In this document: positions 1 to 64,000 of the stretch, in pieces | Position numbering within the stretch: position 1 is the first letter of the stretch | How the letters are laid out: the number at the start of each line of letters is the position of its first letter | From: Blepharisma japonicum | Taxonomy: Eukaryota; Ciliophora; Heterotrichea; Heterotrichida; Blepharismidae | Length of the DNA stretch: 64,000 nucleotides | Reading direction: 5' to 3' | Assembly (NCBI GenBank): GCA_949751835.1 | Contig: CATKHK010000136.1 | Location: 1-64,000 of the forward strand | Position numbers and translations under genes: made by a program | The notes under the pieces: model-generated | Databases searched by the model: none | What the model saw: only the letters and a program-made list of their open reading frames with translations | Told to the model about the DNA's origin: nothing

Positions 1-1682
1 ATAGCTTGCACATAGCCTTCTGCACTTAATTTGCTATTTCCTGACTTATATCCAGCCAAAAGTATTTCAAGGAGTCTTTCAAGCTGATCCAAAGTTAAGA
101 ATTGGTAGTCCAAAGTCAAGTCTTTTCGTTTTGGAATTTTTGCTTTGGGATCTCGTTTCTCGAGAAGGATCAGGATGTCTGTGTTGACGCAAGCAAGCTT
201 ATTAATTATAAATGCGCCAATTTCTGCAGGGTTTATCCAGAACCAATCATCAGGAACTTCATCACTTTCTAAAAGCTTGTAAGCTTTCCCATCTCTTATC
301 TCTGAAGTCTCATGAGCTATATCTAATCTCAATGCATTAACTACATCCTCAGGGTATTGCGTGACTTCAAAGCTCCTAAGCTTAATTGGAGATCCAAGAG
401 AAACGAAGAGCCTAGTTGCATCTGGTAATGGACCGTGATTTCCTTGAGGTTCTTTCTCTCCATTTTTGTAAAAAGTGACTGTTTTTTCGTCCATGTTTAA
501 AAGAACACCAATTTTATCGTCTTTGCTAAAGTGCTGCCACTCGTAAATTTGATTATTATTGGAGCTTATTGAAGAATTAGCTGAATAGCATACTTTCTGA
601 TTGTTGGAATTTTCATAGTTGCTTTCTGCAACTCCAACCAAGCAAGCCTCGCTTGGAAATTCTTCTAATAAGAGCTCAAAATAATGAACTCCACTTGTAA
701 ACTCTTTCTTACTAAGCACAAATGGCCAATTTTCTGACAATGTTTGACTAGCTCGCACTAAAACCCCTTCATCCTCAACACAAATAGGTTGAGATGCATC
801 TTTAGGATTAGTCCATTTGAGTTGTTCTTGAATTAAAGTTGCCTTGAGCTTCTTGAATTCTTTAAGTTTTTTCCAAATAGTTTCAAGCTGCTCTCTTGCT
901 ATCCCACTTTTATCAGTTTCTAAGCTCTTGATAGCTAGGCCTAAAGCTGAAGTTAAGCTTCCAGTCCCAGTAGCCAATGCAAAAAGTGCCGAAAAGCTTT
1001 GAGTAATATCATTTTCTTCCACATTCTTGATTTCTCTGTTAAGAACTGCTTGAAGGAATTTTGAGATGGAATCAAGGGTTTTACCAGAATCTGCATCTGT
1101 TGGCTGGAGTGACAAGGACGAAGTTTCTGATAAGACTTTATCTATTTTTTGGATAGTTGACGAGTAGAACTGATTTACTCCGTCAATAGACTTAATAAGA
1201 TCAAGAAGAATCTCAAGAGCAAAAGAAGACGCTGAAGATTTAGTAGCTATTGCTTGCTCTTGTGCTGCTTTTTTTAGCTTTTGGAACTTCTCAAGCTTAA
1301 GGAGCCCCTCAAATGTTCTGCATATGCCTTGGAGCTTTGAGATTGCTGAGTTTGGAATTTCATTATCAGGTCTATTTTTGACGATTTCTTGGATTAAATT
1401 TTTTATGGTTTCTCCATGCTTTTCTCTGAAGTTTTCAGGGATATCCAGGCTATAAATCATAGCTTCCTCTTGATCAGTGTTAATTTCTCCTTGATTTCCC
1501 TTTTCCTTGCTGTAGCCAGGAACAGCATAGCTTTCCAGATCAGATATACTTGCAAGCTTAGGATTATTGAAAATGAGACGCAGATCATTAACAATTTCTA
1601 AATCGCTTCCTATTGATTTAGTAAGTGCTTCCAAGTCTAAGGTTTCAACCCTAGAGATTATCTCGCTTGAACTGTTTCCCAT
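1..1682 (-). CDS. SPRY-domain protein, 3' end cut by window edge
   Basis: An open frame of about 560 codons starts at the ATG at 1682 and runs off the window start without a stop, so the C-terminus is missing. The N-terminus MGNSSSE fits an N-myristoylation signal (Gly2, Ser6), suggesting membrane anchoring. Residues about 1-300 are mostly helical with no recognised domain. A B30.2/SPRY-like segment spans about residues 305-450, including GVHYFEL, KIGVLLNMDEKTVTFYKNG and LFVSLGS, a fold normally used for protein-protein contacts. Every Trp seen is UGG. The remainder lies outside, so whether this is a ubiquitin ligase or another multidomain SPRY protein cannot be said. The frame is certain; the domain call is good; the function is unknown. 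Confidence 0.8.
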   Translation of the reverse strand, partial: MGNSSSEIISRVETLDLEALTKSIGSDLEIVNDLRLIFNNPKLASISDLESYAVPGYSKEKGNQGEINTDQEEAMIYSLDIPENFREKHGETIKNLIQEIVKNRPDNEIPNSAISKLQGICRTFEGLLKLEKFQKLKKAAQEQAIATKSSASSFALEILLDLIKSIDGVNQFYSSTIQKIDKVLSETSSLSLQPTDADSGKTLDSISKFLQAVLNREIKNVEENDITQSFSALFALATGTGSLTSALGLAIKSLETDKSGIAREQLETIWKKLKEFKKLKATLIQEQLKWTNPKDASQPICVEDEGVLVRASQTLSENWPFVLSKKEFTSGVHYFELLLEEFPSEACLVGVAESNYENSNNQKVCYSANSSISSNNNQIYEWQHFSKDDKIGVLLNMDEKTVTFYKNGEKEPQGNHGPLPDATRLFVSLGSPIKLRSFEVTQYPEDVVNALRLDIAHETSEIRDGKAYKLLESDEVPDDWFWINPAEIGAFIINKLACVNTDILILLEKRDPKAKIPKRKDLTLDYQFLTLDQLERLLEILLAGYKSGNSKLSAEGYVQA

Positions 1683-3343
1683 TTATTTATTATAGCCAAC
1701 CATATTTCATCTAATCAATTCTTAATAAATAAAACTTATATATTTAATTCTCAAATTTTCTCGCTAGGATTTTATTCAGCAAAGAATTGGCTACGCAAAA
1801 CTATTTATATATAAAAAATTTATCAAAATAGAACAGTAGTTTGGATTGAGTTCGCTAAAATTAGTAGCAATGTAAAAAACAAATCTTTTTGAGAATTGAA
1901 TTCTATAGCTGATCTAGTTCAAATTTACCTAAAAACAATAGTTTTTCAACTTAATTTTGCATATTTTATTAGGTTGTATTAAAATGGACACAATTCTAAA
2001 AATTTATTTATGGCTCTATTCAATCTAATAATTAACTTTGCTGGAATATCCTTTAAACTCTGGCAATTTTTACTATTTCAAGAAATGCTTTCTAAAAGCT
2101 TCTATCTTATTTACACAACGATTTATTTGGATTAATTCATTTTATTGAATTATAATCTTTATTATAAACAATTTTTTCAAATTGATAGGTTTTTTGTCGA
2201 ACTTAATTTCTTCTTGCTTTAATTTTACAATAATTTATTTAAGGAATAAAGAAAAGCAACAAAATTATTTTATCAATTGATCTTTTTAAGAAGCAAAGCT
2301 TTTGCTTAATTTATTCTATCTCCAGTAACATTAAGGTTGCGAGTTTTAAAAATAAAAACTCGATCACTGCAGAAGTTTATTTTAATTAAAACAGGGAACA
2401 AAAAATCAAAATTCGATTAAAATCAAAATAAGAGTGTATATATTCAAATTAGAATATAATGTGATCTCTAATACAATTAGAGTTTAGAATAAGTTTATAA
2501 ACATTAACTATCACAAAATTTATATGAAATCTATTTATTTAGCATTTCTTAATGGGCTACTTTCCAAAAAAATTAGAATTTTTCATTGATTAGCACAAAG
2601 AGAGATGAAGTAAGCAAAGTTGAACTAAAATCGGTTTTCGTTGAATTAGTTAAAATGGCAGAATTGTTTGCTTTAATTTTTTTATGTAATAAGCATAATG
2701 AATGCTATAGTTATATGATAGAAATGTTAATTTTCAATGAATATTTTTTAGTAAAAGTAAATATTATGAATAACTGAAATATTTGAATAAAAGATCAAGT
2801 TGCAAATCTCTTAATGAGGCAAGTTATGCTATCTAAATATCTAAAATTATAAAAATTTCTGAATTGACTAATCTAATTCAGATAAAATATTTTTATTCTT
2901 TATATAGCTTTTAGAGCCTCAAAAGAATCAATTCTTATTTTTCAAATTAATAAACAGAAAATCAAGAATACTTAAAATAGTATCCAAAACCTGATCATAT
3001 ATTGTTGAGCAACCTAGAAAACTCGGTAAATATTGGATTGGCTATTCTCGATTAAAAGAATTTCTTAATAGATATCTTAGCTAAACATCAAGTACAATAG
3101 CATAAATTTTTAAATAAATACTAAAAGTCATTTTGATATATTGTCTACATCCTTAATTTATAAAAGTATCTCTAAATTCTGCCATTACACAAATTATTTA
3201 CAGAGCATTAATTTTAGGCATTTTTTATTCGTTTAACTAGCTCGCTTTAAACTAATTCTAGCAAATTTTAAATGCTGATCAATATACTGAATAATTAAAT
3301 TAAATTACAAATAGGCCCTGATCTGCTTTCAAAGCATATAAAT
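1683..3343. other. AT-rich intergenic region
   Basis: About 1.66 kb of AT-rich DNA between the divergent starts of the SPRY gene and the next gene. It should hold both promoters. I see no convincing coding frame, repeat or structured RNA. A short open frame near 2586-2777 has no typical protein composition. Confidence 0.6.
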
Positions 3344-3984
3344 ATGAAGCAGGAAACTGAAGATAGCATGTAAGAAGCTATCCAGGTTGTGTTATACTCC
3401 TCTATCCAACGGAGATATGAAGCTTGATATGGTAGTAAATTCCGAAGAGCTTCCTATGAAGAGACCTTCTAGCCAGAAAGACGACCCATTACCTATAAAG
3501 CATGCAAAACAGTATAATAATTTTGAATACAACGAAGGTATTTTTTATTTCAGTTGAACAAAAATCAATATTTAATTATTTCAATTTTATTGGAAAAGCA
3601 AGGAAAGAATTGAAAGGACTTTTTCAATCCAACCCACAAATTAAAAACAAAGTGTGCCAGTACAAAAATTGGTCCACTGTTGCAATGTATCTTAAAGAGC
3701 AACTAAATATGAACCAAAGATACAAAATTGAGGATCTTAATAACCAGAAAATAATCATAGACAATGCAATCCATTTTTTCAAAAAAACCCTTCAAGATAC
3801 TCAGCAAATCGAGCCGATAAAAAATGAGGAAGTAATTCAGCCTGTCGGAGATTGGAAAATAGAATTCAACAAAGTTTGCGACAAAGCACTGACTTTGTCT
3901 TCAGATCAAAAGCAAAGTGTGAAATCACTCATATTAAATATGAAGCAAAATTTCAATAAGACAAAAGAAAAAAACGCGATTTAA
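3344..3984 (+). CDS. Hypothetical protein, two 16-nt introns
   Basis: Three exons, 3344-3369, 3386-3537 and 3554-3984, joined across two 16-nt GT-AG introns, give a 202-residue protein ending in TAA. An in-frame TAA at 3296 supports the start at 3344. Without splicing the first exon hits TAA at once, and reading through the second intron shifts frame, so both introns are needed. The product begins MKQETEDSMLCYTPLSNG, has a polar linker rich in Lys and Pro, then a helical C-terminal half with a KARKELKGLFQSNPQIKNKV segment. I do not recognise a family. A shorter model starting at the ATG at 3502 is possible but would ignore clean splice signals. Confidence 0.7.
3370..3385 (+). other. 16-nt spliceosomal intron
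   Basis: GTAAGAAGCTATCCAG. Its removal bypasses a TAA and joins codon AT/G. The branch-type A is at intron position 11. Confidence 0.7.
3538..3553 (+). other. 16-nt spliceosomal intron
   Basis: GTATTTTTTATTTCAG. It joins G/TT into a Val codon and restores frame. It is the only intron here with A at position 10 of 16 instead of 11. Confidence 0.65.
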
Positions 3985-4016
3985 ATAACGTAAAATTGTT
4001 TAAAAAGAGATTTTAA

Positions 4017-5189
4017 TTATTCCTCAGATGAGGTAGAATATTGCTTCGCAAGACTGATAACGGTGTTAAGATATGATAAATCTTTTCCCCATAAATAAGT
4101 TAAATGTCCAAAAGGCATTGTAGTGTTTAAGTACACTATAGACTTAGAGTTCAAATTTTTTCTAAGCCAGTCCCCATCTTTAGGATCAGCAAGCCTGTCA
4201 TAAATTCCAAAAAACAGTGCAATAGGACCAGGGATTTTGCTGATATCATAAGTTGGAGGGAAAATGGATCCATAATGGTAAAGATTTCCAACAGAGCCAT
4301 AATCATATTTTTCCATCTTACTGAAAAGATAATTGGTCATTTGCTGCCAATGCATCATATTAAAAACGCTTGTTCCGCCTGGCTCATGAGAGAGGATTAC
4401 AGGGAAACGCTCAGTATTATCTTCAGAGACTTTAGAATCTGAAAGAGCTTGGGCTACTCCATCACAGACATCAGGCAGCACGTCACAGAACACATAGTTA
4501 ATCCCTGGAGCATTAGCATTTTGCAAGAAGGAATGAATCCCTAAGGCATCTAAAGTATCGAAATATGGAATTCTTTTCAAGAGGTTGAAGAAATCAATGT
4601 CAAGGTATCTGACAGTGCCAACAGGAGCTAAAGCAATAAAAATGTTGATATATTTCATAAAGCTCGGATCTTCTGCCAAATGAGCAAACATCTGCAGGGT
4701 CCCTTGTGAGTGACCAACATAAGTCAGTTTCTTTTGTCCAGTTTGGTTAAGAACAAAAGGAATGACTGCTGGAATATCATACTCTGCCATGTGCTGCCAA
4801 GTGAAATCCCAGTAATCTGAGTGGATCCAAGGATTATATTTGACATGTCCTAAGCTATGGAAGCTTCCTCGAGAATTTCCAAACCAAACATCAAATCCTG
4901 CATCAGCTAAAATAAAGCCTGGAGCCGGCTCATTCATGATCCAAGTATCTGAAAGATCTAAAAGGCCGTGCTGAAGAAATGCAACAGGCTTTCCAGATGT
5001 TATTGGCTCATCAGTTTTTCCAGGTATACGGAAAAGAGTAAGGATGTAGCCATCAGCAGTTGTAACTTGATAGGATTGAGCTTGGTATCCATGAGCTACG
5101 CAAACTTGCATGAAATTCCTATGGACGTCTGGATCTTCCTCTTTTAAAGCAGAAACGGATGCATACAGCATCAAGAGCTGAAGAAACAT
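4017..5189 (-). CDS. Secreted/lysosomal acid lipase (AB-hydrolase lipase family)
   Basis: A 390-residue protein ending in TAA. A hydrophobic N-terminus (MFLQLLMLYASVSA) looks like a signal peptide. It matches the gastric/lysosomal acid lipase family in length and motifs: the AB-hydrolase lipase start (HGYQAQSYQVTTADGYIL, about 33-50), oxyanion strand QHGLL (73-77), WFGNSRGS (102-109), nucleophile elbow GHSQG with Ser161, Asp331 in FFGIYDRL and His362 in FGHLTYLWG. This family hydrolyses triacylglycerols and sterol esters in acid compartments, so a role in phagosome or lysosome digestion is likely. It contains no UGA codon although it has several Trp. Catalytic assignments are by motif. Confidence 0.92.
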   Translation of the reverse strand: MFLQLLMLYASVSALKEEDPDVHRNFMQVCVAHGYQAQSYQVTTADGYILTLFRIPGKTDEPITSGKPVAFLQHGLLDLSDTWIMNEPAPGFILADAGFDVWFGNSRGSFHSLGHVKYNPWIHSDYWDFTWQHMAEYDIPAVIPFVLNQTGQKKLTYVGHSQGTLQMFAHLAEDPSFMKYINIFIALAPVGTVRYLDIDFFNLLKRIPYFDTLDALGIHSFLQNANAPGINYVFCDVLPDVCDGVAQALSDSKVSEDNTERFPVILSHEPGGTSVFNMMHWQQMTNYLFSKMEKYDYGSVGNLYHYGSIFPPTYDISKIPGPIALFFGIYDRLADPKDGDWLRKNLNSKSIVYLNTTMPFGHLTYLWGKDLSYLNTVISLAKQYSTSSEE

Positions 5190-5735
5190 TTTTTATTAAT
5201 TTCTGGGCACTAATTAATAGGTGTGGACAGATTTATATTGAGAGGTATATTTAAAGTAAATATTCGCCATTTTACTGTTGAAATAATATAGTTAGGAAGT
5301 ATTCAATTAAAATATCAACAATTTAATTATATTTTTGATTTTAATAGCCATCATACCAATTTATTTTCTTTGATTAGTTATTATAATAAAATTTTTTGCT
5401 TAGCCCAATAGAAATTAAATAGCTCTTATAAAACTTACGAGAAGTTTTTACTCTCAATTTTATTAAATATAATTACATGAATCGATTTAAGGAAGATATC
5501 AAAAAATATGGCTGAGCTATCACTCCCTATTATAATTATGCGTTAAAACTCTAAAATCTCTATGAATGATATATTATTTTAATCTAACAAATATATTTGA
5601 CTTTTGAGATTAATTATATTTAATTATCAAAGACTGCACTAAGAAACTTGGCTTAAGGTCTTTTGATTTTTCTATATCTTAATATTAATAGATTTATTAA
5701 TATAGCTAAGACTTGATTTAATTTTTAACATTTAA
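5190..5735. other. AT-rich intergenic region, divergent promoters
   Basis: About 545 nt between the divergent starts of the lipase and the membrane-protein gene. Presumed promoter DNA; no gene, repeat or structure seen. Confidence 0.6.
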
Positions 5736-6446
5736 ATGGAAGAAAGAAAAGGCTCAGGAAAAGGAAAAGGAGATGGTGCTTTTGGAGGTGCTCAGCCATC
5801 TCTTAGTGGCCTCGTTCAAATGGGAATCGGTCACAAATCAAAAGAATACGGCAGATGGGGTCTATATTCCGCAAAAGCTGAAATAGTTCTTTATGAATTA
5901 CGCCAAGCTTTATATTGGCAAACAATAGTAGAACTTTTCCTAACATTTTTGTGTTTCCTGATGTTATTGACTGGAAATGGTTTTCAGTTTATTTTCCATT
6001 TCGTTCATGGCATCAGACCCTACTTCGCTTATCTTACAATTCAAACTCTTCCAAAATCCTACAGTATTCTTGAAGGTCTCCCAGAAGATTTAAGACAAGT
6101 CAATCAAGACATTCAGACTAAACTTTTTGATGAGTTTAAATACTGCTCAGGACCGCTTACAAAATATTTTATTGTGTCTATGTGTGCTCTGCTTCTCGAT
6201 ACACTAACATTACTATACGATGTCAAAAAGATGGATGGAGACGAACTTAGTGCGGCCTTTTTCTTATTTGCTGCCTTTATTTATGTTTCTTTTGACTTAT
6301 TTTTACCTTTGTGGTATTACACTCTTAAATTCAGCTTCCCTGAGGATATTTGGGTAAATCTAACTAAGATAGCAAACGGTACTTTTGAAGAAGCGACAGC
6401 TTACGTAAAAAACTCACTAGATCAAATGCAGCAATCTCTCAAATAA
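5736..6446 (+). CDS. Hypothetical multi-pass membrane protein
   Basis: A 236-residue protein ending in TAA. It opens with a Gly/Lys-rich polar segment (MEERKGSGKGKGDGAFGG). Hydrophobic stretches follow at about residues 68-90 (FLTFLCFLMLLTG), 150-165 (YFIVSMCALLLDTLTLL) and 178-205 (AAFFLFAAFIYVSFDLFLPLW), giving three or four membrane spans, and the tail is amphipathic. The arrangement of a helical hairpin pair separated by a polar loop is somewhat like ER-shaping proteins, but I see no reticulon or other diagnostic motif. Function unknown. Confidence 0.7.
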   Translation: MEERKGSGKGKGDGAFGGAQPSLSGLVQMGIGHKSKEYGRWGLYSAKAEIVLYELRQALYWQTIVELFLTFLCFLMLLTGNGFQFIFHFVHGIRPYFAYLTIQTLPKSYSILEGLPEDLRQVNQDIQTKLFDEFKYCSGPLTKYFIVSMCALLLDTLTLLYDVKKMDGDELSAAFFLFAAFIYVSFDLFLPLWYYTLKFSFPEDIWVNLTKIANGTFEEATAYVKNSLDQMQQSLK

Positions 6447-7113
6447 TTATTAAGTGAGAAATATAACTTAAATACTTAATTAATTTAAGTCTTAATTATT
6501 TTTATCATAAGCTAAATAAAAATCTGTTACAGATTTCGTATAAAAATGGGAGCTCCATGATAAAAAAGTAAATTTAAAAATGCGATAGACTAAAATATGT
6601 TTTTGAGAGATGCATTACTAATAATTTAAGACATTAAACGTTTATTATCCATTCTCGTTATTCTTATAATTAAAATTAATTTCAATTGAAAAGTTAAAAT
6701 ATAAACTTTCATACAATTAAATTTCATATTGACTGGTCTTGTATCTAAAAATAATATGATACCATGCGAATCTTGATGCAATTTCTCAACCCAATAATCT
6801 GGACGAATTTTAAGAGGAATCAGCAAAGAATAGAGGCAAGTTGTTGATTATACGCATCTGGATAAGTTTCAGTTTAGGTCTGTTATTCAATATGCAATGT
6901 TTTTAGAAATGATAGATCATTAGCCTTGGCCCAGGGCTAAGTCTTTTTCCCTATGTAATAAGTCGCAAAGCGGATGAATCTACTTCGGAGAGATCTTGTT
7001 TATTGCATATAAATAAGAGACCAGCCCATCAGTTAATTAAGATTAAGACCTGTCTTGTACCTTATCACCATTCATTAGCTATATTTATTTAAGTTAATAA
7101 ATAATAAAAATAA
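6447..7113. other. Intergenic region with a less AT-rich, possibly structured island
   Basis: Mostly AT-rich, but about 6840-7075 is clearly less so. It contains a hairpin with an 8-bp stem (6920-6927 with 6933-6940, one G-T pair, 5-nt loop GGCCC), closely followed by a T5 run at 6943-6947. That could be a small structured RNA or simply conserved promoter DNA. I could not match it to tRNA, 5S, U1-U6, SRP or a C/D snoRNA. Confidence 0.3.
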
Positions 7114-7512
7114 ATGAAATACTCAAGACGATTTAGTAAAAAAAAGAAAACCATAAGAAAGAGAAAAGTGTATGTACCCTATTATCAAGCATCCATAAAA
7201 GAAATTATGCATGATCTTAAAATAATTGATATAAAAAACAACCAATTGATGCCAGTAATTACCAAAAAAGAACCCATAAAGCAAACTCCAAAAAAAAGTA
7301 TAATTACTGATGAAAATATTGCTATAGAAAGTTTAGTTATTTTAACAGAATCAATTGAAAAGGTTGAAGAAACTAAACTTGAGCCTCAAATAAGCAACCA
7401 ATATCAAACACAGCAATATTACAACTTCCAGCCATTCTGGCAATATTATCCATATTTTCTGTACCAGAACTATGCAAACAACATTGGACAATTTGGATGA
7501 TATTATAATTAA
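7114..7512 (+). CDS. Small basic protein with Tyr/Gln/Asn-rich tail
   Basis: A 132-residue protein if the UGA at 7498-7500 is Trp; the frame ends at TAA 7510-7512, so the C-terminus is GQFGWYYN. The N-terminus is strongly basic (RRFSKKKKTIRKRK), which suggests nucleic-acid binding or a nuclear signal. The middle is Lys/Ile-rich and the last 45 residues are enriched in Tyr, Gln, Asn and Phe (QYQTQQYYNFQPFWQYYPYF), a low-complexity, prion-like composition. No family recognised. Confidence 0.6.
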
Positions 7513-7741
7513 ATAGGTAAAATATTGTATAAAAAACTGAATCTTTAAAAATACGATCTTAAATTAAATATTACTAATTTTCTCGAATATTCAGAAATTT
7601 GGAATTTTTTTTAAAAATAATTAAGAGATAAATTCTAAAAATAATAGCAAATGCCTTAATACTTTGCCAAGAGTAATTTTGCTTAATATATAGAAATATA
7701 AAATAAACGCAATAGTAAATAAATAGAGAAACAATAATATA

Positions 7742-10378
7742 ATGTTATCCAGATACTTTGGGAGAAAATCTTTAGCCTTCGTTATATTTTTAGCCTTAGT
7801 TACCTCTTTATTTTGGATAGGCAATATATTGGCTTTTGATATTGAAGCTGAGCAAGAAGAAAACTTGGTACCAACAACGATTACTACATCTACTAATGAT
7901 TCAAAAGAACTCCAAGCTACAGAAGATCAAAATTCTCCAAGTATTGCTCCTGAATCAGCTTATGATGAAGCCGATCTATTATCTGATCTTCTCCCAAGAT
8001 CTGGCTCAAATTACAGCATATCTTCAATTAAATCTACTGAATTACAGTCTGAGATAAAAATTTCTGGAGAAGAAATTGCTTGTGTGCCTTCTATTTTTGG
8101 CTATACCAAAGAGCAAGCTGAAAATCGCTATAAATACTTGGATAGGGCTTTCTCTTGTGGATTTGAAAGTGACAATGCGGTGATTATTGAAGATAACAAA
8201 CTTACTATTAATTGTCCAAGCTACGCATCTCCTGTAAACTGGGCGTTAGGAAATGCCCCTAGGGATGAATTGTTTGGTAATGTCAGACTTGTGCCAAGGT
8301 GGAATATTTACAAAGACCGTGAAGATATCGGGGATGCTGAATTTGGATATGTGAAATGTGGCACTGGCATGAAGCAAGCTTTTTTGCAAAATAAGTTTTC
8401 TAGAACTACCTCTATCAAAGCGCAATCTACAAGAGAAATCATCTCTGAAAACCTCAATCTAAAAGAAAAGCCTAAACCTTTAACTGTGATGGTTCTTTAT
8501 TTGGATTCTGTATCCAGAAAGCACTTTTATAGAGCCTTGAACAAAACAGCTGCGTTCTTTAACAGCTCAATTTCCACAGGAGCTTTTTCAGATGATTACG
8601 TGATTTATGATTTTTTAATTAACAATGCCCACGGAGAAAATACAGCACCAAACGTAACTCCTTTAACTTATGGGCAATCATTACCTGATATCCAAAAGTT
8701 GACCAAAGGCTGGTCTGTAAGAAGAGCCCAAGATAAAGCAAAATATGAAGAACTGCAAAAAAGAGCTATTTGGAAATATTATGAAAAAATGGGATTCGTC
8801 ACTATGTTTGGCTTTGAAACCAAAGGAGATTATTTCGCAGAGATAACTGGGAGAAAAATCCTTTGTGATCACGTAGCCACAAGTTTTTGGCGAGGATCCA
8901 CTGATATTATGGGATATAACGAGTACTCTGAAAAACAAAGATGCATTGGCATTTATAATTCTCATCATTATATGTTCAAATATGCCTCAGAATATGTGAA
9001 TAATTATAAAGGCCATAACAAATTCAGCTACATGCACATTTTGGCTGGGCATGAAGGAACAGGATCAGTTATAAAGACAGTTGATGAGGATTTATTGAAA
9101 TTTGTAAAACAAATGCTGGAATTTCATAGAGATAATAATGAAGATATTGCATTTATTGTAGGTGCAGATCATGGCTTGCATGTAGGGCCTTGAGATAAAG
9201 TTGAAGAAGGGCTAATGGAAAATTTATTGCCTTTTTCTTTTTTAATTGCTAATAAAGAACTGATTGCAAAGCTGGGTTCGGAAACCCATGAAGTTTTGCA
9301 ACACAACACAAATAGGTTAGTAGGAAAATTAGACTGGTATCTCACTTTAAAGCATTTAGCAACAGCGCCTTATGGGAATTTGGACATAAATTCCAAGGTT
9401 TATCAGGAATGGAAAAAATTGACAAATTCTGAAAATGCTATTTCCTTGCTTATGGAAAAGGTTAAAGATAGTAGGACATGCGAAGATATCCGCATAAATT
9501 TGTATTGGTGTACCTGCTTGAAATATGAAGAATTTAATAGATTAAGTTCAGAAGAAGAATCAGCCATTGTACAACGTATAGCAGAAGCAGGGATTGAGGC
9601 AATTAATCGAAAAATTTCAAAAGACAAAGCTCATGAGTACTGCATGACTGTCTCTCTTGCTGAGATTATCAAAACTGATCATGAAATTACTGACGCCAAA
9701 GTAAAACATTACAAAGTAGATATAAAAATAAACGAACACCCTGATTTTATTTTTAGAGTTATTGCTCAAGTTATGCCAAGCTCAGAGTTAATGAAGTATA
9801 AAAAGCAAGAACTCGAAAATCAAATCTATCCAACCGCTTCTTTAGATTCCTCTCAGGGAAGAATTGAATTGCAGGTACAAAATGTAGTGAGAGTAGACAA
9901 CACAAATGAAATTTGTATGGAAATTGGAAATAATGTTAAAGGAAAAGACAATTATTGCGTATGCAAAGGACTAAAGGATTTCAATATACCCAAATTCCCT
10001 AATGGAAAAGTTAAAGTGCTATTAGAAAATTTTAAGAAGAAATTAAATATTCATGTTTCAGAAGTGTCTCAAAGTTGCAAGGAAACTTGCAAAAACTATG
10101 GAAAGGTTTGTGAAGAGTGAGGACTATCAGTAGTGAATAATTTTGATCTTATGAGCGAATCTTGAAGAGAGATAGGCTCAAATAGCTATTTCGTAACGAT
10201 GGATGATAAGACCTTATTTTTCAAAGATTTAAAGATCTCTGAGAAGATTTCTGGAGATCTTCCAGGACTAGTAAAAAATGAAACGGAATATAAATTTGTC
10301 GAAGGAGATTGGAATAATTTGAGTTGCAATAGTCGGTCTGAACACATAAGAGCGTTTTGCCCTTGCTCAAGGTTTTAA
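7742..10378 (+). CDS. DUF229-type sulfatase-like membrane protein
   Basis: Reading UGA as Trp (9191-9193, 10118-10120, 10163-10165) gives one 878-residue frame ending in TAA. An N-terminal hydrophobic segment (about 11-30, LAFVIFLALVTSLFWIGNIL) acts as signal anchor, followed by an acidic low-complexity stretch. The core matches the DUF229 branch of the alkaline-phosphatase/sulfatase superfamily: VMVLYLDSVSRKHFYRAL (about 250-267), YEKMGFVTMFGFE, and IAFIVGADHGLHVGPW (about 470-485) with the metal-binding Asp-His. The Trp in GPWDKVEEG is the first UGA. About a dozen Cys in the C-terminal third suggest a disulphide-rich luminal domain. Substrate unknown. It converges on the LRR gene with only 36 nt between stops. 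Confidence 0.85.
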
Positions 10379-10414
10379 TTAGATATATAGATATTTAAGT
10401 TAAAATTATTAGGT

Positions 10415-13045
10415 CTATATATTATTTAACTGTTTAAATTTCATTTTTCGGTATGTTTCTGCCGTTGGAGACTTGAAATTATCTCTTATATGTGGAGGAC
10501 ATAGCTTTATCAGATATGTCATTGTGTTTTCTATTTTTTCTCTGAGTTCTAAATCACTGCAGTCACTTCATGATTCACCTTTTTTAGGCAAATTAGCGGT
10601 ATCAGCAACCCTTGAAATTGCCTCTAAAAATTCAACAAAATTCATCTCGAGATGCTTTTTTTTATAAATTTCGTCAACCTGGGTCATCATAGCTTGACTA
10701 TAACACAGATCAATTTCTCTTGTCCCAAAAGTATTTTGGACCATTTCTGCATCACTGCAAATAGCCCTAAATTCTAAAAGTGCCAGGAAAGGTTTTGAGC
10801 CTGGTAGGCCTTTTTTTCCGCTATATTTACTAAACACAAATTCCAAAATTGGCTTATGGGCCTTGAGAGCTAAGTCAACATCTTCACATAAATACTTTTC
10901 GAATCTCCATTTATTTGTGTCATAAGTTGCCATAACAGAAAGATGCTCATTTGCAAGTTTTTCAATAGCTTCTGCAGGATTTGCGCAAATTTTATTTCTT
11001 ACATATTTATCATTTGCAATTCTTACTAATATTTCCATAAATTCATATCTGCATAGCCCGTTTCCTGAATTATACAGTTGATCAGAGCTTTGTTGGGCAT
11101 TAACAGAATTCCAGTTGACACCGACGTCGCTCAAAGTATAATATTTATCAAATATGCTGCATTGATTTAGAAAGTCTATAAAAGCATTAGAACCAATAGA
11201 AAACACTTCATTCCCACAAACAGCTGACAAGAATCGATAGGTTTCTCTGAAATCTTTATAAAACTTCCTCATCTGAATTTTTAAAAGTTCCAATATTTCA
11301 GGATTTTTGACAAATTTGGGGATTCTCGTGTGCTTAAAGTCAAATTCAAAGCCTTGGGTGTATAATTGCTCGGAATCAAAAATATATTCTTTAAACAAGC
11401 TGATAGGGATTGACCAACTGACTCTTTGGAGCTCTTCGGGTGATTCATATTTGAACTCTTCTATGCGTGGCTTAATACCGAATGGCTGCTTAATACTGCA
11501 GGAAGGACCTAATGGACCCATAGTATTGACTAAAGAAATTTCATATAGTTGATTGTTTATTTGGACGCTTAACGGTAAATCTAACTCAAATGTTGGGATA
11601 TTAGTTGATAAAACTGGCCCTTGTTTGGTACTAAAGAAAAAGTTAAACTCCCTTGGTGGGATAGCTCTAGCAATTTCAAATAAGCGTTCGTTAACTCTGT
11701 GCATTGCTTGTGGCTTAAAGCCATCACATTCTAAATGAATAAAAACTTCTTTGCAATTTGGGTCTTCGCTATTCCATATAAATTTAAAGTCAATCCATTC
11801 TTCACATACCCAACAATTTGTTCCGAATAATTTGCTTTTATGCTTAAATGAGTCATTGATCCTCCTGAAACCATGAGTCTTTGAAATTCTATCAGAACTG
11901 TCTGTTAGAATAATAAAACCTTTGGCATCAATAGAGCAAGAATTTCCAAGCATGTGGAGTCCAAGAAGAGTATGATTTTGATTGAGTCCTATAGATATGG
12001 CTTGGCATTCTTGAGGGGTAAATAAATTATACGAAAAATCCAAATGAATAAGTGTAGTATTTGTCTTAAGAAAATCACTTATTATTTTTGCAGTTTCTAA
12101 ATTAGAACTTTTGCCAAGGGAGTTTCAAGACAGATCTAACTGAAGTAAAGACTCATTTTGAGAAAGACCAGAAAAGATTTCGTAGCCACCTTTAGGTTTT
12201 ATGTTGTTTCAATGAAGATCTAGATGTTTAAGTGATTGATTTTCGATAAGCAAATCTTTAAAATATTTTGCAGACTCATCCCCAATACTATTCCTGGCTA
12301 AATTTAATTTTATGAGTGTTTTATTGTCACATAAGCAAAGGCATAGCTTTTCTATGCCTTTATTTCCTAATTTTGTGTTTTCTAGCTCTAGGTGGCTTAA
12401 AATTGAATTTTTCTCATTAAGCAGTTTCACAATTGAATTTATAGCATCAGCACCTAAAGAATTATCAGAAAGTACAATCTTTTTGGTTCCCTTTTTCTCT
12501 AATTTTGAAACAATTCTGCTGCTTGCCAATCCTGAAAGTCTATTTTCTTTCAAGTTCAAAAATTTTATTTCTTCTAATTTGCTAATGCCTTCAGAAAATG
12601 CGTTAGCGTAGCTGTCACCCATGCTAAAATTATGAATATCAATGGAATCACTCGGTCCTCTTGCTTTTACAAGTCCAAAAGGAATAGGATTCAGCATTCC
12701 TTTATCTATTTCATTCAGATATGCAAATTCAGGAGTTTCTGAAATTAGCTTATAGTGCTTATTATGAGTTATTGTATTTAAGTTTCTGTAATTGTCAAAA
12801 TATTCTAATCTTGCATGATGGCCTACTCTGATCGTAGAATATTCTAAAGATTCTGCTCTAATATGACTGCTTGGAGTCATTATGTTTCTAGCTTGCCTTG
12901 GCGATCATTTACTCGCTGATGATTGAGGTCGAGATATTTGTGTTATCTGGCTCTTATTGAAGTCTACCGGGCTTAGTCCTGTATTTCTTATTTTTCTTTC
13001 GATCAGGGGAAGTTTTCTTTTACCAAAAATGTCTACCATATTCAT
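10415..13045 (-). CDS. Leucine-rich-repeat protein (RNase-inhibitor/NLRC type repeats)
   Basis: An 876-residue protein once several UGA codons are read as Trp (12914 region, 12209-12211, about 12127, 10568-10570); it ends in TAG. The start ATG at 13045 is preceded by an in-frame TAA. After a basic disordered N-terminus (to about 100), residues about 110-380 carry RNase-inhibitor-like repeats such as LKHLDLHWNNI, LLQLDLSWNSL and LIHLDFSYNLF; three repeat-core Trp are UGA-encoded, which supports the code. The C-terminal half has no named domain but ends with FVEFLEAISRVAD, a helical, EF-hand-like segment I associate with other protist LRR proteins. Probably a scaffold or regulator; ligand unknown. 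Confidence 0.8.
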
Positions 13046-13929
13046 TATTATAAAGAGTTATCTTCACTTCAAATATGTTGCAAAATGGTTTAAGTGTCAG
13101 AAAGAAAAAAATTGAAATAAATAAGTAGCGTATTGATAACTTTTTAAAAGATAAATCCTTTAAAATAAAATTAGAAGATTAGAAGAATAAAAAATTCTGT
13201 AACCGTTTGGATTCCATCAAGGTGGTATATCCAAATAAATTAACTTCAAAATGAAAATCTATATTTGCAATTAATAAAATTAAGACTAGTTTATCTTTTC
13301 CTTACTTCATGAAGAATCTAAAATAATATTCTTTTCTATTCCTTACTTAATAAAGACCAGGCCATATTACGAATAATAATCAAAAGTTTCTTATAACCAT
13401 GATGAAATAATCAAATTTATTGGTATTGGCGAGCATATTGATGTTTTTATTGGTTTCATTACGCATTCATTATAATTTTAATCATTTACATCGTAAATCT
13501 GTTTTGAAAGTTTTAAGTGAAGTGATGTGATAAACTAAACTCTTCATTTAGCTTTTATATGATTATTTCTAATTTCAATCAATACCTACTTCATAGGTAT
13601 TACTAATTAATTGTTTTCTATTAGCATAACCAGCAAAGTTCTCATTATATATTTTTTGCAGTCTCAGTGCATTAGATTTCACAAATTTAATTAATTTTAT
13701 CTATTCTTTTAATCACCCTTTATTTAAGTTTTTTTTTCCTTACTCTTCTAAAATATGCTAATTCTGCCATGCATATTCATAAACCGCCCTATTCATTTCA
13801 CATTTTTTTTAGTTTTACAATTCATATTACACACGAAATCTATTAAATGTCCTAAACAATATCAAATCCCTTTCCTTTATAAATAACGTATTTATCATCT
13901 CTGATTATTACATTCGTTTATAACGAAGT
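13046..13929. other. AT-rich intergenic region, divergent promoters
   Basis: About 880 nt between the divergent LRR and WNK starts. It is AT-rich with pyrimidine-rich runs and no coding frame or repeat I would defend. Confidence 0.55.
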
Positions 13930-15687
13930 ATGGAACGTGTTTTAATAGATAATGAACTTAATAGTACCCGTGACGAAGAAGACGAAGACCTTTCAAGCTT
14001 GATTCATTCATACCCTAACAACAAAAACGAGGTCGTCGAAGTCTCCCCAAAAGGACGATTTTTCAGAGTAAGTCTTATATAGTTCAATGACCTCCTAGGG
14101 TCTGGAGCCTTTAAAACTGTATATCGAGGACTTGACAATGATCAAGGTTGTGAAGTCGCCTGGAACAGTATCAGTCTCAAAAACCTCCCAGTCGAGGACA
14201 GAACTCAGATTGCTGAAGAAGTTAAATTAAATCGGAGACTTAACCATCCTAATATCGTTCATTTTATATCAGCGTGGACAAATCCGAACAAAGAAGAACT
14301 CGTGTTCATTTCTGAGCTCGTTACGGGAGGTTCCCTCAGACAATACTTGAAAAAAATAAAATTCCCACGTTTAAAAGTGATAAAAAGCTGGTGCAAAGGA
14401 ATTCTTTCAGGTCTCCAATATCTGCACTCACAGAAGCCTTATCCGATAATACATAGAGATTTGAAATGTGACAATATCTTTATCATGTCGAACACCGGAG
14501 ACGTAAAAATAGGGGATTTTGGACTGTCTACAATTATGAGAAGTAAGCTGCAGACGTCAGTCTTGGGAACCCCAGAATATATGGCGCCTGAGGTGTATGA
14601 AGGAAGTTATGATACAAAAGTTGATATATTTTCGTTTGGGATGTGCATTACAGAGATGTGCACACTTTCTCCCCCTTATAAAGAATGCAAAACTCCAGCA
14701 GCAGTTTATAGAAGAGTTATGTCGAGAATTTTGCCTGAGTCTTTAAAGACAATCCAAGATGAAGAAGTCCAGAAATTTATTTCTTTGTGTTTAGAAATCG
14801 CAAGTAAGAGACCGTCTGCAAGTGAGCTACTAAATAGCTCATTTTTGACTATTGATGAAGAAGACCCAAGGGTGCATCAAGCGGTTCCACTGGCTAGTGA
14901 AAATGAGGAAACTTCACAAATCCAAAATAATTGTTTAGCAAACCCACCAAATGAGCTTGAAAAAAACCTTATTGAAAGCTCCTTGATTATTAAAGACAAC
15001 AGAGGCGCTCTAAGACAAGTAACTTTTCAGTTTGACTTGAACTCAGATACACCTGAGACTGTAGCAGAAGAAATGGTTAGAGATCTTGATCTTGATCCTG
15101 CATTAGTAATTCCAATTGCTAATGAAATTGAAATCCTTGCATTTTCAAACTCAAAAAATATATGCTTAGAATGCTATCATAAAGAAAAAAACTGCAATGA
15201 AAAATCTGAAGATTTTTGCATTCATACGAATAATAACAGAGCTCCGATATACAGTAACCGAAAAGTCTCCATTTCTGAGCCGGAAGAAGCTGAAATAAAT
15301 AATGGCTCTATTGAAAAGGAGCAAATTGAGCACTCATTGGAAGATTTATTGTTATTTGACAATACAACTTTTAATATTCCAAATAAGGAATTACCACAGA
15401 TTAATGAAGAAATACAATACCCATTCAGAGGGGTTATCAGAAAAAGAACAACTCAAGGCAATGATAAAGAAAACGTAATCCAGCTACAACAGGCACTTTC
15501 TGCTGTTCTCAGGACAAGAGTGAAAGTTAATGGATTTTATGGACAAAAGTGTGAAAACATTGTAAAAAAATTCCAAGACAAAGAAGGATTTGATCCAGAT
15601 GGAATAGTGTCCGAAGAACTTTGGAATAAATTAATGTTTGAATATAGTAAAGTATGTGAAGAAGATTCAGATTGAAATTTTAGTTAA
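13930..15687 (+). CDS. WNK-type protein kinase with OSR1_C-like and PG-binding-like domains
   Basis: Exons 13930-14067 and 14083-15687 around a 15-nt intron give 580 residues; a UGA (15673-15675) near the C-terminus is Trp and the stop is TAA. The kinase (about 47-301) is WNK-like: the Gly-rich loop GSGAFKTVY carries Lys57, while the usual subdomain II Lys is replaced (VAWN, 71-74). HRDLKCDN (170-177), DFG (191-193) and GTPEYMAPE are intact, so it should be active. Residues about 353-400 (ALRQVTFQFDL, VAEEMVRDLDL) resemble the OSR1_C/PF2 fold of WNKs. Residues about 510-565 (IQLQQALS, VNGFYG, VKKFQ, DGIVSEELW) resemble a peptidoglycan-binding-1 domain, which I do not know from WNKs. WNKs control ion transport and osmotic response. 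Confidence 0.88.
14068..14082 (+). other. 15-nt spliceosomal intron
   Basis: GTAAGTCTTATATAG. It is in frame and contains TAG, so retention would truncate the kinase before the Gly-rich loop. A at position 10. Confidence 0.85.
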
Positions 15688-15774
15688 TAAGATTAACTAT
15701 CATCAGTATTCATTTTCGTAATAATTCTAGTTATTTTCAATAGCTTTTAATTAAATACAAAATATTATTTATTT

Positions 15775-17136
15775 TTACTTTTTTTTTTGAACATAGCAAG
15801 TGTGGCATGGGATCGAGCTATTGGATCGTCTATATAACTTGCTGAAAGTACGAGTTTTAGGTGTAGGTTTTGAGGTATTTTTTGTGGAGCTGATTCCAAT
15901 CACATCTAAATCAGGAAAATCATTGGGAATTCCAAGACCAACCCTTGATTTTTTAACTAAGTCACAAATGCTGGTATCAACAACTTTATCGATAACACTG
16001 TTACTTTTCTTTTTTGGAAACTGCTGCTTCAAAATAGAAAAGTTTTCTGATGTTTTCGATATTTTAGATTCTAGATCTTTTCTCATTAATTTGCTTTGAT
16101 TTAAGTCTATACTGAATCCAGAAGCCCAATCAGAACTATTCCTGGAGTGAAAATGCTTCTCGACTGGCATATTTTCTTTTTCTTGATTTCTGCTATATTT
16201 TTCGTCTTCAAGCCATCTTATTTGCTGCATAAGCTCTCTGTTTTTTTGGTTGAGACTGTTAATTTCATCAAGGTAGAACGTAGATGATTCCTTTTCTGCT
16301 GATAGGTCTGCGTAGTTTTTTTTAACCCTTTCAAGCTCATTTTTTAAGCTTTCAAAATAGCTGGAGTATTCAGTTTTAAGTGAGTTTATGCAATCTTTAG
16401 CTGATTGCAGCTCTCTTTCCAATAACTCTTTTTCAGCGCTACTACATTTTTCTTTGATTTTTTCTTTTAAAGCTTCTTTTTCTATCGCATGGTTAAATTC
16501 TAAATCTTTTATAGCTCTTTCATGAAATTTATTTGCAATCATAAGCTCTTGACGATTTTTCATTAAGTCAGATATTGAATTTTCAAGAGACCTTATATTT
16601 TTATCTTTCTCTACCAAAGAGTTTTTCAAGGAGCAATTTATGCTATATAATTCTTCAAGCTTATTTGATAATTCTGTTTCTGCAGTTTTGTGTGCTTTGT
16701 TATTAAACTCTTTTATTCCTTTTTCAATTGTCAATTCACTCTCAGTGCTTTTTAATTTATCTTCTGTGTTTATCAATGACTTTTTAAGGTTTTCGTTTTC
16801 TCTACTAAGTTTGCTCATCTCAAACATCAATTCGTGGATCTCAGGAACTTTCTCAGTCCGGCTCATAGGAAGGTCTTTTTTAAAATCTAAGGTCGAGCTA
16901 TTTTTGAAATCAAATGTATTTGCAAGCCTATTATTTGATTCTGAAAGGTTTACCACTTTGCTGCTCAAATCTAACCGCTTTTTCATAACATTTTCAGAAA
17001 AAGCTTTCGAATCCATCAAGATTTCTTTAGTCCTCATAAGTGTTTGATCTAAAGTTGATATTGCAGAAAGGTTAGCAGTTCTGATTGCTCTTTCTCCATC
17101 TATTTCAAACGATGTAAGTGACCCTTCTTCATTCAT
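15775..17136 (-). CDS. Coiled-coil protein
   Basis: A 453-residue protein ending in TAA. Residues about 95-310 form long heptad-rich coiled coil (for example ELMFEMSKLSRENENLKKSL and KEALKEKIKEKCSSAEKELL). The C-terminal 150 residues are Ser/Lys-rich and end in a Cys-containing basic tail (CHTCYVQKKK). Such proteins are typical of basal bodies and cortical cytoskeleton in ciliates, but nothing specific identifies this one. It converges on the WNK gene with 87 nt between stops. Confidence 0.75.
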   Translation of the reverse strand: MNEEGSLTSFEIDGERAIRTANLSAISTLDQTLMRTKEILMDSKAFSENVMKKRLDLSSKVVNLSESNNRLANTFDFKNSSTLDFKKDLPMSRTEKVPEIHELMFEMSKLSRENENLKKSLINTEDKLKSTESELTIEKGIKEFNNKAHKTAETELSNKLEELYSINCSLKNSLVEKDKNIRSLENSISDLMKNRQELMIANKFHERAIKDLEFNHAIEKEALKEKIKEKCSSAEKELLERELQSAKDCINSLKTEYSSYFESLKNELERVKKNYADLSAEKESSTFYLDEINSLNQKNRELMQQIRWLEDEKYSRNQEKENMPVEKHFHSRNSSDWASGFSIDLNQSKLMRKDLESKISKTSENFSILKQQFPKKKSNSVIDKVVDTSICDLVKKSRVGLGIPNDFPDLDVIGISSTKNTSKPTPKTRTFSKLYRRSNSSIPCHTCYVQKKK

Positions 17137-17216
17137 TTAAATATGACATGAATTTGAAATTTGAGCATCACTTAATTGAATTAAAACAAAAGTAATCTAA
17201 TAAAATTAATAAAATA

Positions 17217-17699
17217 CTAGAGCTTATTTTCACTTGCTTCTTTTTTGGCCAAATCAATTCTGCTTTTAAGACTTTGGATTTCTTTTTGAATTGATTCAAA
17301 TTGCGTATTTAAGCCACCAAGCTTGGCATGAATATTTGAGATAAGATCAGTTTGCTTTTGCTTTTTAGCTTGCTCTTCATTAGTAGTTTTATTTAGCTCA
17401 TAAAGACCCCAAATTAATAGCACTCCGTATGCTGCAATTTCTCCTAAAAATTCAGAACCTTGCTCCAAGGCTTTTTCGTCAGGCAAGGGCTTTATATATG
17501 TTTCTTCAGATGACATTTGTAAAGATTTTCTTTGAATCTTTACATTGATCCTGTTAGAGTATTGGCCCAGATTCAAAATAGCGTTTCTTATCAGTGGATG
17601 ATGGCCATTGTTGTGCTTCAGCGACATCTTAAGGTAGTTTGAAAGAGGTCGAGTAAAGAGTCTTAAGGTCAAAGAAAATACCTTGACTAAAGGTATCAT
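17217..17699 (-). CDS. OPA3-like mitochondrial protein
   Basis: A 160-residue protein ending in TAG. It matches the OPA3 family in size and order: an N-terminal PLVKVFSLTLRLFTRPLSNYLK segment that works as mitochondrial targeting/membrane element, a region around LILNLGQYSNRINVKIQRK, then IKPLPDEKALEQGSEFLGEIAAYGVLLIWGLYE (about 70-105), the family hydrophobic block preceded by the typical acidic LxEExAxxxGAELLGE-type motif. A C-terminal coiled coil (about 115-158) completes it. OPA3 proteins sit in mitochondrial membranes and affect morphology and lipid metabolism. The family call is good; function in ciliates is inferred. Confidence 0.85.
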   Translation of the reverse strand: MIPLVKVFSLTLRLFTRPLSNYLKMSLKHNNGHHPLIRNAILNLGQYSNRINVKIQRKSLQMSSEETYIKPLPDEKALEQGSEFLGEIAAYGVLLIWGLYELNKTTNEEQAKKQKQTDLISNIHAKLGGLNTQFESIQKEIQSLKSRIDLAKKEASENKL

Positions 17700-18243
17700 T
17701 TTTCTTAGATATTTTATAATCTACAACTCCCAAAGATAATATCAATAAAATCAATGTATTTTCTCATTAAAAAATGGAAAAAGGGAAAAGTTCAAAAGTC
17801 TAAGTATAAGAAACTCTGGAGATTTCCAATTGACTCACTTCGAAATGAGTAAAGCAATTGGGAGATTCTACTTTTTTTAAAAGATTAAAAAATTGCTAAA
17901 AGAGCATGGTACATCATCATATTAAATAGATAATGAAATTATCCTTATTGATGGAAGCTAATTGAATGAAAATAAAAGAATCAATACCTCACAAGATAAA
18001 AAAAGACATGCGATTATTTTTAGATGAAAAGCTCATGATATAGATTATAGCTCTGAGCCTAAAGCTATTATATAAGAATGGATTAAATTTTATATGTCTC
18101 TATCTTATGCTATGTCAGGTTATATTATTAAATGCGAAAAAATCTGTTGCAGCCCTGAAAATTTCTTAGTGTAGATGGTGCATAAATTTATATGCATATA
18201 GAAAAAAGAGATTAGAAATTTAAGATTTTTCTTATAATTTAAA
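17700..18243. other. Intergenic region, divergent promoters
   Basis: About 540 nt between the divergent OPA3-like and LC8 genes. Parts of 17770-18180 can be read as protein-like peptide, but only through several UAA/UAG codons at roughly the density expected by chance, so I do not call a gene or pseudogene. Confidence 0.5.
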
Positions 18244-18513
18244 ATGGCAGAAAGGCGAGCAGTGATTAAAAACGCGGACATGTCGGAAGAAATGCAGCAA
18301 GATGCAGTGGATTGTGCGAATCAAGCTATGGAAAGATTCAATATCGAAAAAGATATAGCCGCCTACATCAAGAAAGAGTTTGACAAAAAATACAATCCTA
18401 CGTGGCATTGCATTGTGGGTAGAAACTTTGGCAGTTATGTCACCCATGAGACAAGACACTTCATTTATTTCTACTTAGGACAAGTAGCAATATTGCTTTT
18501 TAAATCTGGATAA
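18244..18513 (+). CDS. DYNLL: Dynein light chain LC8 (DYNLL type)
   Basis: An 89-residue protein of exactly the usual LC8 length, ending in TAA. It carries all hallmark blocks: [55 protein letters not shown] and [18 protein letters not shown]. It is nearly the animal sequence over most of its length. LC8 is a dimeric hub that binds short linear motifs in dynein intermediate chain and many other partners. Both Trp-type and stop codons are conventional (UGG, UAA). A second, more divergent LC8 lies at 53496-53756. Confidence 0.98.
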
Positions 18514-18703
18514 TGCCTTATCTAATCAAATCAGACTAATTCTTTTAAATAATCTTTTGTCTAATATAAACCAAAAGAAATGCAGATATTGATGCATCCT
18601 TACAATGTTTTATTTTAGAAATGAAATTACCAGAGCATATACCCATGACCTTAAATAAATAAGAAAGAAGATAACTTGGTTAAGGCTTAAGTAAAAGATT
18701 TAC

Positions 18704-19012
18704 TTACCAGCGTTGTCTTCTAATCCCTGAAAGGCAAGCTTTGTAAATATTTTCAGGACAATCAGGGTCCAAAAATGGGCTGACACGCAAATCTTTGATT
18801 TTATCTAGATCGATTTGGGTTTCCATGGCTTCAGCTGTCATTCTTTTGCACATGCTTTCAGCTTCTTTTCTGAGTTTCGGAACATTCACTCTTCCTTTGG
18901 CAAAATCGCACCCTCTATAGCAATAAAAGCGTGAGTTATTGTAATACTCGAATAATTCTTCACATGCAATGTAGCAGATTCCACCTTCTTCGAAGCTTGG
19001 ATAGGAGGACAT
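18704..19012 (-). CDS. Small cysteine-rich protein
   Basis: A 102-residue protein ending in TAA, starting MSSYPSFEEGG. Paired cysteines (CYIACEE, YCYRGC, MCKRM, DPDCPENIYKAC) suggest a small disulphide-linked or metal-binding helical fold. There is no signal peptide, so a mitochondrial intermembrane-space or cytosolic location are both possible. The Cys spacing is not the CX9C of CHCH proteins. I do not recognise the family. Confidence 0.65.
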   Translation of the reverse strand: MSSYPSFEEGGICYIACEELFEYYNNSRFYCYRGCDFAKGRVNVPKLRKEAESMCKRMTAEAMETQIDLDKIKDLRVSPFLDPDCPENIYKACLSGIRRQRW

Positions 19013-19906
19013 ATTTTTTATCCAATCTCATTCAAGAGCAATTTATTATACTTGTAAGAAATTTTTAACCGATATTAAGCCTGATAAGGCTTTTGAAAGA
19101 AGGCTGCATCATAGAGAAGGAGAGAAATTAGAGATATTGAAGAAGTATAATGGTATTAAGACATTTATGATATTGAATCGAAATTATCCTTTGAATGTGC
19201 TTAAACGTATCTATTAAAATACTGATATTAAAAATTTAGACTACTTATCCTATGCAAGGGCATAAAATTGAGTTTTTTATATTACATTGGATATGAAATG
19301 CAAATAATTTTTGAAAATATATGAGTATTTGCTGGAATTGAGAAAGATTTTATAATGGAAAGCTGTATTTAGGAAAAATTTATGATTTATATGATTATTA
19401 AATATGGATCCATCTTAAAGAAGATGCTAGAAGTGTATTTTCAAACATATTAAAAAGATAATTTAGGATAAGCAATAAACTAAAAAGTTTAAATTTATTA
19501 AATAAAACATAATTTTTTTTTGATATTAATAGATGACGTATAATAAACAATCTGCTAAACTCACCTTACCTTTTAAATGCAATTGAAACTAAATTTCTGA
19601 AAATATCTTATTGGGTGTATAAATAACCGACTTTCATCACTATTTATGCTTGAAACAATAATATGTAAAAAATCATCGTTCTTCTTTCTAGGCCTCTTAT
19701 ACAATATTTATTTTAATCTTTACAGTTCAACTATTCATATTAATTGAATTTTTTTCTCCGCTCTGCCCTAAGCAAATTATAAAAATGTTAACGAGCATAA
19801 GTAAAATTTATCCTCAGGTTTATTTCTCCATGAACCATCCGAAACCATACCTCGCGAAAAGGCAGCATCTTAGCCAATTTAAGTAACTCTAATATAAAAT
19901 ATAATT
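19013..19906. other. AT-rich intergenic region
   Basis: About 890 nt between divergent genes. The first 180 nt (about 19050-19230) are open on the plus strand and look somewhat protein-like, but there is no ATG with context and UAA codons follow. At most a decayed gene fragment; otherwise promoter DNA. Confidence 0.45.
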
Positions 19907-20795
19907 ATGGGCAAATTGCAAACCCTTCTAGAGGAATTTAGAGCAGCTTTTAATAGCGACAACGTAGAAGCCCAGCTTCGAATCCACGACAAAATTGAAA
20001 AATATTACAATCATCACCCCAATCTCAAAAAATCCTCTCAAAAATGCATTGAGTATAAAAAATTCCTCGAAGAGATAGATTGCTTCGATATGTGCCTCGA
20101 ACTACTTCTAAATAACGACTGAGATCTAGAATACGAAGGCAGTGAGATTCTCGTCGAAAGTCGAGGTTCTGGTGCAGATTTCATGTCGAGGGCAAGTCTT
20201 TTGATTAATGCTCCACTTTTATCCACAATGTCAGTCATCACTGAAGTGGATTTACTGAGTACATGGTATTTTCTATAAAGGGTCCAAGTTTTAAATGGAG
20301 TCGAAACCATTGCAGAACCCACAAATTCACGAAAACTCGGATTTTATAATTTTTGGTTTCCATGGCCTCTTTCTGATAGACAGTGTGTGTTAGAATTTAG
20401 CACTTATCCAGTCAAATCTGAGCAAGGAATTCTGATTATGATGAAAACTCCTGAAAACTCCAAGTACTTAAATATCGATATTCCTGGCCCTTTAGAAGGC
20501 TTAGTTAGGATGAATATTCCGATTGGTGGGGTTTTTGTGCAATATATTTCTCCTATGCTAACTAAGGTTGTTATTGTAGTGCAGGCGAATGGAAATATTG
20601 TAAATTTTTATTTAGAGCTCGTTACCGGATTGGTTATTTAATTTTGGGACAAAGAGAATCATGTACTACCTAATGGATGCGCTCAGGAATCAAGTATTGA
20701 ATTTCCAAGGAAGCGTTTACGAAAGAAGAGTCACTGAGAGAGAAGAATACTATAGATTTCTTTGCCAGTATATACAACAAAACATCGGAGATTAA
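19907..20795 (+). CDS. START-like lipid-transfer protein, two introns
   Basis: Exons 19907-20265, 20281-20599 and 20616-20795 give a 285-residue protein ending in TAA, with one UGA Trp at 20120-20122. Without splicing, in-frame UAA codons stop both upstream exons. The first 75 residues are helical. From about 90 to 285 the pattern fits the START/SRPBCC fold: STWVQVLNGVE, RKLGFYNFWFPWPLSDR, IDIPGPLEGLVRMNIPIGG and the C-terminal helix LPDWLFNFGTKRIMYYLMDA, which closely resembles the LPxWLxN start of the last START helix. START proteins bind a lipid or sterol in a deep pocket and move it between membranes or sense it. The ligand cannot be inferred. The last exon matching the START helix is strong support for the second intron. 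Confidence 0.85.
20266..20280 (+). other. 15-nt spliceosomal intron
   Basis: GTATTTTCTATAAAG. It joins TG/G into Trp and removes an in-frame TAA. A at position 10. Confidence 0.85.
20600..20615 (+). other. 16-nt spliceosomal intron
   Basis: GTAAATTTTTATTTAG. Its removal opens the frame that encodes the START C-terminal helix (LPDWLFNFG). A at position 11. Confidence 0.88.
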
Positions 20796-20867
20796 ATAAC
20801 GTCTTTTTAAATCAAAATAGCAATTTAATGAGGAACAACTAAGTCATGTTAATTCTTATCAAATAAT

Positions 20868-21362
20868 TTATGATTCATCAACGCATTTTCCGCAACATTT
20901 TTTTAAGCACTTCAGCAGAATTTCTCTTCCCCATGGGAAATAAGAAGCCATGTACCAAATATAAGCGCAAACTTGAATAATGATGAAAATCAAAATCATT
21001 AAGCCTATTTTAAAGTATAACACGCTAACCAATGTCATGATCATTGAGGCAAAAAAGATTGCACTTGTTCATCTTCTTTTTTCGTCAAAAGCACTTTTCA
21101 TTTGTTTTTTAAAGCCAAGTAAGAAGCCAGATCCAACAAGGGCAAGAATATTGCTCATAGTGTAGCTTAATGCAAATCTGGTTGGATTGCCTGTGAAGAT
21201 CCCAAACATTGATCCAATTGAAATCACATCTATGAAGATAGAAAGGCCAAAGCAAGTGAGGAACCCAATCATTCTTTCTTTAAATGATAATGCTGGAATG
21301 CATCCTTCATCTTCAAATGAGCTTTCTCTTGATTCTTGGTCAAATGTGAAAAAGCCAGACAT
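20868..21362 (-). CDS. SFT2: SFT2-family vesicle transport protein
   Basis: A 164-residue protein ending in TAA, with one UGA Trp (21069-21071) in EKRRWTSAIFF. Four hydrophobic segments (about 31-48, 60-85, 102-118 and 125-145) and the blocks FALSYTMSNILALVGSGFLLGFKKQMK, TLVSVLYFKIGLMILIF and CAYIWYMASYFPWGRE match the SFT2/Got1-like family. These tetraspan Golgi proteins act in fusion of retrograde vesicles with the Golgi. It ends 72 nt from the START-like gene, tail to tail. Reading UGA as stop would cut off the last two membrane spans. Confidence 0.92.
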
Positions 21363-21710
21363 TTTAAATAATATGGGAATATTTAATTAAGTAATTTAAT
21401 TTTGGAAAAACCGAATGACGATAACTGACTATGTGGCGATAAACAAAGCGGAGGTTGGAATAATCTGTCTGTAAGTCTTAGCAATCAATGAGGCCGACTA
21501 GCATTATTTACAATAGGTTATGCGTAGCAAAGATTCGAAAGATCTGAATAAGGTCAGAGCCCTGAACAGGTCTCAAGAATGCTCAGTCACGATGAATTAA
21601 CAACAATTAAATCCTAATCCTTTATAAAACCAATTTTTTACAAAAAATTATAAAATATTGGAATATAGACATTCGTAACTGTCCTAAACTCTCAAAATAT
21701 TCATTAATTA
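21363..21710. other. Intergenic region with a less AT-rich island
   Basis: Between the divergent SFT2 and USP genes. About 21410-21605 is less AT-rich and contains a hairpin-forming stretch (GAGCCCTGAACAGGTCTC, 7 pairs with one mismatch, 4-nt loop) and an ACA triplet near its end. It could be a structured RNA such as an H/ACA snoRNA or promoter DNA. I cannot name a class. Confidence 0.3.
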
Positions 21711-24551
21711 ATGCTTATAAGTACAGGGCAAGCCAAAGAATCTTGAAATGATGACCCAGAGCTAGAGCGAGCGATTCGAGAAAGCTACGAAACTGTGCCA
21801 GGTGATATGCCTTGGCCAGATGATGACATCGAAATTTTCCAAGCGATTGCTGATTCTCTTAAAGAAAGCAAATCTCCTTACACCTCGTTTGAGCCTGAAA
21901 GCCCATTGGAGCGAAAGCGTGAAGATGGAATGCCAGTTGGTCTCAAAAACATCGGAAATACCTGCTATTTCAATTCCTTAATGCAAGCCTATTTTATGAT
22001 CCCAAAGCTTGTTCAAGAAATTTTATCATTCAAACCTCATTCATCGCATCTAAAACAAAAACAAGTTGAAGGAGTCGAAATCATAAGAAAAAAGGCTAGT
22101 ATTAAGCTAGTTGAGGCAATTCAAAGACTGTTTGCTTTTTTGATCAGAAGTAATCGAAAATATGCTGATCCTTCAAATGTATTAAACGCGTTGGTTGATG
22201 ATTTTGGAAACCACATAGAAATAGGAGACCAAAAGGATGTCGGAGAGTTCAATATGATTTTTGTTGCAAGAGTTGAAGAAGGGCTCAAAACAAAATATCC
22301 AGCGGAAGAGACAAAGGAAACCGAAACTGATGAGAAGAAAAATGAGGTTCCTGTGTTTTTGAGGAAACAAACACTCAACCTAAGCAGCAAAGAATTAACT
22401 ATCTCTAGCATCGTGTCGAATTTATTTTATGGAAATTTAGCTGAGTTTTTGTATGCAACTGAAGAAGATGGGACTCCAGTTGTGGCTAAGAAAAGCTCAG
22501 TTTTTGGGCAGATTTTACTTGATGTGGAGGAAGGAGATCTTTTTAGTGCTTGGGATGCCTCATATCATGCTCAAATTGAAGGATATAAAACACCTTTAAA
22601 CCATGTATGCATAGCAGAACAAGAAGCCTGGCTTGAAAAAGCTCCATCAATGCTCCTTTTTCAAATACAAAGGGTAAAATATGATCCGGAGACTTTTGAG
22701 GTCTATAAAGATAACCGAGTATTCAACTATCCAAAAACACTTTATCCTGATCGTTTCTTACTAGAAAATAAAGAACTAGGTACAAATTTAAGGAAAAGAT
22801 TTTTAGAAATCAAGAAGAAAATAAAAATTTTAGAAAATACCCTTCAAAAATTCAGAAATTATAAAGCATTGTACTTAGACCTCCCAACAATGATGAATAA
22901 CGCCGCTTCATTTTTTGATGATCACGAAAATCCTCAGTCTCAAGAATCAACAATCCAAGGGATAACAACCTACAGTCCAGATAGGGTTATTTCTGAGGCA
23001 AGCTTCGGAATGGAAAGAGCCAAAAATCTTGTCAAAAATCTCAGCAGTCTTGTTAATAAGAAAATCGAAATTATGGAATCTGAGTTAACAATGTGCAAAC
23101 AAGAATTGCAGAATATTTTTGAAATTCCAGAACTCACCAAAAATCCTTATAATTTGCATTCGATTATGATTCACAGCGGGCAAGCTAACAGTGGACATTA
23201 CTATTCGTATGTATTTGATGCTGAATACCAGAAATGAAGAAGATATAGTGATATTTATATATCCGATATGTCAGAAGCTGATGTATTAAGCGATGCATTA
23301 GGAGGATATGGACACAGCTCAGCTTATTGCTTAATGTATATAAGAGAATCTTTAATACCTAAAATACCAAAAGGATTGCTAAGGTCATATACATTGACTA
23401 GCTCAGTTGAACAAGTAAGCGATCATTACAAAACCTTGCTATCACCTGAGCTAAGAGCTGAAGTCGACAAAGATAATCAAAAATTTGATTTTGAAATTGA
23501 AGAATTTAGAATCAGAGAAATTTTGAAAAATATCAATGAACTATACACAGTCTGTCTAAACCAAGCTTGGACACAAAAATTTAGTTATTTTGGTACATCA
23601 AAGAAAGAAACAGTTAGAGGGGAGCTATGCAATTTCGCCACTTACTTAAAAATAAACGGGAAAGAACTTTTGTGCAGATGGAATATTCTTAACCATTGTG
23701 TTAAGTTTAATGACCCTTATCAGAGGGGGCTAGAAGACTTCACTCAAGGAGATCCTATTTTTGAAACTATGACAAGAAGATTTAAAGAAATATGCAAAGA
23801 GCCGCCAGATAGCTATATCCTAACAGAAAAGGAAAAGAATGTGTACGAAACCGAAGCAAATATTTTTTACAATAATTATTACTATGCATGGATATCAGTT
23901 TATATCGTTGAATCAATTCTTGATGAAAAATATATTGAAGCTCTTTATGCATTCACTTTTTATTTTAGCTTGGATACACAATATAGTTTTGAATACCAAA
24001 CGTGGCCAAGTGAGCTTTTCAGAATGCTCATTTTTTATCTCCCTACAGTAATAAACGAAAAGCTTTATAAGAAAGAAGTTTATGAAGCTGCAAAGATAAT
24101 TCCTCATTTGGCTTATTTTACAGTATCATATACAGTAATTGATGAAGTCCACCATGAACAAATAGCTCAAAGATTGATAGCATCGCATGAATGGGTTAAA
24201 AATAATATTCCAAGCTATTATAATATCGACATATATAAAGTATTTACGGAAGCAATTCATGCTTTTGAAACTGATACACCACATACTGATATCAACTGGA
24301 GCAATTTCCCAGAGAGCCTAAAAAAACTGATTGAAAAAATCAACACTTTTGATAAATACTCATGAATTGAAGGCTGGGCTCCTGAAGAAGTCGCTTCGAA
24401 ATATATTTCTGTTAGAAAAGTACTATCTATGTCAAAACTTAATAAATGGGTGGAGCTGAACTCTAGACTGCTAGATACAAACCAAATAATTTCTGAGGAG
24501 AAAATGAGAGAAATTGAATATGAGGTTGGGATTTTTCCAAAAGAAATCTAA
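21711..24551 (+). CDS. Ubiquitin-specific protease (USP25/28-like) with N-terminal UIMs
   Basis: With three UGA codons read as Trp (about 21744, 23235-23237, 24363-24365) this is one 946-residue frame ending in TAA. The ATG at 21711 follows an in-frame TAA. Two ubiquitin-interacting motifs stand at the N-terminus (DDPELERAIRESYE and DDDIEIFQAIADSLKES), as in USP25/USP28. The catalytic domain begins with VGLKNIGNTCYFNSLMQAYF (Cys85) and closes with NSGHYYSYV (His496) and WRRYSDIYIS, whose Asp would be the third catalytic residue; the Trp of WRRYSD is a UGA codon. A long insertion with coiled coil splits the domain, as in USP25/28. It should remove ubiquitin from conjugates. Ends 42 nt from the K+ channel gene, convergent. 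Confidence 0.92.
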
Positions 24552-24593
24552 TTAATTATTTTCAGATATTTTATTTGCTTACTTGACCATTAA

Positions 24594-27032
24594 TTAAAGT
24601 TCCATCGATTCTTCTGATTCCTCGTACTCTGAATTATGAGGAGAGCTCAGATAACCTTTAAAGAAGTTTCCTTCCATCGGTTTCAGATTAGGAAGATAAA
24701 TTTCTGTATCTCCAATTGTCTCTTCCTCTTTTGGATCTTCTTTTATATCTTCTGATATATCAGGATTGATTTGAGGGGTCAAGTTAAATGCTGCAGAGTC
24801 TGGCTCTGCCTTTTCTTCATGCATGCTATAAGATCTTTCTAGCGTTTTTCCTGATTTTATTTTGGTTTCGTGCTGCTGTTGGCCACTTTGGTATGTAGAT
24901 AGTCGGTCAAGCAGCGACATTCTGAACTTTTTCTTCCTTGTAGGCTTTATATCATAAGAAGGAGAGGCATCTTCCTCCTCATATTTATCGCTGTCTTCAC
25001 TGTCCATATATATCATTGTGAATTTAGGTTCTGCTTTTCTTTCAAAGCCAATATCTGCCTGCATTTCTATTGCTGAATTTGGGGGGCTGATGAAAGATGT
25101 GGTTGAGTGAGATTGGCTTTGGCTATATTTCTCAATAAAACCTTCGATTTTTGGGTATATATGAGGATCATCTGGAAATATCTTTACGATTGGCTGAGCG
25201 ATACCATGAACATTGATGGCTTTGTGGCTCCTGTTGACCAGCTTCATCTTTGGAACGCGATGGTAGTTAGGCTCAAAGTCATCTTCAGGTGTTAATTTTT
25301 TAGTCTCTGGTGCTCCTCGTTTGTCAAGCCACTTTTTCTTGGTTTCCTCTTTATCTAGGTTCAGTAGGATTTTTTTGCATTTTATAGCAACATGACCTAG
25401 TTCTTTGCAGATATAGCACTTTACAAGCAGAGTTGAAAAATCACCATCCTCACATTTTTTAGATAAAAGCTCAGTTTTCTCTTTAGCCTCAGGAAATTTT
25501 ACAAGAAGCTGGTTCATATTGATTCTGGACAAACTCAGCAAGTCTGCAAAATCAAGACACTTTGCAGATGCACATCTTGGCTTTTCTGTGAAAAAAGCAA
25601 TTTCCCCAAAATACTCATCAGGCCCTAATTCTTTATAAGTGGATTTGGTAGAATGATGAAAAATATCAATTTTTCCATTCTGAATAAAATACATTTTTGT
25701 ACTCATTTCGCCTTCTTCAATCACCGTATCTCCTGGTGCATAAGTTTCACCCTCCAGCGCTCTTGTCAATTGTGAGATAAAATGAGTATCATATTGTTCA
25801 AATATTGGGCATAGTTTTATTACAATTCCATGAATATGAGCATAAATTTCATCTCTTAGCGGTTCTGATAACAGCGTCAAAATCTGTTTTTCATCAAGAT
25901 TGCTTTTCTTCTTGTTTTCCCAGACATACTCAAGATATCTTCTAACTCTAAACTGCAAATCGTGAGGCAAATCTTTTTTTCTCATATATCGATTTACAGC
26001 GACGACTTGCTCTCTGTATGCATTCTCAACAGCATTTTGTTTGCTTACAAGTGAGCCGATGCTTCCTACGGTATATGCAAATACTCCACATGCAACAATC
26101 ATTGCAAACATTGCGTAAATTTTTTCTGGGATTGTTTTTGGAACGATATCGCCATATCCTACTGTTGTCATTGTGGTGAAGGCTCAGTATAAAGAGGTAA
26201 TATATTGGTCGAAAGGACTTGCGTTTTCGATTTTGGCGACTGTTACTCATGTGGTTGGATAATAACTAGTATCGAGGTCACCTAAGAAAAACCATCAGCA
26301 AGCTGTTCAGTGAGCTATAAAGAATACAACAGAAAGCAGGCGTAAAAATAAAAAAATAGTTGCAATTACATTACTTGCTACATAATCTTCGATTTTTATT
26401 AAAATTCTTTTAATTTTGGCGACTCTTAGTAGCTTGAGAATTCTCAGAAACCTGAACACCTTGACAAGTCTTAAAAATTGGTTTGAATTGTAGACGTTAG
26501 TTTTGTGCGAGTCTTGCGAGTCCCCATTTTCAAATGGTCCAGTTATAAATCAAGTCAGTGGAACGCTTGCAACTAAATCCAGGATAAACCAAGATTTAAA
26601 ATAATTTACAAAGATTTTTTTGCGGTTCATTTGCAGAGACCCCTTAGAATAAAACCCAGTATTGAAACAAATAAAAATGTCAAAAATGAAACATAAATTA
26701 ATACAGAATTCCAAGTAAGTCCATCATCCAGATATTGCTACATTAAAGCAAAGCCTATATGGAACTGATACTGCATAGTAAACTATGAAAAGCATAGTTA
26801 ATATGTCTCAGAACAGTTTCCACGAGGATTCTGGAGTAAAAGGTCCACAAAATCGGATACTTGGCTTCCCATCCTTAGCGATAGGCGCATTCGGCAAAAA
26901 TGCTTCTTTTTTTATCGTTTTTAAATGATGAAGGGATTTATTTTCTTCCGCTTTTGGGTCTCCTACAGGACCTTGAGATAATCCTAATTGGATATTTGTT
27001 CAGCTTGATACTTTGAGGCCAGAAGTTTCCAT
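24594..27032 (-). CDS. Voltage-gated K+ channel with cyclic-nucleotide-binding domain and CCHC knuckle
   Basis: With about eight UGA codons as Trp, a single 812-residue frame ends in TAA. Order: cytosolic N-terminus with SWKLFWDILTMLFIVYYA (S1), S2-S3, an S4 with Arg/Lys every third residue (FLRLVKVFRFLRILKLLR), S5 with AHWTACWWF, the pore LYWAFTTMTTVGYGD (filter 289-295) and S6. A C-linker and CNBD follow (about 410-515) with FGEIAFFTEKPRCASA, which keeps the ligand-contacting Glu and Arg486. This is the EAG/HCN-like class of ciliate channels. After the CNBD a CX2CX4HX4C zinc knuckle (539-552) precedes a long acidic, phosphorylatable tail. The pore-helix Trp and the S5 Trp pair use UGA. An in-frame ATG further upstream (27191) is less likely as start. 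Confidence 0.93.
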
Positions 27033-27272
27033 TATGATTACTTTTTTTAAACTTTGTGTAAATAAAAAATTGTGCTCATAATATGAGAGTTTTATTTTCC
27101 ATAAAGTAAAAAATATTATTATTGGCTGCTTTATTGATTTAAAAGATCCAAAGACGAAATTTTGATAACGTAATACTGAATGGAACTGCAATTTTACTTA
27201 TTGAAGAAAATTTAAGAATAGACAGAAATAAAGAGTATCAATGAATGTGTAGATAAGGGTCTTTAGAAAATA

Positions 27273-27479
27273 TTAAGACTGCTTCTTTTCTTCTTCTGGA
27301 TCGTAGTTTGGATCGCCTTTGTCAGCTACTTCTATAGCTTCGCTTTCATTATAAGTTCCCCAACCACCATGTCCACCTTTCTTAGGGTTTGGATCAACAC
27401 CCTGATTAGAATGTCGATCAAGCCTTGCATCCTTGTCCTTTTTGCCTTCCACTGATCTCTTATGATCTTCTCTATCCAT
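27273..27479 (-). CDS. Microprotein with SERBP1/PDCD4-type ribosome-binding-like motif
   Basis: A 68-residue, highly polar protein ending in TAA. It contains LDRHSNQG, PKKGGHGGWGTYNE and DPNYDPEEE. The order Leu-Asp-Arg-x-Ser ... KKGGxGG-WGT ... DPNYD closely resembles the N-terminal segment of PDCD4-type MA3 proteins and the RHSG...NWGT segment of HABP4/SERBP1/Stm1 proteins, which contact the 40S ribosome or mRNA. The rest of those proteins is absent. That suggests a stand-alone ribosome- or RNA-binding peptide; this is inference. A decayed copy lies at about 30900-31006 as part of the segmental repeat. Confidence 0.7.
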   Translation of the reverse strand: MDREDHKRSVEGKKDKDARLDRHSNQGVDPNPKKGGHGGWGTYNESEAIEVADKGDPNYDPEEEKKQS

Positions 27480-27612
27480 ATTTTATTATCATTTACGTGT
27501 GAGTGTAAATACTTGAGGTTCAATTTAAACAAATTGTATCTTAAAGCGAATAAGAACTTAAGCATCATAAATCTATTATTTATTTTAAAAATATTGTGAT
27601 ACTAGCTAATAT

Positions 27613-29238
27613 TTACATGTTTTTTAATTTACTCAGTCCAACTTTTAACGTTGAAATGGTTTCTTTAATGAACTCTCCTTCTTTTTCTTTGAAAAAATAG
27701 CTATTATGATCCAAGCTTTCATTCCTTTTAAACTTTAGACTTGGCTCAGTACTGAAACTAGTAAGCGATTTTCTTCCATAAACTGTAATTGCTTTTTTAT
27801 ATGATTCAGATGAAAACAATGGCAATTTGATCTCTAAAGTTTTAGCTATAGGTCGAGCTTCAGTCTTATTCGCAAGAATAAAACTTGAATTCAATTGATT
27901 TGTCTTTGGCTTTAATGCCGGAAATGAGATATGAGCAATAGTTTTGTTTATCTCTGGCATAATATCAAAACTAAAATCCCGTTTAAATTTTATATCACTA
28001 TTTTTGTTTGAGACTAGGCTCTTTTCTGTATTTAAATCAAATGTTGATTCAGTTTTATGAGGTTTTGGTTTCAAAGGAGACTGTTTTTTCGGTTTAGCAT
28101 AGAAATTTGTAAACTGTAAATAGCAATCTTCGCAAACTTTTACTTCTTGAAAGGGTCATAAAGGGTCCCTTTTTATTTCGTCATATTTTGCATTGGTTAA
28201 CGCAGGATTCAGCCTTTTCAGCACAATTGGTACAAGATCACATGCATCCTCAGGGCCATCGTTATTTACTAAGCTGCGCTCTGCAATATTTTGGCCAGGT
28301 GGATCTTTTCCAGTATCTGAATACTTAAGCACTAATTTTAGTAAGATTTTGTACATATATTCACGTCTAACCAGATTATCGCATCCTACACACAACTCCC
28401 TATTTTTTCTTAGTTCACTAAATTTACATGTGCTCTTTATTTTCTTCTCATTCGCCAGATTTGCAATTGTTAATATAAGTTCATGAGAAGCTTTTTTATT
28501 TTCCTTTTTTTGCTTAGTCAGATCCAATACTTTTAGAGAGCTGCAAAATTGGAATCATACTAAATCATCACAGTCTTGCTTAAAAAACAAAGTCATTCTT
28601 GTGACTGTCACGTTTCCTCCTGTTACTGCTTTTATGTGATCAACAATCCCAAGGCAGATTTTTTGGATTTCTTCTACAAGCCAAGGCGATGATAAAGAGT
28701 CAATCTTGCTATTGTGCTCTAATCCTTCATAAGTAACTAATTTATCATAAAAGTCAACTTTTGGGTCATCAATGCTGTGCAAATTTGTCCTTCTTTCAAG
28801 TAAGCAAAATTGTGAGCTCCAAATAACCTTTATTAAGGAGTTTTGCCCATTTTTTGGATCGACTCACTTTTGCAAAATCCCACTCAGAGGTTTATCACAA
28901 TTGTGAATGAAATCATTAAATGACTCTGGATTGAAAAAGTCTACAGTTGCAATATTAGCTTTGTCTTTTTTATTATCACTGAATCCAAGAAAGGTAGCGA
29001 TAATTTTGCTTTTCTCATTCATAAATTCTTGGAAAATAAATTTATGGTTCACTCTTGTTTTGGATTTCCTTAACAGTTCTCCGGATTCTGTAGAAAAATA
29101 TCAAAAGAAAGGTTTAGCATATCGATAAATAACAGTTTCTGGCAGCAATACATTGGGACAGCATAACCCTGTGTTTTCGTTTTGCTTTCATAAATGAAAA
29201 AGTAGCCATTCTGTATATCCAGCTGCTCCTAATCTCAT
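27613..29238 (-). CDS. Unknown CxxC-containing protein (intact member of a local repeat family)
   Basis: With UGA as Trp at five places (for example FHLWKQ, FFWYFS, LQKWVD, DLVWFQ, PLWPFQ) the frame is 541 residues, ATG at 29238 directly after an in-frame TAA, and ends in TAA. No named domain. Landmarks are FFWYFSTESGELL near the N-terminus, TRMTLFFKQDCDDLVWFQFCSSLKVLD in the middle, a possible zinc site pairing CVGCDNL with VCEDCY, and a basic Ser-rich tail. Its CxxC and the segment after an N-terminal 'P-x-x-(I/V)' block resemble the protein at 54108-56321, so the two may be distant paralogues. Two broken copies lie downstream (29595-29985 and 31150-32392). Confidence 0.75.
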
Positions 29239-29594
29239 TTAAATGCCTGTGATTTAAATTAAATATTAAGCTGATCAGAGAATCATTAATTCTCAGAAAT
29301 TAAAAATAAGCAATAAAACAGCATATATGCCAAAATTATTATGGATTTACAGAGTAATAAACCTTAAAGAAATCCATAATTAACAAAATTTTTATAGAAA
29401 AATAAATAAGCCTATTAAAATTATACTAGAATTTTCAAACAGAAAATTAATCTTTAATCAAGAATTTATTTATAGTGATATTAAGAATTGGCAATACATT
29501 AATTATTTTATTCTTATAATTATGAGAATTATCAACAGCCCATTTAATAAAAGAATTTAAGTAATAATATCAAAGCTAAATCTGACATATTTCT
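29239..29594. repeat. Segmental-repeat spacer (copy 1) with remnant of a Rab 3' end
   Basis: About 29258-29545 is similar to 29990-30245 and 32400-32695: shared stretches include AGCTGATCAGAGAATCATTAA and the ending TTATAATTATGAGA. In the other two copies that ending leads straight into the last codons of a Rab gene; here it continues for only about 15 nt (ATTATCAACAG) and then jumps to other sequence. The Rab of this unit has therefore been deleted, leaving its extreme 3' tail. Confidence 0.75.
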
Positions 29595-29985
29595 TTATTA
29601 AGGAATTTTGCCCATTTTTAAGATCGATTCACTTTTGCAAAATCCCAGTCAGAGGCTTATAACAGTTGTGAATGAAGTAATTAAATGACTCTGGATTGAA
29701 AATGTCTACAATTGCAATATTAGCATTGACTTTTTTATTATGATGATTTTGCTTTTCTCATTCATAAATTCTTGGAAAATAAATTTATGGTTCATTTACT
29801 CTTGTTTTGGGTTTCCTTAACAATACTCCTGATTCTGTAGAAAAATATCAAAAGAAAGGCTTAGTATATCGATAAATGACAGTTTCAGGCAGCAATACAT
29901 TGGAACAGCACAATCCTGTGTTTTCGTTTTACTTTCATGAATGAAAATGTAACCATTTTGTAAATCCAGCTTCTCTTAATCTCAT
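29595..29985 (-). pseudogene. 5' fragment of the CxxC protein gene (copy 2)
   Basis: Closely similar to 28826-29238, that is codons 1 to about 138 of the intact gene. The initiator-equivalent CAT is at 29983-29985. A deletion of about 22 nt relative to the intact copy (around 29735-29745) and further small differences break the frame, and the rest of the gene is missing. It is followed by the spacer repeat and the first Rab. Confidence 0.8.
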
Positions 29986-29989
29986 TTAA

Positions 29990-30245
29990 ATGGCAGATAA
30001 TTTAAATTAAATGTATAAGCTGATCAGAGAATCATTAATTCTCAGAATTTAAGAGCAATAAATAGCATATATGCTAAAATTATTATTATTTTATAGATTG
30101 GCAAACAATAAAGGAATCCATAACTTACAAAATTTTTTTAAGGAAAATAAATAAAATAGCATTTTCAAACTAAAAATTATTTTTAATCATTTATAGTGAT
30201 ATTAATTGGTGAGACATTAATTTTTTATTCTTTATAATTATGAGA
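29990..30245. repeat. Segmental-repeat spacer (copy 2)
   Basis: Similar to 29258-29545 and 32400-32695, separating the CxxC gene copy from the Rab gene in each unit. Small indels distinguish the three copies. Confidence 0.75.
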
Positions 30246-30246
30246 C

Positions 30247-30843
30247 TTAGCAACGTCCTTTCTTTTTTTTTGGTTGAGGCTTAATTACAAATGAATCATT
30301 GCTCTTAACTGAGCTTGCTAAATTAGATTTGTCTTTTAAAATTTTTTCAGCTATTGCTTGAAATGGTTTGGCCACATCAATATCATCTTTCGCTGATGTT
30401 TCTAAATAAATCATGTTATGTTTCTTAGCAAAATCCTCAGCTTCTTCTCTTGAAATTGCTCTCTGTTCAACCAAATCAATTTTATTACCCACAAGAATTT
30501 TATTAGCTGAAGCTGTGCATTGATCTGTGAAATCTTTGATCCACATTTTCAGCTCTTTGAATGTTTCTCTGTTTGCGACATCAAATACAATAATTGCCCC
30601 ATCAGCAATTCTAATATAAATAGAGTTGATTGGTCTGTATTTTTGATTGCCTGCTGTGTCCAATAGATTGAGAGCTACATTTTTGCCATTTACTTGTATG
30701 ACTTTTGTGATCTCATGCAAACCGAAAGGCATAACGAAAGATCCAGTATTAAATCTCCAATAAAGACTGGTTTTTCCTACTGTTGAAGATCCAAGAATAA
30801 CTATCTTTATTTTGTGATCAATTGAATCTTGATTTGGCTGCAT
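30247..30843 (-). CDS. Rab-like small GTPase with altered switch regions
   Basis: A 198-residue Ras-superfamily protein ending in TAA. The P-loop GSSTVGKTS (18-26), NKID and ETSAK are intact, so guanine-nucleotide binding is expected. Two key parts differ from normal Rabs: the switch II motif is LDTAGN (Asn66) where its sister at 32694 has WDTAGQ, so the catalytic Gln is missing, and the switch I region is shortened (FVMPFGLHEITK) and lacks an obvious effector Thr. It ends GRC with one prenylatable Cys instead of two. Most of the rest matches the sister gene. The frame is fully open, so it is maintained, perhaps as a GTP-locked or non-hydrolysing form. Part of the segmental repeat. Confidence 0.9.
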   Translation of the reverse strand: MQPNQDSIDHKIKIVILGSSTVGKTSLYWRFNTGSFVMPFGLHEITKVIQVNGKNVALNLLDTAGNQKYRPINSIYIRIADGAIIVFDVANRETFKELKMWIKDFTDQCTASANKILVGNKIDLVEQRAISREEAEDFAKKHNMIYLETSAKDDIDVAKPFQAIAEKILKDKSNLASSVKSNDSFVIKPQPKKKKGRC

Positions 30844-30899
30844 TTTTTATATTATTAGACACCTAATGCAATCTATTTAAATTTATATGACTTGGTGAC

Positions 30900-31006
30900 T
30901 TTTGATCCTATTTAGGGCTTGGATCAATCCTATGTAGAATGTTGATCAATCTTTGCACAATTGTCTTTTTGGCCTTCTAAAATCTCTTATGATCTTTTCT
31001 ATCCAT
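30900..31006 (-). pseudogene. Remnant of the SERBP1/PDCD4-motif microprotein gene
   Basis: Similar to about 27373-27479, including the ATG-equivalent CAT at 31004-31006 and the flanking TTTATTATTAATT and upstream DNA (to about 31080). Frame-breaking changes and stops within the aligned part, and loss of the region encoding the GGWGT and DPNYD motifs, show it is no longer coding. Confidence 0.75.
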
Positions 31007-31149
31007 ATTTATTATTAATTATGTGTGAGTATAAATACTTGAGGTCCAATTTGAACAAATTGAATCTTAAAGTTCAAAAAGAACTTAGCCAATACTAATA
31101 TAATGAATATATTGTTTATTCGAGTAATATTATGATACTAGCTAATATT

Positions 31150-32392
31150 TATATATTTTTTAATTTACTCAGTTCAACTTTTAGCGTTGAAATGGTGTCT
31201 TTAATGAACTCCCCATTTTTAACTTTAGAAAAATAGCTATTATTCAAGCTTTCATTCCTCGTATACTTTAATATTGATTCAGTGCTGAAGTCAGTAAACA
31301 ACTTTCTTCCAAAACTGTAATCTTTTTATATGATTCAGATGAAAACTCTAAAGTTTTCGCTTATAGGTTGAGCCTTAGTCTTATTATTAAGAGCAGAACT
31401 TGTATTTAATTGATTTTTCTTTGACTTTAACACTGGGAAAGAGATATAAGGTATATATTTGTTAATCTCTAGCATAATATCTAATTAAAATTTCCGTTTA
31501 AATTTAATATCACTATTTTTGTTAAGAGTTGGCTTTTTTCTGTATTCAAATCAAATGCTGATTCAGTTTTGTGAGGTTTTAGTCTCAGAGGAGACTGCTT
31601 TTAAGTTTTGAATAAAAATTTGTAAACTGTAAATAGCAATCTTACTTCTTGAAAAAAGGTAAAGAATCGTTTTATATTTCACCATATTTTGCATTTGTTA
31701 ACGCAGGACCTACAATTGGCACAAGATCATTTGCATCTCAAGGCCATAGTTATTTTGCTAAACTGCGCTCTGCAATATTTTGGCCAGATGGATCTTTTCC
31801 AGCATCTGAATATTTAAACACTAATTTTAGTAATATATTTGCATCTAACAATATAATCGCATCCTATGCACAACACCCGATTTTTCTCAGTTCACTAAAT
31901 TTTAATGTGCTCTTTATTTTTTTATTAACCAAATTTGTGATTATTAATATAAATTCATGAGAAACTTTTTTTTTTTTTTTGTTGCTTGGTCGATCCAACA
32001 TTTTAGAGACTTGCAAAATTAGAATCATATTAAATCATCACAGTCTTGTTTAAAAAATAAAGTCATTCTTGTGACTGTCACGCTTCCTCCTGCTACTGCT
32101 TTATGTGATCAACAATCCCAAGGCAGATTTTTTGATTTCTTCTACAAGCCAAGAGTCAATTTTGCTGTCATACTCCAAAACTTTATAAGTAACTAATTTA
32201 TCATAAGAGTTAACTTTGGGTCATAATGCTATACAAATTTGTCCTTCTTTCGAGTATGTAGAAAAATATCAAAAAAAAGGCTTAGCATAGCAAAAAATAA
32301 CAGTTTCTGGCAGCAATACATAGAACAGCATAACCCTGTGTTTTCATTTTGTTTTCATAGCCATTTTAATATCTGGCTGCTCCTAGTCTCAT
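31150..32392 (-). pseudogene. Decayed copy of the CxxC protein gene (copy 3)
   Basis: Aligns along most of 27613-29238 in the same order, from the stop-equivalent near 31150 to the initiator CAT at 32390-32392, but is about 380 nt shorter. It has many small deletions, loses a large part of the N-terminal third (after about 32250) and contains several UAA/UAG codons and frameshifts. A poly-T run of about 16 near 31965 marks one lesion. No full-length frame remains; an open frame on the opposite strand at 31649-31960 is a shadow. Confidence 0.85.
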
Positions 32393-32399
32393 TTAAATG

Positions 32400-32693
32400 G
32401 CCGAAGATTTAAATTAAATGTATAAGCTGATCAGAGAATCATTAATTCTTAGAAATTAAAACTCAAGCAATAAACAGCATATATATATGGCAATATGCCA
32501 AAAATTATTATTATTTTATAGAGTGATAAACTCTAACGATATCCATAACTTCCAAAATGTTTTTAAAAGAAAATGATTAAGCCTATGAGAATTAAGCCAA
32601 GATAACATTTTGCAAACTAAAATTAATCTTAGTCAAGAGATTTATTAAGAATTGCTGAGACATTAATTTTTTTATTCTTTATAATTATGAGAA
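32400..32693. repeat. Segmental-repeat spacer (copy 3)
   Basis: Similar to 29258-29545 and 29990-30245 and leads into the second Rab in the same way. Confidence 0.75.
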
Positions 32694-33302
32694 TTAGCAA
32701 CATCCTTTCTTTTTTTTTTGTTGAGGCTTAATCATAAGCGGATCATTGCACTTAACTGAGCTTGCTAAACTAGCTTTGTCTTCTAAAATTTTTTCGGCTA
32801 TCGTTTGAAATGATTTGGTCACATCAATATCATCTTTCGCTGACGTTTCTAAATAAACCATGTTGTGCTTCTTAGCAAAATCAGCAGCCTCTTTTCTTGA
32901 AACTGTTCTTTGGTCAACCAAATCAATTTTATTTCCCACAAGAATTTTCTTTGCAGAAGGTTCGCAGTGATCTGTGAATTCTTTGATCCACATTTCCAGC
33001 TCTTCAAATGTTTCTCTACTTGTTACATCAAATACAATAATTGCCCCGCCAGCTTGTCTAATATAAAGATAGTTGATTGATCTGTACCTCTCTTGGCCTG
33101 CTGTGTCCCATACATTGAGAGATACATTTTTGTCATTTATTTGCATGATTTTCGTGATGTCAGACAAACCTTTGGTAGAAGTTCTATTTAAAATGAAAGA
33201 TCCATCATGAAATCTCCACATAAGGCTGCTCTTTCCTACTGTTGAAGATCCAAGAATAACTATCTTTACTTTGTGAGCAATTGATTCTTGATTTGGCTGC
33301 AT
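32694..33302 (-). CDS. Rab-like small GTPase (canonical catalytic residues)
   Basis: A 202-residue protein ending in TAA, start ATG at 33302. It has P-loop GSSTVGKSS (18-26), WDTAGQERY (65-73, catalytic Gln70), VGNKIDL, ETSAK and a double-Cys end (KKKKGCC) for two geranylgeranyl groups. The segment before strand 2 (LNRTSTKGLSDITK) replaces the usual Thr-Ile-Gly switch I sequence, so the effector set cannot be guessed. It is the better-preserved sister of the GTPase at 30247 and should act in vesicle traffic. Confidence 0.93.
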   Translation of the reverse strand: MQPNQESIAHKVKIVILGSSTVGKSSLMWRFHDGSFILNRTSTKGLSDITKIMQINDKNVSLNVWDTAGQERYRSINYLYIRQAGGAIIVFDVTSRETFEELEMWIKEFTDHCEPSAKKILVGNKIDLVDQRTVSRKEAADFAKKHNMVYLETSAKDDIDVTKSFQTIAEKILEDKASLASSVKCNDPLMIKPQQKKKKGCC

Positions 33303-33748
33303 TTTTATATTATTAGACACTATTTAAATTTATATGACTTGATGACCTTAGAGCCTATCTAATCTTTTGAATAAATGAATTTAACATGCATATTCTAAAG
33401 ACCTCTAATTTATTTTTTTTCCTAGTAATCAGGCTGATTTTGGAAACTCCAACTTTATATATTTAACCTATTATATCTTTTTCATTGGCAAAAGCTTCTT
33501 ATAAAGTTCTTTTGCTTTAATTTGAGTTGAATGCAACGATCCTTATATTATATTTTCTAAATCAATATGCAAATATACAATAATCAGATAATTTGCTTAG
33601 GAAAAAAAAATTTTTATGATTTATAGTCTGGGATAATTTTTAAGAGCTCCTTTACAGCAAGATCAAGTTATAAGTATATTTAATTATTGATTATCTCAAT
33701 CTCTTGATTATTATAATTTTATTTAAAATATCTTAAAACAATTAATAT
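33303..33748. other. AT-rich intergenic region
   Basis: About 445 nt upstream of the second Rab and downstream of the RING gene. The first 50 nt resemble the region upstream of the first Rab (repeat edge). Otherwise no feature seen. Confidence 0.5.
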
Positions 33749-34684
33749 TTATAAAAACTTCTGAGTGCAAATTGGACAATTCCTTTCTAAGGTTTTTATC
33801 ATCCACATTTTTAAGCACTCAATATGGATAATGTGCCCGCATTTTAGTTTTGTTGACTCTTCCATAACAATTAAGCTCCAACATATGCAGCATTTATCAT
33901 CCTCGCTCTCATTTAAATCATCCTCTATTATTGCCTTATATTCGCAGTCAAAAGCTGCGACAGATATCTTGTACTTGATAAGCTTTGTTAATTTGATCAA
34001 AAAACACATTAGAAAATAACAACCATAAACATGGCATATTGGGCAGAACCAGTGGTATCCAACAACAGGCACAAAAATAAGAAATTCAAGACTTTTCATA
34101 AATTCTTTAAACGTCTCCAAAAGCAAAACTTTGCAATTTGAAATATTTCCAAATTTGATTTGATAAAGCGTCGTTAAGTTCATCTGAAAAATAATAAAAG
34201 ACTCTATAAAAATTATATTTGATACTTCGGATCCTTCAGAAAGCAGATATTTGATACCCCAAATTATATAAATACTGATAACACTGAAAATGAAAACAAA
34301 TATTCCTAAATTTTTTAGAAGATTGCAAACAAAAAGGGCCTTGCAAAATTCTGATATTACATTCATATAATATAAATACATGGATATAGAATATCATATA
34401 AGTATTGACGTATAGGAGAAAGGTTCTCTAAATGATAAGGTAACTAATATGAGTATTTTTTCAGACCACATAAGATTGTGCTCTTCTTCAAATAGTGGCT
34501 TCATCAAAAATCTCTTTAGGCAATAGGAAGCAGTGTTCTTCATCGCTATATATAGAAAATATTCCGAGACCAGCAAAGGAATTATAAAAATATTTCCAAA
34601 ATAACTAACCAAGGAAAGTTCCAGAGGATATATAGAAAACCAACACAAAGCAAAAAGAGGTTGGATAAGGTTAGATGATGTCAT
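33749..34684 (-). CDS. Multi-pass membrane RING-H2 ubiquitin ligase
   Basis: With the UGA at 34391-34393 as Trp, one frame of 311 residues ends in TAA. The first 230 residues hold several hydrophobic segments (for example FALCWFSIYPLELSLVSYF and LGIFVFIFSVISIYIIW). At the C-terminus (about 265-306) a C3H2C3 RING reads CCICWSLIVMEESTKLKCGH, then IIHIECL and CPIC. An N-terminal membrane bundle with a C-terminal cytosolic RING-H2 is the layout of Hrd1/AMFR-type ER-associated degradation ligases, but no diagnostic membrane motif proves that. Divergent from the transporter gene by 64 nt. Confidence 0.82.
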
Positions 34685-34748
34685 TAATTATTTTATCTAG
34701 AACATTTTCCCCTATTATATCAATTTAACATTAAATTTTATAAAATAA

Positions 34749-35771
34749 ATGGGTAATCCAAGACTTGGGTTTGTGTTATTAATGATAGTCGTCATTTTGT
34801 GGGTAGCAAGCAGTAATGCAATACAAATGATTTTCAAAAATATCAGCTTTCATAAGCCTTTTTTCTTGACATATTTTTCAACGACGATGTTTTCTATCTA
34901 TCTGATCACTCTTTTGTGGAAAAAGAATCTTTTAATTGAAAGCAGCCAAGAAAATTTGTATTTAATTGCTAAAACAGCTTTGAAATTTTGCCCTCTATGG
35001 TTCTTTGCCAATTATTTCTTTAATCTTTCATTAGGGATGACAAGAGTAGCATCAAATACAATAATTAGTTCTTCATCAAGTATGTTTACATTGGTTTTCT
35101 CAATAATTGTTTTGAAAGAAAAACCAGTTTTATTGAAATTTGTATCAGTAATAATAGTGATAATGGGGGTAACTTGTGTGGCTTTATCTGATACTGAAGG
35201 AATTGACAGCTTTACAGGTGATGTTTTTGCTCTTTTTGGGGCAATTGTATATGCAACTTATAGTGTATTTTTAAAAGCACAAGCTGTTTCTTTGGATATG
35301 ACTGTATTTTTTGGATGTGTTGGAGCCATTAATGCAATAATTTTGCTGCCTGGATTATTTTTTGTTAATTTTAGTGGAATTGAAGAATTTGAGCTCCCAA
35401 GCTTAATGATTATTGGATTTTTAGTACTAAATGCCCTTTTCGGAACTGTGCTATCAGATCTGTTATGGGCTTTAAGTGTTAAGCATCTCAATCCTGCATT
35501 ATGCACAGTTGGATTGTCTTTGACTATTCCTCTATCAATGACAGTAGATAAGATTTGGCATGGATATTCTTACTCTTATCTTTATTTACTCGGCGCTTTG
35601 ATGATTATTTCTGGATTTATTATTATGTCTTTATTTGAATATCCTAAAGTCGCAGAAAAATTCAATTCATTAAGTATTTCTTCAATTTTTCAAGCAAAGA
35701 AAAAGGGGGAAAGAAAAAATCTTTTAAGCATAAATGAGATGTCTAAAATTGTGTCTTATTGGATGTCATAA
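34749..35771 (+). CDS. Drug/metabolite-superfamily transporter, SLC35F-like
   Basis: A 340-residue protein ending in TAA with about ten hydrophobic segments, the standard DMT count. Features typical of the SLC35F/EamA group are: WVASSNAIQMIFKN near the N-terminus; FFANYFFNLSLGMTRVASNTIISSSSSMFTLVFSIIVLKEKP at about 80-120 (end of the first repeat); and ALFGTVLSDLLWALSVKHLNPALCTVGLSLTIPLSM in the second repeat. The SLC35F5-like subgroup is closest by eye. The substrate of this subgroup is uncertain. The start is the only ATG before the first span. Confidence 0.85.
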   Translation: MGNPRLGFVLLMIVVILWVASSNAIQMIFKNISFHKPFFLTYFSTTMFSIYLITLLWKKNLLIESSQENLYLIAKTALKFCPLWFFANYFFNLSLGMTRVASNTIISSSSSMFTLVFSIIVLKEKPVLLKFVSVIIVIMGVTCVALSDTEGIDSFTGDVFALFGAIVYATYSVFLKAQAVSLDMTVFFGCVGAINAIILLPGLFFVNFSGIEEFELPSLMIIGFLVLNALFGTVLSDLLWALSVKHLNPALCTVGLSLTIPLSMTVDKIWHGYSYSYLYLLGALMIISGFIIMSLFEYPKVAEKFNSLSISSIFQAKKKGERKNLLSINEMSKIVSYWMS

Positions 35772-35989
35772 ATAATTAATTAAGTATACAAATAATGCAT
35801 AATATTTTGTATTGATGTGGCTTAAAGTCTAAAAGATTATATTCATACTTAATGATCAAAAAAACGCCAATCAACTGCAGAGATGTCACATCTAATATTT
35901 CAATAGCTTTAAAATTTAATATCTATTGAATTATATTTAACTGATAAATTATATATAGCTTGTTTATTTTTCTTATATCTTAAAATTTT

Positions 35990-36991
35990 ATGTCTAGTAT
36001 GATAAAACATAAAATGGTTGATGAGTCCATTCTTAATGCCAATCGTCATATTTTGAGAGAACTATATGATAAATTGAAGCAAAAAGAGCCGCAACTGCTA
36101 TACAATGAATTATTCAAATTATTTGAAAAGACTCATATTTATCCAGATTTGCTCGATATTTACGATTTAAAAAGCATAATTTTGAACATTGCGAAATCTA
36201 ATGGAAATTATGACAAAAAGCCAACCTTTTCATATATGGGGTTTGAGGTATTGTTAAACGGGATTGCAAATAAATGCTTTGAAACCCAAGAGCCTCATGA
36301 AAGGTTTAAACTTTTGCTTACTCACATAAAGGTTTCATTAAGACTTTTATATGGAGTCCATGTGATTTTAAATTTATCTCAAGATCTCTCAGATTCGCTT
36401 AATTCTGAGCCAAATTCTCTGCTACTAGGATCAAAAGATAAGAATTTTAAAAACCAAAAGCTGATTAAAGGCCCAGGTTCCCCAGCTCATGCTCTGCAAA
36501 AATATAAGAATAGTTCGTTGAAAAGCTTTGAGAAAAATACTTCAGTAATTAATAAAACTAGTATTTTGGCGGCAAGATTACAAAAAAGTTCAACAGTGAG
36601 TTTACTCCTTAGAAAAAATAAGCAAGATCCTAGGCCAATTCAAAAGTCCCCAGACGAATTAAAATCAGAAACTCAAAAATCCCCTGATGAATTAGCATCA
36701 GAATCCCCTGGAAGATTTGTCCAGAGGAAATCTTTAACTCAAGTTCCAATAAAAACTCCTGATAACCCATTTCCCCAAGCTCCCCCTCAAGAGCTTTTAA
36801 AAGAGCCTGATGACAGCATCTCTCAAGCTTCTCTAGCTGATAAATATGATAAGCTAGTAGAACTATTCAACGAATTTAAGAAGAATAACGAGCACTCTAA
36901 TAAACCAAAATTGAGACGAATTAGTCCTCAAATTCTAAACTTTATTGTGCACATAAGGGAGCAAAAAGTAGGATCTGTAATTTTTATTTAG
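35990..36991 (+). CDS. Hypothetical protein with helical N-terminal domain and disordered Pro/Ser tail
   Basis: A 333-residue protein ending in TAG. Residues about 15-135 are helical and contain LLDIYDLKSIILN and FSYMGFEVLLNGIANKCF, a pattern like the 'F-x-x-F/L-L-x-x-I/L-A' calponin- or EF-hand-like helices seen in protist cytoskeletal proteins. Residues about 140-290 are disordered with an imperfect repeat (IQKSPDELKSE, TQKSPDELASE). A short coiled coil follows (about 285-300). No family recognised. Confidence 0.7.
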   Translation: MSSMIKHKMVDESILNANRHILRELYDKLKQKEPQLLYNELFKLFEKTHIYPDLLDIYDLKSIILNIAKSNGNYDKKPTFSYMGFEVLLNGIANKCFETQEPHERFKLLLTHIKVSLRLLYGVHVILNLSQDLSDSLNSEPNSLLLGSKDKNFKNQKLIKGPGSPAHALQKYKNSSLKSFEKNTSVINKTSILAARLQKSSTVSLLLRKNKQDPRPIQKSPDELKSETQKSPDELASESPGRFVQRKSLTQVPIKTPDNPFPQAPPQELLKEPDDSISQASLADKYDKLVELFNEFKKNNEHSNKPKLRRISPQILNFIVHIREQKVGSVIFI

Positions 36992-37125
36992 AAGTATTTA
37001 TTAAAAACGAATTTTGATTTATGGAGACTTAAAACAGTCCGTAAATATTAAATTAATTAAGGAATAAGTGAAATTTAAAAACCAAACAATTTTGAAAATT
37101 TTATCCTTAAGCTAACTTATTAATA

Positions 37126-37482
37126 ATGGAAGAATGGAAATATGAACTATGTGACTGCGGAAGAAATCCCTTTATGTTCGTTTGATCTCTTTGTGTACCC
37201 TGTGGATATCATTGTATGCAAACATGCAGTGCAAAGCACGCAGAGCCTTTGAATAAAACTGTGGCTCTCAGGGCATTCTTATGTGCTTCTTTCTTCGGCT
37301 GTCTCGGAGGTTCAATAAACCGTCACTTGCTTAGAAAATCAATGAAGATAAAAGACAATGTAGTTTTTGATTTTGTACATTTGATAATTCCTTGCTGTGC
37401 TGCCACTCAAGAATGGATGCACGTTATGAAAACGATGAAAGGGAATGAGAATACTTTGATCACCCAGCTTAAGGCTATTTAA
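37126..37482 (+). CDS. PLAC8-family Cys-rich protein
   Basis: With the UGA at 37183-37185 as Trp (FMFVWSLCVPCG) the frame is 118 residues and ends in TAA. It has the PLAC8 order: ELCDCGRNPFMFVWSLCVPCGYHC near the start, a central hydrophobic stretch (ALRAFLCASFFGCLGG), RHLLRKSMKIKDNVVFDFVHLIIPCC and a final CAATQEWMHV. PLAC8 proteins are small membrane-associated Cys-rich proteins linked to cell size, cadmium export and lipid contexts in other eukaryotes. The start ATG at 37126 gives the expected family N-terminus; a later ATG at 37216 would lose the first Cys block. Confidence 0.88.
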
Positions 37483-37843
37483 TTTAATTTAGACTGGTGC
37501 ACAATAACTTATTTGAAACAATTTTAAAATTTTTTAAGTTTAAAAAAATTTTGTAAATATCAGAATTGAAAAGAAGTATCTAATTTTAGCTGATATTATT
37601 TTTGGTAGTTCAAGTAGCTAGTAATTAAATTTAATTGTACTATTGCTTGAAAAGCTCTAAAAATTGTGATAGTGATATGACATTTTATGGCTAATTCAAT
37701 CTTAATTTTAATGAGGATATAGTCGAATTTTTAGATCAGGAAATTAATTTTGTTTGTTTGGATAAAAGATCTCAAACAATTCAAACTACTGTATAAAATG
37801 CAATACTCAATACTCTTATAAAATTAATCAAGAATCTACAATA
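37483..37843. other. AT-rich intergenic region
   Basis: About 360 nt between same-strand genes. Presumed 3' UTR and promoter; nothing else seen. Confidence 0.5.
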
Positions 37844-38525
37844 ATGGGAAATATATGTAGTAAAGATCCTTTGCTTCCTATCGAACTTAATGAAAACCGC
37901 TTAGAAATATCTAATATAGATTGCATTAGCATTCTGCCTAATTTAGTAAAATCTCCAAAAAATTCTGGATTTGATGTATGAAATATCTCTATTGAATGTG
38001 GTCCAGTATATAATGATTTAAAGATTGACTGTGATCTTATGAAAAACAAAATCAATAATTTAATTGAACAGTCAAAAGTGCTGCAAACAAGCTTAGAGGA
38101 GATTTGTGTATTTACTAATATAGGCAAAAATAAAAAATTCTGAATCGGAGATTAAAGTACTTAAGGAAAGCATACAAAATCTTACAAAAGAAGTTATTGA
38201 GGCGACTAAAGGATTAAAATCTAAAGTATTATCTGCCGATGAAGCAAATTTAGAACTTCTCCAACAGAGAGCTGAAAAAACTAAATATGAAGTAATGATC
38301 TTGAAGACTGAAATTGAAAAATACAAGCAGAGCACTAAAAATACAGAAATAAAACTAAAAGAATTAAAGGATTCACCTGAATACAGCAATTTTCAGACTT
38401 TCCAGGATCTTAAAAGTGAGATAGATTTTTATGAATCACAGATTAGCAAAACCGATTTCGAAAATTTAGAGCTGGAAAAAAGAATTGATCTTTGGAACTA
38501 TGAAATCAATTGTATTGGTTTATAA
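37844..38525 (+). CDS. Acylation-anchored coiled-coil protein, one intron
   Basis: Exons 37844-38107 and 38124-38525 give 221 residues, with one UGA Trp (about 37979) and stop TAA. Without the 16-nt intron the frame ends soon after at TAA. The N-terminus MGNICSKDP is a strong dual lipidation signal: Gly2 for myristate, Cys5 for palmitate, Ser6 as required. From about residue 65 to 215 the protein is Lys/Glu-rich coiled coil (KIKNSESEIKVLKESIQNL and similar). It is probably a membrane-tethered cytoskeletal or ciliary protein; family unknown. Confidence 0.8.
38108..38123 (+). other. 16-nt spliceosomal intron
   Basis: GTATTTACTAATATAG. It contains TACTAA-like sequence; A at position 11. Phase 0 between Cys and Ala codons; its removal is needed to reach the coiled-coil frame. 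Confidence 0.88.
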
Positions 38526-38577
38526 ATCTCTTTATTACACTATTTTTCAATTCATTATAATAGATAAACACATTAGT

Positions 38578-39228
38578 TTAAATTTCATAACTATTCATTT
38601 GTTCTCTAATCAGCCTAAGAACATCTTCACATTCTTTAACCTTCAGCTCAGCTTGGAAAACCTTTAACTTTGCATCCCCCAAATTATGGTCAACTTGCGT
38701 TGTGAGTGATCGCAATTTTCTTGAATCTTCAATAATGTTGTCCATATCTTCATCAATTGGCCAAGCTAAAATTGGCTGCGGTGAAAAATTGAGTGGATCA
38801 ATATTGTTTTCTAGTTTTACTTTGAAATCGTCGACCACACATTTATAGGCTTTGTTATTGACTTCTAAGTTTTCTGAAATATGCCCCTCCAAAATGGCAT
38901 CCAATAGTTGAGGCGAAGGAGATCGCTTTCTTGGAGGCGTTCGTGATCTGCTTTTTCTTCTTTCGTAGCTTCGATCATCTCTTCTGTATTTATCGTCTCG
39001 TCTGTCATCCCGTCTATCATCTCTTCGGTCATCTCTTCTGTAATCATATCTATCATCTCGTCTATCATCTCGTCTGTCATCTCTTCGATGTCGATCTCTG
39101 TCATCCCTGTAATCATTTCTTCTGTCATTTCCTCTTTCACTTTGAGAGGAGTCATACAATACTTTATATTGTTGAGAATGATTATTACTGGATCTCGAAC
39201 TATCTTTATATCTATCATATCTAGACAT
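38578..39228 (-). CDS. RD-repeat (mixed-charge) protein, SR-like
   Basis: A 216-residue protein ending in TAA. Residues about 36-85 are dominated by Arg-Asp-Asp-Arg repeats (DDRRDDRRDDRYDYRRDD), followed by RRKSRSRTPPRKRSPSPQ, an RS/SP stretch typical of SR-related splicing factors. The C-terminal 100 residues form a compact helical domain (LLDAILEGHISENLEVNNKA, then an amphipathic coiled coil). RD-type mixed-charge domains occur in nuclear-speckle proteins (U1-70K, NELF-E class), so a nuclear RNA-processing role is likely but inferred. The repeat is also visible at DNA level. Confidence 0.75.
   Translation of the reverse strand: MSRYDRYKDSSRSSNNHSQQYKVLYDSSQSERGNDRRNDYRDDRDRHRRDDRRDDRRDDRYDYRRDDRRDDRRDDRRDDKYRRDDRSYERRKSRSRTPPRKRSPSPQLLDAILEGHISENLEVNNKAYKCVVDDFKVKLENNIDPLNFSPQPILAWPIDEDMDNIIEDSRKLRSLTTQVDHNLGDAKLKVFQAELKVKECEDVLRLIREQMNSYEI
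38985..39107. repeat. Short tandem repeat encoding the Arg-Asp tract
   Basis: Imperfect 12-nt units of the kind TCGTCTATCATC / TCGTCTGTCATC / TCTTCGGTCATC repeat about ten times inside the RD gene. It is length-variable by nature (replication slippage keeps frame because 12 is a multiple of 3). Confidence 0.8.
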
Positions 39229-39715
39229 TTTATTATTGTAACATAATTTTTATGAAATTATTAAGAGAATAAGGTATGTTATTAATTTATCTGTAAAATT
39301 GAACATCTCATTAAGAATTTAATATTAGTTTCATAATTTTCTTATTTTCTTGGCGTTAAATGTTGTAAGTGATTGATAAAAGTAAATTATGTATTTTAAG
39401 GAGCACCATATCATGCAGCTTGGAGATTTAAAATTAATTTATTATTTAGATAATTTGATGATCAACTATTCCTTTAAGGCTATTAAGTTACAAGTAAAGA
39501 TTAGCAAAATTTTATATTATTTTAATATGATGCAATAAGGAATTTATCTTTAAGAATTTAATTAAATTGGCCATAATAAATAGATGTTTTAAAAATTAGC
39601 ATTGAGGCTATCCATAGTATCTAATTAAACTGCTAGACAGACAAAAATTTAAAATATTTTTAAGCTCTAAGTTACTAAAATTAATACAATTTCTTCTCCA
39701 TTAAAATCTTGATTA
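39229..39715. other. AT-rich intergenic region, divergent promoters
   Basis: About 490 nt between the divergent RD-repeat and oxygenase genes. Nothing beyond presumed promoter DNA. Confidence 0.5.
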
Positions 39716-40765
39716 ATGAAGACAAGATTTCTTTCTCGATTCATCAGTTCTTTCAGCCCAGTCAAAGTTTCTTATCAAGAGCTTATCTCAAATGCAAATA
39801 TTGAAAGGAAAATCGAAGAAGGATATGGGCCGGAAGGCCTTGGAATTATAACTGTAGAGCATATTCCAGGATATCAAGAAAAACGTATGGCACTTTTACC
39901 ATTAGCAAGAAGAGTTGCTCTTTTGCCTGATGATGAAAAGAAAGAGCTCGAACTACCTCAAATCAATTATATGATGGGCTGGAGTCATGGAAAAGAGTTT
40001 TTTGAAGGGACTCCAGACTTTTCAAAAGGGTCTTTTTATGCAAATCCAGAGGTTGATAAAGCCCCACTTTACAAAGGAGCTTTTCATGACAATGTTTGGC
40101 CAAGATCTTTGCCAGAGCTTCGTATAGCTTTTAGAGACTTAGGCCAAGAAATCATGAGAGTAGGAGCATTGCTTGCCAGGCATCTTGATAGATACATATT
40201 AGCAAGGCATAAAGACTATACTCCTGGGACATTAGAAGACATAATAAAAAACCATAAAAATTCTGCTGGAAGACTTCTGCACTATTTTCCTCAGGTCGGA
40301 TCAACCCATGATTGGTGTGGCTGGCACAATGATCATTCTTGCCTTACTGGTTTAACTTGTCCACTATATTTAAATCAAACCACTGGAGAAGTCGTGAACC
40401 CAAATGAAGTTTCAGATGAAAAAACTGGACTTTTCATTAAAAATAGGCGTGGAGAAATGCTTAAGGCCCATTTAACTAGTGATTTACTATTATATCAAAT
40501 CGGAGAAAGTGCTCAAATCCTTTCAAATGGCTGGCTACAAGCTACGCCTCATTCAGTTCAAACCGGTGGAAGTTTGGAAAATGTTAGTAGAAATACATTT
40601 GCAATATTCATGGAGCCTGTTCCTGAGTTTGCATTAAAAGTATCTGATAATCATGAAAGAATTTTTGTGGAGAATGAAGGAATTCCATCACTGAGAAGGC
40701 GCTTTAAGAAAGGCATGACTTTTGGTGATTTTCATAATTCAACCGTAGCCGTATTTAATTATTAA
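39716..40765 (+). CDS. 2-oxoglutarate/Fe(II)-dependent oxygenase (isopenicillin-N-synthase-like)
   Basis: A 349-residue protein ending in TAA. The Fe(II) triad is visible as His204-x-Asp206 in GWHNDHSCLTGL and His279 in QATPHSV, with Arg292-Asn in VSRNTFAIFMEP as the 2OG-binding Arg. Overall arrangement and the 75-residue spacing fit the IPNS-like non-haem oxygenases. The N-terminus MKTRFLSRFISSFSPVKVSY is positively charged and amphipathic and may target mitochondria. All Trp codons are UGG. Substrate unknown; this is more like uncharacterised plant and protist members than true isopenicillin N synthase. Confidence 0.88.
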   Translation: MKTRFLSRFISSFSPVKVSYQELISNANIERKIEEGYGPEGLGIITVEHIPGYQEKRMALLPLARRVALLPDDEKKELELPQINYMMGWSHGKEFFEGTPDFSKGSFYANPEVDKAPLYKGAFHDNVWPRSLPELRIAFRDLGQEIMRVGALLARHLDRYILARHKDYTPGTLEDIIKNHKNSAGRLLHYFPQVGSTHDWCGWHNDHSCLTGLTCPLYLNQTTGEVVNPNEVSDEKTGLFIKNRRGEMLKAHLTSDLLLYQIGESAQILSNGWLQATPHSVQTGGSLENVSRNTFAIFMEPVPEFALKVSDNHERIFVENEGIPSLRRRFKKGMTFGDFHNSTVAVFNY

Positions 40766-41194
40766 TTCAAAATAATCTTAAAATAGGATTAAAAAGAAAC
40801 ATTCTTTATTTTGCATAAAAAAAGCAGATGTTTCTCGCTTTTATATAATGATTGATATAAAAACTTATATATTTATTCACCAGTTGGGATTGAATATAAG
40901 TTTTAAATGCTTTTGGCTTTCTTGCACAAGAATTTTACTCCAAAATAATATATTAATTATCAAAAAACTAATTACTTTAGTTTTTGCACTCTATTTATAA
41001 CTAAATTATTCAATATAATAATTTTTTCAATACTATTTTAGAGATTTATATTTTTACTGCTATTCGAAAATTAAAGGAAAACTGTAATTTTCTAATTAAA
41101 ATTTAAGTTGATAATTATAATTGAGGATAAGTTATCAACCCTAAAATGCCAAAACTTAACAATCCAATACTATGAATTTTAAAATTTGCAAAAA
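40766..41194. other. AT-rich intergenic region
   Basis: About 430 nt between same-strand genes; no feature seen. Confidence 0.5.
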
Positions 41195-42331
41195 ATGTAT
41201 ATCGGTCCATGGCAAGAATATAAATTAGCTCAAGTTTTGAAGCTTAAGAATGATATTTACGAAGGAGCTGCTCCAAGTAATCAAACTCGGCTGAACGCAC
41301 ACGTTCTATCGCTACATAATAAGCGTTTTGAGTCAGGCTCAAAAGCTCATAGCACACCTACAGCTCGAAGTATTTCATCTGAGACAATCCAAAAGCCATA
41401 TCCTACCTTTGATCTTGATACATACTATAAACAGTGCAAAAGAATAGAAAATTTAATAGCTAAAAGTGAGGCAACTGATGAAACCTATAAAAAGCCTCCT
41501 ATCCCAAAAAATAGCATTCGAGTAAGAAAAACAAAAAACGCTTATGTGCAGAGACTTCAGAAAATGAGGACTCTTTATGGGCTTGATAAAGAAGAAACAA
41601 AATCCTCTTTGGATGCTTTGGAAACAAAGGAGACTGAAAGTCGACAAGGAAGATGCCCTTTGCCAATTCCAAGATATGAAAATAAAAATAACCAAAATGC
41701 TGCAAATGAATCGCCATTGAACTCTAAAGAGTTCTCACCAGGAATTAGAAAGATTGAAAAAACCAAGCTATTACCAGAAGTAAGAAAATCTCCTCATCTT
41801 GCATCTCTTTCACAGACTTCATTGCAAAATACCAATATTTTTAAATTAAACGAGAGTGCTCATATAAAAGATATGATGCCTTCCCTTAAAAGCATTGATA
41901 GATATGAAAATTCACCAAGGTTACCAGAAAATAGAAATGTTTTTAATCCAAAAAACGTTGAAAAGCCTTCTCCTGCAGTTACCACAAAGAAAATTGAAGA
42001 ATGCAAGAAGCATGAATCTGAAATAATCAGATCAGAACGTCTCATGATAGACAACAATCAAAAAATTGAAAAGGCAACGCCAAGCTTAGCATTAAAAACA
42101 TTTGAATCTAAAGATGAAGGATTGGAAAGTAAAAATAACAACGCTCAGGAAACACATAATGAAGAATCAAGATTTACATCAAATATCATAAGCAAAAATT
42201 GTGAGAAGAAATTCGAAATTGAAGAAGAAAGCTGTGAACAAATTGATGGATTGCTAAAGTGGGTCAATGAGCTTCCTGATGAAATCAGCATGGGAAGTCC
42301 TGGGATTCCTTCAAAAGGCATAGTTATATAG
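41195..42331 (+). CDS. Hypothetical disordered protein with conserved-looking N-terminal motif
   Basis: A 378-residue protein ending in TAG; the ATG at 41195 follows an in-frame TAA. It starts MYIGPWQEYKLAQVLKLKN, a compact helix that looks like a short conserved docking motif. The middle (about 100-135, IRVRKTKNAYVQRLQKMRTL) is basic and helical; the remainder is Ser/Pro/Lys/Glu-rich and mostly disordered. It lacks UGA codons. No family identified; cytoskeletal or ciliary proteins in protists often look like this. Confidence 0.7.
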   Translation: MYIGPWQEYKLAQVLKLKNDIYEGAAPSNQTRLNAHVLSLHNKRFESGSKAHSTPTARSISSETIQKPYPTFDLDTYYKQCKRIENLIAKSEATDETYKKPPIPKNSIRVRKTKNAYVQRLQKMRTLYGLDKEETKSSLDALETKETESRQGRCPLPIPRYENKNNQNAANESPLNSKEFSPGIRKIEKTKLLPEVRKSPHLASLSQTSLQNTNIFKLNESAHIKDMMPSLKSIDRYENSPRLPENRNVFNPKNVEKPSPAVTTKKIEECKKHESEIIRSERLMIDNNQKIEKATPSLALKTFESKDEGLESKNNNAQETHNEESRFTSNIISKNCEKKFEIEEESCEQIDGLLKWVNELPDEISMGSPGIPSKGIVI

Positions 42332-42468
42332 CGATATTAGCATGATTTTTATATGAAAAATTATCTAAATTTTGACTTTAAATTATACGTTTATTCTTCA
42401 ATAATTATAAAGTGCCACTATTCCATAATAAATTTATTAAAAAATTAAATTAATAATAAAAAAATTCC

Positions 42469-42879
42469 ATGAATATACCTAAAGATCTTAAGATAATTGA
42501 AGATAAGCGTATGGCAGCTGAAAATGAACTAAAAGAAATAGAGAGACTGATATTAAAGCTTGAAACTAACTATCTTAAGGATGGATCCATTGATGGAAAT
42601 GCAATTCATGGATGAGATGCATTGATTAATCCAAAAGCTCTGAAAAGCAGCGGGTATCTTGGAAGAAAATATAATAATAAACCATATTCAGAAAAAGAAA
42701 GAATTTTTTCAATGTCTTCAGTAACAATCCCTTTTAAAATAACAGAAGATGAATTTCAAGATGTCCAACTTCCACTTAAAAGGAAATTAAATATTGCAGG
42801 GAAAAGCTCTACAAGTAAAAGAAAGTCAAAAAAGAGGCTTGAGGATGATACAGATTATAGCGAAGGGACTATTAATTAA
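42469..42879 (+). CDS. EAF6: NuA4 histone acetyltransferase subunit EAF6
   Basis: With the UGA at 42616-42618 as Trp the frame is 136 residues, ending in TAA. It matches EAF6/MEAF6: an N-terminal leucine-rich coiled coil (ENELKEIERLILKLETNYL), then GNAIHGWDALINPK, the family signature GNIIxGWD, where Trp is encoded by UGA, and EKERIFSMSSVT. EAF6 links the MYST acetyltransferase to PHD/ING subunits in NuA4 and MOZ/HBO1 complexes, so it acts in histone acetylation in the nucleus. The C-terminus is basic (KRKSKKRLEDD). Confidence 0.93.
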
Positions 42880-43274
42880 TGATAATCGTCATATATATAA
42901 ATTAGCTATCAATCTATAAAGCGTCTTTAATTATAGCAAACAGCTAGTTTTTTCATTGTTAATAAAATTTCAATTATAAAAGATAAGTATAAGTGCAGTT
43001 AAAAATAGTATTTAGCTATTAAAATCTGTTAATATATTATTGAATCAGTTTAACAATTAATATTGAATGAAGTTTACTATAAAATAGTGGAACAAGATTA
43101 CCATTTTGCAAGGTATAGCTTAAGGCTTTTTTTTACTTATTTAAAGCAGCCCTCTTAAAAATTAGATTTCCATTTATCATGTTTGCTTAAAAGAGCTTGA
43201 AATAAATAACAATAAATTTTGAGTAATAAATTTGTATTAAGCTAATGCAAAATACATTTAATGCTACTTAAAGC
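42880..43274. other. AT-rich intergenic region, convergent gene ends
   Basis: About 395 nt between convergent EAF6 and F-box genes. No feature seen. Confidence 0.5.
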
Positions 43275-44465
43275 TTAGAATGATATTTCAACTCCTTTTA
43301 TTCCCACATATCTTGCATCGATATTCGTATGTAGACCCATGTCGCCAAATTCTCTCATCAAATTGAGTGGATAAAACAGTTTCATATAAAGATATACTCC
43401 TGAAAATACATCATGGAGCTTTACCTCCATATTTTTTCTTCCTCTTTTAATAAACCTTCCCCATAAAATAGGCTTCAAAGGGCTATTTGACCACTTAAAA
43501 AGGCGATATTCATGCAACTTTTCCTTTACCAAGCTATAGGCCTCTGGAACTCTCCCATCGATCGATATCAAGGTATCAATATCATCGGAGCTTTTTAAGT
43601 CATTATAAATCGAAAACTCATACGAATCAATCTCAACATAAGAATCGCTTACAAAAACCATGAAAGCTGCGACAGGGCACGTAAAATGTCCACTTCTGCT
43701 TATTTCTATCATTTTTGCGACGAAAAGCTTATTACCATTATCAGCTGCTTGAAAATTAATTGGCCTAACCAAAGTATACAGATCGTCCTGGCTTTTTCTA
43801 AAATTTGCCAGTTTCAATTCTGTGGAAACCAGAGTATCATGCAAATCCCTAAGATGCTGCATATGCTCGTACATTAACTGCTGATTGGAATTTCTATGAA
43901 CTAATACTTCTGGATTATTTATGAAAATATGCCTAAAGACCATTTCTTCAAAATAATTTAAAGAATCACTCCTTCTACCTCTTCTAAGCCCTAGAAGTTG
44001 TCTAGCATATTTATTATTTCTTACGATTCTTGCAACTTCATTTTTAATTTCAGCTCGCCCGTCAGACAAAATTTCTGTTTGAGTTGAAGAAAGGACGCCG
44101 ACACAATTTACATTTGAGGTATTTTCTCTGGAACAGTAACCACGAGATTTCTTTGAAAATAAGCTATCTACCCAGTAATTAGGATTATCGTCATCTACAC
44201 CGCCAGTTGTACCAAAACCTATAAATTTTATTGAATTCATTTTGCCTTGACTGCTGGTAGCTTTAAGAATTTTTATTGCTTGGAAAGGAGAAAGGGAAAT
44301 TGGCCTAGTGATGTGGAGTTTATTTGAAACTAGTCTGCTTAGGTGGTATGGAGAATTTGTTACGCTATTGAAATATTTGTTGATGAGACTAAAATTCAAA
44401 AAAACTTCTTTTGGACCAAGAAGTATCATAATTTCCCCAAGAATTTCATATGGAAAGTACTCCAT
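43275..44465 (-). CDS. F-box-like protein, paralogue 1
   Basis: A 396-residue protein ending in TAA (all Trp are UGG). Residues about 3-47 (YFPYEILGEIMILLGPKEVFLNFSLINKYF) fit an F-box, which would bind Skp1 in an SCF ubiquitin ligase. The rest has no named domain; striking segments are FIGFGTTGGVDDD, GYCSREN, SSTQTEILSDGRAEIKNEVARI and DARYVGIKGVEISF. It is similar over its whole length to the gene at 45118, in the same orientation, so the pair arose by tandem duplication. Confidence 0.8.
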   Translation of the reverse strand: MEYFPYEILGEIMILLGPKEVFLNFSLINKYFNSVTNSPYHLSRLVSNKLHITRPISLSPFQAIKILKATSSQGKMNSIKFIGFGTTGGVDDDNPNYWVDSLFSKKSRGYCSRENTSNVNCVGVLSSTQTEILSDGRAEIKNEVARIVRNNKYARQLLGLRRGRRSDSLNYFEEMVFRHIFINNPEVLVHRNSNQQLMYEHMQHLRDLHDTLVSTELKLANFRKSQDDLYTLVRPINFQAADNGNKLFVAKMIEISRSGHFTCPVAAFMVFVSDSYVEIDSYEFSIYNDLKSSDDIDTLISIDGRVPEAYSLVKEKLHEYRLFKWSNSPLKPILWGRFIKRGRKNMEVKLHDVFSGVYLYMKLFYPLNLMREFGDMGLHTNIDARYVGIKGVEISF

Positions 44466-45117
44466 TTTAAAATATAATGATCATTTTGGATTGCTATAAA
44501 TGGTCAACAATAAACAATGAACCATATTTATCGAATTTCAATATCAGACATAAAAATCTAATAAAAGGATTTTTTAAGCAAAAAGTTTTATTTTGTGAAT
44601 AAAATCTCAAGAATATTTAGGTTTAAATTTTAAACAAATTTATCTATTAGAATTAAATATCAGTTATAATTTTTGAGTTTCAATTGATGCCCTTTTTAAT
44701 AATCAAAGCTTATTCAGTGTCTTTTGATAAAAAATATAACTTGTGACTGCTCAATGTATTTAAAATATTCTATTCGTCAAAATATATAAATATAACAAAG
44801 CATATTCAAAATTTTTCAGCAAAAGTTAATCTGCACCATGATTATTATTTCCATAGCGATTTTTCAATTTATTCATAAAGGAGTGATTTTTATTTTCTTA
44901 ATTCTAGCCTTTTAATTGCTCCCATTTCTTTTTTCTAAACTTGACTTCAAAATATCCTCTGTAAATAGCACAAAGTTTAAAAATAAAAGATAGAAGCAAT
45001 AATATCAAGAGCCACAAGAGAACACCTCTTCTATATTGGCAAGCTAAATATAATTTATTATTTTATTCTAATGATTGCACTTTTAATTATAATGCATAGG
45101 CCTTTATAAATTGCTTT
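44466..45117. other. Intergenic region between tandem F-box paralogues
   Basis: About 650 nt, AT-rich, presumed promoter of paralogue 1 and 3' UTR of paralogue 2. No coding remnant recognised. Confidence 0.5.
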
Positions 45118-46311
45118 TTAAATTCTTATTTCTACGCCTTTTAAGCCAACATATCTTGCATCTATATTGGTAAATTCACTCATATCCCCACTTTCTCTCA
45201 TCAAATCCAAAGGATACAATAATTTTACATAAAGATAAGCTCCAGAAAAATTATCAAGAAGCTTAACTTCAATCTTTTTCCCTCCTTTCTTTCTGAATTT
45301 TCCTCATAGCAAAGGCTTTAAAGGATTTTTTGTCCAATTGAAAAGCCTATATTCATACCGTTTCGATTCAAAAAGTTCATAAGGTTTTGGTAAATTTTCA
45401 TTAATGGAAACTAAAGTATCAATATCGCCGGATGACTTCAAATCATTATAAACAGAGAAGTCACTTGATTTTATATCAATATAATAATCACTTATAAATA
45501 CCATAAAAGCTTCAACTGGGCATGTAAATTCTCCAGCTCTACTAAACTCTACATATTTTGCGCAAAATAAGTTCTTTCCTTTATCTCCATTTTCATAGTT
45601 TATTGGTCTTACTAAATAATAAGCATCATCTTCCCTTTTTCTGAAACTTGCAAGGATTAATTCATTATTAACTAAACTGTTATGCAATTCTCGGAGGTGA
45701 ATCATGAATTCATGCGCAGTTTGCTGATTAGCGTTTCTGTGAATTAATAATTCAGGTGCATTTATATAAATATGCCGAAAAATCATTTCTTCAATATAAT
45801 TCAGTAGATCAGATTTTTTGCCAATACGGTCAGATCCTATTAATTGACGAGCATAATGGTTATTTCTTATGATTTTGGCAATTTCGTCTTTAATATCACT
45901 TCTTCCATCAGAAAGAATACCATTTTGTGTTGATGCAAGGACTCCAACACAATTTATGTTGTCTTTTCTTTCTCTGCTGCAATATCCAGGGGAATTTTTG
46001 AAATATAAGCTTCCAACCCAATTACTTGCAATGTCACCATCAACACCTCCGGTTGTACCAAAACCTAAGAATTTAATAGGCCTGATTTTACTTATTCGTG
46101 TTGTCTTTTTTAGAATTTTTATTGCTTGTGGAAGTGTGAGAGACATAGGTCGACATATGTGAAGCTTGTGAGAAATAAGCTGAGTTAAGTGATATGTTGA
46201 TTTGGTTACACCATAAAAATATTTAGATACTAAGCAAAATTTTTGAAAAACATCTTTAGCATCAAGAAATATCATAATTTCCCCCAATATCTCATAAGGT
46301 AAGGAATCCAT
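45118..46311 (-). CDS. F-box-like protein, paralogue 2
   Basis: With the UGA at 45304-45306 as Trp the frame is 397 residues and ends in TAA. It aligns end to end with paralogue 1: F-box (SLPYEILGEIMIFLDAKDVF), FLGFGTTGGVDGD, SPGYCSRERK, ASTQNGILSDGRSDIKDEIAKI and DARYVGLKGVEIRI. In PLLWGKF the Trp is UGA where paralogue 1 has UGG in PILWGRF, a direct in-window demonstration of the code. Probably a substrate adaptor for ubiquitin ligase; target unknown. Confidence 0.8.
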
Positions 46312-46579
46312 TTTTATTTTATCAATTTTTCTATAAGATAATTTTGTTCATAAATGTCAAATATGTCTGCATAATAAAAGATTATTTAATCTGGCTTTTA
46401 AATTACAAAATTTTATTTATTCATTTTTCGCAGCATTTTTATTTACTTAATCTTGCACCATCTTCTATATTTTATACAAATAGAATTAATCTAATACGCA
46501 AGATAACTAAAATTATTTTGACTAAATCAATATGATAAAGCTATTAATTATTTATAAAGATTCTTAATTTCTTGATAAA

Positions 46580-48004
46580 TTAGACTAAAGCCCAAAATTC
46601 AAGCTTTAAAAGATTAAAATGCTCTCTTCCACTCAATATTTCATTAGCATATGTATCGCTACGTCCACTTGAACCATATACAAAATTCCTATCAATAAGC
46701 AGCCCAGCTTTTCCTCCACCGCCCATAGTAATTCCATCTTGATCTGAACTCATATAAAAATCATTTAATAACGTTGGAAAGAAGCACTGAATTTTTTTTG
46801 TATCATGAAAAGTTCACAAGAAACAATCACCAGTCCCATAAAATAATTTAGTTGGCTTCCATTGATGTGAAGCAAACCCACCAAAAATATGATGATCAGT
46901 GTCTTCTATCACTAAAACAGAAGGTCCTGCATCTTCAAGTGACCTGAAAAACACTTCTAAGCTAGTTCCATGAACATTAAAAGAATATGCAAGTTGCCAA
47001 TTTCGTATTTGAAAAAGCATTCCCATGTTTTTTGTTATTTGCATAACCTTGGCATCGCTCAAAATTTCAGAAGGCTGCGAAAGCTCAGGTAAAATGTCCT
47101 CTTCATCTAGCATAAGACTGAACCGAATGCTTCTTCTTGTAACTAACTGATATTCTTCAATTTCTATACTCAAATCTTGGTATTTTTCTTCGTCTTCTTC
47201 AAAATTAGATTCTTTTAATCCAGCTTCTACATACTGCTGGTATGACCTATTTAAGTCAAAATAAGGCACAAAAGTTTTTCATTCTGATGAAGGTGATAAT
47301 CTTTGCTGTTCTTGTCTCGACCTAACAAGCCCTGCCAGCTCATCAGCGTTTACTTTTTGTTCAAAGTAGTTGTATTGGCCTTTAGGCCCTTTCTCTGGAA
47401 GCTGAAAGCAGACATTGGCTTTTGGGATATTTGTATCGATTTCCTTTTTTTCTTTGCCAGTTTTGGTAATTAGGAAATTAATAAAGAAGTTCTTAAGCTT
47501 GTCTTCTGGATGCAAAGAGTTTAGAGAAGGTAATTCTAATATGCTACAAGTCGTAATATCCCTAATTGCAATGCATAAGCGGAATTGGGTGGCTGGTACT
47601 GAGTATTTTTGAGTGTTCGCTGTTACTACGCATCGATAATTTTCTGAATAAGGACAGAATACAACTTTGTGGTGAGAAACGCCAAGCTCACCGATAACAT
47701 CTCCGTCAGCTGTACAGTATGTAACTTCAAGGGTAAAGTCATTTCTAGAATCAATTGAAAATTGCTCAATTGTTGTGTTTCTTTGTAGAACTGGTTCATC
47801 AGAATTATTTGTTTGGTCCCCAAGCTCTTCAAAAGGAAGAGCTTTTGAGTCTGCTCGTTGGACATCTAAAACCATTCCTGGAAAAATATCTCCTTCTCCT
47901 GTAATTTGGTTTAAATGGCAGAGATCAGCAATTTTCATATGAAATAAAGATGATATACTAGCCAGAGTATCCTCTGGCTTTACTGCATATCGTTCAAATT
48001 CCAT
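46580..48004 (-). CDS. LysM-TLDc protein (OXR1/NCOA7-like)
   Basis: With UGA Trp codons at 47279-47281 and 46814-46816 the frame is 474 residues and ends in TAA. An N-terminal LysM (about 5-50, YAVKPEDTLASISSLFHMKI to GMVLDVQ) is followed by a beta-rich middle domain (FTLEVTYCTADGDVIGELGV) and a C-terminal TLDc (about 290-474; LLFQIRNWQLAYSFNVHGTS, HIFGGFASHQWKP, GTGDCFLWTFHD, MGGGGKAGLLID, LKLEFWAL). This is the OXR1/NCOA7 layout. TLDc proteins bind the V-ATPase and promote its disassembly and protect against oxidative stress. Both UGA positions fall inside conserved TLDc-type context. Confidence 0.92.
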
Positions 48005-48304
48005 GATAAGCTAATAATTTATTAAAATCCTCGCTTTCAGTAATAAGTTAGACGGAGAAATAATGGCCATATTAAAAAACAAATTGAAGATGAGTTGAAA
48101 AATTTTAATGTTTAGTAAAATATAATAGCTCTCCTTAGAGGTCTTAAAATTATATTTAATTAGGGCAATCGCTTAATTAAAAGCCAAGCTATTAGCTTGA
48201 AGTTATTTAAATAGCAAATGCAAGATTATTTTTCTTAAAGCCTCCTATTTTAATTTTTATTTATTTATATTTAATCTAATAATTTAATAATGAAATTTTA
48301 TAAT
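48005..48304. other. AT-rich intergenic region
   Basis: About 300 nt between same-strand genes; no feature seen. Confidence 0.5.
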
Positions 48305-49217
48305 CTAAATCCATTGATTTTCCTCTGATTGCGTAATAGTTAACTTTGCCTTTGAAATAATATGCGATGCCACGCCATCCAGCATCCTTCTATTTTTATT
48401 AACTAATTCCTCGAAATGGGCTAAATCATTTCCCCTAATTGCACCTATCAACTCATTTACAAATCCATATTCTGGCTTACTTTCAAATTCAGGATCACTA
48501 TTTATATATCTATGCAACGCATTTTCAGCTCCTATAGCATCCTCATTTGCGAGGAATAACAGTGCGGCCTTAAAAAAGCAAGCCCTTGCTGAATAGGCAT
48601 GAGATGCTTTGCTCATATATTTATCTCCAACAGTTTCAAAGATCTAGATAAATCTTACTTGTATTGCCCTTAAAATATCCTCAGTTTCATTTGAATGTAA
48701 TATTTTAAGCTCAGCACATTTTAGTTCACAGCTGCAGCCCGAACTTTCATCATTCACAGAGTAAAATAGTTCAGCAGCCTGTATATAGCTATCTGCAGCT
48801 TGCTTAAATTCTTTGCTCTCCTCATAAAGCTCAGCAATTTGCCTTTTTAGACTTGCAGCTCTATCTATTTTTGGGGTATTTAAACATATATCTGCTGCTT
48901 GGTTATAATATTTTATAGCATCTAATACACTCACATTTTTGATTACATTTCCTGCATCTATATAATAAAATGCAGCTTCTTCAGGCAGACATTGAGCGCA
49001 TTTTATAAATTCATTTGCAGAGGCAACATCTAAATGGTCTTTTACAATCTCCTCCTATTTTATAGCATCCAGCTGCTATTTTATAAAGCTCAGCGGCTTC
49101 TATGCCTCTTCCCACTTTACTTGAAAACATTTTACTAAACACTCCTGGCCGAAGCAGCTGATCGGCTTGGCTGCTTGCTTCTTGGGCTCGACGGATATAA
49201 TTAGAGCTGCCAGACAT
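48305..49217 (-). CDS. Alpha-SNAP-like protein, paralogue 1 (two introns)
   Basis: Exons 49217-49046, 49029-48659 and 48643-48305 give 293 residues ending in TAG. Removing a 16-nt and a 15-nt intron restores a frame aligned along its length with paralogue 2. TPR-like helical repeats match alpha/gamma-SNAP: YIRRAQEASSQAD, AAELYKIAAGCYKIGGDY, AIKYYNQAADICL, AASLKRQIAELYEE, KQAADSYIQAAELF, YSARACFFKAALLFLANED. SNAPs recruit the NSF ATPase to SNARE complexes for disassembly after membrane fusion. The C-terminus (LTITQSEENQWI) lacks the Leu-Leu ending typical of alpha-SNAP, so NSF activation may differ. ATG chosen at 49217 rather than the TTG just upstream. Confidence 0.9.
48644..48658 (-). other. 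15-nt spliceosomal intron
   Basis: GTAAGATTTATCTAG on the minus strand, phase 0 and containing an in-frame TAG. Same position as the second intron of paralogue 2. Confidence 0.92.
49030..49045 (-). other. 16-nt spliceosomal intron
   Basis: GTAAAAGACCATTTAG on the minus strand. Retention shifts frame. Same position as the 15-nt intron of paralogue 2. A at position 11. Confidence 0.9.
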
Positions 49218-49350
49218 TTTTATATTAAGCAACAGTTATCGGAGTATTTTTAAAAATAAGCCACTAGGAGCAATAATCATCTATTATAAATCAATTTTAA
49301 TTTAAAAAATAGGAGAGATTTAGTTCAAATATAAATCAATGCTTACGAAA

Positions 49351-50268
49351 TTATATGAAATCGTTTTCTTCCGCTTTCAACATTGTTGATTTCACCTTTA
49401 ATAGCACATGAGTTTTCCATCTATCTAAAGGTGTAATTTTATTAAACTGTGCTGCAACTACTTCAAAATCGGTTTGCTCTCCTGATCGGATTGCTGCAAG
49501 CAAATCCCTTACGAATCTGCATTCTCTTGAAGTCTCAAAGCTCGGATCTCTGTTTGAGTACATATTCAGATTGTTTTCAGCTCCAACTGTGTCATCATTT
49601 GCTAAGAATAGCAGTGCTGCTTTAAAATAGCAGTCTTTTGCTGAAAATCTTGTTAAATTATTCATCAAATACCTTTGTCCTACTAATTCGAAAATCTATA
49701 TACAATCTACCTTGATGGCTTTTAATATGGTTTCACTATCTAAAGAGTCCAATGTGCTTAATTCAGCTGCCTTCAAATGGCATGAATTTGCAGTCCCATC
49801 ACTGTTATCTAATTCAAAGAGTTCAGCAGCTTGTGAATAATTTTCTACTGCAAGGCCCAGCATTTCATCTGTTTCATAAATTTCAGCGATCTGCTTTCGT
49901 AGCCGAGCAGCCTGGCTGATTCTACTACTATTGACTAGAATCTCAACAGCTCTGTTGTAATGAGTGACTGCATCAGCTGAATTAACTTTTCTCACAACAT
50001 TTCCAGCCTCTGAATAGTAATTTGCAGCTTCATCAGGGTTACACTCAGCACATTTACAAAACGCGCGAGCTGAGGATATGTCTAAATTAAAATTACAGTC
50101 TTTTCCTAGTCGATAATAATTTGCAGCTTGCTTGTACAGCTCGGAGGCTTCTTCAAGTCGAGCATCGCGATTCGAAAATATTCTACCAAATACTCCTGGC
50201 TTGCATTTTTTCTCTGCTTGGTTGAAAGCTTCTTGTGCTCGCCTTATATAATTTGAGTCTTCAACCAT
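49351..50268 (-). CDS. Alpha-SNAP-like protein, paralogue 2 (two introns)
   Basis: Exons 50268-50097, 50081-49711 and 49695-49351 (172, 371 and 345 nt; the first two lengths are identical in paralogue 1) give 295 residues ending in TAA. Signature segments: YIRRAQEAFNQAEKK, ASELYKQAANYYRLGKDY, AVTHYNRAVEIL, AARLRKQIAEIYET and FSAKDCYFKAALLFLANDD. The first intron is 15 nt and has no stop in the reading frame, so retained RNA would add five residues (CNFNL in place of Y at the join). Function as for paralogue 1, SNARE disassembly with NSF. The two genes lie in tandem, 133 nt apart, and probably arose by duplication after the introns existed. Confidence 0.9.
49696..49710 (-). other. 15-nt spliceosomal intron
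   Basis: GTAGATTGTATATAG on the minus strand, phase 0 and containing an in-frame TAG. Joins AIK to IFELVGQRY. Confidence 0.92.
50082..50096 (-). other. 15-nt spliceosomal intron without stop in frame
   Basis: GTAATTTTAATTTAG on the minus strand, phase 1. It would be missed by frame inspection alone; recognised because paralogue 1 has its intron at the same codon (GGD/Y versus GKD/Y). A at position 10. Confidence 0.8.
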
Positions 50269-50544
50269 TTTTAAGCTAAGAATTATAAGTTTTATTATTC
50301 AAGTATATGTTCTAAGATATTATTAACTTCAATTAAAAATATTTGTTATATCATTGAATGTACTTATATATCGATATCGTGTATTATTAAAATTAAATTA
50401 ATTTTGAAGGGATAGTAAAATATATCATTATTGTAAACTTTATATTAAATCTCCCATTCTGCATTTCTATAATTTCATTAATTCAATTAATCATCCTTGG
50501 CATTGTTACTTTTTGTCACATTCAAAATAGGGTTGAAGAATAAA

Positions 50545-51927
50545 ATGTCACGATCCAATAGAGACTCTTCTGAACTCGAAGTTGAGCCTCATAAGCTCAG
50601 ATCACTCTTAGATTCAATTGCAATCCAACTTGAAATTCCATTTCTTGAAAGACGAGGAAGAAACAAACAACACAAGCACGATCCCATTGAGGAACTAAGA
50701 GAAGTAATCCAAGAAACCAGCGAACGCGAAAGAGAACTCCAAGCTTGCATAGGAATTGCACGAGTTCTCATTGACAACAATGAAAAAAATATTGCAAAAA
50801 TAAACAAACAAAAAGAAGAAAAAGAAAAAGATCAGGAGAAAATTAAAGATCTCAGAAATACAATTGAAACCTTTAAAGAAGAATTATTACTCGCTGAAGA
50901 AAAATATGACCAAGTTAATAAAGCTTTGGTAAGCTGTGAGGAGCAGCTGCTTGTTTTAAATGCTGAACATAAAAGACTGCTGATGGAGAGCAATAAATTG
51001 AGGGAATTGCCAGATTCACTTGTACAGTCAGTCAAAGATTACCAAAGTGAAATTGAGGAGCTAAAAAGCAGCTTTCGAAATGAGCTGGATGAGATGAATA
51101 AAAACAAATTTGAACTGGAAAGAAGAAACAAGAGGCTTTTGGAAGAAAAAACACAAATGGATGCTGTATATAATGAAACTTATGAAAAATTCAAAACACT
51201 TGAAATATCAAACCAAAAATCTCAAGAAAGATTAAAAGCTTTGGAACAAGAATACCAAAACGTTAAAGTAGAAAAAGAAATCGCCGAAAAAAAGATTGGC
51301 TTGCTGTCAAAAAATACAGAGAAACTTAAGGCGAAAATTGATAAACTTGAAGAAGACCTAAAATTGACTGAAAACTCACGATCCAAATCTCAGACCCCTA
51401 AAAAACTTAAGCATTCCCGACATCACAGCTTGTTGACTGAAATTGAAAGTGTACGAACAGATGAAAGGGAAAAGAAATTAAAGCTCCCAGAAATTAGAGA
51501 AGAAGAGGAAGTGGTCATCACCAGCATAGCAAGCAAAGCTTTTCTTTCGTTTACACCACATGGTAAATCAGGACATAAAGTTTTCGGTTTTGACAGATCT
51601 CAGAAAGCTTTAGATATCGATATTGACTTAGGAATAGTACATATAGAATCCAAAAAAGCTAAAGATTTTCCTGGCCGAAAAGACCCAGCTGAAGAGTATT
51701 TCTTCTTGGCGACTCAAGCTGTAAAGATGAATTCTTCTTACATGGACGCGATCTGTATTATTCCTCCCCAAAACCTCTACGAAAAAGCAATGAAAGAAGA
51801 CGTGCCATTTCATAAATGGCATATTTGGATAGAGTCCCAATTAAATTCTGCCTATATCCAGATGTTATACAAAAAAGATTCAAAAATCGCCCCAATCCCT
51901 ACAATAAATAGAATAACTAGAAGATAA
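50545..51927 (+). CDS. Coiled-coil protein with dynein-adaptor CC1-box-like motif
   Basis: A 460-residue protein ending in TAA, start ATG at 50545 (MSRSNRDSSE). Residues about 55-300 are continuous coiled coil. At about 80-95 the sequence LQACIGIARVLIDNNEKN resembles the CC1 box (A-A-x-x-G-x-x-L-L-x-x-N) of BICD, TRAK/HAP1 and related dynein adaptors, which binds dynein light intermediate chain. After the coil, residues about 330-460 form a compact domain (FLSFTPHGKSGHKVFGFD, IDIDLGIVHIESKK, PFHKWHIWIESQL) that I do not recognise and that could bind cargo. The adaptor role is inference from the motif position. No UGA codon. Confidence 0.75.
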   Translation: MSRSNRDSSELEVEPHKLRSLLDSIAIQLEIPFLERRGRNKQHKHDPIEELREVIQETSERERELQACIGIARVLIDNNEKNIAKINKQKEEKEKDQEKIKDLRNTIETFKEELLLAEEKYDQVNKALVSCEEQLLVLNAEHKRLLMESNKLRELPDSLVQSVKDYQSEIEELKSSFRNELDEMNKNKFELERRNKRLLEEKTQMDAVYNETYEKFKTLEISNQKSQERLKALEQEYQNVKVEKEIAEKKIGLLSKNTEKLKAKIDKLEEDLKLTENSRSKSQTPKKLKHSRHHSLLTEIESVRTDEREKKLKLPEIREEEEVVITSIASKAFLSFTPHGKSGHKVFGFDRSQKALDIDIDLGIVHIESKKAKDFPGRKDPAEEYFFLATQAVKMNSSYMDAICIIPPQNLYEKAMKEDVPFHKWHIWIESQLNSAYIQMLYKKDSKIAPIPTINRITRR

Positions 51928-51974
51928 TTGATAATTTATATAAGCTATTTAGACTAATGATTTAGTCTTATTAC

Positions 51975-53018
51975 TTAAGCTTCCGGGTCTGGAACATAAA
52001 CTGCTGGGAATACTGCCTGATCGAATATTCCAATTGAATCAGCAAACCATGTGGCTAAGAACAAAGGCACTCCTGCTCTAGCCAAATAACCATGGAACCC
52101 ATTCCACATTTGGCCAATATAAAAAGTGTCTCCAAGAGATTTCCAGAGAGCTTCTGCGTAGTTCTTAAAGAAAAGTTCTCCGTTTGAGTTCTTAGGGAGC
52201 TCTTCTACTAAGTGTTTCAAATGTAAGAATGGGTAACCCATGAACACACCAGCATAAACTCCGGCGCTAACATAAACTGCTCTTAAAATAGCTTCTGGGG
52301 TGCCAGGGAAATCAGTTCCCCAATGCCTCATATGTCTGAGTTTTTCCTTAATGAAATCAGTGAAGAATAGTAAACCCAAGGTTTCTCCGAAAGCTTGACC
52401 CATTAGAGGGCCTGCACCTCTGATGAATGGGTAAATTCCATCTTTGCTTAAAATAGTGAAAGCTGCCTGGAAGTGATTTCTGTATCCTCTTGCGAATTCT
52501 TTTGGAAGAATTTTGTCCTGCTCGAACCTTAAAGAAATGTTGTAGAAAGGAACTGGAATCCAGCATGTAACAGCACCAATTGCGGCTGCAGTTAGTAGAT
52601 ATTTTCCCCAATCGGTATTAACAGTGTGATGCTCATGGGCGTAGCCTCCTGCATAATCTTTCCAAAGATAAAATCTTGATGTTTGAAATGCAAGCCCATA
52701 GGTGCTGGAAAACAATAAACTTGAGAAGAAGCCTCTTCGGAAGTTTTCCATTTTAAAGACTTCCTTAGTGAAAATTCCTAGAGTGCGGAGGCTGTCTGGG
52801 GCTTGGTAATACCTTAAGAGATCAGTGGCTGGAGCGTAGAATTGATACCATAAGGCTCTGGTTATGCCAAAATAAAGCCCTGTTAGCTCTGCTTGTTGAA
52901 AATTCCAAGCTGGGTTCCAGTTTGGTGGAGTCATCCACTTGTACATGATCATCCTTGTACGGGCATTATGATTCCTGGCAACAATCACTGGCTTCTGCCC
53001 TTCTATTTCTTGATACAT
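51975..53018 (-). CDS. Mitochondrial-carrier-like protein
   Basis: A 347-residue protein ending in TAA. The carrier pattern is recognisable in the middle and C-terminal parts: CWIPVPFYNISLRFEQD with a following ARGYRNHFQAAFTILSKDGIYPFIRGAGPLMGQAFGETLGLLFFTDFIKEKL (one carrier repeat) and a last repeat with AVYVSAGVYAGVFMGYPFLHLKHLVEEL. The N-terminal 70 residues are unusual and the PX[DE]XX[KR] signatures are degenerate. Ciliate respiratory complexes are known to contain divergent carrier-fold proteins as structural subunits, so this may be one; that is inference. All twelve or so Trp are UGG, like other highly expressed genes here. Confidence 0.8.
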   Translation of the reverse strand: MYQEIEGQKPVIVARNHNARTRMIMYKWMTPPNWNPAWNFQQAELTGLYFGITRALWYQFYAPATDLLRYYQAPDSLRTLGIFTKEVFKMENFRRGFFSSLLFSSTYGLAFQTSRFYLWKDYAGGYAHEHHTVNTDWGKYLLTAAAIGAVTCWIPVPFYNISLRFEQDKILPKEFARGYRNHFQAAFTILSKDGIYPFIRGAGPLMGQAFGETLGLLFFTDFIKEKLRHMRHWGTDFPGTPEAILRAVYVSAGVYAGVFMGYPFLHLKHLVEELPKNSNGELFFKNYAEALWKSLGDTFYIGQMWNGFHGYLARAGVPLFLATWFADSIGIFDQAVFPAVYVPDPEA

Positions 53019-53495
53019 ATTTTATAAGAGTAGTAACTATAGTCCACAATTATTCGATAAATCATAATCAACTAAATCAATAATTTGCAAAGCGAACTTT
53101 ATAGTTAAATACTAGGAGAATAATTGAGAAGAGTAGGAATTTTTAAAGAAATTAGCTATTTGAAATTAATAAAATAACGAAGAAAGGATAGGCTAGAAAC
53201 ATTCAATAAAGACACACAAATCTTAAAACTCAGGAAAACTCTAGAATCATTTTTAAATATTTTTGAAACAGAATAAGCATTTCGAAGTATTATTGCTAAA
53301 ATGATGTTGCGCCTGCAAGATTTGAGAAGAAAATATATTTTAAATTGAGAATATAATTGAAGTTCCTTGTTTAATTTAAAATTAGGAAAGGATTAATTAA
53401 TTTCGCTCCTCATAAATTGATTACTATCCCTCATAGAGCTTGATTAGACTATAAAATAAATTTCACTATTAGTTAAAGTATATACAATATTTAAG
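53019..53495. other. AT-rich intergenic region, divergent promoters
   Basis: About 480 nt between the carrier-like and LC8 genes. Presumed promoters; nothing else seen. Confidence 0.5.
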
Positions 53496-53756
53496 ATGGC
53501 AGAGAGGATCATTGTGTGTGAAATGACTGATGATATGAGAGATGACGCAATAAAGGAAGCAAGAATTGCAGCTGAACAGAAAGAAAGTGAAAAGGAAATT
53601 TCTCAAGCCATTAAAAAGTTCTTTGATAATAAGTACTCCCCATGCTGGCATTGTATTGTTGGGAAAAGCTTTAATGGCTATGTCTCTTACCAAACGAAGC
53701 ACTTTATCTTCTTCTATGTCAAACAAATTGCAGTCCTCCTATACAAAATGGGATAA
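53496..53756 (+). CDS. Dynein light chain LC8-like, divergent paralogue
   Basis: An 86-residue protein ending in TAA. It keeps the LC8 frame: CEMTDDMRDDAIKEARIA, EISQAIKKFFDNKYSPCWHCIVGKSFNGYVSYQTKHFIFFYVKQIAVLLYKMG. It differs from the canonical copy at 18244 in the first helix (charged ESEKE) and at the target-binding strand (KSFNGYVSYQT in place of [11 protein letters not shown]), so it may prefer different peptide partners. Ciliates commonly carry several LC8 genes for different axonemal and cytosolic dyneins. Confidence 0.95.
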   Translation: MAERIIVCEMTDDMRDDAIKEARIAAEQKESEKEISQAIKKFFDNKYSPCWHCIVGKSFNGYVSYQTKHFIFFYVKQIAVLLYKMG

Positions 53757-54107
53757 TCTAAGAAACGTCTAAGCATTAAATTTAAATAAATTGATTTCAG
53801 AAAGAAACGTTTATGGATGTTTTTATTTAATTATAATCAAACATAACTCATAAATAACTGTAATCTAATGGTATTAGAGAAATTTCGGAAAATAAAAATT
53901 ATGAATATCAATATTTTATGAAGCGCTTGAAACAATTATTTAGATATATAATTAAATGTATAATATGATTTAAAAATCATTTTAAACTGTGAAAATGTGC
54001 TGAATGTGTAAACTACAATAGTTTATTGTGCTATAATAATTACTACTTCATGGAACCTACATTATTAAAATTTAAAGTAAGCTATCTTACTCATATTTTT
54101 ATATATG
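53757..54107. other. AT-rich intergenic region, convergent gene ends
   Basis: About 350 nt between convergent genes; no feature seen. Confidence 0.5.
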
Positions 54108-56321
54108 CTAAAATCTCAGGTCCTCGTATGATAAATTTCTAAGCCTATTCATCGGTGACTGTATTGTAACATCCAAAAAATTGCCTCTAGGTCTTGCCAA
54201 ATACCCATAATTTGACGATTTATTCGAATCATCTATAAATTGAGAGGCTTCTAGTGACTGTGACTGCGTTCTAATTCTTTTATTCGATGAGTGTATCTTT
54301 GGAAGCATTTCTTCTTTAAACTTTTCATACTTTTCTTTAGTTTTTTTATCCCTTCTGCTATAAATCTTATAGCATTTATCACAAACTGGCACCAATTCAA
54401 ATTCCCACGCAAGTTTTTTATTCAAACTTGCCTTTGAATAATTGTTGTTTTGCTTTTGAATATATAAATTAATTGCTTCTGTGTCTTTGCTTCTCTGCAA
54501 TTTTATATCAAGCTCTCTTAATAATTTATTTGGTAAATTATTTATTAGTGATTTCAATGAATATATATCATTTCTGTCCTCCAAAATTGTTTTTCTTAAT
54601 ATTTTATATTGCAGATGCTCAGTAATTGGGGTTTGGGGTCTTAAATCTTTTCCTAATAAATGCTGCAGAGTGTCTATATTAAGGATATCTTGCAACTGCA
54701 TTAATTCAAATAGTGTCCCTGCATATTCCATATTGTGCTTCATGAGCAGCTCAATTTTTTCTCTATTTTCAAAGTCGTTTCTTTTCAATAGCTTGCAATA
54801 ATCCCCACAACAGACAAGCTGCTTTTTCCCTTTGCTTACAGAAGAACTTTCAGTAGCGCTGAACAGCGAAATATGCTTAAAATCACTAAAAATTGGAATC
54901 GATGCACAGCTGATCGTTTCTGCAACAATATGTGGAGCATTTATCAAGTAAAAATTTCCATCTATTGCTTCAATAAAATCTAAAACAATTGAAGAAATGG
55001 TCTGATTTTTTAGCATTCCCTTTTTTAAGCATTTTTTGGCCTCTGATCATGCTATTGTGCAAGATATAAACTTTTTATTAGAGAGCACTTCATATACGTC
55101 AATGTCTTCGTTTTCACTTACTTTAACAGTAAATTTTGAAGATCAGCCAGACCTGTTATGGACATTGCTGCCTAAATTATTTTTTTCATTAAATTCATTG
55201 CTCAGAATATCAGATAACTTCTTTATTTTTGCTCGAAAAAACCTAATCATATTATGTGCCAATTCTTTTTGATCGTAATCAATAATACTAACCGATATTA
55301 TTTGAGCCACCATATACATAAAATTCGCAACTTGAGAGCATTGCCTTAAAAAGCTTAATTTTCCATGATTATCTTCAAAAAAATTTGTGTGGTTTGTGAG
55401 CGGCTGAAATGGTTTCAGCTTGAACATTTCTTGGTAAACGCTTGAGTGAAGATTAAAGCTTATTGACGAATTCAAAAATTGCTGAGGAATGAATTCTTTT
55501 AAGCTTTTTTCAGAGTTTTTAGAATGTGTAAAAGGACTCCTTGAAAAAATTAGGTATCCTTTTTGGAATTCATTAGTAAAATGCACTCTTAATTTTGATG
55601 CACAGTTGCCTTTAGGCCTGATAAATTGCTGTAGAAGGCATGATACGTTTTTATATGATAATTTATGGATGCGAGAGTATACTTCATTGCTTTCCTCTTT
55701 TTTGAAAAATTCAACATAGGAGCTGCATCTACCATCTTCTATCTGCAAGCTTTTGGTTTTTAATACATACGTAGGACAATTGAAAGACTCATTAGATTCA
55801 TCAAACATATCCATATAATTAAGCAAATTGTTTCAATCGATAGGCTCTGATTTTAATAACCCTTCGCTATCAGTTCATAGTCTCATTGGAGAATTTAGAC
55901 CAAATCCTATTAAAATACTCTGTGGCACAACTATCCTAAACTCTTCTTCTTTACATGCTTTTGCCAAACAAGCAAAAATGTTGGCTTCGTTGCACTCGTG
56001 AGAGCACGGATCCTTGTGTACTTTATCACTTTTTAAAGCGACTGCCTTTTTACGGATATGCTCTAAATGGTTTTTCTTTTGTATAGGTGGCCTTGATAAT
56101 GAATATTTTTTAGTTTCGTATTCATCAATCATACTTTTGGAAATTATCATGTACTTGAACTTTTCATTGAGCTCAATATCTTGCTGCATTTTTGCATCAA
56201 TAAAAACTCCTTCAAAACGAGAGTCATCAGGTTTGAGCCCTAATTGCTGTAAAATAGCAGCTCTTACAGAATATGGCAATTTTGTGTAAGATACATCATT
56301 CTCCTCTTTCAAAAAGCTCAT
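54108..56321 (-). CDS. Unknown CxxC-containing protein, possible distant paralogue of 27613-29238
   Basis: With UGA as Trp at four or more places (55875-55877, about 55833, 55143-55145, about 55050) the frame is 737 residues and ends in TAG. Landmarks: MSFLKEENDVSYTKLPYSVRA at the start, a possible zinc-binding CSHECNE, IVVPQSILIGFGLNSPMRLW, a repeated-looking middle, FELVPVCDKCYKIYSRRDKK (CxxC) and a basic Ser-rich tail. Order and the CxxC near the basic tail resemble the gene at 27613. No named domain; a heterotrich- or ciliate-restricted family is likely. Function unknown. Confidence 0.72.
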
Positions 56322-56413
56322 TGTCAGTTTTGGTTCAATAAGTTTTATATTATTATTTTTTTGCTCAGATTATTTAAGAATTCATTATTACACAAGACTG
56401 TTGCTTGGCTTTG

Positions 56414-56854
56414 CTACAGTTTTTTGGATTTGTTTGTCCTTAGTCTTATTCTAGAATGGGTTCTAAGGGGAGATAGGTTAATTTGTTTTTCGTCGAGAAT
56501 TCTATTCAACGGCTTGATTGTTGAACTCAGCTTTATTCTCATTGGAGACTTTGATTGTGTCATTCGTAAGTGCAGTCGTGAAGTACTTAAATCTCTTAGT
56601 GGAGAATCTCTTTTAAGTGCTCCAAAATTGGTAATTACGTGGGAAGTCTGCAATAATTCGATCTTATGTCCTTTTTCAAGCCTATTATGAGAGATTGATA
56701 TAGGAATAATCTTTTCTTTTTCTATTTTTAATTTCGTAAGTCTTCTTACGAGATCGTTATATTCAAAGTGAACACCATATCGCTTATCATCGCTCACAGT
56801 AGCTTGCTTTTGGGATTCTTCAATAAGTCTTTTATGAAAATCATTAGTCAGCAT
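56414..56854 (-). CDS. Small basic hypothetical protein
   Basis: A 146-residue protein ending in TAG, start ATG at 56854. An N-terminal helix (LTNDFHKRLIEESQKQ) and a helical LVRRLTKLKIEKEKI segment precede a long basic, Ser/Arg-rich tail (SPLRTHSRIRLRTNKSKKL). It precedes the 54108-56321 gene in the same direction by 92 nt, and both have Arg/Ser-rich ends; I considered one spliced gene but found no suitable 15-16 nt intron joining them. No family recognised. Confidence 0.6.
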   Translation of the reverse strand: MLTNDFHKRLIEESQKQATVSDDKRYGVHFEYNDLVRRLTKLKIEKEKIIPISISHNRLEKGHKIELLQTSHVITNFGALKRDSPLRDLSTSRLHLRMTQSKSPMRIKLSSTIKPLNRILDEKQINLSPLRTHSRIRLRTNKSKKL

Positions 56855-56988
56855 TAAATTACAAATAAAAAATATCACTTTTGAAGAAATTTATTTTTAA
56901 TTTCGCAATTGAAGGAGATATGTTAAATTTATATTCAGCAATTTGAATGAAGTTATATTAACTGACTCTAAATTTTCTAGTAAAAATA

Positions 56989-58653
56989 ATGGAAATTTTA
57001 GATGTTATTGAAAGCATTGAATTATGCACAAGAGTTATGACAGAATTATATGCTGAGTATTCGTTTACAGATTTCGAAGTCGCAAAAACCACTCTTTTAT
57101 CGATAAAAGGAAAGCTCGAAAAGCTGCAAACTCAAAAGGAGACTGATTCTATTAACTTAATTTTCTTCCAGAAGGTCCTAAAGGCTATTCAAGATAGTTT
57201 AGATATGCTCTACGAAACTACTCAGGACTGAAAAGGACCTCCAGAAATCCAAGAAGATGATAAATTTTGGACTGATTTAAAAAAACTAGAAACTCTCGAC
57301 GAAATCCTGATCTACGCTGCCAATGGCTCAAAAGACGACCTGCTTTGTTTAAATGTCTCTGATGAGCGTTGGAAAAAACTAAATTGTATTATTATGCATC
57401 ATAATTATCCAAAGCGCTCTAAAATCATTAAACACTATAAAACCTTTTTCAAAAGAACGGCTTCTGGATGGGCTCTGATGTCCACTGGCCTAAAAGAAAA
57501 AACCAACATTGAGAAAAAAGTTATGGTTGGTCTTGGGGCTATTTATTTTTCTATTTTCCAATCAGAAGCAATAAAGCAGGCTGAGTTATACTCAGCAAAG
57601 CCAAGAATTGATATATCGCAGACTACATTTAATATGATTGACTCATGGATGCTCTCCAAACTTTATAATTGGGTCATCCCAAGTATTGATATAAACAAAA
57701 TTTATCATATCCCAAGAACGGTTTCTTCTATTACTAGTAAAGAGTTTCATTCGTATGAAAATGATAAAGACTCATTAATTGCAATTGAAAAACATAGAGT
57801 TATGATGAGATTGCTGAGGAGCAAAAACCATAATTCTAGTATCAATTTTTTTGGAGGGTTTTGTTTTTGTGCTGAAAGCAGAAAGAGCAAGAAAAAACAG
57901 CCAAAAAAAGCAAATAAACTGATTTTTCATATACATGGGGGAGGGTATATTAGCATGTCGTCAGCTTCGCATCAGGTATATACAAGAAAATGGGCAAATA
58001 TTCTTAAAATCCCAGTAATATCTATTGATTATAGGCTAGCCCCTGCTCATCCATATCCAGAAGGTTTAGATGATGTGTGGCAAGCTTATAATTGGGTTAT
58101 AAATCATGCTGAAGAAGAGTATGGGATAACTCCGGAAAAAATAATTGTCACTGGGGATTCTGCTGGTGGAAACTTCGCATTGGCTTTGACTTATAAGTGC
58201 ATTTTATCTGGGATCAAGGTTCCTGATGGGCTTATTTTAAGTTATCCTTCATTGAGGCTTGACAAGAACTTTTTCACGCCATCCTTACTTTTATCATTGG
58301 ATGATTTTTTAATCCCGCACACCCTTATGAAGCTTATTGTAGAGAATTATCTCAAAGATCCTTCACTAGACCCTGTTAATGATATTTTCATATCACCTAT
58401 TGCAGCATCAGATGAAATGATAAAAGCAATGCCACCTGTCAGAATTTTGGTTGGAGATAATGACCCCTTACAAGATGATTGTATGAGATTTGCTGAAAAA
58501 TTATTGAATGCGAATGGAGACGTGAAATTGACGATATTTCAAGGCACTCCACATGGAGCCCTTAATCTTTGCTTTCCTGGAGGAGTCAAAGAAAGCTTTG
58601 ATGTACTGAATCAGACTATTGCATGGTTTGAAGAATTATTCGGTGATAATTAA
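56989..58653 (+). CDS. Hormone-sensitive-lipase-like alpha/beta hydrolase
   Basis: With the UGA at 57229-57231 as Trp the frame is 554 residues and ends in TAA. The N-terminal 270 residues include a helical bundle like the HSL N-terminal domain (MVGLGAIYFSIFQSE). The catalytic part is the HSL type: oxyanion HGGGY (316-320), YRLAPAHPYPEGLDDV, GDSAGGN with Ser391, ILVGDNDPLQDD with Asp492 and GTPHGAL with His522. A Lys-rich insertion (about 295-308) precedes the HGGG and could be a regulatory loop. HSL-type enzymes hydrolyse di- and triacylglycerol or sterol esters on lipid droplets. Reading UGA as stop would separate the N-terminal domain from the catalytic domain. Confidence 0.9.
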
Positions 58654-58886
58654 GCTAGTCAGTCTAATTAATTTAATTCTGCAACTCTTTATTTGCAAAT
58701 GAAGAAATCTCAGCATAAATTGCATTTCATTCAACTAAAAGCAGTAGGCAAAATTTCAAAAGCATAGTAAGGCTTAATTTGAAATTTTTAGCTGACACAA
58801 ATTCACCAATAATGTTTCTAATTTCAGTCAAGCTTATCAGTAAGTTTTTCCATTATGAGGACAGCCTTTAGAATTATTTATTAGAT

Positions 58887-61800
58887 ATGGGTATTCCCAA
58901 GTTCTTTCGGTGGTTGTCAGAAAGGTATCCACAAATCAACCAAGACGCAACTTCACTACCAGACGTTGACAACCTCTACTTAGACATGAACGGCATCATT
59001 CACACGTGTTCTCATTCTAACTCTATCGGCCATTTAATCCCACATGTTTCCTCCGCACCAAGTCTCCCAGACGCCTGGGCCAAAGTCTTCAAATACATCG
59101 AACTTCTGGTCCAAATCGCCAAGCCCAAGAAATTGCTTTATTTATCAGTGGATGGAGTGGCCCCAAGAGCTAAAATGAACAACCAGCGTGAGCGCCGATA
59201 CAAATTTATCTATGAAATTGACGAATTCACCAAGAAAGAAAGAAAAGAAAACCGAAAAGTGGTTGATGATTGGTTTGATTCCAACAATATCTCTCCAGGG
59301 ACTTTGTTCATGGCAGAGCTGAATAGGCAGATGAGATATTTTATTCAGTGAAAAATCGAAAATGATGAAAACTGAAAAAAAATCAAAATTGTGTACTCAG
59401 GAGGAGATGTACCTGGAGAAGGAGAGCACAAGATACTGAGATATATAAGAAACAATAAAAATGAGCCAAATACCACGCATTGCATTTATGGACTTGACGC
59501 AGATTTAATTTTGCTTGGGCTCATTACACATGAACCTCATGTGATTCTATTAAGAGAAGAAGTGAAGCTAGGAAGTGTCAGAAGCTTGCCAGAAAGAGAA
59601 TATGCAGGCGACCCACCAAAATTCCAAATTTTATACCTAAATGTGCTGAGAGAATACTTGCAGATCGAGTTTTCTGTGATAAAAGGACTGGATTTAGAAA
59701 GATTTATTGATGATTTTGTAGTCCTCATGCTTTTTGTTGGGAATGATTTTATACCGAGACTTCCGACTTTTGAAATCCACGAAGGGGCTGTGGATAAGTT
59801 CTTCGACCTCTATAAAGCAAAATGGCATGAAGTTGGGTATTTATCTGACTGTGGATTTATTAATTGGGAAGCTCTAAACTTTTTTATCAAAGAATTCCCT
59901 TCATTTGAGCACAAAATTATCACAGACCGTATAACATCAAAAAATAAAAGAAGGTCAAATCCTGCCCCAATTAAATCTACCCAGCCACAAATGTCTATAA
60001 GAGAAGTATTTCACCAAACCAAAAATGAAGAAGTAAAAAATAATGAAGAATCAGAAGAAACTGAAGAGCCTGAGGAAGAAAATAACTATGTTAACCAAGA
60101 AACAGAAAATTTGAAGCTAACGCTAGAGTTCCATTTAGATAGAGGAATTTACCATGTGAAGAAATTCTATTATAAAGAGATGCTTCATATTGATATTGAT
60201 ACTGATGAAGGAAGAGACCAACTGCAACGCATGATTAAGTCCTATTTGGAAGGACTGCAATGGGTAATGTATTATTACTTTCAAGGTGTTAAAAACTGGC
60301 ATTGGTATTATCCTTATCATTATGCGCCAATGATATCTGATTTTTCAAATATATATCAAATGTTGGAGCTTCAAGACTCCAAATTGATATTCCCACCAGC
60401 TGAGCCTTTTAGGCCTTTAGAACAACTTATGGGAGTCATTCCACCAAGATCTCAACATATGTTGCCAGAAGAATATAGGAATTTACTCAGAGAGCCAGAC
60501 CTTCAGCGTTATTTCCCAGATTACCCAGTTATTGAATACGACATTATGTGTGCTAAAATTGGCTGGGAATCAATGAAAATTGTTGTCCCATTCGTTCCTT
60601 ACCAGCTTATAATAGAAAGAGCTAGACAGCTGTCAGAGTCCCGCCAAAGCAAGCTCCAAAACACAATAAATAAAGACATCCTTTATTATTACGATCCATC
60701 AGAGCCTACAAGGCATTTAGAAACAGTCCTTCCTCAATATCTGCCAGACTTCGAATGCAATATTCATGAAACTTTCCTGGATTATGACGACTCAATAATT
60801 TTCAAGCCTGAAATTTTGCCCGGGACCTTAGAAGTCCTCCCTGGGTTCCCATCATTGAAATATTTACATTTCAACCCAGAATTGAGAGCAGTTGGAATTA
60901 ATGTGTTTCAAACTGCTTCTCAGCTTCCTTCAATGATCCTGAATTTTGATAAATCACCACTTACTATTGAAGAAGCTTATAACTCATTATTCCATAAAAT
61001 TATATATATTGGCTACCCCTTGCAAGAGCTAGCTTATGTAATAGGGGTTTCAAACCAAGAAAAGTATTTACCATCACTTAATGCTGATTATTTGAATTAT
61101 TTAGAAACAACCTTAGAGTCATATCTCGGAAAAATAAGAGGAACCTTGTCAGACTACATGAGCTTGAAACAAGGGTTTACTATTGCTGGAGATTTAGGAA
61201 TTGTTGTGCATTATTTGTCACTGAAATCGTTTTCGAGGTCTAAAAAAGGACTAATCGAGCCTAAATGGGATGAAAGCGAGTCATATGCACCACTAGAGCT
61301 AGTTATGTCTGAAAGGCAGCGAGGCCATCCAAGAGATATAAGCAAAGCCGCTCCAGGGCTTCATGAAGAATTCCCAGTAGGCTCAAAAGTGATCGTTATT
61401 AAAAGAGATATGTTTGGGTATGTCGGAGAAGTGGTTGGCTATGCCCGGGATAAATTCAATCCTGAAGGAGGAGTAGAGGTCAGAATCCACAAAAAACCAA
61501 AAATGATTCATGACGAAATCAAAAAGATCTCAGGGCTTCACTTCGAAAAATACTACTCATTAAGAGAACTGTCTAATCTTGTAAGAAAGCCAATTGGATT
61601 GATTAGCAGACTATTAGGAAGCTTAAAAATCAAAGCAAAAATGAAAGGAAAAACAAAAATCTTACAAATTGGTCTTAATTTGAAAAATGATAAGGAATAT
61701 ATGGCAGTGCTAAGATGGTCAAGATGGGGAGGATATTGGAATCCAGGCTCTGAAGAGTGGGAGTTTTCAGAAGAAGCCAAAAATCTATTAGTGGAGTACA

Positions 61801-63026
61801 ACAGTACTTTTCCTGAAATGTGGAGAGCTATTGATAAATGCTGGTCTGATGGGAAAAGGACATTTTATCTTGACGATGCTTTTGGATATTCTAGACACCC
61901 GTTCAAGGAATCAGAAAGAGTCGCTTTGTGGATCTATAAGCACGTTTCCTTCAAAATCCCATGGACTTCTGTATACTCTCAATATCTAAGTGATAAGACA
62001 ATAGAAAACATCAGACTTATCATCAAAAATTCTCCGGTAGAAACAATAAATTCCATTGATAAGTCAAATCCAGGATTTTTCTATATAGAATCTAAGCCAT
62101 GGACATCACCTTTCTTGATGAGACCTCAAGAATTTAACCTAGGTGACCGAGTCATAAATATATGCTCAAGCTATTTCAGATATGTGCCGTTTGGCTGTGA
62201 AGGCACAATTATAGCATTAATCGACAAAGGTCATGCAGAAGTTATGTTCGATGATATCATTATTAATGACATGAAAGGAAGTAGACTAGTCATCCCTACA
62301 AGATATTTACTTAATTTGACGGTAAAAATATCAGCAATAAAAAGGGATACAAGTGATCAAAGTTCTTGTGGAGATGATATAAATATGCATGATGACAGCT
62401 CATTCAAGCCTCGATTTGGAAAAAAGCCAGTAAAAGACGAAAGGGCTGAAGAGATTATGAATCAAATTCTTTCAAGCTTCACACAAAATTCTCCTACTCT
62501 CCCTAAGGAGCAGATAATTGAAATCCCACAAGAGCGCTCACTTAATCCAGATGCAATGAGCTTCCAGCCTCTTGCTGAAGAGTCAAAAGAGCCAGAAATT
62601 TTAAGCAAAATGTTCAAAATGTCAGAATCAACTACCCAGATACCTGTAGCTCCTCAGCAAAAAGAAGTTCCACTTTCAGTTGACCACCTCTTTGATATTG
62701 CCAAAAGTCAAGCCGAAATTACAAAAGCAACAGTTAAGACTGAGCCAAAAGCAATATCAGTAGAGCAGTTATTTGAAAGTGCTAAATCACAGGAAGATAC
62801 TCATGCAGCTTCAGATACCAATGAAATACCAATCATCAACCAAATGTTTGAAAGGGTACAAATTTCAAGCCAAGAGGAGGGAAAAGAACCCAAAAAAGTA
62901 GAGGCGGCTAAAGAGCCAGAACAGAAAGTGGAGGAAGAAAAGGAGCCAGAACTATTGCAAAAGCTCTTTAATACGACTGGGAGTCAATTTGAAGCGCCTT
63001 CTGGACTTGATTTTCCAAACCCATAA
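58887..63026 (+). CDS. XRN1: 5'-3' exoribonuclease XRN1
   Basis: With two UGA Trp codons (59349-59351 and about 59373) the frame is 1379 residues and ends in TAA. The N-terminal MGIPKFFRWLSERYP, LYLDMNGIIH, SVDGVAPRAKMNNQR, then SGGDVPGEGEHKI and YGLDADLI are the invariant XRN exonuclease segments holding the acidic metal ligands. The second part contains the arch, the SH3-like region (GSKVIVIKRDMFGYVGEVVGY, FNLGDRVINICSSYFRYVPF) typical of XRN1 rather than XRN2, and a long acidic Pro/Glu-rich tail with repeats (LFDIAKSQAE, LFESAKSQED). It degrades decapped mRNA in the cytoplasm. The only two UGA codons lie in a variable loop; the other Trp are UGG. Confidence 0.96.
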
Positions 63027-63522
63027 CTAATTAGGAAATATAAAAATTTATAGTTTTTTCAAGAAGCCAGGAGTTGTGTTATAAGCCTGACTTAGCGGAA
63101 TACTTTTCTTGTTATTATCAAAATTAAGCATTTCCGCATCATTAGACTCTAGGGAATTAATTCGTGATATTATGCTACTTCTTTATCCTAATTGAAACAG
63201 TAAAAATCCATAATCTACCGGTTTAAGACTTAAGCCTAAAGATAAGTTGTACCTATTTCTCAGACTTGGTACAGAATTCCTGCAAGCGAATAAATTTTCG
63301 AATCCTGAATGGATAGATTTATGAGTGTAGCGACCTTATCTATACCAATAGTGAATCAAAAGACGCTCTACCCATAACTAATAGGTATTTCACTTAATCA
63401 CGATTTAAAATTAAATTTCTATCATGTGCCTTCCAGTATTAAATGCGCTTAAATGCTTTAAAAATCTTATGCTTATATATTATAATAACAATTTACTTTT
63501 ATTTTTGAATTTATAAATATCT
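63027..63522. other. Convergent intergenic region with a less AT-rich island
   Basis: About 495 nt between XRN1 and the phosphatase. Roughly 63060-63400 is less AT-rich than other spacers. A 12-nt direct repeat CCCATAACTAAT occurs at about 63019-63031 (overlapping the XRN1 stop) and at 63371-63382, bracketing it. A TTTTCGAATCCTG near 63292-63304 looks like a tRNA T-arm but no D-arm or acceptor stem fits. Identity unknown. Confidence 0.3.
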
Positions 63523-64000
63523 TTAAAATCTTTCTATAGTTTTTATTACCCACAATGAGTCAATGACGTTCGTTGTATAATCACTGATTTGCTCAAAGAG
63601 AAGATGTGTCTTATTATGAAAAGTCATCCTTCCATACCCATAATCATTAGTTCTATATTGGCTTCATAATTGTGGTGTCTTAGTTTCGTCAGCGTTATGA
63701 GCATAATGGTTTCCCGCGTTCCCATCTAAAATATGAATGGTTGCTTTAGGGTTTTTATGAGTATTATAGTCATCGTATTCGCTTTGCACAGTAAAATTTT
63801 TATAAATAGCAGCCATTCTCTCATAAGCATGCAAATGGGCACCAAAAAATATGTCCACAGCATTATAGTAAAAGATATCCTCCAATTTATCCCTTAAAAA
63901 TTGAGCTTCATAACCGCAGCATTTATTTCTCTCTGTGCTATCTAATTGAGTGAAGTCATATGAGCAATAAAGAGGGTGATGAGACATAACAATAATTCAA
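63523..64000 (-). CDS. Purple acid phosphatase, 5' end cut by window edge
   Basis: The C-terminal 158 residues of a metallophosphoesterase; the frame continues past the window end and stops at TAA 63523-63525. Motifs are those of purple acid phosphatases: WIIVMSHHPLYCS (metal-binding His; Trp encoded by UGA), VDIFFGAHLHAYER (the GHxHxYER metal site, Gly-Ala-His here) and IHILDGNAGNHY, then the C-terminal WSQYRTNDYGYGRMTFHNKTHLLFEQ domain whose first Trp is also UGA. These are secreted or lysosomal Fe-Zn/Mn enzymes that hydrolyse phosphate esters. The N-terminal half and signal peptide lie outside the window. Confidence 0.92.

Follow-up and report, generated by a model that had tools for sequence, protein, structure and literature searches.

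How did a run of three genes come to lie in three different states of preservation at a single ciliate locus? The window, the whole 64,000-nucleotide stretch of DNA that was analysed, contains a repeated minus-strand unit made up of a microprotein gene (M), a CxxC gene (X), a spacer (S) and a Rab gene (R), with copies that are approximately 80% identical in DNA. The features of the block, numbered by unit, are as follows.

27276..27479, minus strand: M1, intact 68-aa microprotein, open with TGA read as Trp
27613..29238, minus strand: X1, intact 541-aa CxxC protein, open in code 4
29239..29540, minus strand: S1, spacer that runs into the final bases of a Rab gene (~29524-29540, stop included)
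29541..29592, no strand assigned: 52-nt junction filler between S1 and X2
29593..29985, minus strand: X2, 5' fragment of X, pseudogene
29986..30246, minus strand: S2, spacer
30247..30843, minus strand: R2, Rab-like, open frame (Pfam Ras, E 1.3e-45)
30905..31006, minus strand: M3, what is left of the N-terminal part of M, truncated at the tandem junction (near 30905-30914)
31152..32392, minus strand: X3, pseudogene of X with a broken frame and a 0.3-kb internal deletion
32393..32693, minus strand: S3, spacer
32694..33302, minus strand: R3, Rab, open frame (Pfam Ras, E 6.1e-54)
33303..33361, minus strand: right-hand edge of the repeat, lying upstream of R3, where the last self-BLAST block below ends

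Repeat structure and the paralogous region on contig C43

A self-BLAST comparison of positions 26501-34500 gave four off-diagonal blocks (77.6-81.9% identity over 477-1435 aligned positions, E from 1e-99 to 0).

27382-28802 against 30912-32256
28828-29536 against 29593-30254
29089-29540 against 32257-32705
29836-30914 against 32257-33361

The repeat signal is therefore present, and the four blocks correspond to the three minus-strand unit states described in the initial annotation, including a first unit in which the Rab gene is reduced to a tail. The copies lie head-to-tail, all in the same orientation, as in a tandem duplication. Long ago, a three-gene run was copied next to itself in a single-celled ciliate, and the spare copies are decaying at differing rates. 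An assembly artefact, with haplotypes or reads wrongly placed in tandem, is very improbable: divergence across the whole blocks is 14-22%, which argues against haplotypes laid end to end, the indels are private and the breakpoints differ from unit to unit.

The window aligns with C43:277-354k through 16 anchors in a single order (from 22 BLAST rows, of which six were set aside as five extra copies from the block and one second alpha-SNAP copy), and the two are collinear paralogous regions. On C43, M, X and Rab are present once each with six other predicted genes intervening. The order is M, two genes that match no Pfam family, X, a kinase gene, two large membrane-protein genes (one with a Pfam Anoctamin match and one that reads as anoctamin-like), a PX-domain gene and Rab. 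Because M, X and Rab are single and separated there, the compact block in the window is best read as the remnant of an old duplicated region. The count of one microprotein, one CxxC gene and two Rabs given previously is correct for this locus, but a further intact set is present on C43.

Seven paralogous dS comparisons were made with C43, giving 0.84 for M1, 1.14-1.17 for the Rabs, 1.59-2.13 for three other genes and saturation for X1. The dS between R2 and R3 is 0.215, so the tandem duplication is later than the split from C43. Our preferred explanation, with a probability of about 0.8, is local tandem duplication inside this old duplicated region. Gene loss in the window would have removed the six predicted genes and left M, X and Rab adjacent, with gene gain on C43 as a possible alternative. 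Later, a segment extending from within M to a point shortly upstream of Rab came to lie twice in tandem. Unequal exchange or template switching, involving little homology, may have produced the copy. As the duplication broke inside M, M3 is cut at the junction. The initial annotation took this microprotein remnant as a product of decay; M3 has indeed decayed (both of its indels are frame-breaking and two of 32 codons are nonsense), but the truncation itself most likely dates from the duplication event.

Origin of the X2 fragment

The initial annotation described a triplication followed by deletion of the Rab gene from unit 1. Such a history is possible, and the spacers lean weakly towards it, but it is not required, since one unit duplication followed by a 0.71-kb duplication (the 5' part of X, the spacer and the Rab end) gives the same map. 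X2 would stem either from a further 0.71-kb tandem duplication of this kind or from a deletion that left it over from a third full unit. The first of these histories, which we regard as evenly poised, needs the fewest events, and the blocks 28828-29536 and 29593-30254 are contiguous copies. It predicts, however, that S3 should be the odd spacer, and the odd sites in S1, S2 and S3 number 26, 15 and 15, respectively (p 0.12).

The second history, with three full units followed by one deletion and decay of unit 3, is credible to a degree slightly short of even. The deletion, estimated at ~2.2 kb, would have taken the first Rab gene, the second microprotein gene and most of X2. The closest spacers are S2 and S3 (85.8% identity, compared with 82.0% for S1-S2 and 80.4% for S1-S3), which fits units 2 and 3 as sisters, but the p value of the spacer test weighs against it, one more event is needed and the 52-nt filler has no recognisable Rab or X sequence. 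The match of the filler to Rab, X or the surroundings was no better than that of shuffled sequences and gives no signal of a Rab or X remnant. The 5' part of X gave quartet sites of 3:2:2, and with the spacers provides too few informative sites to order the duplications by a tree.

Decay and retention of the copies

The copies differ in how far decay has progressed. Compared with X1, X3 shows 22 deletions plus four insertions of 1-2 nt; 19 of these 26 indels are frame-breaking (20 if the 0.3-kb deletion is placed differently) and there are five nonsense codons. X2 has one deletion and one 4-nt insertion, both frame-breaking, and one nonsense codon in 128. The possibility that X2 and X3 are genes with tiny introns is not supported, as neither has any 15-16-nt insertion relative to X1. 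Changes by codon position number 55:45:41 in X3 versus 7:12:24 on the X1 branch, values that are rough because the outgroup dS is >1 and some third positions fall among the unresolved sites (of which X3 has 47). Codon-position tests on nearly identical earlier counts gave p 0.36 for X3 and p 0.005 for the X1 branch. X3 decays neutrally, without coding constraint, and X has one constrained copy locally. The repeated block with graded decay reported previously is thus borne out by the self-BLAST blocks together with the frame-breaking indels and nonsense codons of X2, X3 and M3.

The switch-I Thr, the switch-II Gln and the C-terminal Cys pair are the hallmarks of a functional Rab switch and C-terminal end. 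R3 keeps all of these, while R2, scored in an alignment with R3 and ten other Rabs of this genome, has lost the Thr, the Gln and one Cys (R3 positions 43, 70 and 201) and carries a 12-nt in-frame deletion within switch I. The initial annotation called the second Rab intact, which is true of its frame but not of its key residues. Changes polarised between R2 and R3 number 19 versus 8 with 28 unresolved (p 0.052, a borderline asymmetry), and departures at conserved columns are 14/47 in R2 and 7/47 in R3 (p 0.14). The motif KYRPIN is common to R2 and another Rab, L010, which also has no switch-II Gln; the difference between R2 and R3 may therefore be partly ancestral. Judged on these residues, R2 is an atypical or failing Rab. 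The copies still in working order are most likely M1, X1 and R3.

Alternatively, some remnants could have been retained because they took on a role of their own; R2, for instance, might compete for partners as a switch-dead Rab. The open frame of R2 speaks for this: it has no frame-breaking indels, although the X3 rate would predict 9.65 (P 6e-5), or ~9.2 with 19 rather than 20 X3 indels (P ~1e-4, calculated by hand). On the other side, the R2 branch has a rough dN of 0.110 and dS of 0.124, a ratio near 0.9, and in X2 and X3 the frames are broken and third-position bias is absent. We consider retention unlikely; the remnants need no special function. Duplication and decay by an ordinary process account for the block, and its course can be followed readily at this locus thanks to an older, single-copy counterpart of the stretch that is still present elsewhere in the genome. 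The block is an outgroup-rooted decay series (intact, open but failing, fragmented and neutral) at one ciliate locus.

Comparison with known systems

By sequence similarity over its N-terminal part, X1 is a homologue of the outer-dynein-arm docking protein DC4. X1 matches 9e78_5K (E 3.8e-29) and 9e5c_7c (E 7.4e-27); its residues 16-240 align with 9e78_5K, named distal DC4 in trypanosomatids (PMC7617938 and PMC11971395), and the match to TbDC65 spans 7-239. The remainder of X1, including the CxxC motifs, lies outside the DC4 match, and X1 is known here from sequence. Both R2 and R3 resemble Rab GTPases in matching Pfam Ras, and Rab11A chains are the best solved relatives of R3 among the matches listed; R2 differs from Rab GTPases by its missing switch-I Thr, switch-II Gln and double-Cys end. 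M1 shares 85% amino-acid identity with the C43 copy (dN/dS 0.10) and has no Pfam family at E up to 0.1. Its residues 16-64 align with PDCD4 96-148 (8xxl_CD, E 3.5e-4, a weak match), so M appears to resemble a stretch of PDCD4, although the 68-aa M1 comprises that segment only. The N-terminal segment of PDCD4 binds the 40S ribosome.

TGA stands opposite Trp in 45 of 67 cases, and a C43 kinase gene contains a 16-nt intron, with a candidate intron of 16 nt in one alpha-SNAP copy. Together, TGA as Trp and the 16-nt intron point to a Blepharisma-like heterotrich; TGA as Trp and 15-16-nt introns are given as traits of Blepharisma stoltei in PMC9942806. The telomere repeat pattern CCCTAACA given in the same paper occurs neither in the window nor in eight contig-end stretches.

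An ancient whole-genome duplication, with the window and C43 as a surviving pair, loss of the intervening genes to give the compact block and then tandem duplication, is a tentative but plausible extension. Three of seven arbitrary 8-10 kb segments had three or four anchors collinear with a single other contig.

C10-C3, C30-C18 and C100-C2: segments with a collinear partner
C25: short hits, two on C65 and two on C71
C70: scattered hits
C1: short hits only
C50: no match other than itself

C43:261-271k, which is not an arbitrary segment and is outside this count, yielded a single strong anchor, less than 14 kb from the start of C130, and otherwise family hits. Titles and abstract openings in the literature searched hold no claim of whole-genome duplication in Blepharisma. 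In Paramecium tetraurelia, whole-genome-duplication regions were reportedly described by Aury in 2006. Collinear paralogous regions and alternating gene loss are found here too, but the pairs are known from the window and the sampled segments. Should such paralogous regions turn out to span the genome, they would be the sign of a heterotrich whole-genome duplication.

The initial annotation regarded the decay as unusual, which the sample taken here does not show: one other decayed tandem fragment (L036) was found in 240 kb of this genome, and there is a precedent in Tetrahymena. A frame change in the window's left alpha-SNAP copy was rejected as decay, since a 16-nt GT-AG candidate intron explains it; the alpha-SNAP pair is therefore a tandem duplication without shown decay and gives no support for decay being common. 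The Tetrahymena CYP5005 (P450) tandem cluster includes a pseudogene (PMC2691746) and resembles the present block in having head-to-tail copies, one of them decayed, in a ciliate genome. The present block differs in that the copied unit spans three genes and in having an outgroup, the older surviving paralogous region where each of these genes is single.

Map and identity of the repeated genes

Self-comparison of positions 26501-34500 bears out the proposal in the initial annotation that a block of microprotein (M), CxxC (X) and Rab (R) genes is repeated in three states. All block genes lie on the minus strand (coordinates are given as plus); S denotes a spacer and digits the unit.

Features of the repeated block from the self-comparison map
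27276-27479, minus: M1, microprotein gene
27613-29238, minus: X1, CxxC gene
Between X1 and filler: S1, spacer with the final bases of a Rab at its end
Between S1 and X2: filler, 52 nt
29593-29985, minus: X2, CxxC fragment
Between X2 and R2: S2, spacer
30247-30843, minus: R2, Rab
Up to 31006, minus: M3, microprotein remnant
31152-32392, minus: X3, CxxC copy
Between X3 and R3: S3, spacer
32694-33302, minus: R3, Rab

The first ~240 residues of X1 match a distal DC4 chain (9e78_5K; E = 3.8e-29) and TbDC65 (9e5c_7c; E = 7.4e-27). In excerpts of two papers, dDC4 is a docking-complex subunit touching an outer-arm dynein heavy chain, and orthologues are mentioned from several species with flagella or motile cilia (PMC7617938, PMC11971395). 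M1 matches a segment of PDCD4 (8xxl_CD; E = 3.5e-4). Both R2 and R3 belong to the Ras family, and the closest solved relatives of R3 among the best 60 of 157 are Rab11A chains.

An older regional and a younger tandem duplication

The window starts at the beginning of contig C136 and covers 64,000 of its 74,483 bp, in an assembly of 45.2 Mb and 224 contigs, which we infer to be macronuclear; no telomere repeat was found in the eight contig-end stretches sampled. Comparison with positions 261501-361500 of contig C43 gave 22 BLASTN rows, of which 16 are anchors in one common order; this count leaves out six rows that are extra copies. In translated alignments of the two regions Trp stands opposite TGA in 45 of 67 cases, and a stop opposite TAA in 17 of 31 and opposite TAG in five of 12. 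The C43 protein kinase gene has a 16-nt GT-AG intron (C43:309058-309073; 7558-7573 of the sampled stretch L025). For Blepharisma stoltei, UGA as Trp and introns of 15-16 nt are given in excerpts of PMC9942806.

Contig C43 carries single copies of M (304779-304982), X (307188-308804) and the Rab (end at 316938), with six predicted genes lying between them; by Pfam, these include a protein kinase gene, an anoctamin gene and a PX-domain gene. Genome-wide, X DNA gave five matches, all of them either copies in the window or the gene on C43, and M protein matched in two places; the Rab family is large (150 matches scored of 346 candidates), and in it the C43 gene ranked third, behind R3 and R2. Loss of genes is the preferred explanation for the adjacent M-X-Rab order; a gain of genes on C43, instead of loss from the window, is possible but less favoured.

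Between the window and C43, M has a dS of 0.84, the Rabs 1.14-1.17 and three other genes 1.59-2.13; X is saturated. Between R2 and R3 dS is 0.215 (dN 0.155), and the tandem step is therefore younger than the regional duplication. On the left its breakpoint falls within M at about 27380, and on the right just upstream of the Rab; because the two join near 30905-30914, with only a few similar bases at the join, M3 was most likely truncated at birth. The X2 fragment arose either by a 0.71-kb tandem duplication, which needs the fewest events, or from a third unit followed by deletion, towards which the closeness of S2 and S3 (85.8%) leans non-significantly (p = 0.12).

Divergent fates of the copies

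X3 carries five nonsense codons, and 19 of its 26 indels break the frame. Its changes are distributed 55:45:41 over the codon positions (47 sites unresolved), compared with 7:12:24 on the X1 branch; tested against an even spread on nearly identical earlier counts, p is 0.36 for X3 and 0.005 for X1.

The R2 frame is open, with a single 12-nt in-frame deletion. At the X3 rate, 9.65 frame-breaking indels would be expected in R2 (P = 6e-5; with the recounted X3 indels, ~9.2 and P ~1e-4, calculated by hand). Selection seems to have preserved this frame over much of its history. Alignment with ten other Rabs of the same genome has 47 conserved columns; R2 deviates from 14 of them and R3 from seven (p = 0.14). 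The branch estimates are dN 0.110 and dS 0.124 for R2 and dN 0.045 and dS 0.091 for R3. The switch-I Thr, switch-II Gln and C-terminal Cys define a cycling Rab. Missing from R2 are the Thr of switch I and the first of the C-terminal Cys residues, both present in R3 and all ten other Rabs, and the switch-II Gln, present in R3 and nine of the ten. Both an altered role and late decay fit this loss. The switch-II Gln is likewise absent (DTAGTE) from another Rab of this genome (L010; C14:550616-551215), which has KYRPIN in common with R2.

Duplication elsewhere in the genome

Three of seven arbitrary 8-10 kb segments had three or four collinear anchors on one other contig at 67-81% identity: C10 (L033) with C3, C30 (L034) with C18 and C100 (L036) with C2. 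Of the others, C25 gave two short matches each on C65 and C71, and C70 gave scattered matches; those of C1 were all short, and C50 matched nothing but itself. These data fit an ancient whole-genome duplication accompanied by extensive loss of genes, and also many segmental duplications; the literature titles and abstract openings searched contain no claim of whole-genome duplication in Blepharisma.

A comparison of 240 kb of sampled sequence with the genes predicted in it revealed one clear decayed tandem fragment besides the block, at ~9526-9983 of L036 (C100:50001-60000). It holds 464 nt of the end of an ORF at 6278-7816, is 93% identical over 465 positions and has a 1-nt deletion. Other rows, being antisense or overlapping frames or possible exons, were removed by eye. 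A series of matches in C16:340-360k to one 0.9-kb stretch of L035 resembles a tandem array. An alpha-SNAP-like tandem pair (Pfam SNAP) occupies 48308-49217 and 49354-50268 of the window, with a single gene at C43:347889-348803; decay of its left copy was considered and rejected, since an intron of 16 nt with GT-AG ends would account for the shift in frame (15 nt in the other copies). Tandem duplication with pseudogene decay is a known kind of event; in Tetrahymena, a P450 tandem array that includes a pseudogene is described in excerpts of PMC2691746.
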